DNA of 64,000 nucleotides from Lachnospiraceae bacterium (GTDB lineage: Bacteria; Bacillota; Clostridia; Lachnospirales; Lachnospiraceae). Positions 1 through 64,000 of this stretch are shown here, piece after piece. The DNA lies in contig JAQUVX010000001.1 in assembly GCA_028693165.1 (NCBI GenBank), positions 62,001 through 126,000 of the forward strand. Reading direction: 5' to 3'. Below the pieces are notes generated by a model. It saw only the letters and a list, made by a program, of their open reading frames with translations, did no database searches and was not told the DNA's origin. The translations under genes were made by a program, and so were the position numbers. Each line of letters begins with the position of its first letter. Position 1 is the stretch's first letter.

Positions 1-353
1 CACGGGACGAAATCTTCGTCAACATCAAGACCGGACATAGTGTGCGCACCCTTCAGGACCGTCTCTTTGTACAGAAGGACATCCAGCCAAAGGTACTTCT
101 TGAGACCATGAGCATCGAAGTCGCCAAACGTACTGCGATCGCCTGCGATGCCGTTATGATCTGCCCGCTCAACTACATCGAGATGTCACCGGAGCTGCTG
201 CCCAAGTGCACCACGTATCCGATCCGCGGGATTGAGCAGAACCGCAATTTCTATATCTGCCACCGCAAGGATCGCTATCTGACCAAATACATGCGTGACT
301 TTATCACCATGCTGACCACGGAAGATCAGCCGTTCATCTCCCATGAAGCCTGA
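1..353 (+). CDS. LysR-type transcriptional regulator, C-terminal fragment (cut by window edge)
   Basis: The reading frame is open from base 3 and runs off the left edge, so only about the last 116 residues are visible. They look like the C-terminal half of a LysR substrate-binding domain: a stretch of the type LLETMSIEVAKRTAIACDAV, where the effector-binding lobe scores residues at the start of a helix, then ICPLNYIEM and a late YICHRKDRYLTKYMRDF helix that usually precedes the end of these proteins. The DNA-binding helix-turn-helix lies outside the window, so the target genes cannot be guessed. The gene is followed by a terminator and then by a gene on the opposite strand, so it is the last gene of its unit. 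The family assignment is fairly safe; the ligand is unknown. Confidence 0.72.
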   Translation, partial: RDEIFVNIKTGHSVRTLQDRLFVQKDIQPKVLLETMSIEVAKRTAIACDAVMICPLNYIEMSPELLPKCTTYPIRGIEQNRNFYICHRKDRYLTKYMRDFITMLTTEDQPFISHEA

Positions 354-394
354 TACTTCCTGTCACATCCCGAAAACGTGCGCCGCCAGACTCA

Positions 395-440
395 CAAAAA
401 GAGGATCGACATTCTGCCTGAATGCCGGTCCTCTTTTTTT
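395..440. terminator. Bidirectional rho-independent terminator
   Basis: An imperfect 15-base-pair stem (AAGAGGATCGACATT paired with AATGCCGGTCCTCTT, two G-U type positions) is flanked by A-rich sequence on the left and seven T on the right. It sits between the convergent LysR fragment and the NlpC/P60 gene and can stop transcription from both sides. Confidence 0.85.
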
Positions 441-462
441 CTTCTCTTTTCGATTGAATGGA

Positions 463-2094
463 TCAGTCCAAAAATCTGCGGATCGTCTTAGGGGTACGAT
501 AATTCCAGGTGGAAATTTTGATGCCGCTCTTTCTGCTGGCCGCATGGACGATCTGGCCGTTGCCGATATACATGGATACGTGGTTGACCACGCCGCTCTT
601 GTTGGTGTAGAAAATCAGATCTCCCGGCTGCATCTCACTGGACTTGACGGCCCGCCCGGACTTCGCCTGCTCTCTGGAGGTACGTGGGAGGCTGACTCCC
701 GCAGCGTTGCGCAGGACATACTGCACAAAACCGGAACAGTCTGCACCGGTGTTCGGATTTGTCCCGCCCCAGACATAACGTCCGCCCACAAACTGCAGCG
801 CATAGTTGACCACCTTGCTGCGCACGGATGCCTGCTGGTTCGCTTTCTCCTCCAGCGGAGAGAATTTGATCGCCTCGGTCAGTGCATAACGCACCTCGAC
901 GTTGTTGTCACGGGTTGAGATGAAGGCCTTATCCGCCGACTCGCTCTCCTCACTGTCGCCGGTATCCAGCTCGATCTGAACCCAGCCATCCAGCTGCGAT
1001 ACAACGGGATAGCGATCCTCCTTTGAAATCTGTGTCCAGATCTTGGAATCGGTATTGGCATCAGACCGTACGTTCAGCTTGTCGGTATTGACCACTGCCA
1101 TCAGCGTCGCCGCTTCCATCGCCAGATCCTTCGCCTCCTGTCCGGTCGCCACATACTGTGAATCCGCCGTGATATAACCGGTGATCGAACCGGACTTAAT
1201 CTTGTACCAGCCGTCCAGCGTCTCTAAGATCTCTCCGGCCGCTTTGCTTGGAAACTTACCGATGACATTGGACATACTGTCCGTGTTCGGTTCCTTGCGG
1301 ATGTTTAAGTAGTTGTCCACCTTTGAGATAACAAGGTTGTCATACTGGTTGAGTGCCATCGCCCGCAGATCCAGCTTGCGTGCCTCGTTCAGCGCGAGCT
1401 GCACCGTCACGTAGTCGGACGACATATAGCCCTCCTCAATCCTGACCCAGCCCTCCGTCTGCTCCAGTACCGGATAGCGCTCCTGAATCAAAACCTGTCC
1501 CACCACATTCGCCGGATCCAGGACCGGTTCCTGGCGAATGTTTAACTTGTCCGTATTGACAATCGCCATGGACGTCACATATTCCAGCGCCTTCGTGCGG
1601 GCTTCCTCTCCGCTCAGCACATACTGGTTGTGAATATAGCCTTCGATACCGCCCGACGTGATGTGATCCCACTCACCATCCGTCTCCACAATCTCACATA
1701 CACTGTTCTGCTCCAGCTTACCGATGATCTTGCCGTCGGCTCCCGGCGTCTCGCGGACATTCAAATATCCTGATACCTGTACCAGGCCGAGATTCTGATA
1801 GGAATCCACCACGGCCTGCTTCTCCTCAGCCTCCCGTGCTGCCTGTTCTTCTTCCTCCGAACGTGTCTCGGCCGGAACTGCACTCTCATTCAAAGCACCG
1901 CTCTCCGGTGATACGCCTGCCGGCACCGGTTCGCTGCCCGGCGTCCCGCCGCCGAGCTTTCGCCCTGCAACTACAACCAAAGACAGCAGCGCAATCAATA
2001 CCACTGCCAGAATCACATAATTCTGATAGGGGGTTTTCTTACGTCGTTTTCTTGCTTTATCTAAAATCTGAATATAGTCTTTTTCTTCTGCCAT
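463..2094 (-). CDS. SH3-domain NlpC/P60 cell-wall endopeptidase
   Basis: Predicted membrane-anchored or exported peptidoglycan hydrolase that cuts stem peptides. It has a basic N-terminus, one hydrophobic segment at about residues 25-45, a short Glu/Ala-rich linker, then four bacterial SH3-like repeats (roughly 95-160, 170-235, 255-320, 330-400) marked by recurring LNVR or LNIR motifs, and a C-terminal NlpC/P60 domain (about 425-543). The catalytic set is complete: Cys453 in DCSGF, His505 in NHVSMYIG and His517 in IVHA. The ATG is preceded by AAGGAG at proper spacing. The gene is monocistronic, with its own promoter and a terminator downstream. Four SH3 modules suggest firm wall binding; whether the protein works in cell separation, growth or spore germination cannot be told from the sequence. 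Confidence 0.9.
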   Translation of the reverse strand: MAEEKDYIQILDKARKRRKKTPYQNYVILAVVLIALLSLVVVAGRKLGGGTPGSEPVPAGVSPESGALNESAVPAETRSEEEEQAAREAEEKQAVVDSYQNLGLVQVSGYLNVRETPGADGKIIGKLEQNSVCEIVETDGEWDHITSGGIEGYIHNQYVLSGEEARTKALEYVTSMAIVNTDKLNIRQEPVLDPANVVGQVLIQERYPVLEQTEGWVRIEEGYMSSDYVTVQLALNEARKLDLRAMALNQYDNLVISKVDNYLNIRKEPNTDSMSNVIGKFPSKAAGEILETLDGWYKIKSGSITGYITADSQYVATGQEAKDLAMEAATLMAVVNTDKLNVRSDANTDSKIWTQISKEDRYPVVSQLDGWVQIELDTGDSEESESADKAFISTRDNNVEVRYALTEAIKFSPLEEKANQQASVRSKVVNYALQFVGGRYVWGGTNPNTGADCSGFVQYVLRNAAGVSLPRTSREQAKSGRAVKSSEMQPGDLIFYTNKSGVVNHVSMYIGNGQIVHAASRKSGIKISTWNYRTPKTIRRFLD

Positions 2095-2123
2095 GGTAAA
2101 TCTCCTTATATAAACTAGGAATC

Positions 2124-2152
2124 AGTATAACATAGTTCCAATCCTTTTTCGA
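2124..2152 (-). promoter_or_regulatory. Candidate sigma-A promoter of the NlpC/P60 gene
   Basis: On the minus strand TCGAAA and TATACT are separated by 17 bases, about 30 bases ahead of the start codon. The -10 is good and the -35 matches four of six positions, so this is a plausible but not strong promoter. Confidence 0.4.
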
Positions 2153-2210
2153 GATAAAGGCCCAAAAAAGATATTAATTTTCTATTACATTTTGTTGCAG
2201 TTCTTCTGTT

Positions 2211-3143
2211 TTATCTTAAGAAGAGACACCACAGGGGAACAGTAACCATGGAAAGCAGCGTCGAAAGCACCACACATTTCGTGGCAAAGATCTCATCCTT
2301 CTTATATTTCAGTGCCATAACTGCCGTAACACTGGCCGCAGGCATCCCGGAAAGCACCACCGAAACGCCGGTCACAAACGCGTCCACATGCCCCAGACGA
2401 CAGCCGGTCAGAACCAGCAGTGGAATCAAAACCAGCCGGATAAACGAATAATAAAGCGAAGAAGGCTCCGGCAGCGTCCGCAGTTTTACGTCTGCAAGAA
2501 TGGATCCCACCAGCAGCATCGCAAGAAAGGTATTTGCATTGGCTACCGTTCGAATCGTCAGGCTGACAAAGCCGGGCAGCGGAATCTGAAACAGCATGAT
2601 CAGAAAGCCCGCCAGTACCGACAGAATGCAGGGATGCGTCATCACCTTTTTGACCAGTGTCTTTTTGTCCGGAGCCTCCGTAAAATATGTCAGTCCCACG
2701 GACCACATGAAGGTTCGCTGCGGAATCACATAGATGGACGCATACAAGAGTCCCAGGCCGCCGAAAATGCCCTCCGCGATCGAATTACCCAGAATGCCGG
2801 AATTGGAACAGATCGTGGCATACTGAAGCACCTTCTTGCGCGCCTCCGGGATATTCGGGTACAGCACCATGCTGAGAATCCAGGCTCCAAGCTGAATCAG
2901 TACCGCCACAATAAAAACGACCAGACAGCTCATCAGAATCTGATGATTGAATTCCACCTGAAATGACTTTAAAATGCTCGCCGGAAGCGTTACCATAATG
3001 ACCAGATCCGTGAGAATGGCCCTGCCCTCCGTTTTCAAAATGCCGCTCCGCTCCAGAAACAGTCCGAGAAGCATGATGCCAAACAGCATCCCCTGCATCT
3101 CAAATAATCCAGAAAAATCCATCATCTGTAGTACCTCTTTCAT
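2211..3143 (-). CDS. AEC family transporter (auxin efflux carrier type)
   Basis: A 310-residue integral membrane protein with about ten hydrophobic segments arranged as two five-helix halves, typical of the AEC/Mem_trans family that includes bacterial malate and other organic-acid carriers. The first half contains the helix GMLFGIMLLGLFLERSGIL, and the family's central stretch ATICSNSGILGNSIAEG lies near residues 105-125, matching the conserved N-S-G-x-x-G pattern. The C-terminal half contains VVLSGMPAASVTAVMALKY, another hallmark. Internal ATGs at residues 7 and 8 are possible alternative starts. It is divergent from the lipoprotein gene at 3280 and has a good promoter of its own. The substrate is not predictable. 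Confidence 0.85.
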   Translation of the reverse strand: MKEVLQMMDFSGLFEMQGMLFGIMLLGLFLERSGILKTEGRAILTDLVIMVTLPASILKSFQVEFNHQILMSCLVVFIVAVLIQLGAWILSMVLYPNIPEARKKVLQYATICSNSGILGNSIAEGIFGGLGLLYASIYVIPQRTFMWSVGLTYFTEAPDKKTLVKKVMTHPCILSVLAGFLIMLFQIPLPGFVSLTIRTVANANTFLAMLLVGSILADVKLRTLPEPSSLYYSFIRLVLIPLLVLTGCRLGHVDAFVTGVSVVLSGMPAASVTAVMALKYKKDEIFATKCVVLSTLLSMVTVPLWCLFLR

Positions 3144-3166
3144 GATTCCATTTTTTTCTGAATATC

Positions 3167-3195
3167 ATAGTACGCAAAAATTAATAAAAAAGCAA
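3167..3195 (-). promoter_or_regulatory. Sigma-A promoter of the AEC transporter gene
   Basis: Minus strand TTGCTT, a 17-base T-rich spacer and TACTAT, about 25 bases upstream of the AEC gene start. Spacing is ideal and both boxes are near consensus. Confidence 0.6.
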
Positions 3196-3279
3196 TAGTA
3201 TTTTGAAACGCTTTGTAGTAAACTCATGTATGTGTCACTCAAGTTAACTTAAAATGAATCAAGCAGAGGAGAGATTTTT

Positions 3280-4095
3280 ATGAAAAAAAGAATATTGATT
3301 ACAACCGCAATTCTGGCTCTGGCGATCAGCGCGACGGCCTGCTCCAAGAAGCAGGAGGCTGAGACCACCGCTGCTCCGACCACCACCGCAGCCCCGACCA
3401 CCGCTGAGGCGACCACGGAGGCAGAGGAAGTCGAGGAAGATTACATGAGCGGTTTGATCACCAAGATCGACGGTGATATCCTGACCGTAAAGAATGACGA
3501 TGATCAGACAGAGAAAAATTACGATATTTCCAAGGCCGAGGTTACCAAAGAATTTGATTTCGCTGAGGGTGACTGGGTTGAGATTTCCTTCCCGGCAGAG
3601 ACCACCGAAGATCCGGTTTCCGTGATCACGCTGGAAGTGCTCGATTCCGTGATCGGCCAGAACACCGATCCGTCTGTAGAGGGTAAGGTCTTAGACGCAA
3701 CGATGAACAACATCAGCCTGGAGGTAGATGGAGAGAACTACGCCATTGCTACCTCAAATGCCTACATCGTTGGCAAAGAAGGTATCCTGGTTGACAAGAA
3801 CGCTACCGTAACCTACATTGGCGATCTGGATGACGGCCCGATGGCAGTCAAGGTTGTCATGGAAGATTCCTACAACACCCCTGAGGCAGAGATCAATGCC
3901 TTCATCGGTACCGTGGCACAGATCGGTGAGGAGGAGAAGGACGTGGTTCTGGAATCCGAGCTGGGCGACTTCTACACCTTCGTATCCGACAGCATTGACT
4001 TCTCTCAGTATGAAGAGGGACAGACCCTGCAGATCGAATATACCGGAACCATCACCGCAAAAGAGATCCCGGCTGTAAAGATTACAAAGAAATAA
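3280..4095 (+). CDS. Putative lipoprotein with repeated beta-rich modules
   Basis: A 271-residue secreted lipoprotein of unknown function. Residues 1-20 form a signal peptide ending in a lipobox (SATAC, Cys21). It is followed by a low-complexity Thr/Ala/Glu linker (about 25-50) of the kind that spaces a domain away from the membrane. The rest appears to be three related segments with short alternating strands, each opening with a motif like GLITKIDGDILTVKND, SVEGKVLDATMNNISLEV or FIGTVAQIGEEEKDVVLE. This resembles OB-like or DUF5666-like small beta-barrels, but no named family is recognised with confidence. The protein is acidic. An AGAGGAGAG ribosome site precedes the ATG. It is monocistronic, with a strong terminator behind it. 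Confidence 0.7.
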   Translation: MKKRILITTAILALAISATACSKKQEAETTAAPTTTAAPTTAEATTEAEEVEEDYMSGLITKIDGDILTVKNDDDQTEKNYDISKAEVTKEFDFAEGDWVEISFPAETTEDPVSVITLEVLDSVIGQNTDPSVEGKVLDATMNNISLEVDGENYAIATSNAYIVGKEGILVDKNATVTYIGDLDDGPMAVKVVMEDSYNTPEAEINAFIGTVAQIGEEEKDVVLESELGDFYTFVSDSIDFSQYEEGQTLQIEYTGTITAKEIPAVKITKK

Positions 4096-4116
4096 TCGGT
4101 TCTGATTCAGTACCGA

Positions 4117-4162
4117 AAAGAAGCGCTTCCGCACATTGATATGGCGGGAGCGCTTCTTTTTC
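4117..4162. terminator. Rho-independent terminator between convergent genes
   Basis: AAGAAGCGCTTCCGC pairs with GCGGGAGCGCTTCTTT across an 11-base loop and is followed by T-rich sequence. The left side is A-rich, so it probably also terminates the minus-strand kinase-like gene. Confidence 0.85.
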
Positions 4163-4167
4163 TTAGC

Positions 4168-4812
4168 TTAGATATCATAACCAATCATTCGAATATAGGT
4201 CTTAATCAGCTCCACGATCTGATCCAGCTCCAGCTTGCTCGAATTGATCGGCAGATCGTAGTTGGAGAAATTCTCCCACTCTCTTCCGGTGAAATACTTG
4301 TGATATTCCCGACGCTGCTTCGTGATCCGGTTGAGCTTGTTCAGTGCTTCTTTGGTATCCATGATCCCGTCGATCTCCATCGTCCGTCGAACACAGGTCG
4401 GCGTGTCTGCATAGACAAAGATCTTGACCAGATCTTCCTTCCCAGCCGTCTCCAGAACATAATCCGCACACCGGCCCACGATCACACAGGACTCGGTGTT
4501 GGCCAGTTCGCGAATAACCTCCGACTGGAACTTGAACAGATTGTCCGGAGAAGTCACATCTCCCTCCGTCTTTGGCTCATCCAGCGTCATACCGCGGATG
4601 CCGCCCACAATCCGGCGAAGCAGGTTGTTGCCTGCCTTCTCATCGGCCAGGCGGAAATACTGCTCGCCAACCGCACTCTTCTCTGCTGTCATGCTCAGAA
4701 TCTCATCATCGTAAAATGGAATGCCAAGCTCCTCGGCCAGCTTCGTTCCCACGATTCTTCCGCCGCTTCCATACTGCCGTTCAATGGTGATTACCAACTT
4801 TGTTTTATCCAT
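4168..4812 (-). CDS. Cytidylate kinase-like family protein
   Basis: A 214-residue P-loop protein of the AAA_26 / cytidylate-kinase-like family that is widespread in clostridia. The N-terminal nucleotide-binding loop is degenerate but recognisable, ITIERQYGSGGRIVGTKLAE, where the S-G-G replaces the usual G-K-S/T. Further features are YDDEILSM, a central VIVGRCADYVL strand-turn and an Arg-rich lid with RRTMEID and ITKQRREYHKYF. True CMP kinase is encoded at 58634-59353, so this paralogue probably has another, unknown role. An AAGGAGG ribosome site supports the start. It stands alone between the TrpX-like importer and a terminator. Confidence 0.82.
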   Translation of the reverse strand: MDKTKLVITIERQYGSGGRIVGTKLAEELGIPFYDDEILSMTAEKSAVGEQYFRLADEKAGNNLLRRIVGGIRGMTLDEPKTEGDVTSPDNLFKFQSEVIRELANTESCVIVGRCADYVLETAGKEDLVKIFVYADTPTCVRRTMEIDGIMDTKEALNKLNRITKQRREYHKYFTGREWENFSNYDLPINSSKLELDQIVELIKTYIRMIGYDI

Positions 4813-4878
4813 AAGAAAGCCTCCTTCTGGAACTAGATTCTTACTGTTTTTCTTAGTTCGAGTATACCATAAAGCCTG

Positions 4879-5676
4879 CTATTTTGCCAGTATCATCCGA
4901 TCGTTTGCGAATTCTTCTCCGCTGGCCTCCTCGAACTTGTGAAGCAGATCTTCCACCGTCAGCTTTTTCTTTTCTTCACCTGCAACATCGTAGATCACAT
5001 TGCCCTCGTGCATCATGATCAGACGGTTGCCCATCTGAATCGCATCCTTCATGTTGTGGGTAATCATCAGCGTCGTCAGCTTCTGCTCCTCCACGATTTC
5101 TGCCGTCAGATCCAGTACCTTCTTGGCGGTCTTGGGATCCAGCGCCGCCGTATGCTCATCCAGAAGAAGAAGCTGCGGGCGCTGCAAGGTCGCCATCAGA
5201 AGGGTCAGGGCCTGACGCTGTCCGCCGGAAAGCAGTCCCACCTTGGAAGTCAAACGCTCCTCCAGTCCCAGACTGAGACGCTTTAACCATGCGCTGTAAA
5301 GATCACGTTCGCTGTTCTTGATGCCGGCTTTCAAGGTACGGCTCTTTCCACGGCGCAGGGCCAGAGCCAGATTCTCCTCGATCCCCATGGTCGCCGCCGT
5401 TCCGTTCATCGGATCCTGGAACACACGTCCCAAAAAGGCCGCGCGCTTATATTCCGGGAGCTTCGTCACATCCTTGCCGCCGATCAGAATCTGTCCCGCA
5501 TCCACCGGCCACACACCGGCGACCGCGTTTAAAAGGGTCGATTTGCCGGCTCCATTGCCGCCGATGACGGTGACGAAATCCCCGTCATGCAGCGTGAGAC
5601 TTAAATTTTTCAGTGCCTTCTTTTCATTGACGGTACCCTGATTGAACGTCTTGCTTATATTTTTAACCTCTAACAT
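4879..5676 (-). CDS. ABC transporter ATP-binding protein (TrpX-type importer)
   Basis: The ATPase of the three-gene importer spanning 4879-7783. A complete ABC set is present: Walker A GGNGAGKST (about 39-47), a Q-loop near FQDPMNG, signature LLSGGQRQALT, Walker B LLLLDEH and the switch His in MITHNMKDA. Length 265 is normal. Its ATG lies inside the end of the permease gene with a 14-base overlap, implying translational coupling. The nearest known families pair such ATPases with BPD_transp_2 permeases and PF04392 binding proteins, some of which carry tryptophan or tyrosine; the substrate here is inferred only. Confidence 0.93.
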   Translation of the reverse strand: MLEVKNISKTFNQGTVNEKKALKNLSLTLHDGDFVTVIGGNGAGKSTLLNAVAGVWPVDAGQILIGGKDVTKLPEYKRAAFLGRVFQDPMNGTAATMGIEENLALALRRGKSRTLKAGIKNSERDLYSAWLKRLSLGLEERLTSKVGLLSGGQRQALTLLMATLQRPQLLLLDEHTAALDPKTAKKVLDLTAEIVEEQKLTTLMITHNMKDAIQMGNRLIMMHEGNVIYDVAGEEKKKLTVEDLLHKFEEASGEEFANDRMILAK

Positions 5677-6589
5677 CGCACCTTACCCCCTTTTTTCCTG
5701 TCGTTGAAAAATAACGGCCCTTCCAGGTCGGAATCGCAAGGAAGATCGCCACCACTACCGCAGACAGCAGCTTCAGAAGGTCCGTATCGATTCCCATCCA
5801 GATTACGATCTGCAGCACCAGATAATAGATGATGGAACCAAATACCACACCCAACAGACGGAAACCGAAGTTCCGGAAAATACGGCCGAAAATAGCTTCT
5901 CCGATGATGACTGCAGCCAGACCGATGACGATCGCTCCGCGGCCCATGTTGATATCGGCAAAGCCCTGGTACTGTGTCAGCAGGGCGCCGGCCAGTGCCA
6001 CCAGACCGTTGGAAACCATCAGTCCCAGTACGCGGCAGAAATCGGTGTTGATGCCCTGCGCGCGCGCCATCTTGTCGTTGCAGCCGGTTGCCCGCAGAGA
6101 GCATCCAAGCTCCGTACCGAAAAACCAGTACAGAATCGCGATCACGAGCACGATCATGACAGCCACAACAAAAATCGTATTTTTATGGAAAGCGACATTG
6201 CGGATAAACCGCAGAGAAACCAGCAGATCATACTTGTCTACGTTGATTGCCTGGTTCGCTTTTCCCATTATTTTCAAATTGATCGAATACAGTCCAAGCT
6301 GCGTCAAGATACCGGCCAGGATCGCCGGAATCCCCATGAAGGTGTGCAGAATACCGGTCGCAAAGCCCGCTGCCATACCGGCCAGGATCGCACCTGCCAT
6401 CGAAACCCATACACTGTGGCCTGTCAGCATCAGCATAATACATACTGCGCCGCCGGTTCCCAGAGAACCATCTACCGTCAGATCCGCGATGTCCAGGATG
6501 CGGAACGTCAGATAAACTCCGATTGCCATAATGCCCCAGATCAGGCCCTGTGCCACTGCTCCCGGCAGGGCATTCATTAAACTCATCAT
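5663..6589 (-). CDS. ABC transporter permease (BPD_transp_2 family)
   Basis: A 308-residue polytopic membrane protein with eight to nine hydrophobic helices, of the branched-chain-amino-acid/ribose permease superfamily. The stretch LTVDGSLGTGGAVC after the second helix, SLRATGCNDKMARAQGIN in the cytoplasmic coupling region and the VIIGEAIFG helix are typical of permeases that go with ABC_sub_bind proteins. GAAGGAGA sits nine bases upstream of the ATG. It is the middle gene of the operon, after the binding-protein gene and overlapping the ATPase. A short inverted repeat (AGGGG/CCCCT, 6657-6674) in the gap behind the binding-protein gene may lower read-through. Confidence 0.92.
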   Translation of the reverse strand: MMSLMNALPGAVAQGLIWGIMAIGVYLTFRILDIADLTVDGSLGTGGAVCIMLMLTGHSVWVSMAGAILAGMAAGFATGILHTFMGIPAILAGILTQLGLYSINLKIMGKANQAINVDKYDLLVSLRFIRNVAFHKNTIFVVAVMIVLVIAILYWFFGTELGCSLRATGCNDKMARAQGINTDFCRVLGLMVSNGLVALAGALLTQYQGFADINMGRGAIVIGLAAVIIGEAIFGRIFRNFGFRLLGVVFGSIIYYLVLQIVIWMGIDTDLLKLLSAVVVAIFLAIPTWKGRYFSTTGKKGVRCDVRG

Positions 6590-6748
6590 CTTATCTTCTC
6601 CTTCAAAACCAGTTTTGCCTTGTCCGGCGTACTTCCTCTTAAAACAACAGTAAGGACAGGGGAAGCTGCTCCCCTATCCCATGCTGCATTTTCCTCACTT
6701 ATTATGCCTTACTTGTATCCTCTTGTCAATCCATGCCGATGCATCAAA

Positions 6749-7783
6749 TTATTCTTCGATTGCAGTGTAGCCATCCGGAACCGTGATGTTCAGCGCGTCG
6801 CACAGTGTCTTGTTGTATTTCTTGGTAAACTGCGGTGCATACTCGATCGGCATCTCGGAGATGTTGGACTCACCGGTCAGAATCTTCACGGCCATCTTGC
6901 CGGTTGCAACGCCAAGGTCATAGTAGCTGATGGACAGGGTTGCTACGCCGCAGCCCTTGCAGATTCCCTCTTCGCCTGCAACCACCGGAATGCCTGCCGG
7001 CTGGCAGATGTTGTTGATGATCTCGGTGTTCGCGGCTGCCGTGTTGTCGGTCGGCACATATAAAACATCGCACTCGGAAGTAGCCTTGGTCACGATGGTG
7101 GACAAGTCGTTGGAATCCGAGAATGCATAGTATTCACAGGTATAGCCCAGTTTTTCCAGAGCCGCCTTCACGGTATCAACCTGATACTGGGAATTTGCCT
7201 CTGCGGAACAGTACAAAAGACCTACGTTCTTTGCATCCGGGAACAGCTCATTTAACATTGCTGCCTGCTCGTCTAAAGGAGCCAGATCTGCAGTACCGGA
7301 GATGTTGCCGCCTACGGTGCCGTTGAAATCAGAAATGCCAAGTGCTACGCCGTACTCAGTAACGGAAGTGCCCAGAATCGGGATCTCGTTGGTGCCTGCC
7401 TGAGCAGCCTGCAGAGCCGGGGTTGCGTTTGCCATGATTAAGTCTGCATTCTCCGATACGAAGCTGTTGATGATCGTGGAACAGGTATTGGAATCGCCCT
7501 GTGCATTCTGCTCATCAAAGGTTACCGCATCGCCCAGAGCCTCGGTCACCGCATCCTTAAAGCCCTTGGTTGCCGCGTCCAGTGCGTCGTGCTGTACCAG
7601 CTGGCAAATGCCTACGGTATAGGTCTTTCCGTCTGCGGCCGGTGCTGCACTTTCCGCTGCTGCGCCTGCTGCCTCGGTTGCGGCTACTGTCGTCTCTGCC
7701 GGTTTGCTTCCGCCGCATGCGGTCACGGACAGTGCCATAGCTCCGGTCAGTACCAGAGATAAAAGCTTAGATGTTTTTTTCAT
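6749..7783 (-). CDS. ABC transporter substrate-binding lipoprotein (PF04392, TrpX-like)
   Basis: The extracellular receptor of the importer. The start at 7783 was chosen because AAAGGGAGAA lies just upstream and the protein then begins with a clean lipoprotein signal, MKKTSKLLSLVLTG, with lipobox Cys23 (SVTAC). An in-frame ATG ten codons earlier has no ribosome site. After a short Ala/Thr/Glu linker the fold is the periplasmic-binding type I kind seen in ABC_sub_bind proteins: TVGICQLVQHDALDAATKGF, DAVTFDEQNAQGD, ANATPALQAAQ, IPILGTSVTEYG, DAKNVGLLYCSAE and IPVVAGEEG. It is the first gene of the operon and has a near-consensus promoter. Relatives transport tryptophan or other aromatic compounds, but no T-box leader was found, so specificity stays open. 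Confidence 0.92.
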   Translation of the reverse strand: MKKTSKLLSLVLTGAMALSVTACGGSKPAETTVAATEAAGAAAESAAPAADGKTYTVGICQLVQHDALDAATKGFKDAVTEALGDAVTFDEQNAQGDSNTCSTIINSFVSENADLIMANATPALQAAQAGTNEIPILGTSVTEYGVALGISDFNGTVGGNISGTADLAPLDEQAAMLNELFPDAKNVGLLYCSAEANSQYQVDTVKAALEKLGYTCEYYAFSDSNDLSTIVTKATSECDVLYVPTDNTAAANTEIINNICQPAGIPVVAGEEGICKGCGVATLSISYYDLGVATGKMAVKILTGESNISEMPIEYAPQFTKKYNKTLCDALNITVPDGYTAIEE

Positions 7784-7834
7784 AATTGTTCTCCCTTTAA
7801 ACATATTTTTCATGAAAAACCATGAACTTTTCCT

Positions 7835-7863
7835 ATCATACTACAATTTTTTTCTTCCGTCAA
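7835..7863 (-). promoter_or_regulatory. Sigma-A promoter of the TrpX-like importer operon
   Basis: Minus strand TTGACG, exactly 17 bases, TATGAT. The predicted 5' leader of about 45 bases carries a small perfect hairpin (TTCATG/CATGAA) but no recognisable T-box or riboswitch. Confidence 0.7.
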
Positions 7864-7921
7864 TTTTATTACGTTAAATTTGTGGGATTTTAAAGTGACA
7901 AAGTGATAAGGCTGCGTTTAT

Positions 7922-7973
7922 ATAGGTCATAACCTATTAAATATTTGCTATTTTTGTTAAATTGCACTATAAT
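7922..7973 (+). promoter_or_regulatory. citX-citG promoter with adjacent palindrome
   Basis: TTGCTA (7945-7950) and a perfect TATAAT (7968-7973) are 17 bases apart. Seven bases upstream of the -35 is a 16-base palindrome, ATAGGT-CATA-ACCTAT (7922-7937), in the position expected for an activator or repressor site. The predicted transcript starts near 7980, leaving a 5' leader of about 160 bases. Confidence 0.65.
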
Positions 7974-7999
7974 AGCCTGGTAAAGCACTTACACAGTAT

Positions 8000-8135
8000 T
8001 CTAAATTCACAATGAAGCTCCATTTTCTTATTGGGCTGGATACCTAAATCCGATTTACTGCCAATCGATCGTGATAATCAACCTTTCCCGCTCATAAGAT
8101 AATAGGAGTTTTATTGGAATTTAGATCAATGGAGG
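8000..8135 (+). promoter_or_regulatory. Structured citX leader, candidate RNA switch
   Basis: The leader can form a closing stem of nine perfect pairs, TCTAAATTC (8000-8008) with GAATTTAGA (8117-8125). Inside it, ATTGG/CCAAT encloses a GGAT/ATCC hairpin around 8030-8066. Separately, CTCCATT (8018-8024) is complementary to AATGGAG (8128-8134), which contains the citX ribosome binding site. The closing stem and this anti-ribosome-site pairing cross each other, so they would compete or form a pseudoknot. No known riboswitch class is recognised. The pairing is seen in the sequence; the switching function is inferred. Confidence 0.35.
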
Positions 8136-8141
8136 ATTGCC

Positions 8142-8663
8142 ATGAATGATGTAAGCCTGTTAGAAATGTTAAACGCAAGAGAAATGCGCTGCCAGCTTCA
8201 GCAGCAGCTTTTGAATACATACAAAAAGCCCCTGATCTGTCTCACGATGAATATTCCCGGCCCCGTCAAGCTGCTTCCCGGGGTTCCGAACGCCTTTAGT
8301 GCTGCCTGCGCGCAGATCGAGAACCTGTTAAAGGAACGCCTGATTCTGGTGCTGCATATGGAGACCGTCAAGCAGAAAACCGGCTATGAAGCCTTCTACT
8401 GCATCGATTCTGCACCGGAATTTGCAAAAGAGCTGATGATCGTCCTGGAAGAGCAGGATGCCCTTGGACGTCTGTTTGATATCGATGTGCTGCGCCCGGA
8501 TGGCACCAAGGTCTCCCGTGAGGAGCTTGGATACCCGGCCCGCCGGTGTCTGCTCTGCAAAAAACCGGCTCATGTCTGCAGCCGCAGCCGGCATCACCGT
8601 GTCGAGGAGCTTACCGCCGAAATCAACCGTATTCTGAACACTTTTATCGAGGAAGGAAACTGA
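8142..8663 (+). CDS. citX: Citrate lyase holo-[acyl-carrier protein] synthase CitX
   Basis: CitX transfers the phosphoribosyl-dephospho-CoA prosthetic group from its triphosphate precursor to the acyl carrier subunit of citrate lyase. The 173-residue length fits stand-alone CitX. Recognisable family elements are the N-terminal EMLNAREMRCQLQQQLL, the PLICLTMNIPGPVK strand, GYEAFYCIDSA, and the conserved C-terminal RRCLLCKKPAHVCSRSRHH, whose Cys/Arg/His cluster is characteristic. GGAGG lies seven bases before the ATG. citG follows after three bases, so the two are co-translated. Citrate lyase subunits (citDEF) and its ligase (citC) are not in the window, so the pair serves a lyase, or another enzyme using the same cofactor, encoded elsewhere. 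Confidence 0.92.
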   Translation: MNDVSLLEMLNAREMRCQLQQQLLNTYKKPLICLTMNIPGPVKLLPGVPNAFSAACAQIENLLKERLILVLHMETVKQKTGYEAFYCIDSAPEFAKELMIVLEEQDALGRLFDIDVLRPDGTKVSREELGYPARRCLLCKKPAHVCSRSRHHRVEELTAEINRILNTFIEEGN

Positions 8664-8666
8664 CCT

Positions 8667-9539
8667 ATGGATTCATCACCGCTTTATTTTATCACCGATT
8701 TGTTTGAATACGCTCTGATGGCCGAGGTCTCTGCCACGCCGAAACCTGGCCTGGTGGACCGGCATGACAGCGGTGCCCACAAGGATATGAATTACGATAC
8801 GTTTGCGGCAAGCGCGGCGGCGATCGCTCCTTACCTGACCCAGATGGCCTGTATGGGCTATCGCTGGGAAGGAAAAAGCCGGGAAGCACTGTTTCAGGCG
8901 ATCCGCCCGATCGGGGTTCTCGCCGAGAGATCCATGTTTGAGGCGACCGGAAATGTCAACACCCACAAGGGCATGATCTTCTCCATGGGGACGATCGCTG
9001 CCGCAAGCGGCCTGTACTATCGCATCTACCACAAATTCTCCCCGGAGAAAATTCTGCTCATGGCCGGACAGATGTGTTCCCGCACACTCGAGCAGGATTT
9101 TGCCAAAATCAACGGCAAAAATCCGCGCACCCACGGCGAACTGCTCTATCTCCGCTATGGCTCCAAAGGAATCCGCGGAGAGGCACAGAAGGGCTTTCCC
9201 TCGATCCGCGAGATCTCACTCCCGGCTCTTCGCAAAGCGAAGGCAGAGGGTCTTGACGACAACGAAGCACATCTCAACACGCTGCTTGCCCTGATGACCC
9301 AGGTAGACGATACCAACGTCCTGATCCGAACCAATCCCTCCCTGCTCAACTACGAGAAAGCGGAGGCCGCTCATATCCTGCGGCTCGGCGGTGCGGCGAC
9401 CCCAAAAGGCATGGATGCGCTCCGCCAGCTCAACGAAGCCTTCATCAAGCTGAATATCAGCCCCGGCGGCTGTGCCGACCTGCTGGCTGTGACGATCTTT
9501 CTGTATCAGTTGGAACAGCGAAAAGAACCGGAAGCCTAA
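8667..9539 (+). CDS. citG: Triphosphoribosyl-dephospho-CoA synthase CitG
   Basis: CitG makes 2'-(5''-triphosphoribosyl)-3'-dephospho-CoA from ATP and dephospho-CoA, the precursor that CitX attaches to citrate lyase. The 290-residue protein carries the family signatures: EVSATPKPGLVDRHDSGAHK near residues 17-36, then MNYDTFAASA, TGNVNTHKGMIFSMGTIAAA (about 93-112) with the conserved N-T-H-K-G, HGELLYLRYGSKGIRGEA, and the late PGGCADLLAVTIFLYQLE. It is the second gene of a two-gene operon behind citX. A terminator follows immediately. Confidence 0.95.
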   Translation: MDSSPLYFITDLFEYALMAEVSATPKPGLVDRHDSGAHKDMNYDTFAASAAAIAPYLTQMACMGYRWEGKSREALFQAIRPIGVLAERSMFEATGNVNTHKGMIFSMGTIAAASGLYYRIYHKFSPEKILLMAGQMCSRTLEQDFAKINGKNPRTHGELLYLRYGSKGIRGEAQKGFPSIREISLPALRKAKAEGLDDNEAHLNTLLALMTQVDDTNVLIRTNPSLLNYEKAEAAHILRLGGAATPKGMDALRQLNEAFIKLNISPGGCADLLAVTIFLYQLEQRKEPEA

Positions 9540-9551
9540 GAGATTTTAATC

Positions 9552-9592
9552 AGGCGGTATGGCCCACATAAAGGCTATGCCGCCTTTTCATT
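9552..9592 (+). terminator. Terminator of citXG
   Basis: AGGCGGTAT pairs with ATGCCGCCT (one G-U), with further GGCC/GGCT pairing inside the loop, followed by TTTTCATTTC. Confidence 0.7.
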
Positions 9593-9599
9593 TCATCGA

Positions 9600-10532
9600 T
9601 TACCTTTCATATATGGTAGCGATATTCTGTATTCTGCGTTTCATCTCTGTTCGGATATGCAGCGGTTCTAAGCACTCGCATTTATTCCCAAAACTGAGAA
9701 GCATATCATAGTAGTATTCATTCTCTATGAAAGGAAAACAAACGATGTAATGCTCCTCACCGTCTGGCGAAAAATCTTCATAAGAACAAAAATCAAGCAC
9801 TCTATCCATCACAGATTTATGAATGCGGATTTTAATTTTTGTTTGCATTGTTTCCAGAATCTCCGCAAAATCCAAAATTGGTTTTTGATATTCTCTCGGT
9901 ACAAAAGTCTCTTCTTTCATTTGCAGGTTTGACATCCGGGAAAGTCTGAATAAGCGAAACGCATCTCTTTCATAGCAATACCCTTGTAAATACCAATGGG
10001 TGCTTTTGAGTACAAGCTGATACGGTTCGATTGTTCGCACGGTTTTATTCCCGTGGTGGGCGATATACTCAAGGGTCAGCAATTTATTTTCCTGCAAAGC
10101 TGCTTTGATTATTTCTAAATATGGTTGTAAGTTGCTGATGCCTATCCACGGACTTAAATCTATACAAATTTGATTTACTTTTAATTCAATGTCTTTCGCT
10201 CTTTCGGCAGGAATAAAACTCTTGACTTTTGCAAGGGCGTGTACCAGTTCATCTCCTCGTACCATACCCGTCAGGCTGGAAAGCCCCATCAAGAGAACGG
10301 AAAGGTCGGCAGTTGAGAAAACATTTCTATCAATCTTGTATTCTTGCATGATTTCAAAACCGCCGCCAACTCCAGATGTTGAACGAATCGGAATACCTGC
10401 CATATTGATGGCATCTATGTCACGGTAGATCGTGCGCGGTGATACCTCAAACATATTTGCTAACTCCTGTGCGCCAATGCGCTGTTTATCAAGAAGTATC
10501 AAAATTATACTAACAAGCCTGTCTACTTTCAT
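9600..10532 (-). CDS. YafY/WYL-family HTH transcriptional regulator
   Basis: A 310-residue regulator with an N-terminal winged helix-turn-helix of the HTH_11 type (KRIGAQELANMFEVSPRTIY, about residues 17-36, then RDIDAINMAGIPI), and a WYL ligand-sensing domain in the C-terminal half (TIEPYQLVLKSTHWYLQGYC, then DAFRLFRLSRM). WYL domains bind nucleotides or other small ligands in characterised members. The gene is divergent from the DJ-1/PfpI gene 112 bases away, so it probably controls that gene and itself. Both are visibly richer in A and T than the flanking genes, which suggests joint acquisition by transfer. Confidence 0.9.
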   Translation of the reverse strand: MKVDRLVSIILILLDKQRIGAQELANMFEVSPRTIYRDIDAINMAGIPIRSTSGVGGGFEIMQEYKIDRNVFSTADLSVLLMGLSSLTGMVRGDELVHALAKVKSFIPAERAKDIELKVNQICIDLSPWIGISNLQPYLEIIKAALQENKLLTLEYIAHHGNKTVRTIEPYQLVLKSTHWYLQGYCYERDAFRLFRLSRMSNLQMKEETFVPREYQKPILDFAEILETMQTKIKIRIHKSVMDRVLDFCSYEDFSPDGEEHYIVCFPFIENEYYYDMLLSFGNKCECLEPLHIRTEMKRRIQNIATIYER

Positions 10533-10575
10533 CTACACACCACCGTTCAAAATTGTTTTGATTATTGCCATACTG

Positions 10576-10602
10576 TTGTCAGTGATTACATGGTACTATA
10601 AA
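10576..10602 (+). promoter_or_regulatory. Candidate promoter in the divergent WYL / DJ-1 intergenic region
   Basis: TTGTCA (10576-10581) and TATAAA (10597-10602) are 15 bases apart, shorter than ideal. TGG directly before TACTAT offers an extended -10 reading instead. WYL regulators usually bind such divergent regions, but no clear operator palindrome is seen. Confidence 0.3.
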
Positions 10603-10644
10603 AAAGCAAACTAATCAATGAAACAATGAAAACGGAGGAAGTTT

Positions 10645-11283
10645 ATGTTTACAATCTATGTTTACGTTCAAGATACCTTAGCTGACTGGGAAATTGGGTA
10701 TGTTGCTGCTGAGTTAAATTCCGGTCGATTTTTCAAAGAAGGCGCACCACATATATCGCTCAAAACGGTCAGCGATTCAAAAGAACCAATCCATACCATG
10801 GGCGGCCTGACAATCTTGCCTGATTGTTCCATCGACGATATGGTTGTGAGTGAAACAAGCGTGTTGCTGTTGCCGGGGGCGAATACATGGAACGACTCAA
10901 ATCGTAGCTCTATTGTTAAGAAAGCTAGTGAATTTCTGGCGTCAGGTGCGACTGTATGTGCGATTTGTGGGGCTACCGCTGCGCTTGCTAACTGTGGTCT
11001 TTTAGATAAGCGCCCACACACCAGCAATGGAGCGGGATTCCTTGAAATGGTTTCGCCTGGCTATAAAGGGAAACGTTTTTATATAGACAAGTTATCCGTA
11101 GCGGACAACAATCTGATTACTGCAAGCGGTGCGGGTGCCTTGTTATGGGCGAAACAAATTATAGAGCATTTAGGTGTCTTTCAAGCGGACACTTTGCACG
11201 CTTGGTACAACTATTTTAGCACAGGAGAAGCAAAATATTTCTTTGCTCTCATGCAAACGTTACCGTCTAACAATCAAAACTGA
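10645..11283 (+). CDS. DJ-1/PfpI family glutamine amidotransferase-like protein
   Basis: A 212-residue member of the DJ-1/PfpI superfamily. Cys108 in the nucleophile elbow VCAICGATAALA and the acidic partner Glu16 in DWEIGY are both in place, as is the GGLTILPD strand preceding the elbow half. Family members act as chaperones, glyoxalases, peptidases or amidotransferases, so the biochemical role is open. CGGAGGAAG sits before the ATG. It is divergent from the WYL regulator, shares its lower GC content, and is probably its target. A terminator closes the unit. Confidence 0.87.
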   Translation: MFTIYVYVQDTLADWEIGYVAAELNSGRFFKEGAPHISLKTVSDSKEPIHTMGGLTILPDCSIDDMVVSETSVLLLPGANTWNDSNRSSIVKKASEFLASGATVCAICGATAALANCGLLDKRPHTSNGAGFLEMVSPGYKGKRFYIDKLSVADNNLITASGAGALLWAKQIIEHLGVFQADTLHAWYNYFSTGEAKYFFALMQTLPSNNQN

Positions 11284-11322
11284 TGCACTTTTCCCGAAAA
11301 AACACTGTTTTAGTGCGTGACA

Positions 11323-11361
11323 AAACGAGCGTGCCGCCGTAAAGCGATACGCTCGTTTCTA
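11323..11361. terminator. Terminator between convergent DJ-1 and dipeptidase genes
   Basis: AAACGAGCGT pairs perfectly with ACGCTCGTTT across a 16-base loop and is followed by TCTAAA; the A-rich left flank suggests partial bidirectional function. Confidence 0.7.
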
Positions 11362-11385
11362 AACTCTGCTTGTCAGCCTCTATGA

Positions 11386-12384
11386 TTATCGCAAAATCTC
11401 TTTATACACACGAAGCACGTTTCCATGGAACACGGCCTCGATCTCTCCGGTGGTAAAGCCCTGGCGCGTCATCTCATCCGCCAGCATCTGCATACCGGAG
11501 CAGTTCTTCATCTCCAACGTGCTGGGGAACCCGTCAAAATCCGATCCCAGTCCGATGCAGCCGATTCCGCCGATCTGCTTTATGTACTTCATATGCCTTA
11601 CCATATCTGCACAACAGCTGTGCGTCGGCTCGACTCCGTTCTCATCATCCCGCAGAAACGCCGCACAGAAATTGATTCCCGTCACACCGCCCCGCTCCGA
11701 CAGCGCGCGGATCATATCATCGGTCAGGTTTCTCGGATGTGAGGCAAGAGAACGGGCGTTGGAATGGCTTGCCACAAAGGGCTTTGTCGTATGGCGGAAC
11801 ACATCCCAGATTCCCGCATCATTTAAATGCGAGATATCCACGATCATCCCCAGACGCTCCATCTCCTGCACGAACGCGATTCCCCGCTCGGTCAGGCCGT
11901 GCTCTGTATCCGGGACGTATTTGACGGAACCATCCGCCAGCTCCGTCCTTTTGTTTGAATAGCCCAGTTCATTCTCGTAGTTCCAGGTCAGGGTCATCAT
12001 GCGGGCACCCATGCGGTAAAAATCCCGCAGAAACGCCAGATTTCCCTGACAGACGCCGCCCTCCTCCAGGGTGAGCATGGCCGACATCCTTCCGGCTTTC
12101 TGGTTGGCCTCGATATCCGCCCAGCTCCTTACGATCCCGATCCGGTCCGCATGGGCTTCCAGCTCCGTATAGAAGCGGTCCACAAGCATCATCCCGTACT
12201 CAAACGGCTTTGCTTCCTTCTTTAAATTGGTGTACAACGCAAAATTCTGAAGCAGATAATCTCCTTCCTCCATTTTCTCAAGGTCGATATGCAGATCATT
12301 CTTCAGAATCGAACCCGCCTCTCCCTTTTCACTTCGCTCATATAACTCACCGATTGTATCACAATGCATATCTGCTACTTTCAT
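11386..12384 (-). CDS. Membrane dipeptidase (renal dipeptidase, peptidase family M19)
   Basis: A zinc-dependent dipeptidase of 332 residues that hydrolyses dipeptides, often including D-amino-acid peptides in bacteria. The metal ligands are in order: His7 and Asp9 in DMHCDT, Glu in TLEEGG, His in VDISHLNDAG, His in VASHSNARSLASHPRN, and Asp in GLGSDFDG. No signal peptide is present, so it is cytoplasmic. GGAGG lies seven bases upstream of the ATG. It is downstream of no close same-strand partner except the efflux operon across a 70-base gap to the other side, and appears monocistronic. Confidence 0.93.
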   Translation of the reverse strand: MKVADMHCDTIGELYERSEKGEAGSILKNDLHIDLEKMEEGDYLLQNFALYTNLKKEAKPFEYGMMLVDRFYTELEAHADRIGIVRSWADIEANQKAGRMSAMLTLEEGGVCQGNLAFLRDFYRMGARMMTLTWNYENELGYSNKRTELADGSVKYVPDTEHGLTERGIAFVQEMERLGMIVDISHLNDAGIWDVFRHTTKPFVASHSNARSLASHPRNLTDDMIRALSERGGVTGINFCAAFLRDDENGVEPTHSCCADMVRHMKYIKQIGGIGCIGLGSDFDGFPSTLEMKNCSGMQMLADEMTRQGFTTGEIEAVFHGNVLRVYKEILR

Positions 12385-12457
12385 GTTTTATCCTCCGACT
12401 ATGGCTGATTTTACCACCATATGCAGAAAATTTCAATCCTATTCCTTATCCTATTCC

Positions 12458-13633
12458 TTATTCACTTCGCAGCGCATCAATCGGATTCAATTTTGCGGCG
12501 CGGCTGGCCGGCATGTAACCGAACAGCAGACCGATGCCAACCGACACACTGAAGGACACGATCACAGCCGCCGGAGTCGGGGTTGCATTTAAGCCCGCGA
12601 CCGCTCCCACCGCCGAGGTTGTGAGACTTCCTAACAGGATTCCAATGACGCCTCCGATGGAACTGGTCACGGCCGCCTCGATGACGAACTGCTGCATGAT
12701 CACGCTCCGCTTTGCCCCAAGCGCCTTGCGGATTCCGATCTCCCGGGTGCGCTCCGTCACCGACACCAGCATGATATTCATGACCCCCACGCCGGCCACC
12801 AGCAGGGAGATGCCCGCGATTCCCCCAAGCCCTGCCGACACCATTGCAATCATGGAATTTAACGAATCCAACATCTCGCTCATGGCTGTCACGGTGTAAA
12901 GGTCCTCGTTTTTGAATTTTTCGTACAGAAAATCTTCGATCAGTGTCTTGTATTCCGTGGCGTGACTCAAATCCGAAATGGCGAACGTATAGTTGTTGAT
13001 GTTGGCATTCCGCGCCATCTTGACGGCGCAGCTGTAAGGCATCCAGAGGAAATCATCACTTCCGCCGTCTTCCATCGCATCCTCCTGCTGTTCGGCCACA
13101 CCGACCACTTTAAACGCATACCCGTTGACCTTGATCGTCTCATCGTATGCCTTTTCTGCACTTCCGTAGAGCTCATTTGCCACATAGGCACCGATCACAC
13201 AGACCTTCTGGCGCGCCATAATGTCCGCATACTGAATGGTTCTCCCATACTGCAGCTCCCAGTCCTTTAAGCCCAGATAATCCTCGCTGACCCCGTTTAT
13301 GGAGGTGGCTGACATGGAATCATTGCCGTTTTTTACGGTCCCGCTAACGCTGACCACCGGTGTCATATGGCTGAATTCCTCCGTGTGCTCCTCATAAAAC
13401 CTGTACATCTCATCCACGGAAACCGAACGGGACGGCAGGTTGACCATATTGACCGTGATCTGATTGGTGCCAAGACTGGAAAAGCTCTCCGTCATGTAGG
13501 ACATATAGGCATTGACCAGACTGACCAGGATGATGACCGAAGCGACGCCGATGATAATGCCGAGCATCGTCAGAAACGAACGCATCTTGTTGCTCCAGAT
13601 ACTTTTAATTGCCAGCTTGAATGATTGCAGCAT
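12458..13633 (-). CDS. MacB-like ABC transporter permease
   Basis: A 391-residue permease of the MacB/FtsX family. It has one N-terminal helix (about 18-38, MLGIIIGVASVIILVSLVNA), a large extracellular MacB_PCD-like domain (about 40-260), and three C-terminal helices of the FtsX domain including LVAGVGVMNIMLVSVTERTR and the cytoplasmic motif EIGIRKALGAKR, which couples to the ATPase. These transporters use mechanotransmission to move peptides, antibiotics or lipids rather than classical import. The start overlaps the ATPase gene by 29 bases. A 12-base tandem repeat lies at its 3' end (12438-12461). Confidence 0.93.
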   Translation of the reverse strand: MLQSFKLAIKSIWSNKMRSFLTMLGIIIGVASVIILVSLVNAYMSYMTESFSSLGTNQITVNMVNLPSRSVSVDEMYRFYEEHTEEFSHMTPVVSVSGTVKNGNDSMSATSINGVSEDYLGLKDWELQYGRTIQYADIMARQKVCVIGAYVANELYGSAEKAYDETIKVNGYAFKVVGVAEQQEDAMEDGGSDDFLWMPYSCAVKMARNANINNYTFAISDLSHATEYKTLIEDFLYEKFKNEDLYTVTAMSEMLDSLNSMIAMVSAGLGGIAGISLLVAGVGVMNIMLVSVTERTREIGIRKALGAKRSVIMQQFVIEAAVTSSIGGVIGILLGSLTTSAVGAVAGLNATPTPAAVIVSFSVSVGIGLLFGYMPASRAAKLNPIDALRSE

Positions 13634-14324
13634 AGTCGTTCACATCTCCGTTAAAGTTGATTTTGCCGTCATGAATCCGCACCACGCGCCTCGCCTCTTT
13701 CGCGACGGAGCTGTCATGGGTGATCATGACGATCGTGTTGCCCTCGTTGTTCAGTTCCTTCAGAAAATCCAGCACATCCCGGCTGGTTTTGGAATCCAGT
13801 GCACCGGTCGGCTCATCGGCCAGAATCAGAGACGGATTGCCCGCCAGCGCCCGTGCAATAGAGACACGCTGCTGCTGACCGCCGGAAAGCTGTCCCGGAT
13901 GATTCTTCCATTTTTCCGCAAGCCCGACCCGTTCCAGGGACTGCATAGCCCGCTCCTGCCGTTCCTCCTTTGGCAGCTTCGCATACAGCAGAGGCAGCTC
14001 CACATTCTCCAGCAGATTGGATTTCGGAAGCAGGTTGTACTGCTGAAAGATGAAGCCGATCATGCGGTTCCGAATCTCTGCCAGCTGATCGTCGCTCATC
14101 TGATCCACGTCCTCACCGCCCAGCAGGTAGCTTCCCGAAGTCGGAACATCCAACGCACCGATGATATTCATCAGGGTAGACTTGCCGCTTCCGGACTTGC
14201 CGACGATCGCCACAAACTCACCGCGGTCAATGGTGAGCGTGATCCCGTCGTTGGCCCGGACCTCCTCCGTTCCCATCTGATAGATTTTATAAATATCCTT
14301 CAATTCAATCAACGGCTCTGCCAT
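13605..14324 (-). CDS. MacB/LolD-like ABC transporter ATP-binding protein
   Basis: A 239-residue ATPase with GKSGSGKSTLMNIIG (Walker A, about 37-51), QQYNLLPKSNLLENVELPL (Q-loop region), LSGGQQQRVSIARAL (signature), LILADEPTGALD (Walker B) and the switch His in MITHDSSVA. The N-terminal IYKIYQMGTEEVRAN and the LLENVELPL segment are typical of the LolD/MacB subgroup. It is preceded by AAGGAGAG and overlaps the permease gene, so the pair is translationally coupled. Confidence 0.95.
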   Translation of the reverse strand: MAEPLIELKDIYKIYQMGTEEVRANDGITLTIDRGEFVAIVGKSGSGKSTLMNIIGALDVPTSGSYLLGGEDVDQMSDDQLAEIRNRMIGFIFQQYNLLPKSNLLENVELPLLYAKLPKEERQERAMQSLERVGLAEKWKNHPGQLSGGQQQRVSIARALAGNPSLILADEPTGALDSKTSRDVLDFLKELNNEGNTIVMITHDSSVAKEARRVVRIHDGKINFNGDVNDYAAIIQAGN

Positions 14325-14348
14325 ATGCTGTACTCTCCTTTTTGTCCG

Positions 14349-16106
14349 TTACGGCATACCGACGCCACTGCCGCCGCGGTTTCCGCCACCGCCGCCGCCG
14401 TTTCCTCCGCCGCGATTACCGCCTCCTCCGGAATTACCGCCGCCCTGCATACCGCCCATGCCGCCCTGCATGCCGCCCATCGGGAACGTGCTGACCGTCG
14501 ATGCCGAGGCTGCACTCACATAAACCTCATCCCCTTCCGACACACCGCTTACAATCTGCACGTAATCGTCGTTGGTAAGTCCAGTCTCTACCTCAACGGC
14601 CCGGAAACCTGCCGGGACGCTGCCCTGTGCCTCCTTGACCGTATCGTCCTGCACATAGACACGGTTTCCGCGCATCAGCGCATCCACCGGAATCATCAGC
14701 GCATCCTGCGCCTCGTCCAGAATGATGACACCGTCCACATTCATGCCCGGAAGCAGATCCCCCACCTCATCCAAGGTCACGGTGACCGGATAATTGGTGA
14801 CACCGTTTGACTGCGAGCTTTCCAGACTGATGTTGGTCACTGTGCCGCCAAAGGTTTTTCCCTCAATGGCATCCGCCGTGATGTTCACCTTCTGTCCGAC
14901 CTTGACATTTCTGACATCCAGCTCATCCACGGACATCGCAAACGTCACCTCCGACAGATCGTAAATCACCGCCATCGTGGTGGCGCTGCTGCCGGAACTT
15001 TTGCTGATCTTATCGCCGGCCTTCACGCTCTTGGTGATGACCTGACCGGAAATCGGAGCTGTGATCGTATAGTTTTCATAGTCATCCTGCGTGGAATCGA
15101 CCTTACTCTGCGCAGACTCCACCTTTTCCTGGGCTGAATCCACGGAATCCTTAAAGCTTCGAAGAATCTCCTCCGCATCCTTTGCGGCAATCTTAAAAAG
15201 CGGGGTTCCGACCGTCACATAGTCTCCTTCATGCACCAGCATGCTTTCCACCTCCACGCTGCCGCCGCCGGAAAGCTCCGCCTTCATGGTCGTATCTGTC
15301 ATCGGCTCAAAGCTTCCCTCCGCACTGCATGCAAAGGCACCGATCGCGACCGAGGCCGAATGGCTTGTCGTCAGTCCGCCGGGATTGGCAACCTCCAGGG
15401 TCACATACCGCACCAGGCGGCCGCCGTCCAGCACCTCATCCATATTGCTGACGGCTGTGACTACACCAGTCAGCACCTCTTCGGTATCAGCCAGCGTGAC
15501 GATGCCCTGCGCCCCGGCTCCGATGGCAGCCGCCTCACCGGAGAGGAATGGCACCTTCAGTTTCATGGTCTGGTCATTGTAGACGGAGGCCAGTTCTGTG
15601 TTGGAGCTGACCTTGTCTCCCGCCTCGATGTTCAGCGTCCTGATAAATCCGCTCCGCGTGGACTTGTAGGTATTACCGCTGTAATCGGAAAGCGCATCCT
15701 GATAGTCCGCGACAGCCTGCTGATAGCTGTTGTTGGCACGCTCCAGCGAGTTGTTGGCCGATTTTACCTCCGACTCCATGGAGGACACATCGATCTGATA
15801 GAGGATCTGCCCTTCCTCCACCTGGTCTCCTTCCTCAAAGTCCGCCGCGATCACCTCCCCTTCCACCAGAGATGTGATACTGTATGTGTCCTTTGGGGAA
15901 ATGGTCCCGGACGAAGTCAGTTCCGAAGTCAATGTCCCCTTCGTCACAGTTGCGGTGCGGCTCTGACTGGCCTTTGCGCTGGCCTCCCTGCTCTTTCTGG
16001 AATAATTCTGCCACAGCAGTGCGCCGCCGATGACTGCAGTCAGTCCGATGATCAGCATCACAATCCAGGCTCCGCCCTTGCCGTTTTTCTTCTTTTTCAT
16101 CCACAT
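14349..16106 (-). CDS. HlyD/MacA-like membrane fusion protein with Gly-rich tail
   Basis: The 585-residue adaptor of the MacB-like exporter. It has an N-terminal TM helix (about 15-32), then a barrel-sandwich hybrid split by a coiled-coil hairpin (SMESEVKSANNSLERANNSY and a second hairpin near 310-345 with EKVESAQSKVDSTQ), a beta-barrel with IMAVIYDLSEVTFAM-like sequence, and a membrane-proximal domain with VDGVIILDEAQDALMIPVDA. Residues from about 541 to the end are almost only Gly, Asn, Arg, Met and Ser (repeats of GGMQGGMGG and GGGNRGG), unusual for the family and likely disordered on the outer face. AGGAG precedes the ATG. It lies between the SLH protein and the ATPase in one operon. Confidence 0.92.
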   Translation of the reverse strand: MWMKKKKNGKGGAWIVMLIIGLTAVIGGALLWQNYSRKSREASAKASQSRTATVTKGTLTSELTSSGTISPKDTYSITSLVEGEVIAADFEEGDQVEEGQILYQIDVSSMESEVKSANNSLERANNSYQQAVADYQDALSDYSGNTYKSTRSGFIRTLNIEAGDKVSSNTELASVYNDQTMKLKVPFLSGEAAAIGAGAQGIVTLADTEEVLTGVVTAVSNMDEVLDGGRLVRYVTLEVANPGGLTTSHSASVAIGAFACSAEGSFEPMTDTTMKAELSGGGSVEVESMLVHEGDYVTVGTPLFKIAAKDAEEILRSFKDSVDSAQEKVESAQSKVDSTQDDYENYTITAPISGQVITKSVKAGDKISKSSGSSATTMAVIYDLSEVTFAMSVDELDVRNVKVGQKVNITADAIEGKTFGGTVTNISLESSQSNGVTNYPVTVTLDEVGDLLPGMNVDGVIILDEAQDALMIPVDALMRGNRVYVQDDTVKEAQGSVPAGFRAVEVETGLTNDDYVQIVSGVSEGDEVYVSAASASTVSTFPMGGMQGGMGGMQGGGNSGGGGNRGGGNGGGGGGNRGGSGVGMP

Positions 16107-16120
16107 ATTCCGATCTCCTG

Positions 16121-17230
16121 TTATTCCTCTACATAATCAACGATGGTGTAGGTCGCATCATCGTTGGAATTGACGGTCTTCTCACAGATCAGTGTCACCC
16201 GGTCGCCCACGCGCAGAGATCCATATATGGAAAAGGCAAACTGCATCTGTGAACTACTCAGCTTAAATTCCTGGCCGACGCCCTCCAGTGTCAGGGAGGT
16301 CGGGGTCATCACGTCCGTGGAGCTGTAATAGATATTCTCCACCGTTCCGCGGATTGCACAGCGTCCGGACTGAATATCACTCTCCCCATCCTCGACTGCC
16401 GTGTACGCCCATACCGTCTTTGCCGTCTGATTGTAGTAGATGACCACGTAATTGCTGGAAAGCTCGGATTTTAAGGAATCATAGCTGGAAGCCTCGCCGT
16501 TGATAAAGATATTGGCTTCGTTTACATTGAACGGGATATAATTGCTCAGATTTCGTCCCTTCGGAATCAGCTTCGGCCCCTTTAAGTTATTGTCCGCCAG
16601 CCCCATCGGGTTGACCTCCCCGTCGGAATTGAGCTCACAGCCAAGCACCGTCGCATACGCCTTTCCCGTTGTCTTTAACTCTGTTTTCAGCAGATTGTAA
16701 AACAGATTAATGCAGTCGGTCTTATTAAGAACCTCCGCCGGCTGGCGATCCAACTCCTCATTCATCTCCAGCGCATAAAACTTCGCCATACGGGCGCTGG
16801 ATACGTTGCTGCCAAAATCCTCTGCGGTATAGCCAAGAAGTGTCAGAACCCCGCGTACCGCCTCCTGCAAAGTAATGCTCTGCTCCGGCTTAAACAGCCC
16901 GCCCAGATAGCCTGCCATCCAGTTCTGCTCCGCTGCGATCCGAATGCTGGACGCAGCTTCGTGTGTCATCGGCACGTCGGCATAGACCGATACCGCGCTG
17001 GTCACCGGCAGATAATCCCGATAGACCGAGGCATTTACCAGCATCTTTGCAAATTCCGCCCGCGATACCGGTTCGTTTAAATTTGTGGTTGTGTTACTCA
17101 TGATTCCCGCAACCCCGATTACCTTTTTCCGGTAATCCATATTATTGTCAGCGGCCAGCACCGTCTGCGGCACCGCTCCCATAACCGCCGTCACAAAGGC
17201 CATGGATGCCGCGATCTGTCTTGTTCTCAT
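16121..17230 (-). CDS. S-layer homology (SLH) domain protein heading an efflux operon
   Basis: A secreted 369-residue protein. Residues 1-26 are a signal peptide ending near TVLAADN. Two SLH-type repeats follow: VSRAEFAKMLVNAS (about 57-70) and EQNWMAGYLGGLFKPEQSIT plus LQEAVRGVLTLLGY (about 104-137). SLH modules bind pyruvylated secondary wall polymer, so the protein is probably wall-attached. The C-terminal half (from about 220) is beta-rich and unlike any family I can name. It lies 15 bases upstream of the HlyD-like gene, so it is probably the extracytoplasmic component of the same export apparatus. Confidence 0.85.
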   Translation of the reverse strand: MRTRQIAASMAFVTAVMGAVPQTVLAADNNMDYRKKVIGVAGIMSNTTTNLNEPVSRAEFAKMLVNASVYRDYLPVTSAVSVYADVPMTHEAASSIRIAAEQNWMAGYLGGLFKPEQSITLQEAVRGVLTLLGYTAEDFGSNVSSARMAKFYALEMNEELDRQPAEVLNKTDCINLFYNLLKTELKTTGKAYATVLGCELNSDGEVNPMGLADNNLKGPKLIPKGRNLSNYIPFNVNEANIFINGEASSYDSLKSELSSNYVVIYYNQTAKTVWAYTAVEDGESDIQSGRCAIRGTVENIYYSSTDVMTPTSLTLEGVGQEFKLSSSQMQFAFSIYGSLRVGDRVTLICEKTVNSNDDATYTIVDYVEE

Positions 17231-17335
17231 ACGGATAACTCCCCTCTTTCTATACCTGCCGTTTTATCATTTATATATAAACATAGCAGACCTTTGTGTT
17301 CATTTTGTGACGACGCTGTGTATCTTTTTTCGCAA

Positions 17336-17375
17336 AAATGCCGGCAGCCTTCCATTCGGAAAGACACCGGCATTT
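17336..17375 (-). terminator. Terminator of the HAD phosphatase gene
   Basis: AAATGCCGG pairs with CCGGCATTT; a second inner stem (CTTCC/GGAAAG) extends it. On the minus strand it is followed by TTTTGCG and a T-rich stretch. Confidence 0.75.
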
Positions 17376-17417
17376 CTTTGTAAACCACCCCAAATCGTAT
17401 TCTGTTTTGAGATTTCT

Positions 17418-18296
17418 TCAGGAAACCTGTTCCTGTGCCTCCGGCGACAGGATCATCGTCTCGATCGCATACGCCACACCATCCGCTTCATTCGAGCGTG
17501 TCTGACATCTTGCTGTCTGTTTGACAACCTCTGCGGCGTTTTCCATGGCAATCGTATAACCCAGCGGCAGACTCAGCATGGACAGATCATTTTCACTGTC
17601 TCCCAGTGCCATGATCTCTCTGGCACGGATTCCCTGCATCTGTGCATATTTCGTCAATGCAATGCCCTTCTGCGCACCACGTTCCGTAAGTTCCAGATTC
17701 GTGTGATGCGAAGCAGCAATCGCAAGATGCTGATCCTCGCGCAGCCGTGTCTTGATCTGCTCCAGTATGAACGGATTCTCATGCACGACCGAAGCCTTAA
17801 AAATCTCCACGTCCTCTGCGAACAATTCTGCTTCCGTCACAAATTGAAAACGGGAGCTTATAGAGGAGAAGGTTATCCCACCTGCCATAGGAAGAAGAAT
17901 TCCTCTTTCAAAACAATCCCGGAACTGTTCTCTGGACGACAGCGTATAACTTCCATAATTGGTCATAAAGTCAAACCCCACTTCCGACCAGTCACCCTTG
18001 CAGGATTCTATGATCCTTCTGACCTGTTCTGTTTTGAGGGGTCTTTTGGCTGTCTGATTTCCAGATGCATCATATACAGCCGCTCCATTCATACAGATGA
18101 TATCACAGGCAATGTCCTGTTCTCTCATAGGAACTGCGGCGTCTTCGTAAGCGCGTCCGGTACATACCACAAAACGAATCCCCTGATTTTGCAGAGCGTG
18201 AATTGCTTCTGCGTTGCGTTTTGATATCCGGCCATCTTGTCCAAGAAGAGTTCCATCCATATCGGATGCGACTAGTTTCATGATTCTCTGCTCCAT
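17418..18296 (-). CDS. Cof-type HAD-IIB sugar-phosphatase-like hydrolase
   Basis: A 292-residue phosphatase. The start at 18296 was chosen because AGAGGA sits five bases before this ATG; the frame is open 27 codons further upstream but has no ribosome site there. HAD motif I is ASDMDGTLL (Asp12, Asp14), motif II is FVVCTGRAY, the motif III Lys lies in ERGAQKGIAL, and motif IV is IMALGDSENDLSML. The C2 type IIB cap lies between motifs II and III. Such enzymes act on sugar phosphates, nucleotides or flavin phosphates; the substrate cannot be told. Monocistronic, with terminators on both sides. Confidence 0.92.
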   Translation of the reverse strand: MEQRIMKLVASDMDGTLLGQDGRISKRNAEAIHALQNQGIRFVVCTGRAYEDAAVPMREQDIACDIICMNGAAVYDASGNQTAKRPLKTEQVRRIIESCKGDWSEVGFDFMTNYGSYTLSSREQFRDCFERGILLPMAGGITFSSISSRFQFVTEAELFAEDVEIFKASVVHENPFILEQIKTRLREDQHLAIAASHHTNLELTERGAQKGIALTKYAQMQGIRAREIMALGDSENDLSMLSLPLGYTIAMENAAEVVKQTARCQTRSNEADGVAYAIETMILSPEAQEQVS

Positions 18297-18369
18297 AGTT
18301 GTCCTCTTTCCATTTTCTTCTTTCTGTTCTTCTTCCCCTTTATCATAGAATCTTTTTGTTAAATAAAAA

Positions 18370-18416
18370 AGAAGCATCTGGTAAAATCATCGTTAAAGAT
18401 TTTTACCAATGCTTCT
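18370..18416 (-). terminator. Terminator of the 90-residue membrane protein gene
   Basis: AGAAGCAT..GGTAAAATC pairs with GATTTTTACC..ATGCTTCT around a nine-base loop; T-rich on the minus strand side. Confidence 0.75.
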
Positions 18417-18430
18417 CTTTTTCATCGATT

Positions 18431-18703
18431 TTAATATAAACTTGCGGAGCAGAGGATGCAGACTGCTGCACTGGTCAAAAAGAATCCGGCCAGCTTCAAA
18501 TCCTTCTTCATGCCGCTCTCACAATAATTCTCCCACATGCCGTGGGCCAGTCCGATCAAAGCAATCGCCAGTGCCAGATTGCGAAGCTTTCCCCAGGGTC
18601 TGTGAAAAAGATAGACTCCACAGGACAGCCCGATCGTGAACACTGCTGCCAGCACAGTCACTGCCTTTACTGCCCGGCTCCAAATATCTGCCTGAAAATT
18701 CAT
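18431..18703 (-). CDS. Small membrane protein of unknown function (90 aa)
   Basis: Three hydrophobic segments are visible (about 11-32, 42-54 and 70-89), including AVTVLAAVFTIGLSCGVYLF and LAGFFLTSAAVCILCSA. No family is recognised. A GCAGGTGG ribosome site of moderate quality precedes the ATG, and a good terminator follows, which supports a real gene. The neighbouring genes give no functional clue. Confidence 0.6.
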   Translation of the reverse strand: MNFQADIWSRAVKAVTVLAAVFTIGLSCGVYLFHRPWGKLRNLALAIALIGLAHGMWENYCESGMKKDLKLAGFFLTSAAVCILCSASLY

Positions 18704-18793
18704 AGAACCACCTGCTTTTCGTTTTCCTTACTTTACCGCTTCTGTGTAAAATCCCAAAGCAGCATTTGGTAAAAAACAGGTAAAACAGAGTGT

Positions 18794-19264
18794 TTAGAGG
18801 GTCTCTGCCCGCTTTTGCACATTGCGTTTGAAATTTACCACATCATGCTGATAGTCCGTTTCCATAAATTCTGAGGTAATCATAAAATCTGCCGTCGCCT
18901 TGTTGATCGCCATCGGAATATCATAAACCTGTGCAATCCGCATCAGCGCCTTCACATCCGGATCGTGAGGCTGCGCCGTCAGCGGGTCTGAAAAAAATAC
19001 AACAAAATCGATCACGCCTTCCACGATCTTTGCTCCGATCTGCTGATCTCCGCCCAGCGGGCCGCTGTTGTAGCCCTTGACGGTCAGTCCCGTCTGGTCC
19101 GTGATCATGCGTGCTGTCGTTCCGGTTCCATAAAGGTTGTGATGCTTTAAAGTCGCATAATGATCCTGACACCACTGAATCAGCTTCGGTTTCTCATTGT
19201 CATGGGCGATCAGTGCAATGTCCTTCTTGGGTCCAATCGTAAACGTGATATACTCTTCTGCCAT
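18794..19264 (-). CDS. mgsA: Methylglyoxal synthase
   Basis: MgsA converts dihydroxyacetone phosphate to methylglyoxal and phosphate, a bypass of lower glycolysis that relieves sugar-phosphate stress. With the start at 19264 (AAGGAGG eight bases upstream) the protein has 156 residues, the usual size. Signature stretches are IALIAHDNEKPKLIQW, LYGTGTTARMI, YNSGPLGGDQQIGAKI and FFSDPLTAQPHDPDVKALMR, containing the catalytic Asp and His. The frame is open 24 codons further upstream but without family similarity. It lies 13 bases downstream of engB and so probably shares its transcript. Confidence 0.96.
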   Translation of the reverse strand: MAEEYITFTIGPKKDIALIAHDNEKPKLIQWCQDHYATLKHHNLYGTGTTARMITDQTGLTVKGYNSGPLGGDQQIGAKIVEGVIDFVVFFSDPLTAQPHDPDVKALMRIAQVYDIPMAINKATADFMITSEFMETDYQHDVVNFKRNVQKRAETL

Positions 19265-19277
19265 CTTCTTGTCCTCC

Positions 19278-19901
19278 TTACTGTAATGCTGCGTCAGTTT
19301 GTGCCGTTCCATCCTGTGCTTCTGCCAGGCGCTCAATCAGGTCCCAGATCTCGTCCCGGCCCTGCTTCGTCTCCGCGGAGAACGGAATGACGATTCCGTC
19401 CTTCTCGACCCCAAGGCCCTCCCGCACCATCTTCACATGCTTCGGAATCTGGCTTCGGTTTAACTTGTCCATCTTGGTTGCGATGATAACCGGATGATAT
19501 CCGTTGGAAACAATCCAGTCATACATAAGTTTATCGTTAGCTGACGGTTCATGCCGGATATCAATCAGCAAAAACACACAGCACAGCATGGCAGATTTCT
19601 GCAAATAACGCTCAATCATCCGTCCCCATTTGGCCTTGACCTCCACCGAGGCTTTCGCGTAGCCGTAGCCGGGAAGATCCACATAATAGAACGCATCATT
19701 GATGTGATAAAAATTGATCGTCTGCGTCTTGCCCGGCTGGGATGATGTTCTGGCAAGAGACTTCCGGTTCATCAGCGCATTAATCAGGGAGGATTTCCCC
19801 ACATTGGATTTGCCCGCGAAGGCAAATTCCGGCTGCGTGTTCTCCGGAAACGTGCTGGTAATGCCGCATACGGTCTCCAGCTCCACATTTCTGATAATCA
19901 T
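19278..19901 (-). CDS. engB: Ribosome biogenesis GTPase YsxC/EngB
   Basis: An essential GTPase for late 50S assembly. The 207-residue protein has G1 AGKSNVGKSSLINAL, G2 with the PGKTQTINF stretch, G3 DLPGYGYAKAS, G4 TKMDKLNR and a G5-like FSAETKQGRDE. The C-terminal tail (from about 190) is low in conserved sequence and slightly longer than usual. GAGAGG lies before the ATG. It is immediately downstream of lon, an arrangement common in Firmicutes. Confidence 0.97.
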   Translation of the reverse strand: MIIRNVELETVCGITSTFPENTQPEFAFAGKSNVGKSSLINALMNRKSLARTSSQPGKTQTINFYHINDAFYYVDLPGYGYAKASVEVKAKWGRMIERYLQKSAMLCCVFLLIDIRHEPSANDKLMYDWIVSNGYHPVIIATKMDKLNRSQIPKHVKMVREGLGVEKDGIVIPFSAETKQGRDEIWDLIERLAEAQDGTAQTDAALQ

Positions 19902-19925
19902 AGTTTTGTCCTCTCCCGCCGGGTT

Positions 19926-22235
19926 CTACGCCAGCGCCTCCTGTAATACCTCTTTCATGTTGGAAACATATACGATATGAAGTCCCTTGGTAATCTCTTT
20001 TGACAGTTCTGCAATATCCGACCGGTTCTTGTCCGGAACCAGCACGGTCTTAATGTGCGCCATCTTGGCTGCGAGGATCTTCTCCTTTAAACCGCCGATC
20101 GGCAGAACACGTCCACGCAGTGTGATCTCTCCGGTCATCGCCACCGATGCCTTGACCTTTTGTCCGGTCACAGCCGAGAACATCGCGGTCGCCATGGTGA
20201 TACCGGCTGACGGTCCGTCCTTTGGCACTGCGCCTTCCGGGATATGGATATGAATATCATGCTTTGCAAAATAATCATCCTCCACCTGATATTCCGGGCA
20301 GATGGAGCGCACAAAGGTCAGCGCGGTCTGTGCTGACTCCTTCATCACATCGCCCATCTGACCGGTCAGCTTCAGTTCGCCCTTGCCCGGCATCACATTG
20401 ACCTCGATCTGCAGGGTATCGCCGCCCACACTGGTCCAGGCCAGGCCGCGCACGATCCCGATCTCATCGGATTCATTGGCATCCTCGAACGTGATTTTCT
20501 CCTTGCCGAGATATTTCTCCAGGCCGTTCTCGGTCACGCGGATCACGGTCTTTTTGTCCTCCAGAAATTCCCGCGCCGCCTTTCGGCAGATATCACCGAT
20601 CCGGCGCTCTAAGTTGCGGACTCCGGCCTCGCGGGTGTAGTTATGAATCATCTTCTTTAATGCACCGTCGGAAATCACAACCTGCTTTTCGGTCAGGCCG
20701 TTGCGCTCCAACTGCTTGCCTACCAGATAGTTTCTGGCAATGTGGAATTTTTCATTCTCGGTATAGCTGTTTACTTCAATCACTTCCATACGGTCCAGCA
20801 GCGGTCCCGGTATGGTCTGGGTGGTGTTGGCTGTCGCAAGGAACAGCACATTGGACAGGTCGATCGGAACCTCCACATAATGATCGCGGAATCTGACATT
20901 CTGCTCGCCGTCCAAAACCTCCAAAAGTGCGGAGGAGGTATCGCCCTTGTAATCGCTGCTCACCTTATCGATCTCATCCAGCAGCATCAGCGGATTGCAG
21001 ACTCCGGCATCGCGCAAACCGTCTACCAGACGACCCGGCATCGCACCGACATAAGTCTTTCTGTGGCCGCGGATCTCCGCCTCGTCCCGCACGCCGCCAA
21101 GGCTGATGCGGACATACCTCTTGTTCAATGCACGCGCAACCGAGCGCGCAATGGAGGTCTTTCCCGTCCCAGGCGGCCCCACCAGACAGATGATCGGGGT
21201 GCTTCCCTTCTTGGTCAGGGTACGGACGGCCAGATATTCCAGCACTCGCTCCTTCACCTTCTCAAGTCCGTAATGATCTTCCTCCAGAATCTCTTCCGCA
21301 TGCTTTAAGTCATTGTTGTCCTTGGACTGTTTGCTCCACGGAAGCTCCAGCAGGGTTTCTATGTAGGTACGCAGCACATTGCCTTCCTGGCTTCCGCCCG
21401 GCATGCCCTTGAACCGCTCGATCTCCTTGCGGAGCTTGTCCTTCACTTCCTTGCCCGCCTTCAAGGCCTTCAGCTGCTTCTCATATTCATCCGCATCCGA
21501 AACCGGGTCATCGCCCAGCTCTTCCCGGATGATCTTCATCTGCTCCCGCAGAATATATTCCTTCTGATTCTTGTCGATGCTCTCTTTGACCTTCTCCTGA
21601 AATTCCCTGCGGATCTGTGAGATCGCGATCTCATTGACCAGATTGCGGATCAGAACTTCGTAGCGTCCCGTGGCATCGACGGCATCCAGATACTCCTGGC
21701 GCACCGTATAGTCCCAGGAAAGCTCCCCCGCGATCTGAAGCATCAGATGCTCCAAATCATCAATGGCCTGAATGTTCGGCATGACCTCCTTTGCGAACTT
21801 CGGATGCTGGCGGCCGTATTCCGTCACCTTTTCCTTCAGCACGCGCAGCATGGCTTCTCCTGTCGCGTAGTCAACATCCGGTTCCGTCTCCTCGGTCTCA
21901 AAAACCTCACCGATCATGGCCGGTTCCTCGGAATCCAGCGCCAGAAGCTCGGCACGGTTGATTCCTTCCACCATCACGCGAACAATGCCGCCCGGCATCT
22001 TTACAAGCTGTTTGATGTGCGCAATCACGCCTATGTGGTTTAACTGCTCCAGGGTCGGGTTCTGATCCTCCGGGTCCTTCTGCGTCACCAGACAGATCTT
22101 CTGATCGCTGACCATCGCCTTCTCCACCGCAGCAATCGAACGGGAACGGCTGATATCAAAGCTGACCGTCATCGCCGGCAGTACCGTAAGCCCGCGCAGT
22201 GCAATGACCGGAATTGTAATCATGGTATCTTCCAT
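19926..22235 (-). CDS. lon: ATP-dependent protease Lon
   Basis: A cytoplasmic AAA+ protease of 769 residues degrading misfolded and regulatory proteins. Domain order: an N-terminal substrate-binding LonN domain (about 1-200, starting [13 protein letters not shown]), a coiled-coil region, an AAA+ module with Walker A GPPGTGKT and Walker B MLLDEIDK, and the protease domain with catalytic Ser676 in KDGPSAG and Lys719 in [18 protein letters not shown] lies seven bases before the ATG. It sits between clpX and engB in a quality-control block. Confidence 0.98.
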
Positions 22236-22294
22236 CTATTTCCTCCTTATAACACGAAATGGGAGCCCAAGCCCCCATTTCCCGTTGGTAAACC

Positions 22295-23596
22295 TTATGC
22301 GATTTCACCTGGTTTTTCTTTTTTCAGTCTCTGGGAGAGTGTTTTTCTCGGAACTGTCGTGTCCCGGTAGACAAGCTCCGGCTCACCGGTCTTATCGACA
22401 ACAGCCTTCGTAATGGTACAGATCCCCACATTGCTGTCGGATGGAATCTCATACATCAGATCCATCATCGTCGACTCCAGTATCGAGCGCAGACCTCTTG
22501 CTCCGGTCTTTCTTTCTACTGCAAGCTTCGCCACTTCCTCCAACGCTTCCTGCGTGAATTCCAGCTTCACATCATCCAGCTCAAACAGCTTCTGGAACTG
22601 CTTGATCAGTGCATTCTTCGGCTCAGACAGAATCTGTACCAGCGCCTTCTCATCCAGAAGCTCCAAAGCCACGGTGATCGGCACACGTCCGATAAACTCC
22701 GGAATCAGGCCAAACTTCACCAGATCCTGTGGCTCTGCCTGACGCAGAAGCTGATCAATGTCCGCTTTGTTCTTGTCTACCACCTCTGCGTTGAAGCCGA
22801 TGGAACCGGCATTCAAGCGGCTCTCCACGATGCGCTCCAGGCCATCGAAGGCACCGCCGCAGATGAAGAGAATGTTCGTCGTGTCGATCTGTAAAAGCTC
22901 CTGATGCGGATGCTTGCGGCCGCCCTGTGGCGGAACACTGGCTACCGTACCCTCCAGAATCTTCAGAAGTGCCTGCTGCACGCCTTCTCCTGAGACATCA
23001 CGGGTGATAGAAACATTCTCGGATTTCTTTGTAATCTTGTCGATCTCATCGATATAGATAATGCCGTACTCGGCCTTGCTGATATCGTAATCAGCCGCCT
23101 GAATCAGCTTCAGCAGGATGTTTTCCACATCCTCGCCCACATAGCCTGCCTCGGTCAGTGCCGTCGCATCTGCAATCGCAAACGGTACGTTGAGCACCTT
23201 CGCCAGGGTCTGTGCCAGATAGGTTTTTCCGGAACCGGTCGGCCCCAGCAGAAGGATGTTGCTCTTCTGCACATCCACGTCCAGATTCTTCCCGGAGGTG
23301 ATACGCTTGTAGTGATTATATACCGCAACGGATAATGTCTTCTTGGCCGCATCCTGTCCAATCACAAAATCATCCAGAAACGCCTTGATCTCCTTTGGCT
23401 TTAACAGGTTGATGTTGTCCAGGTTGAGACCATCCTCTTCATGTTCCTCAAATTCTTCTTCCAGAATCTCTGCACAAAGATCGATACATTCATCGCAGAT
23501 AAACACGTTGTTCGTACCGGCGATCAGCTTTCTGACCTGGTCCTGTGTCTTTCCGCAAAATGAGCATCTGACTCTGTCATCTGTTCTGTTCGGCAT
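22295..23596 (-). CDS. clpX: ClpXP unfoldase subunit ClpX
   Basis: ATP-dependent unfoldase that feeds ClpP. The 433-residue protein has an N-terminal zinc-binding domain with two Cys pairs (CSFCGKTQ and [10 protein letters not shown]), Walker [16 protein letters not shown], Walker [10 protein letters not shown] and sensor 2 sequence TGARGLRSI. The IGF-type ClpP-docking loop region appears as SIGFNAE (about 265-275). It is 23 bases downstream of clpP. A short stem (AAATGGG/CCCATTT, 22258-22280) lies between clpX and lon without a T-tract. Confidence 0.98.
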
Positions 23597-23619
23597 AGCA
23601 GTGCACCTCTGTCCTTTCC

Positions 23620-24201
23620 TCAGTGATTGGCAATAACGCGGTCAACAAGGCCGTACTTCATCGCTTCTTCCGCCGTCATATAGTTGTCGCGCTCGGTATC
23701 GCGGCAGATCACTTCGTATGGCTGTCCGGTATTGGCAGCCAGAATCTCGTTTAATTTTTTCTTTGTCTGCAAAATCTTCTCTGCAACGATCTGAATCTCC
23801 GTCGCCTGTCCCTGCGCACCGCCGGACGGCTGGTGGATCATCACCTCTGCATTCGGCAGAGCAAAACGCTTGCCTTTTGCACCGCCTGCAAGCAGGAATG
23901 CGCCCATGCTGGCCGCCATACCGATGCACACGGTTGAAACATCACATTTGATGTAGTTCATCGTATCGTAAATAGCCATCCCTGCCGTCACAGAACCGCC
24001 GGGACTGTTGATATATAGATTAATATCCTTGCCCGGGTCTTCCGACTCCAGGAACAGAAGCTGTGCGACAACCACACTGGCAGACGCATCCGTCACTTCT
24101 TCTCCAAGGAAAATAATTCTCTCTTTTAACAAACGGGAATAAATATCGTAGGAACGCTCTCCTCTGCTGGTTGACTCAATTACATAAGGTACTAATGGCA
24201 T
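23620..24201 (-). CDS. clpP: ATP-dependent Clp protease proteolytic subunit
   Basis: The barrel-forming serine peptidase of ClpXP. The start at 24201 is set by AGGAGG eight bases upstream; a TTG two codons earlier is not needed. With 193 residues the catalytic triad is Ser98 (GMAASMGAF), His123 (MIHQPSGG) and Asp172 (DTERDNYM), the same numbering as in Bacillus subtilis ClpP. It lies between tig and clpX. A hairpin in the tig-clpP gap may set relative expression. Confidence 0.98.
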
Positions 24202-24233
24202 GGTCAATTCCTCCTGTCATATCGACAAATAGG

Positions 24234-24268
24234 AGTGCAGCTTCCGGCCGAAGCCGAAAAGCTACACT
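24234..24268 (-). terminator. Hairpin between tig and clpP, possible attenuator
   Basis: AGTGTAGCTT and related bases pair with AAGCTGCACT around a TTCG tetraloop flanked by CGGC/GCCG. It lacks a long T-tract, so it is more likely a partial terminator or a stability element than a full stop. Confidence 0.5.
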
Positions 24269-24290
24269 CTCTCTTTTCTTCAAATCCGAA

Positions 24291-25577
24291 TTAAACTAAC
24301 TTCGCTTCCGCAACCAGGAAGTCAACGGCTTCCTGTACTGCCAGGTCTTCTTTCATCTGATTGATGCCGGCTTCACCCATAATCTCTCTGACTTTATCTG
24401 CTTCCATCTTGTAGGCTTCTGCCATCTTGCCGATCTCTGCATCAACAGCTTCGTCGGATGCCTGAATGTTCTCTTTTGCAACGATAGCCTCCAGCACCAG
24501 GCGGGTCTGGATTCTCTTCTCAGCCTGCGGACGCATCTGCTCCTGAAGCTGATCCATGGTCATGCCGGTAAACTGGAAATACTGCTCCAGCGTGATGCCC
24601 TGGCTCTGCATTCTGCGTGCATAATCCTCAACCATGCTGCGAACCTGCTGGTCGATCATCGGCTCCGGAATATCCATGGTTGCATTGTCAACCGCCTTCT
24701 GAACGACATTGTTCTCGTTCTCCGTGGTAGCCTGCTGCTGCTTCGTCTCTGCAAGTTTTGCCTTAACGTCAGCTTTGTATTCATCCATGGTCTCAAATTC
24801 GGAAATTTCTCCTGCGAACTCGTCGTTCAGCTCCGGAAGCTCTTTCACTTTGATCTCTTTGATCTTAACCTTGAAAAGTGCCGGCTTGCCAGCCAGCTCT
24901 GCTGCATGATACTCAGCCGGGAAGGTAACATTGACTTCTACTTCTTCGTCCAGTCCCTTGCCTACCAACTGATCCTCGAAGGTGTCGATGAAGGAATGAG
25001 AACCGATGGTCAGCGGATAATCCTCTGCCTTTCCGCCCTCAAATGGGGTTCCGTCCACAAAGCCCTCGAAATCGATCACAGTCTGATCACCGTCCTGAAC
25101 ACCGCGGTCTTCTACGGTAACCAGTCTGGAATTCTGCTCCTGAACCTTCTGAAGCTCGGCCTCAATATCGGCATCGGTCACTTCCGGTTTTGCCTTCTCT
25201 ACTTCGATTCCCTTGTACTCGCCCAGGGTCACTTCCGGCTTCACAGCAACGGTTGCGGTGTAGATGAACGGTTTGCCTTTCTCAATCTGATCAATATTGA
25301 TCTCCGGTCTGGAAACGATATCCAGTCCGCTTTCGGTCATAGCCTGCTCGTAGGAAGCGTCAATCGCCTCGCCTGCAGCATCCTCGTACAGAACGCCGAC
25401 GCCATACATCTTTTCGATCATAGCCTGCGGAGCTTTGCCCTTACGAAATCCCGGAATGTTGAATTTGCTTTTATTTTTGTTATAGGAAGTTTTAAGAGCC
25501 GCATCAAACTGCTCTGCCGGTACTTCTACGGTCATTTTTGCCATATTCTTTTCTAATTTCTCTACTTGTAAACTCAT
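24291..25577 (-). CDS. tig: Trigger factor
   Basis: Ribosome-associated chaperone and peptidyl-prolyl isomerase. The 428-residue protein has the N-terminal ribosome-binding domain with a GFRKGKAPQAMI loop (about 44-55; classical signature GFRxGKxP), an FKBP-like PPIase domain (about 150-245, starting GDQTVIDFEGFVDG) and the helical C-terminal arms. AGGAGG lies ahead of the ATG. It is first in the tig-clpP-clpX-lon-engB-mgsA row, an arrangement widely conserved in Firmicutes. Confidence 0.97.
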   Translation of the reverse strand: MSLQVEKLEKNMAKMTVEVPAEQFDAALKTSYNKNKSKFNIPGFRKGKAPQAMIEKMYGVGVLYEDAAGEAIDASYEQAMTESGLDIVSRPEINIDQIEKGKPFIYTATVAVKPEVTLGEYKGIEVEKAKPEVTDADIEAELQKVQEQNSRLVTVEDRGVQDGDQTVIDFEGFVDGTPFEGGKAEDYPLTIGSHSFIDTFEDQLVGKGLDEEVEVNVTFPAEYHAAELAGKPALFKVKIKEIKVKELPELNDEFAGEISEFETMDEYKADVKAKLAETKQQQATTENENNVVQKAVDNATMDIPEPMIDQQVRSMVEDYARRMQSQGITLEQYFQFTGMTMDQLQEQMRPQAEKRIQTRLVLEAIVAKENIQASDEAVDAEIGKMAEAYKMEADKVREIMGEAGINQMKEDLAVQEAVDFLVAEAKLV

Positions 25578-25641
25578 CTTATGGGTTCCTCCTTAAATCT
25601 ATGTCTGGTCGCCACGGCAGGGCGCCACACTTCAAGATAGC

Positions 25642-25650
25642 ATTATAACA
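25642..25650 (-). promoter_or_regulatory. Extended -10 promoter of tig
   Basis: Minus strand TGTTATAAT, a perfect TATAAT with a TGn extension; the -35 region is poor, as is common with extended -10 promoters. About 65 bases of leader follow. Confidence 0.55.
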
Positions 25651-25673
25651 TAATCGTTCTGTAATTACCAGCC

Positions 25674-28631
25674 TTATTTTTGCGATAATTCCCGCATTTT
25701 GCATACTACATAAGGGTTTATGGGGCGAATCTCCAATTCCGGACGTCCCATATAGTATCCCTGGAACAGATCCGCCTGCATACTCATCAGGATTTCCAGC
25801 TCCTCCAGCGTCTCAACCCCCTCGGCGATCACAAGGATTCCGCGCTTATGGCAGTAATCGATCAGGTTTCTTGCGAGTACCTGGCGGTTCTCATCCTCGT
25901 GAATCCTGCGGACGATCTCCATATCCAGCTTGACCAGATCCGGCATCACCGTGAGCAGCGCACCATCGTTGCTGTAGCCGGTGCCAAAATCATCGATCGC
26001 AATCAGTCCGCCCCATCTGTGGAGCGTTTCCACTTTTTGTTTCTGGCAATGTTCGTCCATCTGTTCTGTCTCCGTGATTTCCAGAACCAGGCGGCCAAGC
26101 AGTTCCGGATACTCCTTCTCGACCCGAAGAATGTCCTGCTGCGTCAGCATGGCGCTGGAAATGGAGTTGATAAACAGATGACTGTCCGCTTCAAGCTGTC
26201 CCTCACACTGCTTCAGCCAGCTTAAAGCCCCAAACCAGGTCAGTTCCTCAAACTGGGAAAGCTTTGCCTGACTCTTGGCGAGGTTTAACACCTCTGTGAT
26301 ATTCTTTAAATGCTGCAGCTGCGGGCGCATCAGCGCCTCATAGCCATAGATGCTTCCGTCCCGCGCCACGATCGGCTGAAGGGCGAATTTTACATTCTGC
26401 GTATCCAGAAGCCGGTTCAGTTCCTCCCGTCCGGAGATCAGGTAGGAATTGTCGTAGTAGGTCTGCTCGTCAAACTCCTGCACAATTCCCTTGACGCTGT
26501 GCTTTGCGATATACATGGCAAAATCCGCATAGCGCAGAAGCACCTCATACTCCTTTGCATGACGCGGATACCAGGCCACACCTGCGGATGCCCGCAGCGG
26601 AATGTGATATCCCGCCGCCACGTTCAATGTCACACCCTTCATGTCAAGCATAAACTGTCGGATCCGCTGCCACAGCCCGCTCTCATCATCCCCGTACACA
26701 AATGCCATAAATTCATCACCCGAATGGCGTCCCACGATCGCGCCGTCCGCTTCCAGTGACCGCAGTGAATCTGCAAACAGACGGATATAGCGGTCTCCGG
26801 TCTCATGTCCATAGGTGTCATTGACGTATTTTAAGTTGTCCAGATCCCACATGACAAAGGCTGCTGTCTCAATGGTTCCTCCGTGCAGAGTTCCTTCCAC
26901 CAGCTCGAAAAACGCCCTGCGGTTGTAAATATTGGTCAGCAGATCATAATTTCGTTCTTTTTCCAGACGGCGGCGGCGCCCCAGCTCCTGGGTCACATCT
27001 GACATGACTCCGGTGACATCTCCATTCGCCGCATTGACCAGTCGCAGACGCAGATACACGGTTTCATTCATCTTTGTGACACTGTAAATCTTGCTGTTCT
27101 CCTCCACTTCGACTTCCCGCAGAACCTGTAAAAGCCGCTCGAACTCCTCCCTTGCCACGTAGGTGTAAGATTCCTCGATCGGCGGCAGACCCACGATCCG
27201 AAACAGAGAACTGCTGCAGAATACCATCCCGGTATCTTTCTGAAACTCAAAAACACCGATCGGCATACCGGCCGCATCCAGAATACGGGTAATTCGGGTA
27301 GTCGATTCCGCCACGTTTGTACTCAATGTCTCGATCGCATCAACCAGTTCGTTGATCTCAGAGATATGAACCTGCTTGAGCTTGATCTTCTGGCCGATCT
27401 CCGCAGTTCTGAGTTCCTGAATCAGCTTTTGAATGGGGCGCGTGGTCAGTTCCCCCACCAGAACCGTCGCCAGTATGCTGAGCAGCAGACTGACTGCAAT
27501 CAGAACCACCAGACTGTTTCGCGTATTGTAAAAGAAGGACAACAGCGTACTCTGCCGCTGCAGCGACACCACCATCCACTCATCCTGCTCAAACGGTGTG
27601 TTGTAATTATAGATCTGCAGCGGTACCGCAGCCAGAATCCATGTATCGCCGTACCGGTCAGAAACGAGATTCGCAGATGCCTGATCCCGGTGATAGGACA
27701 GGGGATTCTCTTTTCCAAAGAACTGATCATAGACCGCTCCGCTGGTCACAATCGGAGTCAACTGTCCACTGTCCTTCTGGCTTCTCGCCAGAAGCTGTAC
27801 CGTATCCGTCCTTCCGCTCCACGTCTCAATCTCCATCAGCGCGCGGACATGCTCCGACAGCATCTCACCGCCGATAACACCGATTGTCGTTCCGTCTGAG
27901 AGCGTCAGCGGAACCGAATAAACGACCCCGTCCACATGCTCTTTCTCTGGCCGGATCAGCGGTCCAAGGTAGGCATAGTTTTCCGCGTCTTTTGGCATGA
28001 TTTCTTCGGAAGCAACGCTGTCATAGGGTTTGTAAAAGAACTCGGAAGCACCGTCTGCCGGATCCAGCTGCGCCCCAAGCGTCCAAAAGCTTTCCAGCGG
28101 AATCCCATATTCTCTGGAAACCGCCGGAATCCCCTGACGCAGAAGCAGATCCGAATTATCCATCGCATAACTGCTTGTATCCATATCCCGGATATAGACA
28201 GAAGCCTTTTCTCCCTGACTTCCCCCCACAGAGGCAGGACCATCCAGCACCAGAAAAACACCATTCCCATAACTGCGGTGAAGCAGATCAATGACCTGCG
28301 GAATGCATTTCACCAGAATCTGCTGATTCAGCTCTGGATCCGACTTCATGTCCTTGGCTGTCTTTTCTTTTTCCTCCAGCGTGTCTTCGATCATCTCCCG
28401 CACGGCTTCCGAACTGCGAATATCCGTCATCCAGTGCTGTACCAGATCCCGCTCCAGATTCAGTTTTCCATTCTCCGTCCGTTCCTGGAAAATCGTAATC
28501 GCATTGGAACGCATGCTTTCCGAGATTCCCCCAAACAGGACGAGAACCAGAAGCAGTACCGTCTGAATCAGTAGAATCGCTGTGAAGGAATACCATAGTC
28601 TGTTCTTCATTGACATCGATTTGTTTTTCAT
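25674..28631 (-). CDS. dCache-HAMP-PAS-GGDEF-EAL cyclic-di-GMP turnover protein
   Basis: A 985-residue membrane sensor for c-di-GMP metabolism. Domain order, counted from the ATG at 28631: TM about 12-35; extracellular dCache-like domain about 40-370; TM about 373-395; HAMP about 396-445; PAS-like segment about 447-545; GGDEF domain about 560-715; EAL domain about 730-975. The GGDEF motif reads SGDEF (637-641), with DNLKYVNDTYGHETGD intact and no RxxD inhibitory site in the usual place. The EAL domain looks catalytically complete: YEALMRP, FINSISS, EITETE, DDFGTGYS, KLDMEIV and EGVETLEE. The start was placed at an ATG just beyond the stop of the upstream binding-protein gene; the frame is open 28 codons further. 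The two genes are almost contiguous, so the lipoprotein may deliver a ligand to the Cache domain. Confidence 0.92.
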   Translation of the reverse strand: MKNKSMSMKNRLWYSFTAILLIQTVLLLVLVLFGGISESMRSNAITIFQERTENGKLNLERDLVQHWMTDIRSSEAVREMIEDTLEEKEKTAKDMKSDPELNQQILVKCIPQVIDLLHRSYGNGVFLVLDGPASVGGSQGEKASVYIRDMDTSSYAMDNSDLLLRQGIPAVSREYGIPLESFWTLGAQLDPADGASEFFYKPYDSVASEEIMPKDAENYAYLGPLIRPEKEHVDGVVYSVPLTLSDGTTIGVIGGEMLSEHVRALMEIETWSGRTDTVQLLARSQKDSGQLTPIVTSGAVYDQFFGKENPLSYHRDQASANLVSDRYGDTWILAAVPLQIYNYNTPFEQDEWMVVSLQRQSTLLSFFYNTRNSLVVLIAVSLLLSILATVLVGELTTRPIQKLIQELRTAEIGQKIKLKQVHISEINELVDAIETLSTNVAESTTRITRILDAAGMPIGVFEFQKDTGMVFCSSSLFRIVGLPPIEESYTYVAREEFERLLQVLREVEVEENSKIYSVTKMNETVYLRLRLVNAANGDVTGVMSDVTQELGRRRRLEKERNYDLLTNIYNRRAFFELVEGTLHGGTIETAAFVMWDLDNLKYVNDTYGHETGDRYIRLFADSLRSLEADGAIVGRHSGDEFMAFVYGDDESGLWQRIRQFMLDMKGVTLNVAAGYHIPLRASAGVAWYPRHAKEYEVLLRYADFAMYIAKHSVKGIVQEFDEQTYYDNSYLISGREELNRLLDTQNVKFALQPIVARDGSIYGYEALMRPQLQHLKNITEVLNLAKSQAKLSQFEELTWFGALSWLKQCEGQLEADSHLFINSISSAMLTQQDILRVEKEYPELLGRLVLEITETEQMDEHCQKQKVETLHRWGGLIAIDDFGTGYSNDGALLTVMPDLVKLDMEIVRRIHEDENRQVLARNLIDYCHKRGILVIAEGVETLEELEILMSMQADLFQGYYMGRPELEIRPINPYVVCKMRELSQK

Positions 28632-28638
28632 ACAAAGT

Positions 28639-30063
28639 TTATTCCACACTCTCCAATTTTTGACGGGTAGCATCATACCATTCTTTAAAATGTTCTTCCG
28701 TGTCGTACTGACCAACGGCTTCTTCCAGACTCATCCCGCCTTCCATCAGCTTCTCGATCTGTTCACGGTCTGCTTTTGCCTGATCTGCCATAGTGGTATC
28801 TAAAATCGTACGCGCTGCGCTGCTCTTTGAAAATGGTTTCATGGTATACATCCGGGAGTGCGTCACTTCCGCCATTCCTATGTCCAGCGTGTCCTTCAGA
28901 ACCGCCGAAACCTCCAGCTTTTCATCTGCTATGACCTGCTCTAAAAACTCTTTTGAATTGGCTTGCTTCTGCACCGGAAGATAACCGGAATCAATCGAAA
29001 ATTCGATATTGGTCTTCGCCTGCGTAAACCATTTTAAGAAGGTTACCGCTGCCTGTTCCACCGCTTCTTCCGACTTAAGCAAAACCATCCCGGCTCCCTG
29101 CTGGATCGCAACTGCATCCGTCCCTTCAAAATTCGGTACCGGTAGGATCACACAACTGATCTCATGGACGGTTCCGTCCTCGTAGGTAACGGTCGTCGGC
29201 GTATACGGCGCTCCGCTGGTAGAACCGACATAGGCAAGCAGATGCCCGGTTTTTAAATCATCACTCCGGAATTTGCCGCCCGATACATAATATCCGTGAA
29301 TATACGGAACATAATAGTAATCCCACAGCCTGCGCATCGTCTCCTCATCAAAATCGAGCACCGGTTTACCGTCCTCGACCCGGTAGATCTCATGTCCAAG
29401 CTGGGCACTTCCAACCAGCACATAATTGGCAAATGCATCGCGACCAAAGAATGCCTTTCCGCCCGCCCAGTTGTAATACGCTTCTGCCACCCTGGCAACT
29501 CCTTCCCAGGTACTTAAATCTTCCGTAGTAACTCCGGTTTCTGCAGCAAACGGTTCCCAATCCGTCCGATTCAGTGTCAGAACCTCGGTCGATTTGGCAA
29601 TGGGAAAAATCTTCAGCGTATCTTCGGATTCAAACTGCCCCTCCTCGATGTATCCGCTCACATAGGCTGCCATTTCCTCCTCGGTCATGTAGGGTTTCAT
29701 GTCTGCCAGCATACCCGCTTCATTCATTGCATAGGCATCATTCGCATAGGCCGAATAGAGATTCGGAAGCGGATCAGAACCCACTTTTTTATCCATGCTG
29801 TCCTGCATTCCCTGCACCAGCTCGTCAATCGTGCCTTTGCTGATCGCCTCCACAATGATATTCTGCTCCCGGCCGACCGAATCGTTGAACTCACTTACCA
29901 GACTGTTAAACCGTTCCTGCTGGGCACCATTGTAATAGTTCCATACGGTCACCACCACAGGTGTTTTGGTTGTTTTTTTCACCGCGCCGGATCCGCAGGC
30001 TATGAGGGCTGTCAGTGCTGCCAGACTCGTTCCGATGATAAGTATTCTCTTGCAGATTCCCAT
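28639..30063 (-). CDS. Extracellular solute-binding lipoprotein (family 1 type) paired with a GGDEF-EAL sensor
   Basis: A 474-residue lipoprotein. The start at 30063 has AGGAGG six bases upstream and yields a signal peptide with lipobox Cys23 (ALIAC). Sequence such as TPVVVTVWNYYNGAQQERFN (about 33-52), LVSEFNDSVG, YMTEEEMAAYV and TFLKWFTQ is typical of the SBP_bac_1 sugar-binding cluster. No ABC permease or ATPase genes lie nearby; the next gene, starting eight bases after its stop, is the dCache-GGDEF-EAL protein. This points to a sensory rather than a transport role. The ligand is unknown, perhaps a sugar. Confidence 0.88.
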   Translation of the reverse strand: MGICKRILIIGTSLAALTALIACGSGAVKKTTKTPVVVTVWNYYNGAQQERFNSLVSEFNDSVGREQNIIVEAISKGTIDELVQGMQDSMDKKVGSDPLPNLYSAYANDAYAMNEAGMLADMKPYMTEEEMAAYVSGYIEEGQFESEDTLKIFPIAKSTEVLTLNRTDWEPFAAETGVTTEDLSTWEGVARVAEAYYNWAGGKAFFGRDAFANYVLVGSAQLGHEIYRVEDGKPVLDFDEETMRRLWDYYYVPYIHGYYVSGGKFRSDDLKTGHLLAYVGSTSGAPYTPTTVTYEDGTVHEISCVILPVPNFEGTDAVAIQQGAGMVLLKSEEAVEQAAVTFLKWFTQAKTNIEFSIDSGYLPVQKQANSKEFLEQVIADEKLEVSAVLKDTLDIGMAEVTHSRMYTMKPFSKSSAARTILDTTMADQAKADREQIEKLMEGGMSLEEAVGQYDTEEHFKEWYDATRQKLESVE

Positions 30064-30200
30064 GTCTTTTCCTCCTAAAGCTGCACGTATCCCCAATTTG
30101 TTTTATCATAGCATATTTCTCAAGAAAATTCTTTATATTTTTGTTTTTTTACTGTATATTTTACATAAAGGATTTTTTTGAAAGAAAGGATAACACAATT

Positions 30201-30659
30201 ATGGAAATCGAACGCAAATATCGCATTGTAACTCCACCGAAACATTATCAGGACTACCCTTATCACGAACTGGAGCAGGCATATCTCTGCACCGAACCGG
30301 TCGTTCGGGTTCGCAGAGAGGACAACACCTTCTATCTGACTTATAAGTCAAAGGGTCTTCTCGCGCGGGAAGAATACAATCTTCCCCTCACCCAGGAAGC
30401 GTATGAACATCTGCTCTCAAAAGCAGATGGCCTGATTTTGAAGAAACGCCGCTACTTGATCCCGATCTCCGATTCAGAGCTTACGATTGAGCTTGATCTC
30501 TTTTCCGGAGATTATGAGGGACTGATGCTGGCGGAGGTGGAATTCGCCTCCGTGGACGATGCCAATCGCTTCACCCCGCCCTCCTGGTTTGGACCGGATG
30601 TCACCCTGTCCGGAGAATACCAGAACAGTCGGCTGAGTCAGAAAAAAATACCATTTTAA
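30201..30659 (+). CDS. CYTH domain protein (triphosphate tunnel metalloenzyme)
   Basis: A 152-residue single-domain protein beginning with the CYTH signature ExExK (MEIERKYRI). Further acidic and basic strands typical of the tunnel are VVRVRREDNTFYLTYKSKG, LKKRRYLIP, TIELDLFSGDYEGLMLAEVE. Bacterial relatives hydrolyse inorganic tripolyphosphate or other triphosphates; adenylate cyclase activity is known only in some. The start was taken at this ATG, since the frame upstream encodes no family sequence. Divergent from the binding-protein gene and followed by a strong terminator. Confidence 0.9.
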   Translation: MEIERKYRIVTPPKHYQDYPYHELEQAYLCTEPVVRVRREDNTFYLTYKSKGLLAREEYNLPLTQEAYEHLLSKADGLILKKRRYLIPISDSELTIELDLFSGDYEGLMLAEVEFASVDDANRFTPPSWFGPDVTLSGEYQNSRLSQKKIPF

Positions 30660-30687
30660 CCAACTTGCTGCCGGTTAAAAAAAGCTG

Positions 30688-30735
30688 CCGGATGATAAAG
30701 CATTTTTATGTTTTATCATCCGACATTCTTTTTCT
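30688..30735. terminator. Bidirectional terminator after the CYTH gene and the mgl operon
   Basis: CGGATGATAAA pairs with TTTATCATCCG around an 11-base loop. T-rich sequence follows on the plus strand, and seven T follow on the minus strand after GCAGC. Confidence 0.85.
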
Positions 30736-30743
30736 TATGTATG

Positions 30744-30956
30744 TTATCGATTTAAAAGCCCAAGCACAAGAACCAGGACCAGCAATGCCAGCAGACAGCC
30801 AATCACAACATCCATCTGCTTTAGATTCAGTGGAATATGATCGTACATCCGCTCCTTTGGCGGAAGACTGGCACGATATTCCTTCAGCCGCTGATTTTCT
30901 TCCCGCAGCCGCTGATTCTCAAGCTCCAGTTCACTTTTTTCCTGTTCTTCTGCCAT
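30744..30956 (-). CDS. Small coiled-coil membrane protein at the end of the mgl operon (70 aa)
   Basis: With the start at 30956 (AGAAGG just upstream), the protein has a charged heptad-like N-terminal coiled coil (KSELELENQRLREENQRLKE, about 7-26) and a single C-terminal TM helix (about 48-68). It lies 34 bases behind mglC, before the operon terminator. No family is recognised. A tail-anchored cytoplasmic coiled coil next to a sugar permease might be a regulatory or scaffolding partner, but this is only suggested by position. Confidence 0.6.
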   Translation of the reverse strand: MAEEQEKSELELENQRLREENQRLKEYRASLPPKERMYDHIPLNLKQMDVVIGCLLALLVLVLVLGLLNR

Positions 30957-30990
30957 CTTGCCTTCTCTGCCGCCTTTCTGAACGTCTGTC

Positions 30991-31977
30991 TTACTTCTTT
31001 GCAATGTACTTACGGATATCCAGTGCAATTGCAACGATGATTACAATACCCTGTACGATGTACTGGTAGTTTGTCTGAATACCGAGGAACTGCATGGAAG
31101 ATTTCAGCAACTCGAATACCAGAACACCGATGACAACGCCGGAGATTCGTCCGATACCACCATTTACGGATACACCGCCGATGGTACATGCTGCGATGGC
31201 CTCCAGCTCATAGCCGTTACCCATGTTTACGCTGGCACCGCCGGCCTTTGCGCCAAGCAGGAAGCCTGCGACTGCATACAGTGCAGCTGCGGTAACGTAG
31301 ATGATGATTTTGGTTTTCTTTACATTAACGCCAGATACCTCTGCTGCGGATTCATTGCCGCCGATTGCGTACATGTATTTGCCATGACGGGTGTAGTTGT
31401 AGATGAACCACATGATCAGGCCAAGTACGAATGCGATGATGAACATATACGGAAGCTGACCAAACAGTTTCCCGGTTGCGATCGAGGTATAAGCTTTCCG
31501 ATAGCCGCCCAGAGGCGTTGCGTTGGTGTATACCAGGCAAATACCGTATACGATAAGCTGCATGCCCAGGGTGCCGATGAAGGCCGGTACATTTAAGCAG
31601 GATACCACGATACCATTGATCAGTCCGAAGATCATGCAGACCAGGACACAGAACAGAAGCACACCCAGAACCGGCATATCGCCCAGGTTCGGGAAGAATT
31701 TGCCGCTGTAATCAGCAGTCTGCAAAAGGGTACCTGCGATACAGGAGGCAAGACCCACCTGACGTCCTGCCGACAGGTCGGTACCTTTGGTGATCAGACA
31801 GCCGCTGACACCGAATGCAATGATAACACGAGCCGCCGTGTTAACGGAAATGTTGGATAAGTTGTTGAAGGAAAAGAAATTATCCTTCGTAATACCTGTA
31901 ATCAATACCAGAATCATCAATACGATGATAATGCCGTTGTCCAGCAAAATTTTCTTAATATCTGTTTTTTTCGTCAT
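30991..31977 (-). CDS. mglC: Galactose/methyl-galactoside ABC transporter permease
   Basis: The 328-residue permease of the Mgl sugar importer, a BPD_transp_2 family protein with eight to ten helices. Typical stretches are NTAARVIIAFGVSGCLITKG, TDLSAGRQVGLASCIAG, VVSCLNVPAFIGTLGMQLI, IGGNESAAEVSGVNVKKTKI (cytoplasmic coupling region) and LEAIAACTIGGVSVNGGIGR. The start at 31977 follows GAAGGAGGAG. It lies downstream of mglA. Confidence 0.94.
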   Translation of the reverse strand: MTKKTDIKKILLDNGIIIVLMILVLITGITKDNFFSFNNLSNISVNTAARVIIAFGVSGCLITKGTDLSAGRQVGLASCIAGTLLQTADYSGKFFPNLGDMPVLGVLLFCVLVCMIFGLINGIVVSCLNVPAFIGTLGMQLIVYGICLVYTNATPLGGYRKAYTSIATGKLFGQLPYMFIIAFVLGLIMWFIYNYTRHGKYMYAIGGNESAAEVSGVNVKKTKIIIYVTAAALYAVAGFLLGAKAGGASVNMGNGYELEAIAACTIGGVSVNGGIGRISGVVIGVLVFELLKSSMQFLGIQTNYQYIVQGIVIIVAIALDIRKYIAKK

Positions 31978-31995
31978 CTTCGTCTCCTCCTTCAA

Positions 31996-33504
31996 TTAAA
32001 ACTGGGTAGCCAGGCTCATAATATTTTCCTGGGTAGCTTCTTCGCCAGATACCTCACCGGTCAGTTTTCCGGCACACATAACAAGAATCCGGTGCGACAT
32101 GCCAATCAGCTCCGGCATCTCGGAAGAGATCATAATGATCGACTTGCCCTGTTTGGTAAGATTGATCATAATCTGATAGATCTCATATTTGGCACCGACA
32201 TCAATTCCTCTGGTCGGCTCGTCCATGATCAGTACATCCGGATTGTTCGCCAGCCATCTTGCGATGATAACCTTCTGCTGGTTACCTCCGGAAAGAGACT
32301 GGATCTGTGTCTTGCTGCTTGGTGTCTTGATGCTCAGTTTTGCTACGTTTTCTTTTACCAGCTCTTCAATCTTTCCGGTATCCAGTGCCGGACCAATTTT
32401 CAGATAATTGTTCAGAGACGAGATTGCAACATTGTCCGCAATGGACAGGCATCCCAGGATACCGGTTCCACGTCTGTCCTCTGTGATCATTCCGATACCA
32501 TCCTTGATGGCATCCCGCGGCTGAACGACATGTATCGGTTTGCCGTGAATCAGAACCTCTCCGCTGCGCACATGACGCATTCCGAAGATCGCCTCCATCA
32601 GCTCGGTTCGCTGCGCTCCCACCAGACCGCCGAAGCCGAGGATCTCGCCCTTCTTCAGCGTAAAACTCACATGCTGGAAGGAACGGTCATGGATGCTGCA
32701 CAGATCCTTCACTTCCAAAATCACCTCGTCCGTGAAGGTCTGCTCCTTCGGAGGATATACGTTGGTCAGCTCACGTCCAACCATCTGGTGGACAATCTCA
32801 TCATCACTGATGTCCTTGACCTCCCAGGTTCCTACATAGGTACCATCTCGCATGATGGTAATATCATCGGCGATTTCCCGGATCTCTGCCATCTTGTGAG
32901 AAATGTAAATCATGGAAACGCCTCTGGATCTAAGATCCCGCACGATACGGAACAGCGCCTCAACCTCGTTGTCGGTCAGGGACGATGTCGGCTCGTCGAG
33001 AATCACTACTTTCGCATTCATGGATACTGCCTTTGCAATCTCTACAGACTGCATCTGTGCGATGGAAAGTGTCCCCAGCTTTGCTTTCGGGTCATAGGGC
33101 ATCTTTACATTGTCCAGCCACTTGGCAGCTTCCTCATTCATCAACTTATGGTTGACAATTTTCAGTGGTCCGAAACCGGTAAGCGGGTAACGGCCCAGAT
33201 ACATATTCTCTGCAATCGTCCTCTCAGGGATCGGCTGCAGCTCCTGGTGTACCATCGCCAGTCCTTTATGTAATGCATCATTCGGGTTGAGGATCGTCAT
33301 TTTCTCCCCATCCAGATAGATCTCGCCTTCATCCATCTTATAAATACCAAACAGGCACTTCATCAATGTGGATTTCCCTGCACCATTCTCCCCCATCAGA
33401 GCGTGCACGGTACCTGGGCGGACGTTCAAGTTGATTCCATCCAGTGCTTTGACACCAGGGAAACTTTTGGAGACCCCTCTCATTTCCAACCTGTACTCTG
33501 CCAT
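31996..33504 (-). CDS. mglA: Galactose/methyl-galactoside ABC transporter ATP-binding protein
   Basis: A 502-residue double ATPase. The first half has MGENGAGKSTLMKCLFG, the signature LSIAQMQSVEIAKAVS and VVILDEPTSSLTD; the second half has a degenerate Walker A (GFGGLVGAQRTELMEAIFG), LSGGNQQKVIIARWL and VLIMDEPTRGIDVGAKYEIY. This asymmetry is normal for Mgl/Rbs ATPases. The ATG at 33504 is preceded by AAGGAGA; the longer frame has no ribosome site. A perfect hairpin in the mglB-mglA gap probably lowers mglA and mglC relative to mglB. Confidence 0.95.
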   Translation of the reverse strand: MAEYRLEMRGVSKSFPGVKALDGINLNVRPGTVHALMGENGAGKSTLMKCLFGIYKMDEGEIYLDGEKMTILNPNDALHKGLAMVHQELQPIPERTIAENMYLGRYPLTGFGPLKIVNHKLMNEEAAKWLDNVKMPYDPKAKLGTLSIAQMQSVEIAKAVSMNAKVVILDEPTSSLTDNEVEALFRIVRDLRSRGVSMIYISHKMAEIREIADDITIMRDGTYVGTWEVKDISDDEIVHQMVGRELTNVYPPKEQTFTDEVILEVKDLCSIHDRSFQHVSFTLKKGEILGFGGLVGAQRTELMEAIFGMRHVRSGEVLIHGKPIHVVQPRDAIKDGIGMITEDRRGTGILGCLSIADNVAISSLNNYLKIGPALDTGKIEELVKENVAKLSIKTPSSKTQIQSLSGGNQQKVIIARWLANNPDVLIMDEPTRGIDVGAKYEIYQIMINLTKQGKSIIMISSEMPELIGMSHRILVMCAGKLTGEVSGEEATQENIMSLATQF

Positions 33505-33553
33505 CCCATTTCTCTCCTTTCTATCATTCCAAAACCAAATCCTCTTCTTGAAA

Positions 33554-33581
33554 ATCGGGTGTGTCACATGACACACCCGAT
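33554..33581 (-). other. Perfect intercistronic hairpin between mglB and mglA
   Basis: ATCGGGTGTGTC pairs perfectly with GACACACCCGAT around a four-base ACAT/ATGT loop, then TTTT on the minus strand. In sugar importer operons such elements protect or terminate the binding-protein message, giving more binding protein than transporter. Confidence 0.75.
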
Positions 33582-33611
33582 TGTGGTGCTAACACTGATG
33601 TCAATCAGTAT

Positions 33612-34742
33612 TTATTTTACTTTTGCAAGAATGTCTGCTGCGTTGTCGCTGGTAACCTTTACGTAGTCAACCATGTTTACCGGATCAACGGTCTCGCCGC
33701 TTAAGAACTTAACAGCGATGTCAGCAGCGGTATCAGCCTGGCTGAAGTGATCATTAAATACGGTACCGGTCATCTTGCCGTCTACTACGTTCTGAACTGC
33801 CTCGGTCAGAGCATCAACGCCTACCAGATAGATGTCTTCATTTACTTTTCTCTCTGCTGCTTCGATGGCCTGCAGAGCACCAAGTGCCATTGCATCGTTG
33901 TTACAGAAAACAACCTCAACCTTGTCGCCGAACTGTGTCAGAGCATCCTGTACGATCTGCTGGCCTTTCGCCTGATCCCAGTCACCTCTCTGCATTAACA
34001 GCTCTTCTACTTCGATTCCTGCATCGGTCAGAGCCTTAACAGAGAACTCGGTTCTGTACTGAGCGTCTACGTTCTCCGGATCGCCCTGTACCATGATGTA
34101 GCTTACTTTGCCGTCGCCGTTGATATCGCCCTTGTTAGCGGTCTCAGCGATCTCTTCGCCCTGGAAGGTACCGGACTGTCTTGCGTCTGCACCAACGTAG
34201 GTTGCGTTGATCTTCTCAGAAGCCCATCTCTCTTCCTCAGCTACATCCGGCTCACGGTTGATGTAAACAACCGGGATGTTGGCATCTTTACACATATCGG
34301 TAACCTGCGGAGCGGAAGAAGCCTGTACCAGGTTCAGGATCATAACGTCAACGCCGGAAGCGATGAAGTTCTGGATCTGGTTGGTCTGCTCTGCCTGATC
34401 GCCCTTACCATCCTGGATGGTGATGTTCTCTTTCTTGAAGCCGAGATCCTCAGTTAAATATCTCTCCAGCTCGGTACGATACAGAGTCATGAAGTTATCA
34501 TCAAACTTGTAAATGCTGATGCCGACTTTCTTGTCAGACATATCAGCGGTTCCGGTAGCTTCTGCTGCTGCGGCTGCGGTGGTCTCTGCTTCTTTTGCTG
34601 CCTCGGTAGCGGCTGCGGTGGTTGCTGCCTCAGTTGCCGGTGCTGCGGTGGTTGCTGCCGTCTGGCTGCCTCCACATGCTGTCATGGATAATACCATGCA
34701 GGATGCCAATGCCATAGCGGTTGCTTTTCTTGTTAATCTCAT
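33612..34742 (-). CDS. mglB: Galactose/glucose-binding lipoprotein
   Basis: A 376-residue lipoprotein with lipobox Cys23 (SMTAC), an Ala/Thr/Glu-rich linker (about 26-68) and a periplasmic-binding type I fold close to E. coli MglB. It includes the calcium-loop sequence DINGDGKVSYIMVQGDPE, the sugar-contact regions VVYINREP, FCNNDAMALGALQA and LVGVDALTEAVQNV, and the late GTVFNDHFSQA. It is the first gene of mglBAC, with its own promoter and a strong inverted repeat at the transcript start. The binding of galactose or glucose is inferred from MglB similarity. Confidence 0.93.
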   Translation of the reverse strand: MRLTRKATAMALASCMVLSMTACGGSQTAATTAAPATEAATTAAATEAAKEAETTAAAAAEATGTADMSDKKVGISIYKFDDNFMTLYRTELERYLTEDLGFKKENITIQDGKGDQAEQTNQIQNFIASGVDVMILNLVQASSAPQVTDMCKDANIPVVYINREPDVAEEERWASEKINATYVGADARQSGTFQGEEIAETANKGDINGDGKVSYIMVQGDPENVDAQYRTEFSVKALTDAGIEVEELLMQRGDWDQAKGQQIVQDALTQFGDKVEVVFCNNDAMALGALQAIEAAERKVNEDIYLVGVDALTEAVQNVVDGKMTGTVFNDHFSQADTAADIAVKFLSGETVDPVNMVDYVKVTSDNAADILAKVK

Positions 34743-34773
34743 GTCGTAAATCCTCCCTTATTATGAGCTTATT

Positions 34774-34840
34774 TTGTCGATTCTTGGTTACTTTGTCTCA
34801 TCGACAAACCTATTATAGCGCTCTTTTATGCATTTTTCCA
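34774..34840 (-). promoter_or_regulatory. mglB promoter and inverted repeat at the transcript start
   Basis: Minus strand TGGAAA, 17 bases, TATAAT (34812-34840). Directly downstream, TTGTCGAT and ATCGACAA (34774-34781 and 34800-34807) form a perfect eight-base inverted repeat that overlaps the likely transcript start. It could be a repressor operator or a leader hairpin. The upstream response regulator is a candidate controller, but its site was not identified. Confidence 0.65.
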
Positions 34841-34885
34841 TAAGATTTTATTCAAAAAGTTATGGAATTTTTTCGACATTGTAAC

Positions 34886-35917
34886 TTATTGTTTAACTTT
34901 TTTCACAATTTCCTGAGCAGACCAGTAATATTTACCATTTTCCAGTGGGATATCCGTTTGAATTGGTTGATTTAGCGCCTTTGCCGCCGAAAGATCCAGG
35001 ATTGCCTGTGCATATCGCCCTTTGTCTGAGGAAACGGTCCCCAGCATTTTCCCGGCCTGCACCGCCTCCTGTCCCGGCGTAGTGGCATCGATACCGATCA
35101 GATTGATCCGCTGACCTCCCGCGCGCTCCAACGCATCAATCGCTCCCAGCGCCATATCATCGTTGTTGCTGACCACAGGCTCGATCTCCCCCGGATACGT
35201 TTCCAGCCACTGCTCCATCAGTGCGGAGGCCTGGCTCCGCTCCCAGTTGGCGATGCCTCCCGTGATCTTCTCGATCGGAACACCCCCGTCCTTCAGCGTC
35301 TGGATCGACCACTCGGTGCGGATCAGCGAATCCTGATGGCTGCTCTCCCCCTCAAGCAGCACATAGCTGACCTTTCCGTCTCCGTTAAAATCAATGCTCG
35401 CCGGATCCTCGCGGTACTGGCTGACCACAATATTGCCCTGCAGAACCGCCGACTCCTTCGCGTCCACGCCCACATAATAGAGCTGATCCCAACGGTTCAT
35501 ATCTTCCTCCACCGGCTGGCGGTTGAAGAACACGACCGGAACCCCGGCCGTCATGGCCCGGTCGATCATAACCGATGCATCCATCCGGTCCACGGGGTTG
35601 ATGCAGAGCACATCGCAGCCCAGGGAAATGAAGCGCTCCACCTGATTGTTCTGTGTATTCTGGCTTCCCTTGGCATCCTGAATGTCCAGCATGACCTTGA
35701 TTCCGCTCTTTTGCTCATAAGCCTTTGCGCGCTCCTCCAGCTCGCCGCGGATATTGTTGATAAAGGTATCATCGCCGCGGTAAAGGCTCACACCGATCCG
35801 GACGGATTTCTTTTCCTCCGCCACCGGCTTCCCGGCGCACCCGGACAGTAACAGTGCTGCGCAAAGTGTAAGCACCACTCCCGTTTTTGTAAACCGCAGG
35901 AATCTTCTTTTCCTCAT
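34886..35917 (-). CDS. Second MglB-like sugar-binding lipoprotein, linked to the two-component system
   Basis: A 343-residue lipoprotein with lipobox Cys27 (LLSGC). It is paralogous to MglB at 33612: the calcium-loop sequence DFNGDGKVSYVLLEGES and the regions VSNNDDMALGAIDALERAGG, LIGIDATTPGQEAV and GTVSSDKGRYAQAI align with it. It lies 11 bases downstream of a membrane-anchored binding protein and of the YesM/YesN pair, and upstream of the separate mglBAC promoter. Its position suggests that it serves signal reception rather than, or as well as, transport. Confidence 0.9.
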   Translation of the reverse strand: MRKRRFLRFTKTGVVLTLCAALLLSGCAGKPVAEEKKSVRIGVSLYRGDDTFINNIRGELEERAKAYEQKSGIKVMLDIQDAKGSQNTQNNQVERFISLGCDVLCINPVDRMDASVMIDRAMTAGVPVVFFNRQPVEEDMNRWDQLYYVGVDAKESAVLQGNIVVSQYREDPASIDFNGDGKVSYVLLEGESSHQDSLIRTEWSIQTLKDGGVPIEKITGGIANWERSQASALMEQWLETYPGEIEPVVSNNDDMALGAIDALERAGGQRINLIGIDATTPGQEAVQAGKMLGTVSSDKGRYAQAILDLSAAKALNQPIQTDIPLENGKYYWSAQEIVKKVKQ

Positions 35918-35928
35918 GACGTTTCCTC

Positions 35929-36903
35929 CTATTCGATCGGATACAGCATTTTTTCATACTGTGGCCTGCGCAGATCTTCTTTCTCAATATAGTAGCTTTC
36001 CAGAACGGTCTGTTCCTGGATAATCTGATTTCCGATTGCCTCCACCGCTCGTTTGACGCTCAGATATCCGGCACTGAAATCATCCGTCACGCAGATTCCG
36101 GTCACGAGATTCCTGTCCAGCGCCGTCAGAATCGACGGGGTCGTCCCGCGCCCGTAAAGTCCCTGGATATGTGAAAAATAGACGGAGCTGTCTGCCAGAA
36201 TCGCCGCTGTCCGGGCAAGGCTGTTCTGGTCGAGGGCAATGATGACCGCAGTGCGGGGTTCCGGATAGACCAGCTCCTCGATGGTCTTTCGAAACGTGTC
36301 CTCCTCCCGGCTCTGAAACCATGCCGTCTGATAACCGGCCTCATTAAGCTCTGCCATGATTCCGTCATGAAATCTCCGGGTCACCACGTTGTCGTGGTTT
36401 TCTGAGAACAGGTAGACCGGGATCTCCGGTGTATGTTTTCGGATCACCTGTGCGGCAAGCTGCTGTCCCATCGCATAGAAATCCGTCGTTATGACAGCCG
36501 AGATCCGGTCGACCGGAAGTTCTCCGTTTACCAGAACAAGCGGAACCGTGATCCGCTTCTGTGCAAGCTCCTCCTCGATCATCGCCTCATCTACCGGAGC
36601 AAGAACCAGTGCCCGCGCCCCGTCCTGCTGCTCCCGCAGGATCATCTCAAGCTGCTGGTCGGCATCATTTGCCTCATAGAGTGTGATAAAGCTGACATCT
36701 GCATTCAGTTCCATTGCTGCCCGATCCATGCCCTTGCGAAAATTCACATAATTCTCATCCCGCACATCCTCAACAATGACGGAAAGCGGATACACCTCAC
36801 TTTTCTGCTCCTTGATGATCAGATCCGTAGACGAGAGCAGATACAAAAAGACCAGCACAGCGGCATAAAAGACCCACAATATTTTTTCTTTTCTGGTTAT
36901 CAT
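35929..36903 (-). CDS. Membrane-anchored LacI-type sugar-binding protein, putative co-sensor
   Basis: A 324-residue protein with an uncleaved N-terminal TM segment (about 8-26, ILWVFYAAVLVFLYLLSS) and no lipobox. A periplasmic-binding type I fold follows: PLSVIVEDVRDENYVNFRKG, LVLAPVDEAMIEEELAQK, VPLVLVNGELPVDRI, VYLFSENHDNVVTRRFHDG and TAVIIALDQNSLARTAAI. The start at 36903 gives a four-base ATGA overlap with the kinase gene, so the two are co-translated. Membrane anchoring next to a histidine kinase recalls XylFII, which in Clostridium beijerinckii binds xylose and controls the LytS kinase; a similar role here is inference. Confidence 0.85.
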   Translation of the reverse strand: MITRKEKILWVFYAAVLVFLYLLSSTDLIIKEQKSEVYPLSVIVEDVRDENYVNFRKGMDRAAMELNADVSFITLYEANDADQQLEMILREQQDGARALVLAPVDEAMIEEELAQKRITVPLVLVNGELPVDRISAVITTDFYAMGQQLAAQVIRKHTPEIPVYLFSENHDNVVTRRFHDGIMAELNEAGYQTAWFQSREEDTFRKTIEELVYPEPRTAVIIALDQNSLARTAAILADSSVYFSHIQGLYGRGTTPSILTALDRNLVTGICVTDDFSAGYLSVKRAVEAIGNQIIQEQTVLESYYIEKEDLRRPQYEKMLYPIE

Positions 36904-38690
36904 TTTTTTTCTTTCTCCATGATCTCCTGATACGATGTCGCGGGAAGATGAATGCTCACGCAAGTTCCCTCATCCGGTTCTGATTCGATCGTCAGGCCGT
37001 ATTCCTCACCGAAATACAGCCGGATCCGTTCATTGACATTCTTGACGCCGATGCCGGAGCCACGGTTGGAGGACTTATGCGGCTGGTCCGTCAGCAGGCT
37101 GTCCGCCTGTTCCTTCGTCATCCCGAGTCCATTATCCTGAATCGTGAACCACAGATCTGCTCCGTCCTGTCTGGCCGTGATCGTGATCCTGCCGTCGCCG
37201 TCCATGAATTCCATACCGTGATAGATGGCATTCTCCACCAGCGGCTGCAGCATCAGTTTCAGGCTCGCCAGATTAAGAACCTCCGGAGCCGCATTGATCT
37301 CATAGATAAATTTGTTCTTGAACCGCATCTGCTGAATCATCAGGTAATTGCGCACATGCTCCAGCTCATCCCGAACCGGAATGATGCTCTTGCCCTTGCT
37401 CAGACTGATGCGGAAGAAGCGGGCCAGCGCCGTCACCAGCTTGACGGCCTCCGCCTTCTGCTCATTCTCGATCATCCAGACAATGATATCCAGCGTATTG
37501 TACAAAAAATGCGGGTTGATCTGCGACTGCAAGGTGTCAAACTCACTCTTTCGCTTGGATTCATGCTCTGCAACGATATCATTCATCAGCACCTGGATCT
37601 GGTGCGCCATATCTCCGATCGAACGGCCCAGATGCTGGATCTCGTAGGAACCGCCCGTATAGACCTCCGTGTCAAGCTCCCCCGCCTCCAGCGCGTTGAC
37701 CGACTTTTCCAGCTTTTGAATCGGTACGGTGATACGGTTGGAAATATAGGCATTGATGATCACGAGGACAAACAGGAAAAACGCGACCACGAACACCAGA
37801 AACAGCTTTGTCTTTAAGTTGTTCAGCGCGATGCCCTTCTCCGGTGTCACCCCGATGATCTTCCAGCCGGTATACCCCACCGACTTGACCGTGATGTCCC
37901 GTTTCTCTCCCCGGAAGGTTTCCCGGTAATTGCCGTCCCGATATCCGGCCGCCACCTGGCTGTTTTCCTGCACCTGACCGGCGTCAATCAGCTGCATCTG
38001 CGGATGATAAATCATCTCGCCCGTGCTGCTGATCAGATAGAGATACCCTCTGTTTCCCAGCGTGATATTGTCCAAAAGCTGCTTCAAGCTCCCATAAGAG
38101 ATGTCCATGAGCAGCACACCCTGATCCGTGGAGGTTCCATGTGTGATTTCCACCGCACGGGACATGGAGATGACCCAGCGGTACTGATTTTCATTGTTGT
38201 CAAAGATATACTGCACGTGCGGCGTTGTGAAATGCAGATTGTCCGTTCTCCGCAGCGTATTTTCAAACCACTCCTCCCGCGTCACATCCAGGCCGGTCTT
38301 TAAGCGCGCCGCCGGAACCGCCGACAAAAGCTCCCCGTCCTTCGAGAGCAGTGCGATGTTGGATATGCTGTCCTTATTATTGTCGTACAGCAGCGTGAAT
38401 TCATTGTTCACGGACTCCTTCGACATGTCGGCATTTTTGATCACTCCGTAATACAGGGAATCCGACAGCTTCATGATCGTACGCAAATAGGCATCCACCG
38501 AGCGGTTGACCTGGCTTAACATCGCCTGGTTCTCCTCCTGAATGGTGGCCGTCATCTGGCTGGAAAGACGTCCGTACATGGAAATGCCAATCAAAAGAAT
38601 AGCCACCAGAGCGCTGACCGTAAAGTAAATATAAATGGTATAACGGATACTTGCCTTGTTCAGGAATCCTGATTTCTGAGGCTCTGCCAT
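36900..38690 (-). CDS. YesM-type sensor histidine kinase
   Basis: A 596-residue kinase. GGAGG lies five bases before the ATG at 38690. TM1 is at about 14-37, an extracellular dCache-like domain at about 40-290, TM2 at about 296-318, then HAMP (ITVPIQKLEKSVNALEAGEL). The His_kinase domain carries the phospho-acceptor motif QINPHFLYNTLDIIVWMI, and the HATPase domain has N-box LQPLVENAIYHGM, DNGLGMT and GSGIGVKNVNERI. Together with the following binding proteins and the preceding response regulator it forms a sugar-responsive signalling unit, probably controlling mglBAC. Confidence 0.94.
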   Translation of the reverse strand: MAEPQKSGFLNKASIRYTIYIYFTVSALVAILLIGISMYGRLSSQMTATIQEENQAMLSQVNRSVDAYLRTIMKLSDSLYYGVIKNADMSKESVNNEFTLLYDNNKDSISNIALLSKDGELLSAVPAARLKTGLDVTREEWFENTLRRTDNLHFTTPHVQYIFDNNENQYRWVISMSRAVEITHGTSTDQGVLLMDISYGSLKQLLDNITLGNRGYLYLISSTGEMIYHPQMQLIDAGQVQENSQVAAGYRDGNYRETFRGEKRDITVKSVGYTGWKIIGVTPEKGIALNNLKTKLFLVFVVAFFLFVLVIINAYISNRITVPIQKLEKSVNALEAGELDTEVYTGGSYEIQHLGRSIGDMAHQIQVLMNDIVAEHESKRKSEFDTLQSQINPHFLYNTLDIIVWMIENEQKAEAVKLVTALARFFRISLSKGKSIIPVRDELEHVRNYLMIQQMRFKNKFIYEINAAPEVLNLASLKLMLQPLVENAIYHGMEFMDGDGRITITARQDGADLWFTIQDNGLGMTKEQADSLLTDQPHKSSNRGSGIGVKNVNERIRLYFGEEYGLTIESEPDEGTCVSIHLPATSYQEIMEKEKK

Positions 38691-38708
38691 GACTTCCTCC
38701 AAACGCGT

Positions 38709-40325
38709 TTACTCTTTTCCGGCTGAGCGGAACTTCGTGGGTGACACCCCAAAACGCTTCTTAAATACATAGCTGAAATAGTTCTGCTCCTGATATCCGA
38801 TCTTCTGTGCAATCACATAGGTCTTGTCATCGGTCTCGTTCAACAGCTCCACCGCACGGCTCAGACGAACCTCGGTCAGATAACCGATATAGGTCTGTCC
38901 GGTTTCCTTTTTAAACATGGTGGAGAAATACGCCGGGCTCATATGAAGCTCCCTGCAAATCATCTCCACAGACAGATCCGGATCCGGATAATGCTCCTGG
39001 ATATAGCTTTTTGCCTCCACGATCACCTTTTTTGTAGTATTGTCCCGTTCCCGGTTCAGAACTTCATTCATGCGGCAGCCCACCGCAATCATCCAGGTCT
39101 CAAATTCATCTCTGCGCTGAATGGTCATCAGGATATCCCGGTACTGATCCTGGGTATTGAACATATCACCCGGATTCAGATCGTACTGCTGCATCAGCCT
39201 TGTCATACAGTTCACAATGGACATCATGTAAAGCTGATGCTGACGCAGATGCACCCTGGCATCCTCCATCCGTGCAATCAGCTCCTTGATTGTGGTCTCA
39301 ATCTTTTCTCGAGGGCCGAATTTAACCGCGGCCACGAGCGCCGCTTCCTCCTGACTGGTCATCTGCAGGCTTCCGCGGTTGACCGGCTCCACATCATTGA
39401 TGTAGATCGGTTTTCCTCCGCCCACGATCGCCTTATAGCCCAGGGCATCGATGGCAAGCTGGTAGGATTTTCCGATCTGCTCTAAATCCTGACAGCCGCA
39501 GCCGACTCCGATGGTGATAGGTACCTGCAAAATCTTTTTGCTCTCCTTGCAGATTTCGTTGAGCAGGTCAATCAGTCCGGTCTGCGTATTCTCCTCATCC
39601 ACCGCCGCAATCAACGTCAGCCCCGCTGTGGAATTGAAGATGGAGAAACGGTAGCATTTTTCCAGATTATCCTCCATAAGCTGCTTGACGGAGATGGGAA
39701 TCAGCTCCTGATGTAGAGAAAGCACGCGCTCGGCCGTCTGCTCCTCCTGCTCCACGGCGATCACGGCGGCCAGCCATTTGCGCGCCCCCAGGATATCAAT
39801 CTCATACTCCTTGAGTTTCTTTTCGATCTCCTCGCTTCCCACGGCACTGCGCACCATATCGTTTAAGAACAGCTCACGCAGAATGGGAAGGCTGCTCCGG
39901 TAGCTGTCGCGCAGCAAGTTCACATTGCGCCTCTGCTCGATCTCCTCGTCCAGATTTTCCTTTACCCGGCCCAGGATCTCGGTCAGCTCCTCCACGTTGA
40001 CCGGTTTTAAGATATACTCGGTCACATTCAGCTTGATAGCCTGCTGCGCATATTCAAAATCATCAAAGCCGGAAAAAATCAGTACCTTGATGGACGGATA
40101 TTTCTGTCGGATTCTTGCCGTCAGAGTCAGACCATCCATGTAGGGCATACGGATATCGGTCATAACCACATCCGGTTCCAGCTGTTCGATCTTTTCCAGC
40201 GCTTCCTGTCCGTTCTCCGCGTCCCCCGCCACCTCAAATCCCAGTCGTTCCCAGTCTATTTTTCGGATAATGCCTTTGCGCACTTCCTCCTCATCGTCCA
40301 CCAGAATGATTCGATATAAGCTCAT
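38709..40325 (-). CDS. YesN-type response regulator with AraC DNA-binding domain
   Basis: A 538-residue response regulator. The receiver domain (1-120) has the acidic pair Asp10/Asp11 (ILVDDE), phospho-acceptor Asp57 (VVMTDIRMPYMDG) and Lys in EYILKPVNV. A long middle region (about 130-430) of the YesN type follows, then two AraC helix-turn-helix motifs (about 437-535; LSVEMICRELHMSPAYFSTM and TYVIAQKIGYQEQNYFSYVF). The ATG overlaps the cobD stop codon in ATGA, so it is translationally coupled to the cobamide operon. AAGGAG lies about 12 bases upstream. It probably activates sugar-uptake genes such as mglBAC. Confidence 0.94.
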   Translation of the reverse strand: MSLYRIILVDDEEEVRKGIIRKIDWERLGFEVAGDAENGQEALEKIEQLEPDVVMTDIRMPYMDGLTLTARIRQKYPSIKVLIFSGFDDFEYAQQAIKLNVTEYILKPVNVEELTEILGRVKENLDEEIEQRRNVNLLRDSYRSSLPILRELFLNDMVRSAVGSEEIEKKLKEYEIDILGARKWLAAVIAVEQEEQTAERVLSLHQELIPISVKQLMEDNLEKCYRFSIFNSTAGLTLIAAVDEENTQTGLIDLLNEICKESKKILQVPITIGVGCGCQDLEQIGKSYQLAIDALGYKAIVGGGKPIYINDVEPVNRGSLQMTSQEEAALVAAVKFGPREKIETTIKELIARMEDARVHLRQHQLYMMSIVNCMTRLMQQYDLNPGDMFNTQDQYRDILMTIQRRDEFETWMIAVGCRMNEVLNRERDNTTKKVIVEAKSYIQEHYPDPDLSVEMICRELHMSPAYFSTMFKKETGQTYIGYLTEVRLSRAVELLNETDDKTYVIAQKIGYQEQNYFSYVFKKRFGVSPTKFRSAGKE

Positions 40326-41428
40326 CGCTGCCACGCTCCTTTTGTAAGTGATATAATCTGCTTAAACTGCTCCAGCAGATAACGGTTTTCCTCCGGTGTA
40401 CGAATGCAGACGCGATAAAATCCCGGTCCCAGTCCGGCATAATTGCTGCAGTCGCGAATCAACAGCTTCTGTTCCCGGCAGCCTTCATAGAGTGACTTCT
40501 TCTCCCCGCTGTTCCCGGCAGTCACTCCGCGCTCCCACGGCACCTGAAAGAGGACATAATTTGCCTCCGAATCGTAGACTGTCAGGCCGAGCCGTTTCAG
40601 TCCGCACGTCAGATTCGGACGCTGCTCTTTTAACAGGGCCCGCGTCTGTTGCAGATAAGAAGTCTGCTTTAAGGCCGCAATCCCGGCCTCCTGCGCCGGT
40701 ACCGACACGCTCCAGGGCTGCCTCAAGCGCCGCATCTGTGCGAGAAGCTGCGTGTTCGCGCAGACCGCATAGCCAAGCCGAACCCCAGCCATGGCATAGC
40801 TTTTGGTAAACGCTTTCAAAATCAGCATATTCGGGTACTTCTCTATCGTTCCGAGCATGGAATACTGCTCCGGCTCCTCCAAAAACGCACCGAAGCATTC
40901 GTCCAGCACCAGTAGGGTGCCGGTGCTCCGACAGGCGTCCGCCAGCTTTTCCAGCTCGCTGTTTCGGACCGGAATTCCGGTCGGATTGTTCGGGTTGCAA
41001 AAAAACACCAGCTCGGTATCCTGTGTCAGGCATCCGATCAGTTCGTCCATTGGCACGTGAAATCCCTCTTCCTCGCGCAGAAGATATTGCCGGATCTCAC
41101 AGCCAACCCCTTGCAGTGCCTGGCCGTACTCCGAGAAGGTCGGCACTGCCAGAAGTGCACGCCGCGGACGAAGGGTCTGCACCAGCTGGAAGATCAAATC
41201 TGCTGCCCCATTCCCGCACAAAATCTCCTCCGAACGGATCTGATGATGCCGTGCCAGCGCATCCCGCAGTGCCGCACATTCCGAATCCGGGTAACGATCC
41301 CAGTGTTCCACCGAAGCGCGCAGCGCATCCTTCACCGCTTCCGGCATCCCAAACGGATTTAAATTAACAGAAAAATCGTGGGTGATCACATTCCGGTAAA
41401 TATCGCCGCCATGCATCGCGTGATCCAT
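40322..41428 (-). CDS. cobD: Threonine-phosphate decarboxylase CobD
   Basis: A PLP enzyme of aminotransferase fold I that makes (R)-1-amino-2-propanol O-phosphate for the nucleotide loop of cobamides. The 368-residue protein has the HGGDIY start typical of CobD/CobC, DFSVNLNPFGMPEAV, CNPNNPTG, LVLDECFGAFLEEPE and the PLP lysine in LKAFTKSYAMAGVRLGY, plus RVCIRTPEENRYLLE near the end. Histidinol-phosphate aminotransferase is the alternative, but HGGDIY and the neighbour cbiB favour CobD. AGGAGG lies seven bases before the ATG, inside cbiB (43-base overlap). Its stop overlaps the start of the response regulator. Confidence 0.92.
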   Translation of the reverse strand: MDHAMHGGDIYRNVITHDFSVNLNPFGMPEAVKDALRASVEHWDRYPDSECAALRDALARHHQIRSEEILCGNGAADLIFQLVQTLRPRRALLAVPTFSEYGQALQGVGCEIRQYLLREEEGFHVPMDELIGCLTQDTELVFFCNPNNPTGIPVRNSELEKLADACRSTGTLLVLDECFGAFLEEPEQYSMLGTIEKYPNMLILKAFTKSYAMAGVRLGYAVCANTQLLAQMRRLRQPWSVSVPAQEAGIAALKQTSYLQQTRALLKEQRPNLTCGLKRLGLTVYDSEANYVLFQVPWERGVTAGNSGEKKSLYEGCREQKLLIRDCSNYAGLGPGFYRVCIRTPEENRYLLEQFKQIISLTKGAWQR

Positions 41429-42378
41429 AGTATGCCTCCTGTTCCTGCCAGTAATCCGATCAGAGATGCCGTATACATCAGGCGGTTGGCCCGCACGATG
41501 TCCTCCGGCTCAATCGGACGGACCGGATCTCCGATCGTCGGCTTGCGATGAAGCACCCCAAAATACCAGGCATCTCCCGCAAGCTGCACCCCCAGCGCAC
41601 CGGCGCAGGCCGCCTCGCTCTGCGCCGAGTTGGGGCTCTTGTGGCAGCGGCGGTCTCTTTGCCAGATGCGCCACGCACCGCCCCCGTCCATACCCGGAAG
41701 CAGCCATGCCGCAAGAATCAAGAGCAGTGCCGTCAGCCGGGCCGGAATGTAATTGACCAGGTCGTCCAGCCGGGCTACCGCACGCCCAAAATACAGATAA
41801 CGCTCATTGCGGTATCCGATCATGGAATCCATCGTATTCACTGCTTTGTAAAAAAAGCCTCCCACCGGCCCCAGCAAAAGCATCCAGCACAGAGGCGCGA
41901 TCACACCGTCCGAGGCATTTTCTGCCACCGTCTCCACCGCCGCCTTCGCGATTCCCACTTCATCAAGCACCGCAGTGTCGCGTCCGACGATCATGGAAAC
42001 CGCCTTCCTGGCCGCCTCCACATCCGGCCGCTTCAGGGCATCATACACCTGCATGCTCTCCGTTTTCAACGCCCGCGCCGCAAGGATCTGCCAGCTCATC
42101 ACACTGCTTACGAGAAAACCGGCCAACGGGTGCACCCAGAACGCCAGCTTAAGGATTCCTCCGCTGACCAGCACCGCACTCGCCGTCACGATGCAGACCA
42201 GACATGCACCCGCCCGGTACTGTCCCTGATCCGTGTCTGGAAACCTGCGCCGCAGACGCTCTTCCAGCGTGGTGATCAGCCAGCCGATCGCCCGCACCGG
42301 ATGCCACCAGTCATGCGGATCTCCTATGATAAAGTCCAAAATAAAGCCTGCCCAGGCTGTCCATACAAATTGCGTCAT
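41386..42378 (-). CDS. cbiB: Adenosylcobinamide-phosphate synthase CbiB
   Basis: Membrane enzyme joining aminopropanol phosphate to adenosylcobyric acid. The 330-residue protein has several TM helices and family motifs: GFILDFIIGDPHDWWHPVRA (about 12-31), SMIVGRDTAVLDEVGIAKAA, VETVAENASDGVIAPLCWML, FFYKAVNTMDSMIGYRNERY and the end region SPNSAQSEAACAGALGVQLA. It is placed between the short cobU-like gene and cobD, which supplies its substrate. No strong ribosome site is seen, so coupling is likely. Confidence 0.95.
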   Translation of the reverse strand: MTQFVWTAWAGFILDFIIGDPHDWWHPVRAIGWLITTLEERLRRRFPDTDQGQYRAGACLVCIVTASAVLVSGGILKLAFWVHPLAGFLVSSVMSWQILAARALKTESMQVYDALKRPDVEAARKAVSMIVGRDTAVLDEVGIAKAAVETVAENASDGVIAPLCWMLLLGPVGGFFYKAVNTMDSMIGYRNERYLYFGRAVARLDDLVNYIPARLTALLLILAAWLLPGMDGGGAWRIWQRDRRCHKSPNSAQSEAACAGALGVQLAGDAWYFGVLHRKPTIGDPVRPIEPEDIVRANRLMYTASLIGLLAGTGGILWITRCMAAIFTGM

Positions 42379-42415
42379 ATTTTCGGCTCGTCTTTCTTAT
42401 CGTTCACTTCTTTTG

Positions 42416-42796
42416 TCAGGGTTTGATGCTCGTGGGGATTCCGCAGACCATGCGAAGAACCGTATCCGCTTCCGCTGCCAGCCGCTGTCCCAGATGCCCC
42501 ACGGCCTCCCGGTACTCCCGCTCTTTTTTTTCCAGCGGCACAATGCCATAGCCCACTTCATCCAGTGTCACAAGTTCAGGCATATCAAAGAACAGACTCT
42601 CTTCGAGTTTTTGCAGGTCGCCGCCGTCATATACGGCCTGACGAATCCATTCCTGCACGTTCAAAAGCACCTGCGCCTTTGTATCCGGCTGCCATGCTTC
42701 CTGTTGACCGTCCAGAATCCGATAGCCCTTCTCTTCTGCCAGCCTGCGCGCATAGGCCGCCTTTCCCTGGCACCTTCCTCCTATGATCAAAATCAT
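42416..42796 (-). CDS. Short CobU-like P-loop protein
   Basis: A 126-residue protein whose start at 42796 is fixed by GGAGG six bases upstream. It starts ILIIGGRCQGKAAYARRLAE, a P-loop placed exactly as in CobU but lacking the usual S/T after Lys. Later stretches such as ELVTLDEVGYGIVPLEKKER resemble the CobU region VTNEVG-G-VP and a following helix. It lacks about 50 residues of the centre of CobU, including the segment with the guanylylated His. A normal CobU is encoded at 44294-44809, so this is a divergent paralogue: perhaps a stand-alone cobinamide kinase, a regulatory subunit, or a decaying duplicate. Confidence 0.7.
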   Translation of the reverse strand: MILIIGGRCQGKAAYARRLAEEKGYRILDGQQEAWQPDTKAQVLLNVQEWIRQAVYDGGDLQKLEESLFFDMPELVTLDEVGYGIVPLEKKEREYREAVGHLGQRLAAEADTVLRMVCGIPTSIKP

Positions 42797-42836
42797 GGAA
42801 TTCCTCCGTATATTCATTGGGTGTATTTCGTTCGCT

Positions 42837-43625
42837 TTACCTGGCGCATACGGCCAGAACCGTTACCAGAACAAGTTCTGTGATCTGCAAAAAATACCCG
42901 GCCAGATCTCCGGTCACTCCGCCAAATTCTCTCAAACTCATCCGGTAATACCAGCCAAACACGGCCAGTGCCGCCAGCGTCAGCACCGCCGCCAGCACCG
43001 CGCCGCCGGTCACATACCAGAACAGCACCGCGCCGCAGCCCCAGACCGTCAGCACCGCGCGGACAATCTGTTTTTCCGCACCGGAAGAAAAGGTGCTTGC
43101 CAGCCCGTCCTTCTTCGCCTTCGGAAACGTCACGACTGACCAGCCGCTGAGTGCCCGCGTCATCACATAGATCCCGGCAGCAGCCGGAAATGCCCGGCCC
43201 GGAAGCTGCGACACCGCCGCCACATAAAGCAGCAGGTACACGCCGCACCCCAAAATGGCGAAGGCGCCCGCGTGCGGATCCTTTAGGATCTCAAGTTTTT
43301 TCTCCCGCCCCTCAAAGGAGCTGCGCGCATCCACCGTGTCCAGAAATCCGTCCATATGGATGCCTCCGCTGACCAGAAGCGGCAGCGCCGTCCCCAGACA
43401 GCAGCGTGCCAGTGTGCCAAGCTGCATCGTTTCTGCCGCCCAGAAAAGTACGCTCATCAGTGCGCCGATGACCACGCCGACGATTGGAAAAAAGGCCAGA
43501 GCATATTTCATGCCCTCTGCACTCCAGACGATCTGCGGCATGGGGATCCGGGAATACATGGAACAGGCAATGACCAGCCCATCCAGCCAGCATCCGGTCA
43601 CCGCCTCGTCATTTCTGTTCTTCAA
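42837..43625 (-). CDS. cobS: Adenosylcobinamide-GDP ribazoletransferase CobS
   Basis: Membrane enzyme that attaches the lower ligand riboside to adenosylcobinamide-GDP. About seven hydrophobic helices and the CobS motifs are present: SRIPMPQIVWS, LPLLVSGGIHMDGFLDTVDA, REKKLEILKDPHAGAFAILG and EFGGVTGDLAGYFLQITELV. The frame is open to 43664 but no ATG has a suitable ribosome site. I chose TTG at 43625 because GGAGG lies six bases before it, giving 262 residues and a 17-base overlap with the DUF4230 gene. GTG at 43601 is the alternative. Confidence 0.93.
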   Translation of the reverse strand: MKNRNDEAVTGCWLDGLVIACSMYSRIPMPQIVWSAEGMKYALAFFPIVGVVIGALMSVLFWAAETMQLGTLARCCLGTALPLLVSGGIHMDGFLDTVDARSSFEGREKKLEILKDPHAGAFAILGCGVYLLLYVAAVSQLPGRAFPAAAGIYVMTRALSGWSVVTFPKAKKDGLASTFSSGAEKQIVRAVLTVWGCGAVLFWYVTGGAVLAAVLTLAALAVFGWYYRMSLREFGGVTGDLAGYFLQITELVLVTVLAVCAR

Positions 43626-44244
43626 GCTGCACCTCCAGGGTATAGCCGGTCTCGTCCGCCGCATGTTCCTTTAAAAGTGCCTGATAAAGCGTCCGCAGAG
43701 AATCCCCTGCATGCTTCTGCGCCTCGGTCAGAATTCCGTTATTGACTGCACGGGTCTCCATTTGGGTTTTCTGCTCGTCCAGGAAATTGGTCACATCCGC
43801 TGTGCTCAATCCGTTGAAAATGCTGTTTTTCTCATCAAATACGGTCACAGAATCCATATCAACCTCATGGGAAAGGAGCGTCGCCGCCGGAATAGACACC
43901 TTGATCTGCGTTCCATCCAGTGAGACCTTGATGTCCTTAACAGCCACACCGGCCTTGATGGTGCCGTCATAGGAAATGATAAACATTTTCTGCGTAAAGG
44001 GGATATTCTTTCCGCCAAGCTGCAGGGTATTTTCATACCGCCCCATATTCGTATAATAATACTGTGCCGTCCCCAGTTCTCCGATCGTCTGAAGCTGCTG
44101 CTCCAACAGATCCTGTGTGACGGTCTCCTGGTCTGAAACCAGTCCTTCGCGCGTGCTGCTCCAAAACACCCCGACTCCAAAGGTCACCACCAGAAGCAAC
44201 AGCACTCCAATCACCGTTCCAATTTTTTTCCTGATTCCTCTCAT
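43609..44244 (-). CDS. DUF4230 membrane protein inside the cobamide operon
   Basis: A 211-residue protein with one N-terminal TM helix (about 8-28) and an extracytoplasmic DUF4230 domain: VTQDLLEQQLQTIGELGTAQ, YYYTNMGRYEN, FIISYDGTIKAGVAVKDIKV and SIPAATLLSHEVDMDSVTVF. The family is common in Firmicutes and its function is unknown. The ATG at 44244 has GGAGG about nine bases upstream. It lies between cobU and cobS, overlapping cobS, so it is cotranscribed with nucleotide-loop assembly genes. No cobamide role is established for the family. Confidence 0.85.
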   Translation of the reverse strand: MRGIRKKIGTVIGVLLLLVVTFGVGVFWSSTREGLVSDQETVTQDLLEQQLQTIGELGTAQYYYTNMGRYENTLQLGGKNIPFTQKMFIISYDGTIKAGVAVKDIKVSLDGTQIKVSIPAATLLSHEVDMDSVTVFDEKNSIFNGLSTADVTNFLDEQKTQMETRAVNNGILTEAQKHAGDSLRTLYQALLKEHAADETGYTLEVQLEEQK

Positions 44245-44293
44245 ATGTACGTTTCCTCCCACGTTTTCTCCCATGTATCCATGCCGATTACCG

Positions 44294-44809
44294 TTATTTT
44301 AGCTGAATTGGAAGCCCGTATACCACCTCAGTTACCTGATCAGCCAATTCCGCCAGCCGGACATTGATCTGTCCCAACAGGCGAATGTACCGCTCCGTAT
44401 CCGCATCGTATCGGCACCCATCCGAAAACACCTCATTGGTTACTATGATAATGTGTTTTGTCTGTTTTTGCAAGTGCCGGATTCCCTGCCCGATGCGATC
44501 ACAGATCTGCGCATCGCTCCCGCCCACCTCAAACTGTTCATTCGCCGCCAGATTGGACATGCATTCCAGCAAAAGCACCCCGTTATCTTCCGGAAGCACA
44601 AGCTGCTCCAACTGACTGTAGCATTCGATCGTGTGGAACTGCTTGTCCGCCCGCATGGCGCGGTGGCGCGCAACACGCTGCCGGCCTTCCTCCCCCCACG
44701 GCTGCATCGTCGCCACATAATAGCGAACCGGTGAAGGCAGCTCCAGCAGCTGCTGCTCCGCATAAGCCGATTTTCCGCTGGCGCTTCCTCCTGTGATCAG
44801 ATGCATCAT
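44294..44809 (-). CDS. cobU: Adenosylcobinamide kinase / adenosylcobinamide-phosphate guanylyltransferase
   Basis: A bifunctional enzyme that phosphorylates adenosylcobinamide and adds GMP. The 171-residue protein starts HLITGGSASGKSAYAEQQ (P-loop), followed by RYYVATMQPWGEEGRQRVAR with the HR segment RHRAMR that bears the guanylylated His, the aspartate/glutamate strand VLLLECMSNLAAN, and HIIIVTNEVFSDGCRYDADT. Canonical versions read VTNEVG-G-VP, so this one deviates near the last site. It overlaps the cbiT-cbiA stop by ATGA. Confidence 0.93.
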   Translation of the reverse strand: MMHLITGGSASGKSAYAEQQLLELPSPVRYYVATMQPWGEEGRQRVARHRAMRADKQFHTIECYSQLEQLVLPEDNGVLLLECMSNLAANEQFEVGGSDAQICDRIGQGIRHLQKQTKHIIIVTNEVFSDGCRYDADTERYIRLLGQINVRLAELADQVTEVVYGLPIQLK

Positions 44810-46740
44810 GGTGTTGTCCCCTCTTCCAAAAAGGTTCTCATCCAGTCCGGATTCGACCGGTAATACAGATGCGGGAATCCCGCAAGCATGGAGGCGGTCA
44901 CATACATACAGCTCCAGCTTCGCCCGGTCCCCGGCTTTCTTGCTGTCCAGTCCTTCCCCGGTGCCGTGCTGTCCCAGTAATGGAATTCATGTGCGCGGAT
45001 TGGATCGTCCTCCGGCCCCAACGAAACATAGCCGAACCGTGACAGCTTCCCTGTCCGAAATCCGTCCGCCGGAATGACACCTGCCATCGGATACACTGCT
45101 CCGTCCGTCCCCTCCAGCGTCCGGTGCAGATACAAAAAGCCTCCGCACTCGGCCAGCAGCTTCACACCCCGCTCTGCCGCCCGGCGTATTGCCTGACACA
45201 TGCTCTGGTTTTGTGAAAGCTCCCGCGCGTAATTTTCCGGGTATCCGCCGCCTAAAAGCAATCCATCCAGACATTCTGGAAGCTGTGCATCCCGCAGCGG
45301 GCTGAAGAACACCAGCTCCCACCCCAGCTCCCGCAAAAAATCCAGATTTTCCTGATAGTAGAAGCAGAATGCCTCATCCATGGCGACGCCCATACGGCGA
45401 AGCGGCTGCCGCTCGTCCGCTTCCGCACCTGTCCCGGTTTTGAGTGCCCCGGTTTCAAGCGCACCCGCCTGGCGCGCCAGGTTCTCGATCGCCTCCACAT
45501 CCAGACAGGCTTCCAGCTTTTCTGCCAGACGTGCGATCTTGCTTTGAAGTTCTTTCTGCTCCGCCGGTATAGTCAGCCCAAGATGACGGCTTTCCAAAGC
45601 GGCCTCCTCACATTCCGGCACGGCTCCGATACAGCGCACGCCAAGCTCCTCCAGAACCGGCCGCAGTCGCTCTAACATCATGGGACTTGTCCGGTTTAAG
45701 ATCACCCCGGCGATATGGCTGTCCTTTTGATAGGTCATGAATCCTTTGAGCTGCGCCGCCAGTGACAGGCTGCTCTTCTTTCCATCCATAACCAGAATCA
45801 CCGGCGTGTCTGTGATGCACGCAATCTCATAGGTGCTTGCACGCAGTGCATTTCCGGCAATCCCGTCATAATAGCCCATCACGCCTTCGATGACTGCCAA
45901 ATCCGCACCCGCCATCTTCTGTGCCAGCAGCGCGTTTAATGCGTCCTTCTCCAGAAAAAAGCTGTCCAGATTGCAGCCTGGGATATCCAGCACATAGCGG
46001 TGAAACATGGGATCGATATAATCCGGTCCGCATTTGAAGGATACACAGTGATGCCCGCGCTGTTTCAAAAGCGCCAGCAAACCGGTGGTCAGAACCGTCT
46101 TCCCGCTTCCGCTCGCCGGTGCCGCCAGAAGAATGCGGGGCATGGCGGATTGCATCGACTGGTCTGGATGCGGCTTCCGCCTCTCCATCGTGATGATATA
46201 GACCGGATTTTGTCCCTGCATCACATGATATCCGCCGCGCGCTTGGGCGCGTGCCACCTGCATGCTGATGATCTCATGTTCCAGATCGTGTTCCGGGCCA
46301 TGTGCCTTCAAATATGTGATTACCTGACTCAAGGTTTCCAGCGCAATCACATTGATAACCACACGCACGTCTGGATTTTGTGCAAACAGAAGCTCCAGAA
46401 TGGCTTCGATCTGTCCGCCGCTTCCACCTAAGAACACCCTGTCCGGGGCCGGATATCCGGCCAGTGTTTCCGGCACGCGTCCGGGAACAACCGTAATATT
46501 GTGCGCTCCGTGCCGGTCTGCATTGGCGCGGATCAGATCACAGCCTTCCTCCTTTTGCTCAAAGGCAAAGACCTGCCCCTGTCTGGCCAAAAGCGCTGCC
46601 TCCACCGAGACGGAACCTGTCCCCGCACCGATATCATAGACAACGCTGTCCGCCTCCACCTCCAGCTTGGACAGTGAAACTGCCCGCACCTCACTCTTGG
46701 TCATGGGGATTTTTCCCCGGATAAAATTGATATCGTTCAT
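44806..46740 (-). CDS. cbiA: CbiT-CbiA fusion: precorrin methyltransferase/decarboxylase plus cobyrinate diamide synthase
   Basis: A 644-residue fusion. Residues about 1-190 are CbiT, the C15-methyltransferase and C12 decarboxylase step: IPMTKSEVRAVSLSKL, VYDIGAGTGSVSVEAALLA (SAM loop) and DRVFLGGSGGQIEAILELL. Residues about 200-644 are CbiA, the glutamine-dependent a,c-diamide synthase: RILLAAPASGSGKTVLTTGL (P-loop), FKCGPDYIDPMFHRY, VIEGVMGYYDGIAG, and a class I amidotransferase part with LLLGGGYPENYARELS and nucleophile Cys in LLAECGGFLYL and HEFHYW. The two enzymes act at separate points of the pathway, so fusion does not reflect consecutive steps. Coupled to genes on both sides by four-base overlaps. 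Confidence 0.93.
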   Translation of the reverse strand: MNDINFIRGKIPMTKSEVRAVSLSKLEVEADSVVYDIGAGTGSVSVEAALLARQGQVFAFEQKEEGCDLIRANADRHGAHNITVVPGRVPETLAGYPAPDRVFLGGSGGQIEAILELLFAQNPDVRVVINVIALETLSQVITYLKAHGPEHDLEHEIISMQVARAQARGGYHVMQGQNPVYIITMERRKPHPDQSMQSAMPRILLAAPASGSGKTVLTTGLLALLKQRGHHCVSFKCGPDYIDPMFHRYVLDIPGCNLDSFFLEKDALNALLAQKMAGADLAVIEGVMGYYDGIAGNALRASTYEIACITDTPVILVMDGKKSSLSLAAQLKGFMTYQKDSHIAGVILNRTSPMMLERLRPVLEELGVRCIGAVPECEEAALESRHLGLTIPAEQKELQSKIARLAEKLEACLDVEAIENLARQAGALETGALKTGTGAEADERQPLRRMGVAMDEAFCFYYQENLDFLRELGWELVFFSPLRDAQLPECLDGLLLGGGYPENYARELSQNQSMCQAIRRAAERGVKLLAECGGFLYLHRTLEGTDGAVYPMAGVIPADGFRTGKLSRFGYVSLGPEDDPIRAHEFHYWDSTAPGKDWTARKPGTGRSWSCMYVTASMLAGFPHLYYRSNPDWMRTFLEEGTTP

Positions 46741-48257
46741 GCCTTATTCTCCTCTATTACCACAGCTGTCAGGGTGGTATCCGCCCAGTCCAGCAGTTCG
46801 TCCGCCCGGCGCACCAATAGCTGCTCATCTGGATATCCCATACGAATTCCCGCCGTCACATGTGCAGAACCAAAGCCCGCCACCGTGAGCTTTCGACACA
46901 GGCTTCCAAGCTGTTCTGTGCCGCCCAACAGCAGAAATACGCGTCCGTGCTCCCGCAGCAGCGCAGCCGGGTCACACACCCGCCCATGTGCACTCGCGAG
47001 ATAAAGGTGTTCCCAGCTCACCTGCATTCTGGCGCAAAGACAGCTCACAGATGAAATCCCCGGACAGATTCGGATCTGCCAGGACAATCCGCGCTGTTTC
47101 AGCTCTGCAAGCAAAGAACCTGCCCCGCTGTAAAATCCGGTATCTCCGGAATAGACAACCGACACCTTGCGGTAGGATGTCTGCTCCTCCAGCCAGTCCG
47201 CCGTCTGCGGCGCAAGGTAGATGGGATTCTGAAACGCCTGTGTCGTCAGGTTCCGTACATCCGCAAGCATCCGGGGCGCACCAAGCACCGCGTCGCACGC
47301 GTTCAGTGCATCTGCGGCCTCCAGCGTTAATTGACGGCCTCCGCCCATCCCCATACCGATCAAGGTCAGGCATCTGGGTGATTCTTCTTGTTCTGGTTCT
47401 GTGCCTCCTGGCACTACACCGCCCGGTACTTCGTCGCCCGGCACTGTCTCCCGCAGCCGCAGTTTCGCTTCCTCCATCGAGATTCCGCGCTCCTGAACCG
47501 GGCGCGCCAGCACGATCACCGAAACTCCGCACGCCATGGCCGCCTGCATCTTTTCTTCAAAACCGCCGCGGCTCCCGGATTCCTTTGTCACCAGCCAGCC
47601 CGCGTGACTCTGACGCAGCATGGCACAGTTCATCTCCACGGAAAAGGGACCCTGCACAGCCATCAGCTGCCCGCCGCGTATCCCAAGCGCTTCGCACTGG
47701 TGCAGGACACGGCTGTCTGGAAGCACACGCGCATAGATTCGCTCCCGTAGCTCCGGCACCGATGCAAACTGCTCCAGCTCTTTGCTTCCCGTGGTCAGAA
47801 ACACCGGTCTCTGATCCGTCCCAAGCAGTGCAAGCGCTTCCGGAATCGTGGCAACCGTATAGACCTGCCCACATTGCTCCGCAGCCTGCGCGCGATCCGC
47901 CAAGTCCGCTGAGTCCGCCGGGTCCCGCAGCACCTGATTCGCTGAGTCCCGCAGCACCCGCTCATAAGGAATCGCAAGGCCGGTGCACAGTTCTCTGATC
48001 TGTCGGGTCGCTTCCTGGGCATAAGGATGCGTTGCGTCCAGCACAAGATTCGGTCTGTACTGTTTTAACAGTTCACACATGGCCGGCCGATCCAGTGCTC
48101 CCCGGTGAACCTGTACGCAGGCATTCTCCGGCAAAAGCAGCTCGCCGTACTCGGACACCACGCTGACCAGCACCGAAATCCCGTGATCCGACGCATATTC
48201 CGCCAGCTCCCGCCCCTCTGAAGTCCCTCCGAATATGATGATTCTATCCTCTGTCAT
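46737..48257 (-). CDS. CbiJ-CbiE fusion: precorrin-6A reductase plus C5-methyltransferase
   Basis: A 506-residue fusion. Residues about 1-275 are CbiJ/CobK: IIIFGGTSEGRELAEYASDH, VLDATHPYAQEATRQIREL, VFLTTGSKELEQFA and MAVQGPFSVEMNCAMLRQ. Residues about 295-506 are CbiE, a tetrapyrrole methylase: LTLIGMGMGGGRQLTLEAAD, VSVVYSGDTGFYSGAGSLLA and PGISSVSCLCARMQVSWEHL. Two low-complexity stretches stand out, RDSANQVLRDPADSADLADR inside CbiJ and repeated VPGxxVPGG in the linker; both are built of near-identical DNA units. AGGAG precedes the ATG, which overlaps cbiG by 14 bases. Confidence 0.92.
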   Translation of the reverse strand: MTEDRIIIFGGTSEGRELAEYASDHGISVLVSVVSEYGELLLPENACVQVHRGALDRPAMCELLKQYRPNLVLDATHPYAQEATRQIRELCTGLAIPYERVLRDSANQVLRDPADSADLADRAQAAEQCGQVYTVATIPEALALLGTDQRPVFLTTGSKELEQFASVPELRERIYARVLPDSRVLHQCEALGIRGGQLMAVQGPFSVEMNCAMLRQSHAGWLVTKESGSRGGFEEKMQAAMACGVSVIVLARPVQERGISMEEAKLRLRETVPGDEVPGGVVPGGTEPEQEESPRCLTLIGMGMGGGRQLTLEAADALNACDAVLGAPRMLADVRNLTTQAFQNPIYLAPQTADWLEEQTSYRKVSVVYSGDTGFYSGAGSLLAELKQRGLSWQIRICPGISSVSCLCARMQVSWEHLYLASAHGRVCDPAALLREHGRVFLLLGGTEQLGSLCRKLTVAGFGSAHVTAGIRMGYPDEQLLVRRADELLDWADTTLTAVVIEENKA

Positions 48258-49350
48258 CCTTTTTTGCTCCTATCTTCCACGGTTTTTCTGCCACTGCAAC
48301 CGTCACACCCTGATAAATTTCCTTGCCCGCCAGAAGCTTTCCTCCCGGCCCTGCACCGAGAAGTGCCGCGCGCTCACAGACATTTCCAACTCCTGTCACG
48401 CTGCGGACAAATTCCGATTCGGCCTGACTTCCCGCCTCTTCCGAAAGCTCCTCTGCGCTATAGGTAAGAAACGGCAGCTGCCAGTCCTGCACAAGTGCCA
48501 GAAGCCCGGCTTCCTCCCGTTTCAGATCAATGCTTGCCGCCTGCTCAATCCCGCGCAGATCCAGATTGTGCTTCACAAATGCTTCGCGCACGGCACACTC
48601 CAGCACCGCACGCTCCGTCCCTCGACGGCAGCCGATGCCCACCGTCAGCGTTTTCGGAATCATGCGCAGGATCGCCGCCTGCTCCGGCAGAAACATGGAC
48701 ATCGTGCTGTCCGGTTCAGGGCATACCCGGACGGTCAGCCACACATTGTGCGCGCACAACTGACCGCGGGCATAATCCGCCGGAACCAGTTCTGTCAGGG
48801 GATAATCACTGTAAAATCCTACCACCTCCCCGTTCACCAGCGCCGCAGCAACCTCGGCCGCAAGCCTGCGGTCCGACAACACCAGGCCGCGTTCCTTCGC
48901 CCACACATCCGGCGCCGTCTTTCCCTGCACGTCCGAAGCCGTCGTGATGACCGGAACCGCGCCTGTAATCTGCGCCGCTCTGCGCGCCAGAAGATTGGCA
49001 CCGCCCACATGACCGGACAAGAGTGAAACCGCATAATTCCCCTGCTCATCCAGCACCACAACCGCCGGATCTGTGAGCTTGTCCTTCAGACAGGGGGCAA
49101 TGGCACGCACCGCAATGCCCGCAGCGCCTATGTAGATCAATCCGTCCAGCGCTGCAAACCGCTCCGCCGTCCATTCCCCGACCGACTGCTCCACCGCGCA
49201 GATACCCGGTTCTTCCTGCACCTCATTTAAAAATTTCTTCTGCACATATCCCCGACAGTCTTCCCCCTGCTCCGTAAAGCCTTTGACCAGCTTCCTGCAT
49301 ATCCCGCAGCCCGCCTTCGTAAAACTGATTACCGCAAGTCTCAGTCCCAT
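48244..49350 (-). CDS. cbiG: Cobalt-precorrin-5A hydrolase CbiG
   Basis: CbiG opens the delta-lactone of cobalt-precorrin-5A and releases acetaldehyde in the anaerobic pathway. The three-part domain order is clear: an N-terminal part with LRLAVISFTKAGCGICRKLV, the central IYIGAAGIAVRAIAPCLKDK, VVVLDEQGNYAVSLLSGHVG and GANLLARRAAQITGAVPVIT, and the C-terminal part with TVGIGCRRGTERAVLECAVR and SVTGVGNVCERAALLGAG. The start at 49350 has GGAGG 11 bases upstream, within the end of cbiD (10-base overlap). An upstream ATG at 49368 is the alternative. Confidence 0.94.
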   Translation of the reverse strand: MGLRLAVISFTKAGCGICRKLVKGFTEQGEDCRGYVQKKFLNEVQEEPGICAVEQSVGEWTAERFAALDGLIYIGAAGIAVRAIAPCLKDKLTDPAVVVLDEQGNYAVSLLSGHVGGANLLARRAAQITGAVPVITTASDVQGKTAPDVWAKERGLVLSDRRLAAEVAAALVNGEVVGFYSDYPLTELVPADYARGQLCAHNVWLTVRVCPEPDSTMSMFLPEQAAILRMIPKTLTVGIGCRRGTERAVLECAVREAFVKHNLDLRGIEQAASIDLKREEAGLLALVQDWQLPFLTYSAEELSEEAGSQAESEFVRSVTGVGNVCERAALLGAGPGGKLLAGKEIYQGVTVAVAEKPWKIGAKKDDRG

Positions 49351-50558
49351 CGCACCGTTTTCCTCCATCGTTCCAGCAATCGTCTGGCTCCGTCCGTCTC
49401 TCCGATCTCCTTTTGAGCCGAGGAGAATACCACCACCTGAATATCCAGGGTGCCGCCAGACCATCTAAGCATCTGCCTGCGCACCTTCTGCGCCACATAT
49501 TGCAGCACCTTTTTATCCAGCCCCGCTTCTTTTAAAAGGGACAATGCTTCCTCCGTCGTATTGCACGCCCGTACCTGTCCGACCACCTGATATCCAGCCG
49601 CTTTCTGTCCGCTATCCGCTCCAGATGCTTCCCTGCAAATCTGCTCCGTGATGCCGGCCAGTTCCTCCATGCGCCCATCCCCATATTTGGAATGTGTGTT
49701 TGTTCTTCCGGCCGCCACCTTGATGAGCTTTCCGATATGTCCGACAAACAGCACCGCCTGAAGCCCTTCCCCGCCGATCATCTCCACCGCCTCGCCGACA
49801 AAATTGCTGCACAGCACCGCCTTACCAAGCGGAATCTGCCATTCCTCCTGCAAAAACGCCTCCCCATAATTTCCCGGAGCCATCAAGAGAATCCCTCCGC
49901 CGTTGACCGCCTGCATGTGGATGTCCAGGCGGATCGTCGCAAGCAAAGCCTCCTCGCTCATGGGCTTCACGATCCCTGTCGTGCCGAGAATGGAAATCCC
50001 GCCCTCAATTCCAAGCCGGGGATTGAAGGTCTTTTCCGCCAGCAAAACACCTTCCGGTATCGCCACCTCCACCAGCAGTTTCCCATCAAACGCCGCCCGC
50101 CGGCACACCTGATCCACCGCTTCCAGAATCATCCGGCGCGGAACCGGATTGATGGCGGCATGGCCGACCGGACAGGAAAGCCCCGGCCTGGTCGCCATTC
50201 CGACCCCGGTGCCTCCGGCCAGATAAAGATTCGGATACGTTTCCAGCCAGTATCCCTGTCCTCTTTGTCTTTGCTCCTCCAACCCCTGATCATCCAGCTC
50301 CTGCACGCCGGCACAGACCCACGCTCCATGCGTCACGTCGGGATCATCGCCGGCATCCTTCTGTACCTGAAACTGCCATGCCGATCGCTCCTCATCGCAG
50401 GGTTTTACCGCAATCCGCACGGTCTTTCCCCCTGGGAGCACCACGTCTGCCTCCTGCGGGCAGATTCCAGTCAACAAAAAAAGGGCTGCAGCCTTCGCCG
50501 CAGCCGACGCACAGGTACCGGTTGTATATCCATTTCGTAAATTGCGTTCCTTCATCAT
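49341..50558 (-). CDS. cbiD: Cobalt-precorrin-5B C1-methyltransferase CbiD
   Basis: The first gene of the cobamide operon, 405 residues. CbiD methylates C1 of cobalt-precorrin-5B. Signatures: LRNGYTTGTCASAAAKAAAL at the N-terminus, GGTGVGMATRPGLSCPVG, GLE/GIEGGISILGTTGIVKPM, LLMAPGNYGEAF and VGHIGKLIKVAAGRTNTHSK. The ATG has no ribosome site; instead a near-perfect sigma-A promoter ends six bases before it, so the message may be leaderless. Presence of CbiD and CbiG indicates the oxygen-independent route. Confidence 0.95.
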   Translation of the reverse strand: MMKERNLRNGYTTGTCASAAAKAAALFLLTGICPQEADVVLPGGKTVRIAVKPCDEERSAWQFQVQKDAGDDPDVTHGAWVCAGVQELDDQGLEEQRQRGQGYWLETYPNLYLAGGTGVGMATRPGLSCPVGHAAINPVPRRMILEAVDQVCRRAAFDGKLLVEVAIPEGVLLAEKTFNPRLGIEGGISILGTTGIVKPMSEEALLATIRLDIHMQAVNGGGILLMAPGNYGEAFLQEEWQIPLGKAVLCSNFVGEAVEMIGGEGLQAVLFVGHIGKLIKVAAGRTNTHSKYGDGRMEELAGITEQICREASGADSGQKAAGYQVVGQVRACNTTEEALSLLKEAGLDKKVLQYVAQKVRRQMLRWSGGTLDIQVVVFSSAQKEIGETDGARRLLERWRKTVRWD

Positions 50559-50564
50559 GTGTCC

Positions 50565-50593
50565 ATTATAAGGATTTTTATCCTTTTTGACAA
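50565..50593 (-). promoter_or_regulatory. Cobamide operon promoter with palindrome in the spacer
   Basis: Minus strand TTGTCA (50588-50593), exactly 17 bases, TATAAT (50565-50570), then GGACAC and the cbiD ATG. The spacer contains the palindrome AAGGAT-AAAA-ATCCTT (50570-50585), placed where a repressor would block polymerase. No cobalamin riboswitch fits in the space. Confidence 0.65.
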
Positions 50594-50811
50594 GTAGGAG
50601 ATTCCAGGGCCTGATCGCGCATCTGTCTTTTACGTTTCGTCATCATTCCTCCGATGCGGCCGCTTTCCTTTGAAGTCAGACATTTCCAGCCGTCTTTCAA
50701 CACCCGGTCGGCCAGCCCCAGTTCTTCTGCAATTTCAAATTTCAGATGTTCCTCCGGTGTCATGTGCGCCGGATCGAACGGACTTTTCGTTGTCTTTTTA
50801 CTTTTTGGCAT
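50578..50811 (-). CDS. Alpha/beta-type small acid-soluble spore protein
   Basis: A 77-residue protein with the two conserved SASP motifs: KFEIAEELGL (about 24-33), which contains the E-I-A site cut by the germination protease GPR, and SGRIGGMMTKRKRQ (about 50-63), matching the G-x-x-G-G-x-x-x-K-R DNA-binding region. SASPs coat and protect spore DNA in the forespore. The N-terminus is Lys/Ser/Thr-rich and longer than usual, and the internal part differs from the classical sequence, so it belongs to a divergent clostridial subgroup. AAAGGAG lies about 12 bases before the ATG, inside a hairpin. A sigma-G-like promoter is upstream. Confidence 0.82.
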   Translation of the reverse strand: MPKSKKTTKSPFDPAHMTPEEHLKFEIAEELGLADRVLKDGWKCLTSKESGRIGGMMTKRKRQMRDQALESPTCQKG

Positions 50812-50818
50812 AAAATGA

Positions 50819-50850
50819 GCATACTCCTTTCTGATTCATCTGGAGTATGC
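50819..50850 (-). terminator. Hairpin between the MscS-fusion gene and the SASP gene
   Basis: GCATACTCC pairs perfectly with GGAGTATGC across 14 bases. It may act as a weak terminator of the upstream channel gene, since TCATTTTATG follows. Its downstream arm contains the SASP ribosome binding site, so read-through messages would hide that site. Confidence 0.55.
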
Positions 50851-50871
50851 CCATTTTCCCTGCTGCTATTC
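50843..50871 (-). promoter_or_regulatory. Sigma-G-like promoter of the SASP gene
   Basis: Minus strand GAATA (50867-50871), 17 bases, CATACTC (50843-50849). This fits the forespore sigma-G pattern GnATR and CATnnTA except for the last base. The -10 box is the upstream arm of the hairpin described for 50819-50850. Confidence 0.45.
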
Positions 50872-50888
50872 AAATGCAGCGGGGCTTC

Positions 50889-53800
50889 TTAATTCTCCTC
50901 GGTGCTGCTCTTAACGGTCTCACCGAGGTCTTTTACCTTTTCTTTCTGCTCCGTCACAAACGCCTCGGACTGCAGCTTTTGAAGCATCGTCGCTTTCGCA
51001 AACTCCACCGGCTGATTGACAACCACCTGCGGGAACGGAATACCGATATCATACTTGTCAAACAACAGTTTGATTTCACGGTTCAAATCGCGGATCAACT
51101 GTACGCGGTCACCCTCTGCACATTTGGCAACCAGACGAATGTCGACGCTGCTGTCGCCCAGTGCCACCACGCCTTTGTAGAACGGTCCTTCCACGATCGC
51201 CGGCAGACGCTCCTTCACGTGCGGCAGCTCTTCACGCAGCACGCTCTCAACACGCTCCAGCGATTCCCCGTACTCGATGCCTACATCACAGGAAGCAAAG
51301 GAGAACTGCTTCGTCATGTTGATGACACCGGTCACACTGCTGTTGCTGATAATCTTGATGTTGTTGCTCGCATCCTTGATCTTCGTGGTACGCACACCAA
51401 TCTCCATAACGGTGCCGCGCCAGTCTCCGATCGTGACGATATCGCCCACGCGGAACTCACCCTCAAACACGATAAACAATCCAGCTAAAATATCGCTGAT
51501 CAGGGCCTGCGAACCGAGACCAATGATCACAGACATAATACCCGCTGATGCAAGCAGAGTCTTGGTATCCACGCCAAACATCCCCAGGCAGTAATACAAA
51601 AGCGCCAGTATCGTGAAGTATTTGATCACATTGTCAAGCAGTCTGCATACGGTCTCACCCCGCGCGCCGAATGTCTTTGAGAAGAACATCAGCAGTCTCC
51701 GCACGATGGCCGAGGCAACATTGACCGCAACAAACAGGATAATCGCATTGGTGATGGCAAAGAGGTTGAAGGATCTCTCCCATTCTCCCCCTAATATGTA
51801 ATGCATGACGGAGTCCGGCTCAAAGAAATAATCCTTGTATGCGATCACGAAGAGCATCCCCACCGCCAGCACGGAAATCAGCCAGCCAAGCAAGGACAGC
51901 AACTTCTGCTCCGGAGTCTTCTCCTCCCAGTCCACACCGCGGTCACCGCTCCAGCGTTTTGCCGCCGCGACTGTCTTGGAAAGCCCGCCATCCGGCATCA
52001 CCACATCGACCATCTCATTTCCGCCCGCTTCTTCCATCTTCTTTGGCTTCGCCTGATAGCCCTCTTTGCTCAGAGAAAGGATCAGACCGATCAGAAGCAG
52101 ACACAAAAAGCTGCCCGCCGCCGTAACCAGAGCGATCGGAAGACGATACCGTGTCAGCTTGCTGGACGGAATTGCCACATAGAGATAATAATTCTCGCTC
52201 TCTTCCGAAGAACAGTAATATTTGGTGCCGCGAATGGTAATAAAATCCTCAAATCCATCGTGAAGATCAAAATCGGTCAGTCCATAATCATAGACGCTCC
52301 GGTCAATCAGCTTCTCATCCGGATAATATGCAAAGGTATGGTCTGACTTGCGCACCGCAAATGCAAAGCCCTGTGAACCAACCTTCACCCCGGAAAGCAG
52401 GGAACCGATGGACATATTGTCAAGAAGGTTCTGCAGCTTTTCCGGTGCAATGCAGATCTCCACAAATCCGGCCTCATGCTCCTCCCCGGTTCTCATGGTG
52501 ACCCCGATGTACTGGCGAAGCTCTCCGCTTACCTCATCCTCCTTCGCATCCTGAATCAGATAATCCACATAGCCCTTCATCAGACTGCGGAATTCGTAGG
52601 ACTGTTCCTCCGGATTCGTACTCAGCGTGAAATCCCAGAACGGAGAATCCGTCGCAACCGTATGTCCGTTCTTATCAAATACCCAGATATTCTCAACTCC
52701 CAGCACACGGCTGAGTTCCGCCAGACTTTCCTCGCTCTGAAGCTCCGGGTTGGTCTTTAAGATCTCCGCCAACACCTGACATTTGTTCAGATAGCGCGTG
52801 TTGTACTGTTCGGTAAGTACCTTGACCTCTTCCTTATTCTCCTCGTTGTTCTTGAGGATTGTCTCAAGCGGATGGCGGTCGCTCATGGTCTGCCGCGACA
52901 GCGCAAACAGCGTCTGCATAAACATGGACACCACAATAATGGCGATCAGTCCCATGCTTGAGACCGTTAGGATCTTCCTGCCGAGTTTCCGGTTATAATA
53001 AAGCGGCCCGACCTTGCGGTAATTCGTCTCCTTATCCTTGCTGCTGTGTTCGTGGCTGCTCTGAATAAACATGGCATAGGCGATCACAAGGGTCACCGCC
53101 AGCATAAACGCCAGCAGGGTCACAATCACCGTCGTCAGACGGGAAGCGTGAATCTCTGCCTGCGGAATCGCGCAGACCGCATAGACATCATCGATCAGAC
53201 GGGAAGAGATAAACAGACGCTCCCCATTGACCGTCACCCAGCCGGACTGCTGATTCTTCAAAATTCCTGCCGTCAATCCGGTGCTCGGTGCCCCACGTCC
53301 GATCATGGTCTCATCCGGATGATACAGGTACGCATAGTCCGTATGGGACACGGCAAGCGCATAGCCGCTCAGGCCGACACTGATCTTGCCGAAAATACTC
53401 TCCACCGAGGTGGATCGCTCTAACAGCTCATCCATCTCCTGCGGGTTCTGCACAATGACAACCATCTTGTCCGCATCGATGCGTGCGCCATAATACCGCA
53501 TCGCCACGCCATCCTGCGTGATATCGAACGGCTTTGACGGTTCCGTCCCGTTCAGCGCCTGTCGGAGCTGATTGTAACGGCTGATGGAATAATCGACCTC
53601 CTGATCCACCGCTGTGGCAAGGACCTGTCCCTTCGCATCCAGAATCAGAAGATTGTCCACCTGAAACAGCGTCTGCCACTGACGCATCTGTGTGTCTGTA
53701 TAGGCAAATCCGGTAATCTTGCGTGCCATGAAGGCTGCCGTCTGCGCCTTGGCGATGTACACCTCATCGTAGCTTTCCCGAATCTGTTCGGCATCCGTCT

Positions 53801-53972
53801 CCCGCTTCTGCATGAGACCTTCGATCTGATTTAAAATATCCTCGTTCGCTGTTTCCTGATTCCGGACGGACAAAGCAGTCTGCAAATTCAGCAAAAATCC
53901 GCCGAGCAGCAGAACCGATATGATTTCCACCAGAACCATAATCTTTAATTTGTTTTTCAAGCGTTTTGACAT
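50889..53972 (-). CDS. Tandem Cache-sensor / MscS mechanosensitive channel fusion
   Basis: A 1027-residue membrane protein of unusual build. TM1 about 10-30, Cache-like extracellular domain 35-275, TM2 279-303, cytoplasmic link, TM3 334-357, second Cache-like domain 360-605, TM4 610-634, link, three TMs near 690-712, 735-755 and 783-800, then the MscS pore helix (LLASAGIMSVIIGLGSQALI, 806-825), beta domain (FRVGDIVTIGDWRGTV, 840-855) and C-terminal alpha/beta vestibule. The two Cache domains are internal paralogues: residues 198-226 and 530-557 share VGxxGxAxAV, YxPDE and IxR in register. Ordinary MscS has about 280 residues. AAGGAG precedes the ATG; the stop of a family-3 binding protein lies 18 bases upstream. 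Together they may form a ligand-controlled channel. Confidence 0.88.
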   Translation of the reverse strand: MSKRLKNKLKIMVLVEIISVLLLGGFLLNLQTALSVRNQETANEDILNQIEGLMQKRETDAEQIRESYDEVYIAKAQTAAFMARKITGFAYTDTQMRQWQTLFQVDNLLILDAKGQVLATAVDQEVDYSISRYNQLRQALNGTEPSKPFDITQDGVAMRYYGARIDADKMVVIVQNPQEMDELLERSTSVESIFGKISVGLSGYALAVSHTDYAYLYHPDETMIGRGAPSTGLTAGILKNQQSGWVTVNGERLFISSRLIDDVYAVCAIPQAEIHASRLTTVIVTLLAFMLAVTLVIAYAMFIQSSHEHSSKDKETNYRKVGPLYYNRKLGRKILTVSSMGLIAIIVVSMFMQTLFALSRQTMSDRHPLETILKNNEENKEEVKVLTEQYNTRYLNKCQVLAEILKTNPELQSEESLAELSRVLGVENIWVFDKNGHTVATDSPFWDFTLSTNPEEQSYEFRSLMKGYVDYLIQDAKEDEVSGELRQYIGVTMRTGEEHEAGFVEICIAPEKLQNLLDNMSIGSLLSGVKVGSQGFAFAVRKSDHTFAYYPDEKLIDRSVYDYGLTDFDLHDGFEDFITIRGTKYYCSSEESENYYLYVAIPSSKLTRYRLPIALVTAAGSFLCLLLIGLILSLSKEGYQAKPKKMEEAGGNEMVDVVMPDGGLSKTVAAAKRWSGDRGVDWEEKTPEQKLLSLLGWLISVLAVGMLFVIAYKDYFFEPDSVMHYILGGEWERSFNLFAITNAIILFVAVNVASAIVRRLLMFFSKTFGARGETVCRLLDNVIKYFTILALLYYCLGMFGVDTKTLLASAGIMSVIIGLGSQALISDILAGLFIVFEGEFRVGDIVTIGDWRGTVMEIGVRTTKIKDASNNIKIISNSSVTGVINMTKQFSFASCDVGIEYGESLERVESVLREELPHVKERLPAIVEGPFYKGVVALGDSSVDIRLVAKCAEGDRVQLIRDLNREIKLLFDKYDIGIPFPQVVVNQPVEFAKATMLQKLQSEAFVTEQKEKVKDLGETVKSSTEEN

Positions 53973-53990
53973 GACAATGCTCCTTCTCCC

Positions 53991-54743
53991 CTATTTCCAC
54001 CTGGTGTTCAGTTCTTCCAACGTGCCGTCCGCAGTCCAGGCATCCATCGTTGCCTGAATCCTGGCGGTAAGCGGAGAACCCTTCTTCGTGGCAATGCCGA
54101 ACTGCTGCTCGGCCAGTGTATCCGGAAGAAGACTGCGCTCCTCGTTTAAATATCCCTTCAGGATACTGCCGTCGGTGCATACCGCATCCACATCGCCCAC
54201 TTCCAGAGCCTGCATCAGCTCCGGATACGTCGGATAACCGGCAAAGGTCACACGGCCGCCCTGTTTCGCCATCGCTTCCTGTAAGAATTCGTGGGCTGTC
54301 GATCCCTCTGTGACGCCGATGCACTTGCCGTTTAAATCTTCCAGATTCTGAAATAGTGAAGAATTTTCGACCATGACCTTCAAATGGTCGGTATAATACG
54401 GAGAAGAAAAATCATAGTTTTCTTTGCGTTCCTCTGTAATCGTAAAGGTCGCTACCACGCAGTCGACAGTCCCTTCTTCCAATGCCTGTTCCCTGGTCTG
54501 CGCTGTGACTCCGACCGGTTCCATATTCTGATAGCCAAGCGCCGCCGCCAGATTTCTGGCAAGCTCCACCTCCATACCGGAATAAGTCTCTGAAACCGGA
54601 TTGAAATATCCAAATCCGGGAACCGAATCCCGTACCCCCACACGCAGCGTTCCCGCCTGTGCCCCAACTGCCTGACAGCCTGACAGAGCCAGGGACACCG
54701 CCGCACAAAGCAGCAGGCCGGCTCTGAATTTTTGCCTTCTCAT
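53991..54743 (-). CDS. Family-3 (amino-acid type) solute-binding lipoprotein paired with the MscS fusion
   Basis: A 250-residue lipoprotein with lipobox Cys23 (ALSGC) and the SBP_bac_3 fold: LRVGVRDSVPGFGYFNPVSE, YSGMEVELARNLAAALGY, VDCVVATFTITEERKENYDF (matching the family signature around TITxxR), SSPYYTDHLKVMV, GKCIGVTEGSTAHEFLQEAM and VDAVCTDGSILKGYL. Arg in TITEERK and Asp in DAVCTD are the usual amino-acid contacts. No permease or ATPase is near. The next gene, 18 bases on, is the Cache-Cache-MscS protein. GGAGGAG precedes the ATG, within an inverted repeat. Confidence 0.92.
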   Translation of the reverse strand: MRRQKFRAGLLLCAAVSLALSGCQAVGAQAGTLRVGVRDSVPGFGYFNPVSETYSGMEVELARNLAAALGYQNMEPVGVTAQTREQALEEGTVDCVVATFTITEERKENYDFSSPYYTDHLKVMVENSSLFQNLEDLNGKCIGVTEGSTAHEFLQEAMAKQGGRVTFAGYPTYPELMQALEVGDVDAVCTDGSILKGYLNEERSLLPDTLAEQQFGIATKKGSPLTARIQATMDAWTADGTLEELNTRWK

Positions 54744-54753
54744 AAGTATCTCC

Positions 54754-54802
54754 TCCGCTGTATGAAATAATCAATCTACTACTATTTATACCATACAGCG
54801 GA
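54754..54802 (-). promoter_or_regulatory. Long inverted repeat around the promoter of the SBP/MscS-fusion operon
   Basis: TCCGCTGTAT (54793-54802 read on the minus strand) and ATACAGCGGA (54754-54763) are perfect complements 29 bases apart. A TATAAA -10 candidate lies between them and the downstream arm runs into the ribosome binding site. It is either a two-site operator or, in messages started further upstream, a ribosome-site-masking stem. Confidence 0.45.
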
Positions 54803-54843
54803 AGAATTTGGAAGCGTTTGTTCCAGAATGATGCATTTCTGCG

Positions 54844-55038
54844 CTAATTTATCGCTTCCTGCGGAATGATGATCGCCGCCAGAAAATACACGATAATACC
54901 GGTACCGGAGCAGGCCAGAACCGCCCACAAAAGACGGATCAGGGTTGGATCCACATTTAAGTATTCTCCGATTCCCCCACAAACTCCACACAGCATTTTA
55001 TCGTTGCAGGAACGATATAATTTACGATTCATATCCAT
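54844..55038 (-). CDS. PspC domain protein
   Basis: A 64-residue PspC-domain protein: RKLYRSCNDKMLCGVCGGIG, EYLNVDPTLIRLLWAV and one TM-rich stretch, ACSGTGIIVYFLAAIIIPQE. PspC domains sit in the membrane and take part in phage-shock or envelope-stress responses in other bacteria. GAGGT precedes the ATG. It is the last gene of the PadR-DUF1700 operon, a typical neighbour set. Confidence 0.92.
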   Translation of the reverse strand: MDMNRKLYRSCNDKMLCGVCGGIGEYLNVDPTLIRLLWAVLACSGTGIIVYFLAAIIIPQEAIN

Positions 55039-55065
55039 AGTTTTACCTCTTCTTTCTCGTGTTCG

Positions 55066-55269
55066 TTACACACTGTAATGTTCCCAGTCAAAATGACCAT
55101 CCTCAAAGACATCATCCCAGTCATGTTCCTCGATATGCTCCGGGATTTTGTGCAGATTGGAAGAAACAAAATCCGCTCCGCCCATCATCACCCCGGCGGT
55201 CATCATGCCGACCCCCAGCAGGCAGCAGATCAGACCCAGAATCAGTGACCACCTTATCACACGTTTCAT
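55066..55269 (-). CDS. Small membrane protein, possible truncated DUF4097-type protein (67 aa)
   Basis: An N-terminal hydrophobic stretch (about 7-30, WSLILGLICCLLGVGMMTAG) is followed by a short acidic tail rich in Asp, Glu, His and Trp. In related operons this place, right after DUF1700, is held by a longer protein with a TM segment and a DUF4097 beta-helix; here only the front part is present. The ATG overlaps the stop of the DUF1700 C-terminal part by four bases, so translation was coupled. A shortened gene or an independent small protein are both possible. Confidence 0.55.
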   Translation of the reverse strand: MKRVIRWSLILGLICCLLGVGMMTAGVMMGGADFVSSNLHKIPEHIEEHDWDDVFEDGHFDWEHYSV

Positions 55270-55718
55270 GCCTGTTTCCTCCTTCCGTGATGCAGCAGAC
55301 CGCTGATCATGTTGACCAGTCCGCGTATGCAGAATGGGATGAATTGGCCGTACACCAGAAGTGATACCGCGATTCCCAACAGCGCCAGACCCAGCCCCAC
55401 AACACCAAGTCCCAGCGTCAGTACGCCGGCTCCCGGATTCATCATCAGCAGTCCGGCTCCGTACACAAGCACCACCACGGAACCAATGCAGGCTGCAATG
55501 GTCAGCACACCGATACCGATCACGGCCACGATCACCAGACAGATCACGCCTGCAAGCAGACCGGCAAGCCCGCTGCCAATGCCAAGCACTACCGGTGCGA
55601 TCACTCCGAGGATGACCAGGAAAAGTGCTACCTTGATCAGGCGTTTCAGCCAGGTTCTGTCCTCGAAATCCCGGCTGCGCGTGCCACTTTTTCGGTTACG
55701 GCCTTTTCCGGTATCCCC
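55266..55718 (-). pseudogene. C-terminal part of the DUF1700 gene, out of frame after a G6 tract
   Basis: The frame is open from the G6 tract (55715-55720) to 55266 and encodes a basic stretch (TGKGRNRKSGTRSRDFEDRT), then TWLKRLIKVALFLVILGVIA and several further TM helices ending HHGRRKQA. This is the usual membrane half of DUF1700 proteins. It has no start of its own: the first start-like codon is a GTG within a TM helix. Removing one G from the tract would join it to the DUF1700 N-terminal frame. It is therefore part of one broken or recoded gene. Confidence 0.7.
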
Positions 55719-56043
55719 CCTGACTGGCTGATCCGTCTGCCGCTTCCCGCACCTCCGGAAGCTCCTGCCGCTTTACCATCTGCAAATTCGGATCTCGAAA
55801 ACGCTCATCCTGATAACCGGCCTCGGTAAATTCGCCTCCATCGTCCAGGCTTCCGTTCAAATCGCTGCGAATGATCGCCGCAACCCGTTCTGGACTCCCA
55901 AACTCCCGAATCGCCTCCGCCTCATGCTCGTCACCGGCATCCTCCAGATAATCCCGGTAATAGGCCAAGGCCTCTGCCTTCTCCTCATCCGGAAGATCCT
56001 GAAGCAGATATTCCAATTTTGTCATAAACTCCGTCCTGTTCAT
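55696..56043 (-). CDS. DUF1700 (HAAS-type) N-terminal part, frameshifted
   Basis: Residues 1-70 (MNRTEFMTKLEYLLQDLPDE and EALAYYRDYLEDAGDEHEAE, IREFGSPERVAAII) match the helical N-terminal domain of DUF1700 proteins, which are partners of PadR-type regulators. The frame ends at 55696, soon after a G6 tract, leaving 115 residues without the membrane part, which continues in another frame. Its ATG overlaps the padR stop by four bases. Whether the break is a mutation, a sequencing error or a recoding site is open. Confidence 0.75.
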   Translation of the reverse strand: MNRTEFMTKLEYLLQDLPDEEKAEALAYYRDYLEDAGDEHEAEAIREFGSPERVAAIIRSDLNGSLDDGGEFTEAGYQDERFRDPNLQMVKRQELPEVREAADGSASQGGYRKRP

Positions 56044-56360
56044 CCCTTGGCCTCCTCAAGTATCCTGGAAATTTTCTGCGCATAGCTGTTCCACTCGCCC
56101 CGGTAAAGATTCAACTGCAGTCTGCCGCTCTCCGTAATCCGGTAATATCGTCGGTTTCGTCCGTCGATCGCCAGATCATAGCTTTCCAGGCAATCCTCCT
56201 TCAAAAGCCGCCGAAGCACCGGATACAGCGTCGATTCCGAAATGTCGATCACATCCCGCACATCCTGGGTAATCTTGTATCCATACGTCCCGCGCAAATC
56301 TCTGGAAACGATCGACAGCACGATCGCATCCAGAAGCGCCGCTCCTGTATTAAAAATCAT
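56040..56360 (-). CDS. PadR family transcriptional regulator
   Basis: A 106-residue winged helix-turn-helix repressor: LLDAIVLSIVSRDLRGTYGY, ITQDVRDVIDISESTLYPVL, RRLLKEDCLESYDLAIDGRN and RRYYRITESGRLQLNLYRGE, which is the full PadR signature, followed by a short helix. It heads the operon padR-DUF1700-67aa-pspC. Clostridial PadR proteins of this type typically repress their own operon in response to envelope stress; palindromic AT-rich sites overlap the promoter. Confidence 0.93.
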   Translation of the reverse strand: MIFNTGAALLDAIVLSIVSRDLRGTYGYKITQDVRDVIDISESTLYPVLRRLLKEDCLESYDLAIDGRNRRYYRITESGRLQLNLYRGEWNSYAQKISRILEEAKG

Positions 56361-56398
56361 ATCCCGCCGCCTTCCTTTCTTGACTGTGTTTCATCTGC

Positions 56399-56462
56399 AA
56401 TATTATATGTTGTATAATATTGTGATATTTCATACTATACAGTATATAATATTATATGTCAA
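56399..56462 (-). promoter_or_regulatory. padR promoter and candidate PadR operators
   Basis: Minus strand TTGACA (56457-56462), 17 bases, TATAGT (56434-56439). AATATTATATGT occurs twice (56399-56410 and 56448-56459), 49 bases apart. The first copy is part of a perfect inverted repeat, AATATTAT-7-ATAATATT (56399-56421). The second copy overlaps the -35 box. Such flanking sites fit autorepression. Confidence 0.6.
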
Positions 56463-56498
56463 TATTATTTTACAAAGAAGTTGCCCATAAAGGAACAA

Positions 56499-56654
56499 AG
56501 AGTCCGGCTTGCCGGACTCTCGCGCCGGAGCGCGGTCGCTTCAGCGGCCATATTTCCTCAGCGCGGAGTGCGCATCCCCCGGAGGGTTTTGTGTCATAGG
56601 ACGTTATTTCCTATGACGCAAAAAAACAGGATACCGGCATCTACCAGTATCCTG
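56499..56654. repeat. Cluster of intergenic hairpins, possible mobile or REP-like element
   Basis: This non-coding stretch holds three clean stems: AGAGTCCGGC/GCCGGACTCT (56499-56520), GTCATAGGA/TCCTATGAC (about 56592-56617) and CAGGATAC-GG/CC-GTATCCTG (56627-56654). Between them is GC-rich sequence with recurring GCGCCGGAGCGCGG-like and GCGCGGAGTGCGC-like words. The dense stem content and the base composition, unlike the AT-rich region next to it, suggest a repeat unit; only one copy is in the window. Confidence 0.4.
56619..56654 (-). terminator. Terminator of the cmk-ispH-S1 operon
   Basis: Minus strand CAGGATACTGG pairs with CCGGTATCCTG (one mismatch-type position) and is followed by seven T. 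Confidence 0.85.
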
Positions 56655-56680
56655 CAATTTTAAAATTATTATTCGAATGC

Positions 56681-57811
56681 TTACTCAGCGTCAGCCTCAG
56701 CTGCTCCGACTGCCTCGATATCAACATCCGCCACATCCATATCCTGTGGCTGCTCAATCGGTGCCTGAAGTGCTTTCATGCTCAGACTGATCTTTCTGTC
56801 CTCGCCGTTGAAATCAACAACCTTAGCCTCGATCTCCTGACCGATGCTCAGTGCATCAGAAGGTTTGTCAACATGCTCTCTGGAAATCTGAGATACATGA
56901 AGCAGTGCATCTACGCCTGGCTCCAGCTCAACGAATGCGCCGAAATCAGTCATACGTGCAACGCGGCCAACAACGATGTTGCCTACTGCGTAGTTTGCTG
57001 CTGCATTTGCCCACGGATTCTCCTCCGGGAACTTCAGGCTCAGGGCAATCTTCTCACCGCTGATATCCTTGATCAGTGCTCTGACCTCGTCGCCGGCTTT
57101 GAATACCTTCTTCGGGTTCTCAACACGGCCCCAGGACATCTCAGAGATGTGAAGCAGGCCATCTGCGCCGCCCAAATCGATGAATGCACCAAAATCGGTC
57201 ACGTTCTTAACAACGCCCTCTACGGTATCACCAACCTGAATTCTCTCGAACAGTGCCTTCTGCAGCTCTGCCTTCTTTGCAACCATAAGCTGCTTTCTGT
57301 CGCCGATCACTCTTCTTCTCTTCGGATTGAACTCTGTGATTACAAACTCAATCTCCTGACCTGCATATTTGGTCAGATCCTTCTCATAGCTGTCGGATAC
57401 CAGGCTTGCCGGAATGAATACTCTCGCTTCATCCACAACCACGCTCAGTCCGCCGTCCAGAACCTGTGCAACCTTTGCAGTCAGCACTTCATGGTTCTCG
57501 AATGCCTCTTCCAGCTTCTTGTTGCCCTTGTCGGCTGCCAGTCTCTTATAGGAAAGAGCGACCTGGCCTTCGCCGTCGTTTACCTTTACAACCTTGGCAT
57601 CCATCTCGTCGCCAACCTGTACTAAGGTTCTTAAATCTACATTTGATTCGTTGGTGTACTCACTTCTGGGAATGATACCATCTGATTTGTACCCTATATT
57701 CAAGACGATTTCATCATCTTTCACATCGATGACTTTACCAGTGACAATCTCCCCTGTACGTATAGTTTTTAATGATTCCTCCAACATTTGTTCAAAACTT
57801 AACTCTGACAT
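56681..57811 (-). CDS. Ribosomal protein S1-like protein with four S1 domains
   Basis: A 376-residue RNA-binding protein with four S1 motifs: about 19-88 (GEIVTGKVIDVKDDEIVLNI), 105-170, 190-260 (GDTVEGVVKNVTDFGAFIDL, then GADGLLHISEMSWGR) and 275-345 (GNIVVGRVARMTDFGAFVEL, then GVDALLHVSQISREH). The acidic tail (from about 350) is typical. Many clostridia carry IspH and S1 as one fused polypeptide; here the genes are separate, overlapping by 20 bases in different frames, and S1 has its own AGGAGG before the ATG. Confidence 0.94.
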   Translation of the reverse strand: MSELSFEQMLEESLKTIRTGEIVTGKVIDVKDDEIVLNIGYKSDGIIPRSEYTNESNVDLRTLVQVGDEMDAKVVKVNDGEGQVALSYKRLAADKGNKKLEEAFENHEVLTAKVAQVLDGGLSVVVDEARVFIPASLVSDSYEKDLTKYAGQEIEFVITEFNPKRRRVIGDRKQLMVAKKAELQKALFERIQVGDTVEGVVKNVTDFGAFIDLGGADGLLHISEMSWGRVENPKKVFKAGDEVRALIKDISGEKIALSLKFPEENPWANAAANYAVGNIVVGRVARMTDFGAFVELEPGVDALLHVSQISREHVDKPSDALSIGQEIEAKVVDFNGEDRKISLSMKALQAPIEQPQDMDVADVDIEAVGAAEADAE

Positions 57812-58643
57812 TAGTATGAACCTCCTCGATAATTTGATTCGGGGTAGATGCCCCTGCTGTAATACCTACGCTGCGCACAGAATTCACACATTCAGGATTG
57901 AAATCGCCTAGTGTCTGGATAAAGTAAGTGTTCTTACATTCCTTTTGGCATATCTCGTAGAGTTTCTGTGTGTTGGAACTATTTCTGCCTCCTATGACAA
58001 TCATAGCGTCAACTTCAGAAGCAATACGCCTAGCTTCCACTTGCCGTTCCTGTGTTGCATTGCAAATCGTATTTAAAACAAGTATATCATAACCCTTTTC
58101 TGTAAATTTTTCAACTAAATCTTGAAATTTATTGTAATTAAATGTCGTCTGCGCTACAATACAGAGTTTTTCGTCCTCTGAAACAGGCAGATTTTCGATC
58201 TGACCGGCATGCTCCACCACCAGTGTCCGCTCATCTCCCCAGCCGCGAATCCCCTCTACTTCCGGGTGTGTCGGGTTGCCGATGATGATGACGCGGCGGC
58301 CCATTGTCTGCTGCTCTTCCACAATCCGATGAATCTTTTTCACGAAGGGACAGGTCGCATCCACCACCGTGATTCCCGGCCGGTCGAGCAGTTCATAGAT
58401 CGCCCTGCCGACCCCGTGGGAGCGGATGATCACGATTCCCTCCGAAAGTTTCTGCAGATCTTCTACGGATTCCAGGACATGTACGCCTTTTCCCTCCAGA
58501 TCCTGCACCACCTGCTCATTATGAATGATCGGTCCGTATGTGTAAACCGGCTTGTCTGCTGTGGCGATCTGATTGTAAACCTGCTCGATGGCCCGTTTTA
58601 CTCCGAAGCAAAAGCCTGCGGTCTTTGCCACGATCACTTCCAT
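57792..58643 (-). CDS. ispH: 4-hydroxy-3-methylbut-2-enyl diphosphate reductase IspH
   Basis: The last enzyme of the MEP isoprenoid pathway, an iron-sulfur protein. The 283-residue protein has conserved Cys residues in AGFCFGVKRAIE (Cys12), VVDATCPFVKKIH and LNTICNATQERQ, the His motifs IIHNEQVVQDL and GNPTHPEVEG, and GGRNSSNTQKLYEIC. The start at 58643 is the second ATG; GGAGG is six to seven bases upstream, whereas the first ATG lies too close. It overlaps cmk by 10 bases and S1 by 20. Confidence 0.97.
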   Translation of the reverse strand: MEVIVAKTAGFCFGVKRAIEQVYNQIATADKPVYTYGPIIHNEQVVQDLEGKGVHVLESVEDLQKLSEGIVIIRSHGVGRAIYELLDRPGITVVDATCPFVKKIHRIVEEQQTMGRRVIIIGNPTHPEVEGIRGWGDERTLVVEHAGQIENLPVSEDEKLCIVAQTTFNYNKFQDLVEKFTEKGYDILVLNTICNATQERQVEARRIASEVDAMIVIGGRNSSNTQKLYEICQKECKNTYFIQTLGDFNPECVNSVRSVGITAGASTPNQIIEEVHTNVRVKF

Positions 58644-59353
58644 CCGCATTCCTCCCCGGAAGCTTCTGACGGCAAAGCCAATCCATGGGCCACAGCCTCA
58701 TCCACGATCGCCTGAACCACCTGATCGATCGTCATAGAGGAGCTGTCCAGCAGAGTTGCATCCTCCGCCTGCTTCAGCGGAGCCGTCTCCCGGTTCATGT
58801 CCCGTGCATCCCGCTCGATGATATCCTGCGTGATCTCCTCAAGATCACAGGTAATTCCCTTTTCGGTCAGTTCTTTGTAGCGGCGCAGCGCCCGCACCTT
58901 CGCACTGGCCGTCAGGAAAATCTTGGCATCCGCATGCGGCAGAATGCAGGTTCCGATATCCCGGCCATCCATGATCACGTTCTGGCTGGCTGCCAGCCCG
59001 CGCTGAAGCTCCAGAAGATGTGCCCGCACCGGCGGATAGGCACTGATTGCAGAGGCCATATTTCCCACCTCCTCAGTCCGAATCTGTCCGGAGACATCTT
59101 CTCCGTTTAAGATCACCTGCTGTGCCCCGTCCTGATAGCGGATCGTGATTGCTGCCTTTCCCACTTCCTGGCAGATCGTCTCCTGTTCCTCCGGGCACAC
59201 TCCCTCCCGCAGAAAATACAGTGCAATCGCGCGATACATCGCTCCGGTATCCACGTAGATGAATCCGAGCTTCTTTGCCACCATCTTTGCAATGGTGCTT
59301 TTTCCGGCTCCGGCCGGTCCGTCAATCGCTATGTTAAATGCTTTCTTTTCCAT
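58634..59353 (-). CDS. cmk: Cytidylate kinase
   Basis: Phosphorylates CMP and dCMP. The 239-residue protein has P-loop IDGPAGAGKSTIAKMVAKKL (about 8-27), GFIYVDTGAMYRAIAL, VIMDGRDIGTCILPHADAKI, FLTASAKVRALRRYKEL and RDARDMNRETAPLKQAEDAT. The ATG at 59353 is used; a TTG one codon upstream is not required. Conserved neighbours ispH and S1 follow. Confidence 0.97.
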   Translation of the reverse strand: MEKKAFNIAIDGPAGAGKSTIAKMVAKKLGFIYVDTGAMYRAIALYFLREGVCPEEQETICQEVGKAAITIRYQDGAQQVILNGEDVSGQIRTEEVGNMASAISAYPPVRAHLLELQRGLAASQNVIMDGRDIGTCILPHADAKIFLTASAKVRALRRYKELTEKGITCDLEEITQDIIERDARDMNRETAPLKQAEDATLLDSSSMTIDQVVQAIVDEAVAHGLALPSEASGEECGWK

Positions 59354-59410
59354 CAATCTGTCTTTATGCTCCTTTTATTGTAACTGCTTTCGTATCACTC
59401 AAATCTGTTT

Positions 59411-60643
59411 CTATTCAATCGAGCTTCCTGCCAGATACCCGGTCGACCAGGCAATCTGCAAGTTAAAACCGCCTGTCACGCCATCCAAATCCAGCACTTC
59501 CCCGGCAAAATACAGCCCCTGGATCTTTTTCGATTCCATGGTGGAGGGATTCACTTCGCGCACCGAGACACCGCCCTGTGTGATGATCGCTTCCTTGTAG
59601 TCCCGCAGGCCAGTCAGCGTCAGTCGGAAATCCTTCATCTGACTGACAATGCGATGGCGCTCTTCCCTGGTAATCTCGTTGACCTGCTTCTCCGGTGAAA
59701 TCTGGCTGCGCTCCACGATGACCGGCATCAGCTTCGCCGGAAGGAGATGCACCAGGGCATTTTTGTACTGCTTGTTCTTGATCTCCTCAAAATCCCGCAG
59801 GATTCGGGCATCCAGCTGTTCCTCCGAAAGCGCCGGCTTCAAATCGATCGTCAGGGTCAGCGGTTCTTTTTTCAATGCTTCCGCCACAAAGCTGCTGGCA
59901 GAAAGCAGCACCGGCCCGCTGACTCCGTAATGGGTGAACAGCATCTCACCAAACTCCTCATACAGCTCCTTGCTGCCCTTTAAGATCCGCACACGGATAT
60001 TGCGCAGAGAAAGCCCCTGAAGGTCCTTCACGACCGTTTCCCGCGTCTCAAACGGCACCAGCGCCGGGGAGAGTTCCGTAACCGTGTGTCCCTGCGCCTT
60101 CGCGAACCGATAACCGTCCCCGGTCGAACCGGTCGTCGGATAAGACAGACCCCCGGTCGCCACGATGACCGCATCCGCAGGCACCAGCCGTCCGCCCTTT
60201 TTAAGGCGGATTCCGGTCACATGCCCCGCATCCGTCTCCAGCCCGGCAGCCTCCTCGTGCAGATGAACCTCCACGCCCAGCTCCCGCAGCCGCACACTCA
60301 GCGCATGAATCACATCCGAGGATTTGTCTGATACCGGGAACACACGGTTGCCGCGTTCGGTCTTGACCGGGCAACCGCACTGCTCCATCAGATCCATCAT
60401 GTCAAAATTGGTAAAGCTGTAAAAACTGCTGTACAAAAACTTCGGATTGTGAATGATATTGCCAAACAGCTCCTCCGTATCACAGGCGTTGGTCAGGTTG
60501 CAGCGGCCCTTTCCCGTGATGAAGATCTTCTTTCCCAGCTTCTCATTCTTCTCGTAAATGTGAACCTGGTGTCCTGCTCCGGCAGCACCGATCGCAGCCA
60601 TCATCCCCGCCGCGCCGCCGCCGATTACAACGACCCGGCTCAT
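59411..60643 (-). CDS. HI0933/BaiN-like flavoprotein
   Basis: A 410-residue NAD(P)/FAD-dependent oxidoreductase of the HI0933 (YhiN) family. FAD-binding GGGAAGMMAAIGAAGAGHQV (about 8-27), EKNEKLGKKIFITGKGRCNL, ATGGLSYPTTGSTGDGYRFA, GYGVSG-like HYGVSGPVLLSAS, and the C-terminal ITQGGVSVREVNPSTMESKK, LYFAGEVLDLDGVTGGFNLQ and AWSTGYLAG. A homologue, BaiN, takes part in bile-acid dehydroxylation in Clostridium scindens, but the family is wide and general, and no other bai genes are here. Upstream of cmk, as in many clostridia. Confidence 0.93.
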   Translation of the reverse strand: MSRVVVIGGGAAGMMAAIGAAGAGHQVHIYEKNEKLGKKIFITGKGRCNLTNACDTEELFGNIIHNPKFLYSSFYSFTNFDMMDLMEQCGCPVKTERGNRVFPVSDKSSDVIHALSVRLRELGVEVHLHEEAAGLETDAGHVTGIRLKKGGRLVPADAVIVATGGLSYPTTGSTGDGYRFAKAQGHTVTELSPALVPFETRETVVKDLQGLSLRNIRVRILKGSKELYEEFGEMLFTHYGVSGPVLLSASSFVAEALKKEPLTLTIDLKPALSEEQLDARILRDFEEIKNKQYKNALVHLLPAKLMPVIVERSQISPEKQVNEITREERHRIVSQMKDFRLTLTGLRDYKEAIITQGGVSVREVNPSTMESKKIQGLYFAGEVLDLDGVTGGFNLQIAWSTGYLAGSSIE

Positions 60644-61011
60644 GGACGACTCTGTACCAGGTGAATGGCAAAACCGCCGATCTCCTGTTCCATGTATGCG
60701 AAAAAGCAGGTTCCGTCCTCCCAGAATTTCTTGGTTTCTTCCAGGAATTTCACGCCTCGCTCTTCAAAATACTGCATCGCCTTCTCGCAGTTGTTGACCC
60801 GGATTCCGATATGTCCGTGCATTCCGCGGCCATCCTGCTTCATGATCTCCACCAGCTCTCCGGAAAAATAGGCGGCCGGTGTTTCGCGCGTCCCAAGGCC
60901 AAGTAACGTCAAAAAGGTGTCGGCCCACTCCTTTGCCTCCTCTGCGCCGGATGCATTGATCCCCACATGTGCCACGTGCATGTCAAATAATTCCACTGCT
61001 GTCTGTTCCAT
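60640..61011 (-). CDS. VOC (glyoxalase/bleomycin-resistance) family protein
   Basis: A 123-residue VOC-fold protein. The start at 61011 is set by AGAGGAG six bases upstream. The paired beta-alpha-beta units begin MHVAHVGINASGAEEAKEWA and GHIGIRVNNCEKAMQYFEER; candidate metal ligands are His in AHVGI, Glu in GELVEIM, His in GHIGIR and a late Glu. Similar domains in Lachnospiraceae are found fused to KDPG aldolase, so a sugar-acid link is possible but unproven. Its stop overlaps the BaiN-like start by four bases. Confidence 0.85.
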   Translation of the reverse strand: MEQTAVELFDMHVAHVGINASGAEEAKEWADTFLTLLGLGTRETPAAYFSGELVEIMKQDGRGMHGHIGIRVNNCEKAMQYFEERGVKFLEETKKFWEDGTCFFAYMEQEIGGFAIHLVQSRP

Positions 61012-61055
61012 CTCGTCTCTCCTCTTGTCACTGTATTCTTTCGTCTCTGTATTCT

Positions 61056-62552
61056 TTATTTCATCTCTCGTATTTTTTCTTCGATCGCATCCACTACGGT
61101 ACTCAGCACCTTGACTCTCGCATAGTATTTGCAGTTGCCCTCCACAACGATCCACGGTGCGTAGGTGGTGGAGGTCCGCACCAGCATCTCATTGACCGCA
61201 AGCTCGTACTGGTCCCATTTTTCCCGGTTTCTCCAGTCCTCATCCGTGATCTTCCACTGTTTCTCCGGTGTCTCCATCCGCTCCTTAAAGCGGCGCTCCT
61301 GCTCATCTTTATCGATCTGCAGCCAGAATTTCAGTACAACCGCACCCGCGTTGGCCATGTGGGCTTCCATCTCATTGATTTCCTGATACGCACGTTTCCA
61401 TTCTGTCTCTTTACAGAATCCTTCGATCCGCTCTACCATGACCCGGCCATACCATGTGCGGTCAAAGATCGCCACATGCCCTGCCTTTGGCATCTTGTTC
61501 CAGAAGCGCCACATATAATGATGCTTTTTCTCGATATCATTGGGTGCTGCTGTCGGGCACACCCGGTAGCCCCGCGGGTCCAGATGACTCGTCAGACGGC
61601 GGATCGCTCCGCCCTTTCCGCCTGCATCCCAGCCCTCAAAACCGATGACCACCGGAATCTTTCTGCGGTAAATTTCACTGTGCAGCACCTCCAGACGTTC
61701 CTGAAGTGCATCAATCTTCTTTTTGTACTCCTCATAGGTCATGGATTTGTTTAAATCCACGCCGGACAAAACACCGTTCTGATAGTGCTGCTCTAACTCC
61801 GGTTTTGTATCTGCGGCTTTCGGCTCTCCCGCACATGCCGCATGCCTTGCCATCTCCCGTTCCAGAGCCTCCGTGACACATTTGAGGATCTTCATGGCCG
61901 CATAGTCTTTATCTGTCGCCTCGATGATATTCCATGGCGCATAGTCCGTATCTGTATTTTCGAGCATTTCTTCGTTCATCTGCAGATACTTATCATAATG
62001 CTGATTGCGCGCCCAGTCATCATCGGTCACCCTCCAGGCTGTCTCTTTCGACTCCTCAAGTCTCTTAAAGCGTTTCTTCTGTTCTTTCTGATCGATGTAA
62101 AGGAACAGCTTGATGATCACCGTTCCGTCGTCGGTCAGCTGCTTTTCATAAGAGCGAATATCCTGAAATGCCTCCGGGATCTCTTTCTTCTTTGTGATTC
62201 TGTCAAACCGTTCGATCAGGACCTTGCGATACCAGCTTCGGTCAAAGATGGCAATCCGCCCTTTCTCCGGCGTCAGCGTCCAGAACTTGCAGAGGAATGG
62301 CTTGCCTGCATCCTCCGCGGTCGCCTGATTGCTTGCGTACACATCGAATCCGCGCGGATCCAGTGCCTGAATCAGGCGGTTGATCTGCGTTCCTTTCCCG
62401 GCAGCGCCCATTCCTTCGAATAGAATGATCACCGGCACCCCTGCGTCCTTCAGTTTGCGCTGCAGCACTCCAAGACGGGCACTGTAATCCTTCTGCGCCT
62501 CCTTGTACACCCCTTTTTCCACTGTTCTTGACAAATCAATCTTCTCCAGCAT
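61056..62552 (-). CDS. pap: Two-domain PPK2 polyphosphate:AMP phosphotransferase
   Basis: A 498-residue protein made of two fused PPK2 domains (class II type, about 1-235 and 270-498). Each has Walker A (EGMGAAGKGTQ and EGWDAGGKGGA), a lid (LDPRGFDVYASNQATAEDAG and LDPRGYRVCPTAAPNDIEKK) and Walker B-like FDRSWYRKVLIER and FDRTWYGRVMVER. Class II enzymes use polyphosphate to turn AMP into ADP; in them one domain is often the more active. AGGAGG precedes the ATG. No ppk1 or exopolyphosphatase is in the window; a CYTH triphosphatase at 30201 is the only other polyphosphate-type gene. Confidence 0.93.
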   Translation of the reverse strand: MLEKIDLSRTVEKGVYKEAQKDYSARLGVLQRKLKDAGVPVIILFEGMGAAGKGTQINRLIQALDPRGFDVYASNQATAEDAGKPFLCKFWTLTPEKGRIAIFDRSWYRKVLIERFDRITKKKEIPEAFQDIRSYEKQLTDDGTVIIKLFLYIDQKEQKKRFKRLEESKETAWRVTDDDWARNQHYDKYLQMNEEMLENTDTDYAPWNIIEATDKDYAAMKILKCVTEALEREMARHAACAGEPKAADTKPELEQHYQNGVLSGVDLNKSMTYEEYKKKIDALQERLEVLHSEIYRRKIPVVIGFEGWDAGGKGGAIRRLTSHLDPRGYRVCPTAAPNDIEKKHHYMWRFWNKMPKAGHVAIFDRTWYGRVMVERIEGFCKETEWKRAYQEINEMEAHMANAGAVVLKFWLQIDKDEQERRFKERMETPEKQWKITDEDWRNREKWDQYELAVNEMLVRTSTTYAPWIVVEGNCKYYARVKVLSTVVDAIEEKIREMK

Positions 62553-62569
62553 CCTGTTACCTCCTTCTC

Positions 62570-64000
62570 TTACTCCGCTATTCCTGTGTGAAGCTGAAGC
62601 TTTTCCTGAATCCAGGCGCGATACAGTTTCAATTCTTCAAATTCATAAAAATATCGGATATGGTTTACCATATTGTTTCCCAGTTCTTCCGGCTCCGCCG
62701 TCAGTGCAAACATGGCAAAGCTCTCTTCAAATCCCGGCTCCGGCTCCACACCGTCCACCGAAAAACGCGCTTCGAACGCATCCCGGTACTGTTCCGGTGC
62801 CGCGGCTGCCAAAAGCTGCCCGTACAGTCCGGTCAGATCTCTTATCGTCCCGGTCCGGTCCCGCCATTTCTGATCGGTCTTCAGAGCATCCTCGACATCG
62901 ATTCCCAGCTCCCAGACTGCCTGACTTCCCCCCGGCGCGCTCTCCGGTGCGCCCTCCGCTGCCTCCATCGGTGCCAGGTAGCAGGCCGTGCCGCCGATTC
63001 CGTCACTGTAAAATGTGATAGCTCCAATCTTCTCGTATGCCTCCGCCGGGAAAATATTCCGCAGAAGCGCCAGCAGCACAGGAGTTCTGGGGTCTGGCAG
63101 GTTCTGATTCAAAATCCGCCCATCTGCCCCGCGCTGCTCGATCACCATGCGGTCCGCCGTATAGGGGTGAAACTCCAGTGCATAGGTGTCGTGTTCGGGA
63201 ATCAACGCGATAGATTTGTGGTAAATCGGATCCTGCCAGTCATATTCGGTACCGTTAGGGCCCTCATTCTCCGCTTTCGGTGCTCCGTACACATTCTGCA
63301 GGCGTTCCTTCATCTCATCGAAGGTAATGCCGGCCCCGTCCGCCTCTAACGTTATGCTGTCCAGTTTTCCATCTAAAAAATAATAATTGGATAAAATAAT
63401 CTGATCCACATCAAACCATTTCATGCGGAACTGATATTTTTCAATCCTGCGCCCTGCCGCGTCCTCGTTGGACACGTCAAGCATCCCCCGCAGTCCGACA
63501 CGTGCCTCCACCGTATCCAGTGTCTCTCCAAACAAAAGCAGTGCATCGGACGGCTGTACATACGCTTCTTCCCGCAAATCATTGTAATAGCGCGATTTGG
63601 CAATCATGGAGGGCGTATCCAGACTCATGATCTCGGATATGGCCTGACTGACCACATCTGTCGCTCTTGCCACACGCTCGACATCCACAATGTCCGGAAG
63701 ATCAAGCGATGTTCCTGCCTCAAATGCATGCTCTGCCTGTGCAAGCGATACCGCCGGAATCTGTGAGGCATGGAAATGCCCTGCATCCACATCCTGCGTC
63801 CGTTCATAAGACCAGTTCTCCCCCAGCACAGCGCGGGAAGCAGCTCTTAGCTGATCGCCCAAAAAGGTGGTAGCACCATCCTGTGTGCCAAGAACCAGCC
63901 GCGCTTCCGAGACATAGCCGACCGCACCAAGATCAATCGCACCGATGATGCGTTCGCGCTCGCGATGGGTCAGAGAATCCATATAATATCGTGCTCCCAG
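62570..64000 (-). CDS. M28-type metallopeptidase, C-terminal part with a long extra region (cut by window edge)
   Basis: The frame is open to the right edge, so the N-terminus is missing. The first ~135 visible residues match the C-terminal part of the M28 zinc aminopeptidase domain: LTHRERERIIGAIDLGAVGY, LVLGTQDGATTFLGDQLRAA, the late His ligand in DAGHFHASQIPAVSLAQ and DLPDIVDVERVARATDVVSQ. After this, about 330 residues of unrecognised sequence follow, with YQFRMKWFDVDQIILSNYYF and DSITLEADGAGITFDEMKER, suggestive of one or two beta-rich domains. The metal site residues outside the window cannot be checked. Confidence 0.75.
   Translation of the reverse strand: MGARYYMDSLTHRERERIIGAIDLGAVGYVSEARLVLGTQDGATTFLGDQLRAASRAVLGENWSYERTQDVDAGHFHASQIPAVSLAQAEHAFEAGTSLDLPDIVDVERVARATDVVSQAISEIMSLDTPSMIAKSRYYNDLREEAYVQPSDALLLFGETLDTVEARVGLRGMLDVSNEDAAGRRIEKYQFRMKWFDVDQIILSNYYFLDGKLDSITLEADGAGITFDEMKERLQNVYGAPKAENEGPNGTEYDWQDPIYHKSIALIPEHDTYALEFHPYTADRMVIEQRGADGRILNQNLPDPRTPVLLALLRNIFPAEAYEKIGAITFYSDGIGGTACYLAPMEAAEGAPESAPGGSQAVWELGIDVEDALKTDQKWRDRTGTIRDLTGLYGQLLAAAAPEQYRDAFEARFSVDGVEPEPGFEESFAMFALTAEPEELGNNMVNHIRYFYEFEELKLYRAWIQEKLQLHTGIAE

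Follow-up and report, generated by a model that had tools for sequence, protein, structure and literature searches.

A solute-binding lipoprotein encoded with a predicted tandem dCache-MscS channel: a proposed sensory valve tuned by an external acidic amino acid

Two adjacent open reading frames in a Lachnospiraceae bacterium raise the question of why an amino acid-binding lipoprotein should be encoded next to an MscS-type channel and not next to an importer. They are on the (-) strand of a 64,000-nt stretch of DNA (the window), as are all features described below. The first open reading frame (53991..54743) is predicted to encode an orphan family-3 solute-binding lipoprotein of 250 aa with lipobox LSGC and an Asp/Glu-type pocket. 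The second (50889..53972) is predicted to encode a tandem dCache-MscS channel of 1027 aa. The binding protein gene is upstream and the gap is 18 nt; its stop codon is at 53991–53993 and the channel ATG at 53972 is preceded by a Shine-Dalgarno-like GGGAGAAGGAG, read from the sequence at 53980..53990. An ORF check returned both frames and their spacing as initially annotated. Promoter and terminator scans gave about as many matches as in shuffled sequence, and an alignment-based profile search of PDB sequences gave no real match. The answer proposed here, which we consider fairly probable as a whole, is that the two genes together make up a single sensory valve tuned by an external acidic amino acid.

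The C-terminal part of the channel displays a complete MscS pore and vestibule in the same chain, in agreement with the initial annotation. PF21088, PF00924 and PF21082 match above the Pfam cut-offs at residues 781–978, and the top PDB match is MscS 3udc at residues 737–986 (E = 1.2e-38). MscS TM1–TM3, including the pore helix, are at residues 737–837 (51462..51764; from Pfam, the PDB match and the structure model), and the beta-domain and C-terminal vestibule domain at residues 838–986 (51015..51461; from PF00924, PF21082 and structure search). PF00924 matches 45 of 45 aligned channel rows. MscS opens on membrane tension, and a heptameric, tension-gated pore would be expected here as well. 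Ahead of the MscS core is an extra helix, TM5, at residues 687–711 (51840..51914; modelled helix 687–711), and ahead of this a conserved cytosolic linker from sensors to channel, VVMPDG...RW, at residues 634–686 (51915..52073). Linker residues R673 and W674 are invariant in the 8-row alignment, and the channel model has low pLDDT at residues 640–680. Pfam shows no cyclic nucleotide-binding domain in the channel up to E 1.

Residues 1–320 and 321–690 align with each other over 303 columns at 23% identity (BLASTP E = 1e-20). The two TM-Cache-TM modules are thus internal duplicates, as had been claimed. The motifs VGxxGxAxAV and YxPDE, on which that claim was based, are present in both aligned halves; they are part of the usual membrane-proximal region of dCache domains and no special signature. 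The first module consists of TM1 at residues 9–32 (53877..53948; a hydrophobic stretch within modelled helix 3–85, N-terminus cytoplasmic), dCache domain 1 at residues 33–277 (53142..53876) and TM2 at residues 278–302 (53067..53141; modelled helix 278–309). The second has TM3 at residues 333–355 (52908..52976; modelled helix 328–407), dCache domain 2, the duplicate of Cache1, at residues 356–609 (52146..52907) and TM4 at residues 610–633 (52074..52145; modelled helix 610–633). The topology is predicted, and the extracytoplasmic location of the Cache domains is read from modelled helices and charged loops.

By itself the window channel has no Pfam Cache match up to E 1. However, in the aligned set of 45 full-length family channels, 39 match dCache_1. 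Residues 358–607 and 39–276 of the AlphaFold model match Cache proteins in structure searches, and Cache1 modelled alone likewise matches Cache structures. Both outer parts display a long N-terminal helix and two PAS-like modules, as in dCache sensors. Non-Cache outer domains are rejected on the structure matches and on dCache_1 in the relatives, which support Cache folds in both outer parts, as first proposed.

The binding protein belongs to the SBP_bac_3 class (PF00497, E = 3e-27, 95.4 bits against a cut-off of 26.4). The top PDB match and nearest solved homologue is 2v25 (E = 7.5e-41), of the PEB1a-type Asp/Glu ABC binding proteins. R84, R106, Y173 and D191 are present in 53/53 channel-linked and in 21/21 ABC-linked binding proteins. 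By alignment and a reading of the spacing these residues correspond to R147, R169, W232 (here Tyr) and D250 of GlnH, reported as its Asp/Glu contacts (PMC6069109). R84 is common to 2v25 and 5eyf and is absent from the Gln-binding 4f3p. The alpha-group contacts together with the side-chain Arg are T101, R106, D191 and R84 in the window protein, and S/T, R, D and R in all 53. Retention of R84, R106, Y173 and D191 points to an Asp/Glu ligand, and the protein is assigned from its sequence to the Asp/Glu class, with most of the pocket retained. A further side-chain contact, Thr162 of GlnH, is not kept across the set: it corresponds to T99 in the window protein, but the 53 channel-linked proteins have Cys (33), Thr (12) or Ala (8) there. 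Near the pocket there are differences from the ABC class (K38 to R, T101 to S, T149 to N), thus ligand preference may have moved. A lipobox pattern is found in only 27 of 50 binding proteins, and several from Oscillospiraceae have a signal peptide but lack the cysteine; these may be free, an unexpected property in a Gram-positive cell if the sensor works by docking.

No PAAT-type permease was detected in the window, and PAAT-ATPase-like matches are at least 17 kb away. The protein is therefore an orphan at its locus, as had been noted. PAAT permeases are also absent from the flanks examined at 56 loci found by a pattern scan and at 24 loci found by a profile search. ABC-ATPase-like matches are present in the flanks of 12/56 and 8/24 loci. 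Nine flank ATPases were typed with Pfam: five are of exporter type, three have ABC_tran after an FHA or FHA-like region and one is a lone ABC_tran, and these architectures argue against the PAAT type. In the control set, 21/21 ABC-type relatives adjoin an ABC ATPase and at least one PAAT permease (26 loci, with five duplicates dropped to give 21 distinct proteins; in one relative list 3 of 28 rows were ABC controls, and the rest were channel partners or more distant paralogs). An importer-operon fragment is ruled out by the flanks, the ATPase typing and this control. Unlike the PEB1a type, the channel-linked proteins are without a flanking PAAT permease and show channel-specific changes, e.g. 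E181 and K38R.

The linkage itself is conserved across two phyla. The binding protein gene is directly upstream of the channel gene in 50 of the 56 pattern-scan loci (Lachnospiraceae, Oscillospiraceae and Coriobacteriia), a sample that leans to linked channels since the scan was built from four linked sequences and one of its patterns is inside the Cache1 footprint. It is directly upstream in 24/24 profile-found loci, where the profile (6 of 8 rows linked) gives the same leaning. These come from 149 Coriobacteriales genomes with 26 matches; 23 of the matches, together with one genome from another search (G707), form the 24 regions, and the other three were already linked in the pattern scan. 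An early search matched 52 genomes, with 20 regions from 18 genomes used. L109 is a non-channel, the channel frame is broken in L101, L103 and L104 and the binding protein frame in L084; L037 has an in-frame stop, and its 865-aa piece alone was used in column counts and trees. Chance proximity is ruled out by the adjacency in both samples. The initial expectation that the binding protein accompanies the channel in other genomes therefore stands for most loci, although in the first family sample ten channel loci have no partner. These ten suggest that the pore and Cache2 can work without a binding protein.

Among 299 genomes of the family, scored with at most eight candidates per genome, a channel-type binding protein was found in six, always beside the channel (381–438 bits); the next-best matches reach at most 275 bits. 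In the binding protein tree 45 channel-linked rows form one starred clade, and the window/L054 and L042/L045 pairs join an open fork beside the ABC-linked rows, so that the tree is silent on a single origin. The channel trees are unrooted, and L047/L053 were left out of the second. The lipoprotein could nevertheless be a structural or scavenging component for an ABC transporter encoded elsewhere, with the operon giving only co-expression and the channel answering tension and Cache ligands alone. A complete glutamate-type ABC system in the window genome (G000:C42) could take a second binding protein, and the ten loci without a partner would be in keeping with this. The strict adjacency over two phyla, the absence of this binding protein type away from the channel in the 299 genomes (within the candidates scored) and the Cache1 residues that track the partner, described next, make it an improbable explanation.

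R132, R137, S146 and R159 are located in the membrane-distal module of Cache1 (residues 86–196; 53385..53717), the proposed docking face. They are present in 43/43 partner-linked channels, the distant L042 and L045 among them. In 13 channels without a partner most of them are lost or deleted; six of these rows have a gap at R132, R137 and R159 (five also at S146) that was scored as loss. Partial retention is seen in unlinked rows L098 (R137 and R159), L038 (R132 and R159) and L053 (R137 and S146). Ten of the 18 Cache1-distal columns that are conserved with a partner are lost without it, compared with 0/29 Cache2-distal and 4/62 cytoplasmic domain columns. L039 was left out of the column counts, and the Cache1 alignment has 41 of the 45 rows (minus L072, L105, L106 and L108). 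The linked rows are mostly one clade, and the Cache1 conservation could reflect shared descent. One scan pattern spans R132 and N134; among 44 aligned relatives, 27 have the other pattern only, 12 the R132/N134 pattern only and five both. The R132/N134 pattern occurs in 0/24 profile-found channels, yet the Cache1 residues are kept there. In the 24 independent channels R132 is found in 23/23, R137 in 23/23, S146 in 22/23 and R159 in 24/24 rows having the position.

The distal part of Cache2 is the best-conserved sensor module, and Q457, S458, Y459, E460 and F461 are invariant in 45 rows. These residues, and the fact that many of the matched Cache structures hold small ligands, often amino acids, would fit a channel in which the Cache domains bind ligands directly and the binding protein merely concentrates the amino acid and passes it to Cache1 or Cache2. 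We regard this as unlikely: the conservation of Cache2 is independent of the binding protein, which retains a pocket of its own, and LuxQ and HptS, which are double-PDC sensors, work with a distinct binding protein (PMC8534201). Cache2 looks like a sensor or transducer in its own right, with wider conservation. Most likely the binding protein would retain its ligand and signal by docking on Cache1. This reading comes from the Cache1 residues that follow the partner and from the precedent of LuxP-LuxQ. The initial idea of a ligand-controlled channel pair is thus partly supported, by the Cache folds and the conserved partner, whereas the handover of ligand contained in it is judged less likely than docking.

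Under the docking proposal, the lipoprotein would bind glutamate or aspartate outside the cell and close around it, and the closed, liganded form would dock on the membrane-distal module of Cache1. Docking would alter the packing of the paired TM1–TM4 helices, and TM5 and the conserved cytosolic linker would pass the change on to the pore. The tension at which the presumably heptameric MscS pore opens would then be shifted, the direction of the effect being conjectural, and release of osmolytes including glutamate would be set by the level of acidic amino acid outside. Cache2 may sense a second signal or serve as a transducer. Export of glutamate through MscS-type channels is reported for industrial strains (PMC6110860, PMC12541555), and the pair may thus bear on glutamate release by gut anaerobes.

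The MscS part may instead be a heptameric scaffold of a receptor that signals to cytosolic partners, with conduction incidental. Some MscS superfamily members are described as non-mechanosensitive (PMC4560390), and LysR-type-looking regulator genes, named by reading, recur in 8/56 loci. However, no part of the pore helix, beta-domain or vestibule is disrupted, and the most conserved columns are found there, and the Pfam search finds no cytosolic output domain in the channel. Aquaporin and K+-uptake neighbours suggest osmotic work: MIP genes are adjoining or within 1.2 kb in 15/56 loci and are present in 4/24 profile-found regions, against a background of just 18 MIP genes in 60 genomes of the window's family. 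A receptor without valve function is accordingly given little credence, and a sensory valve is preferred.

The pore helix, beta-domain and vestibule are homologous to those of the MscS superfamily (E. coli MscS, YnaI, YbiO and MscK; bCNG), some members of which are known to carry extra TM domains, ligand-binding domains or large extracellular loops (PMC4560390). What sets the window channel apart is its pair of predicted extracellular dCache sensors and a cognate partner protein supplied in trans; from bCNG channels it differs by having no cyclic nucleotide domain match. LuxP-LuxQ and HptA-HptS likewise pair a separate binding protein with a double-PDC (dCache-type) membrane receptor (PMC8534201), but they end in a histidine kinase, whereas the window channel has an MscS pore as its output and carries two dCache domains in each chain. 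In GlnH-GlnX-PknG of Actinomycetota, an Asp/Glu SBP lipoprotein, whose pocket residues correspond to those of the window protein, is co-encoded with a membrane protein having two external sensors, and signalling by protein contact was proposed (PMC6069109). The GlnX sensors, however, are predicted to be four-helix bundles, and signalling ends in a Ser/Thr kinase (PMC6069109), unlike the dCache and MscS parts here.

Ionotropic glutamate receptors are channels controlled by a protein part of this fold class (a weak PF10613 match, E = 1.4e-05, is below the cut-off). There the binding domain and a K+-channel-like pore are fused; here the binding domain is a separate protein and the pore is MscS. 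A channel gated by external glutamate/aspartate, convergent with these receptors and formed when a double-sensor MscS pore recruited a binding protein of ABC type, is a tentative reading that we put at somewhat under an even chance. Chemical and mechanical inputs would then meet in a single pore. The two fused TM-dCache-TM units would be a built-in pseudo-dimer in each subunit, by which a normally dimeric sensor could drive a heptameric channel, and Cache-MscS channels may be a general platform for different binding proteins. More broadly, if the valve proposal is true, a soluble binding protein controls channel opening, and nutrient sensing is joined to turgor control in common gut bacteria. 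The pair would be a natural test of how a ligand tunes a force-gated pore and of how a seven-fold channel receives signals from dimer-type Cache domains.

The initial annotation knew of no described system of this form. In agreement, no description of a Cache-MscS channel was found in the open-licence PubMed Central literature, and a description elsewhere is possible. In a census of Cache domains calcium-channel type outputs (VWA_N, VGCC_alpha2) are given as the ion-channel class, and the word MscS is absent from its main text (PMC4822843).

Neighbouring genes of the window at 44806–50558 were named by reading as cobalamin genes; a cobalamin association was rejected, as none of the 18 most recurrent neighbour clusters listed had a cobalamin look and an Rfam search of positions 40000–64000 gave zero matches. 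Binding proteins of other types are found at the channel as single cases, an NMT1-type protein in L106 and a Bmp-type protein in L046.

The binding-protein gene of the pair (positions 53991–54743, minus strand) encodes a predicted 250 amino acid SBP_bac_3 protein, and the tandem dCache-MscS gene (positions 50889–53972, minus strand) a predicted 1027 aa channel. The initial annotation placed the first gene 18 bases upstream of the second, which is borne out by the open reading frame coordinates; a good ribosome-binding sequence for the channel start codon can be read within this 18 nt gap. The binding-protein N-terminus reads as a signal peptide with the lipobox LSGC. The protein scores 95 bits against the SBP_bac_3 Pfam model, and the closest solved structure is 2v25 (E-value = 7.5e-41, entry name major cell-binding factor), described as the Asp-binding protein PEB1 (PMC6069109). 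By Pfam, the C-terminal part of the channel has the full MscS pore, beta-domain and C-terminal domain. The sensors are joined to the channel by a conserved cytosolic linker, VVMPDG...RW...W.EKTPEQK, at residues 634–686 (positions 51915–52073, minus strand). R673 and W674 of the linker are invariant in an eight-row alignment, in a region of low model confidence, and the linker is a possible coupling element between sensors and channel.

An alignment of four sensor-part sequences, used to scan the genome collection, gave 56 loci (the L numbers used here denote loci or regions with channel relatives in other genomes). In 50 of these the channel gene is immediately preceded by a binding-protein gene in the same orientation, and 41 of the 50 have a junction that is either a 10 nt overlap, a figure that varies with the start codon chosen, or a gap of 9–16 nt. 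The linked hosts are found in Bacillota (Lachnospiraceae, Oscillospiraceae and others) and in a second phylum, Actinomycetota (Collinsella, Olsenella, Slackia, Enorma and relatives). Six loci have no upstream partner (L098, L101, L105, L106, L108 and L109), among which L101 is broken and L109 is not a channel. A profile search of 149 Coriobacteriales genomes matched 26. Regions from 23 of these, together with G707, a Bacillota genome of another family, make up a second sample of 24, at least three of which duplicate contigs already covered. The partner is present in 24/24, the raw partner-channel distance being distorted in three by an extended (L180, L184) or broken (L200) channel frame. Both samples are biased to the paired sub-lineage, since the patterns and profile were derived mostly from linked channels. 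In-frame stops or broken frames in the channel or binding-protein genes are seen in L037, L084, L101, L103 and L104, several of which are metagenome assemblies.

Within the window's family the sensor part is matched in 52 of 299 genomes, many matches being of partial length. Twenty regions from 18 of the matched genomes were examined and five have both channel and partner, giving six pairs with the window; the partner is missing beside the channels of L037, L038, L039/L040, L041, L043, L044, L046, L047, L050 and L053. Phylum-wide, the sensor profile at E 1e-20 matched 11 of 398 genomes, and frames longer than 1000 aa are present in only two, the window's genome and G707. Thus the pairing is a mark of a large sub-lineage and not of all Cache-MscS channels: conservation of the binding protein with the channel in other genomes, on which the earlier proposal depended, is seen in most loci of the two samples, but not for some channels of the family.

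Other neighbors, each a single case, are displayed by four loci. An NMT1-type binding lipoprotein gene in L106 (L106:9351–10406) overlaps the end of the Cache-MscS gene by 4 nt, and this other binding-protein family may play the role of the SBP_bac_3 partner. In L046 a Bmp/PnrA-type binding protein (L046:4430–5536) follows the Cache-MscS gene, in L108 an NMT1-type binding protein and a fused ABC permease-ATPase precede it (L108:1877–4362), and TrkH and TrkA K+-uptake genes (L043:3623–5781) directly precede the unpartnered gene of L043. In L038 the channel gene is preceded, at a distance of 212 nt, by a gene for a histidine kinase that carries two fused SBP_bac_3 domains (L038:5607–8297). A 321 aa lipoprotein-like protein with no Pfam match (L050:2468–3433, minus strand) is located 18 nt downstream of the L050 channel gene. 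Signal types also vary among binding proteins (L077, L082, L087, L090–L095, L104): Coriobacteriia N-termini show a twin-arginine-like signal and lipobox, and in several Oscillospiraceae proteins the signal peptide lacks the lipobox cysteine.

A binding-protein profile, with at most eight candidates scored per genome, gave six matches at 381–438 bits in the 299 family genomes, one in each of the six that carry a channel pair; the next-best match is at 275 bits, a gap inflated because the profile was made from those six proteins. Eighteen lower matches and eight proteins from other searches, 21 distinct proteins, served as the ABC-type control set. All 21 sit next to an ABC ATPase and one or more importer-class permeases, and the window genome also carries such a set. 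No importer-class permease was found in the flanks, scanned to about 6 kb or less near contig ends, of the 56 loci or the 24 regions. Other ABC-ATPase-like genes are near the pair in 12/56 and 8/24. Nine were typed by Pfam: five are fusions with exporter membrane domains (L094, L179, L182, L183, L184), the one in L190 consists of ABC_tran alone, and those in L055, L061 and L062 come after an FHA or FHA-like region. The FHA match is significant in L061 and L055; L062 shows just a weak FHA-like (Yop-YscD_cpl) match. These three ATPase genes are downstream of the channel (L061:9030–10730, L055:9001–10191, L062:9992–11446), a place taken by an exporter-type ABC gene in Coriobacteriales L179 and L182–L184.

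Binding-protein residues R84, R106, Y173 and D191 are identical in 53/53 channel-linked and 21/21 ABC-linked proteins; every one of the 53 has S or T at position 101. In Mycobacterium GlnH, the alpha groups of Asp contact Ser164, Arg169 and Asp250, and its side chain contacts Arg147, Trp232 and Thr162 (PMC6069109); equivalences with GlnH were read off alignments, with consistent spacings. R84 aligns with an Arg of 2v25 and of the Glu binder 5eyf, but not with the glutamine-binding protein 4f3p. From the kept pocket residues and the R84 alignment, the best guess for the ligand is an acidic amino acid. Where GlnH has Thr162, 33 of the 53 proteins have Cys, 12 Thr and 8 Ala, and K38R, T101S and T149N distinguish the channel-linked from the ABC-linked class; these differences argue against the pocket being a simple copy.

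Columns at least 90% conserved in 43 linked channels were compared with 13 unlinked channels, and counted as lost at 25% or less. The losses in Cache1 are 3/4 (helix), 10/18 (membrane-distal) and 4/17 (membrane-proximal), and in Cache2 1/6, 0/29 and 2/10. Elsewhere they are 0/7 in the TM5 region, 5/38 in the pore helices, 4/62 in the cytoplasmic domain and 8/22 in the remaining segments. Cache1 residues R132, R137, S146 and R159 are present in 43/43 linked channels, including L042 and L045, which have just 21–24% identity to the window in that region and are separate in unrooted pore trees. Among second-sample rows having the position, the counts are 23/23, 23/23, 22/23 and 24/24, and the scan pattern is absent from all 24 of these channels. 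Six of the 13 unlinked rows are gapped at R132, R137 and R159, five of them also at S146; of the rest, L098, L038 and L053 retain two of the four residues. Such a pattern is what a docking face for the partner would look like, with the caveats that it could also reflect shared descent and that gaps are counted as losses.

The most economical reading of the pair is a two-input valve, in which the MscS core would respond to membrane tension and the binding protein, with its ligand, would act via Cache1. The two TM-dCache-TM units of each chain could form an internal pseudo-dimer that would fit a seven-fold pore. Double-PDC receptors able to read a binding protein are described in LuxP-LuxQ and HptA-HptS (PMC8534201). 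In the GlnH-GlnX-PknG model, an Asp/Glu lipoprotein signals to a kinase by way of a membrane protein (PMC6069109); the kinase output belongs to that system. The component families are all known already. In a Cache census the ion-channel class consists of calcium-channel type proteins, and MscS is absent from its main text (PMC4822843). No description of a Cache-MscS channel was found among the listed literature matches that combine Cache with MscS or mechanosensitivity; as far as searched, the dCache-MscS/binding-protein combination and its conservation are undescribed.

An osmotic context for the pair is suggested by an aquaporin/MIP gene (PF00230, E-value = 3.8e-51) lying no more than about 1.2 kb away in 15/56 loci (L057, L061, L064, L065, L068, L074, L078, L083, L090, L091, L093–L095, L099, L101), some closely related, so that independent cases are fewer than 15, and one (L101) a fragment adjoining a broken channel. 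These genes occur in both phyla and in three arrangements, i.e. upstream on the same strand, upstream divergent and downstream. Four of the 24 second-sample regions also have MIP genes (L193, L194, L196, L199). Within the window's family, which supplied the baseline, MIP genes are few (18 genes, 17/60 genomes). No MIP gene was found in the window. The single MIP gene found in the window's genome (G000) is separated by about 3.4 kb from a 291 aa frame with an ordinary MscS match (G000:C32:83416–87698), a further case of aquaporin and MscS genes as neighbors. Genes that read as LysR-type regulators flank 8/56 loci (L076, L077, L084, L086, L087, L090, L102, L104).
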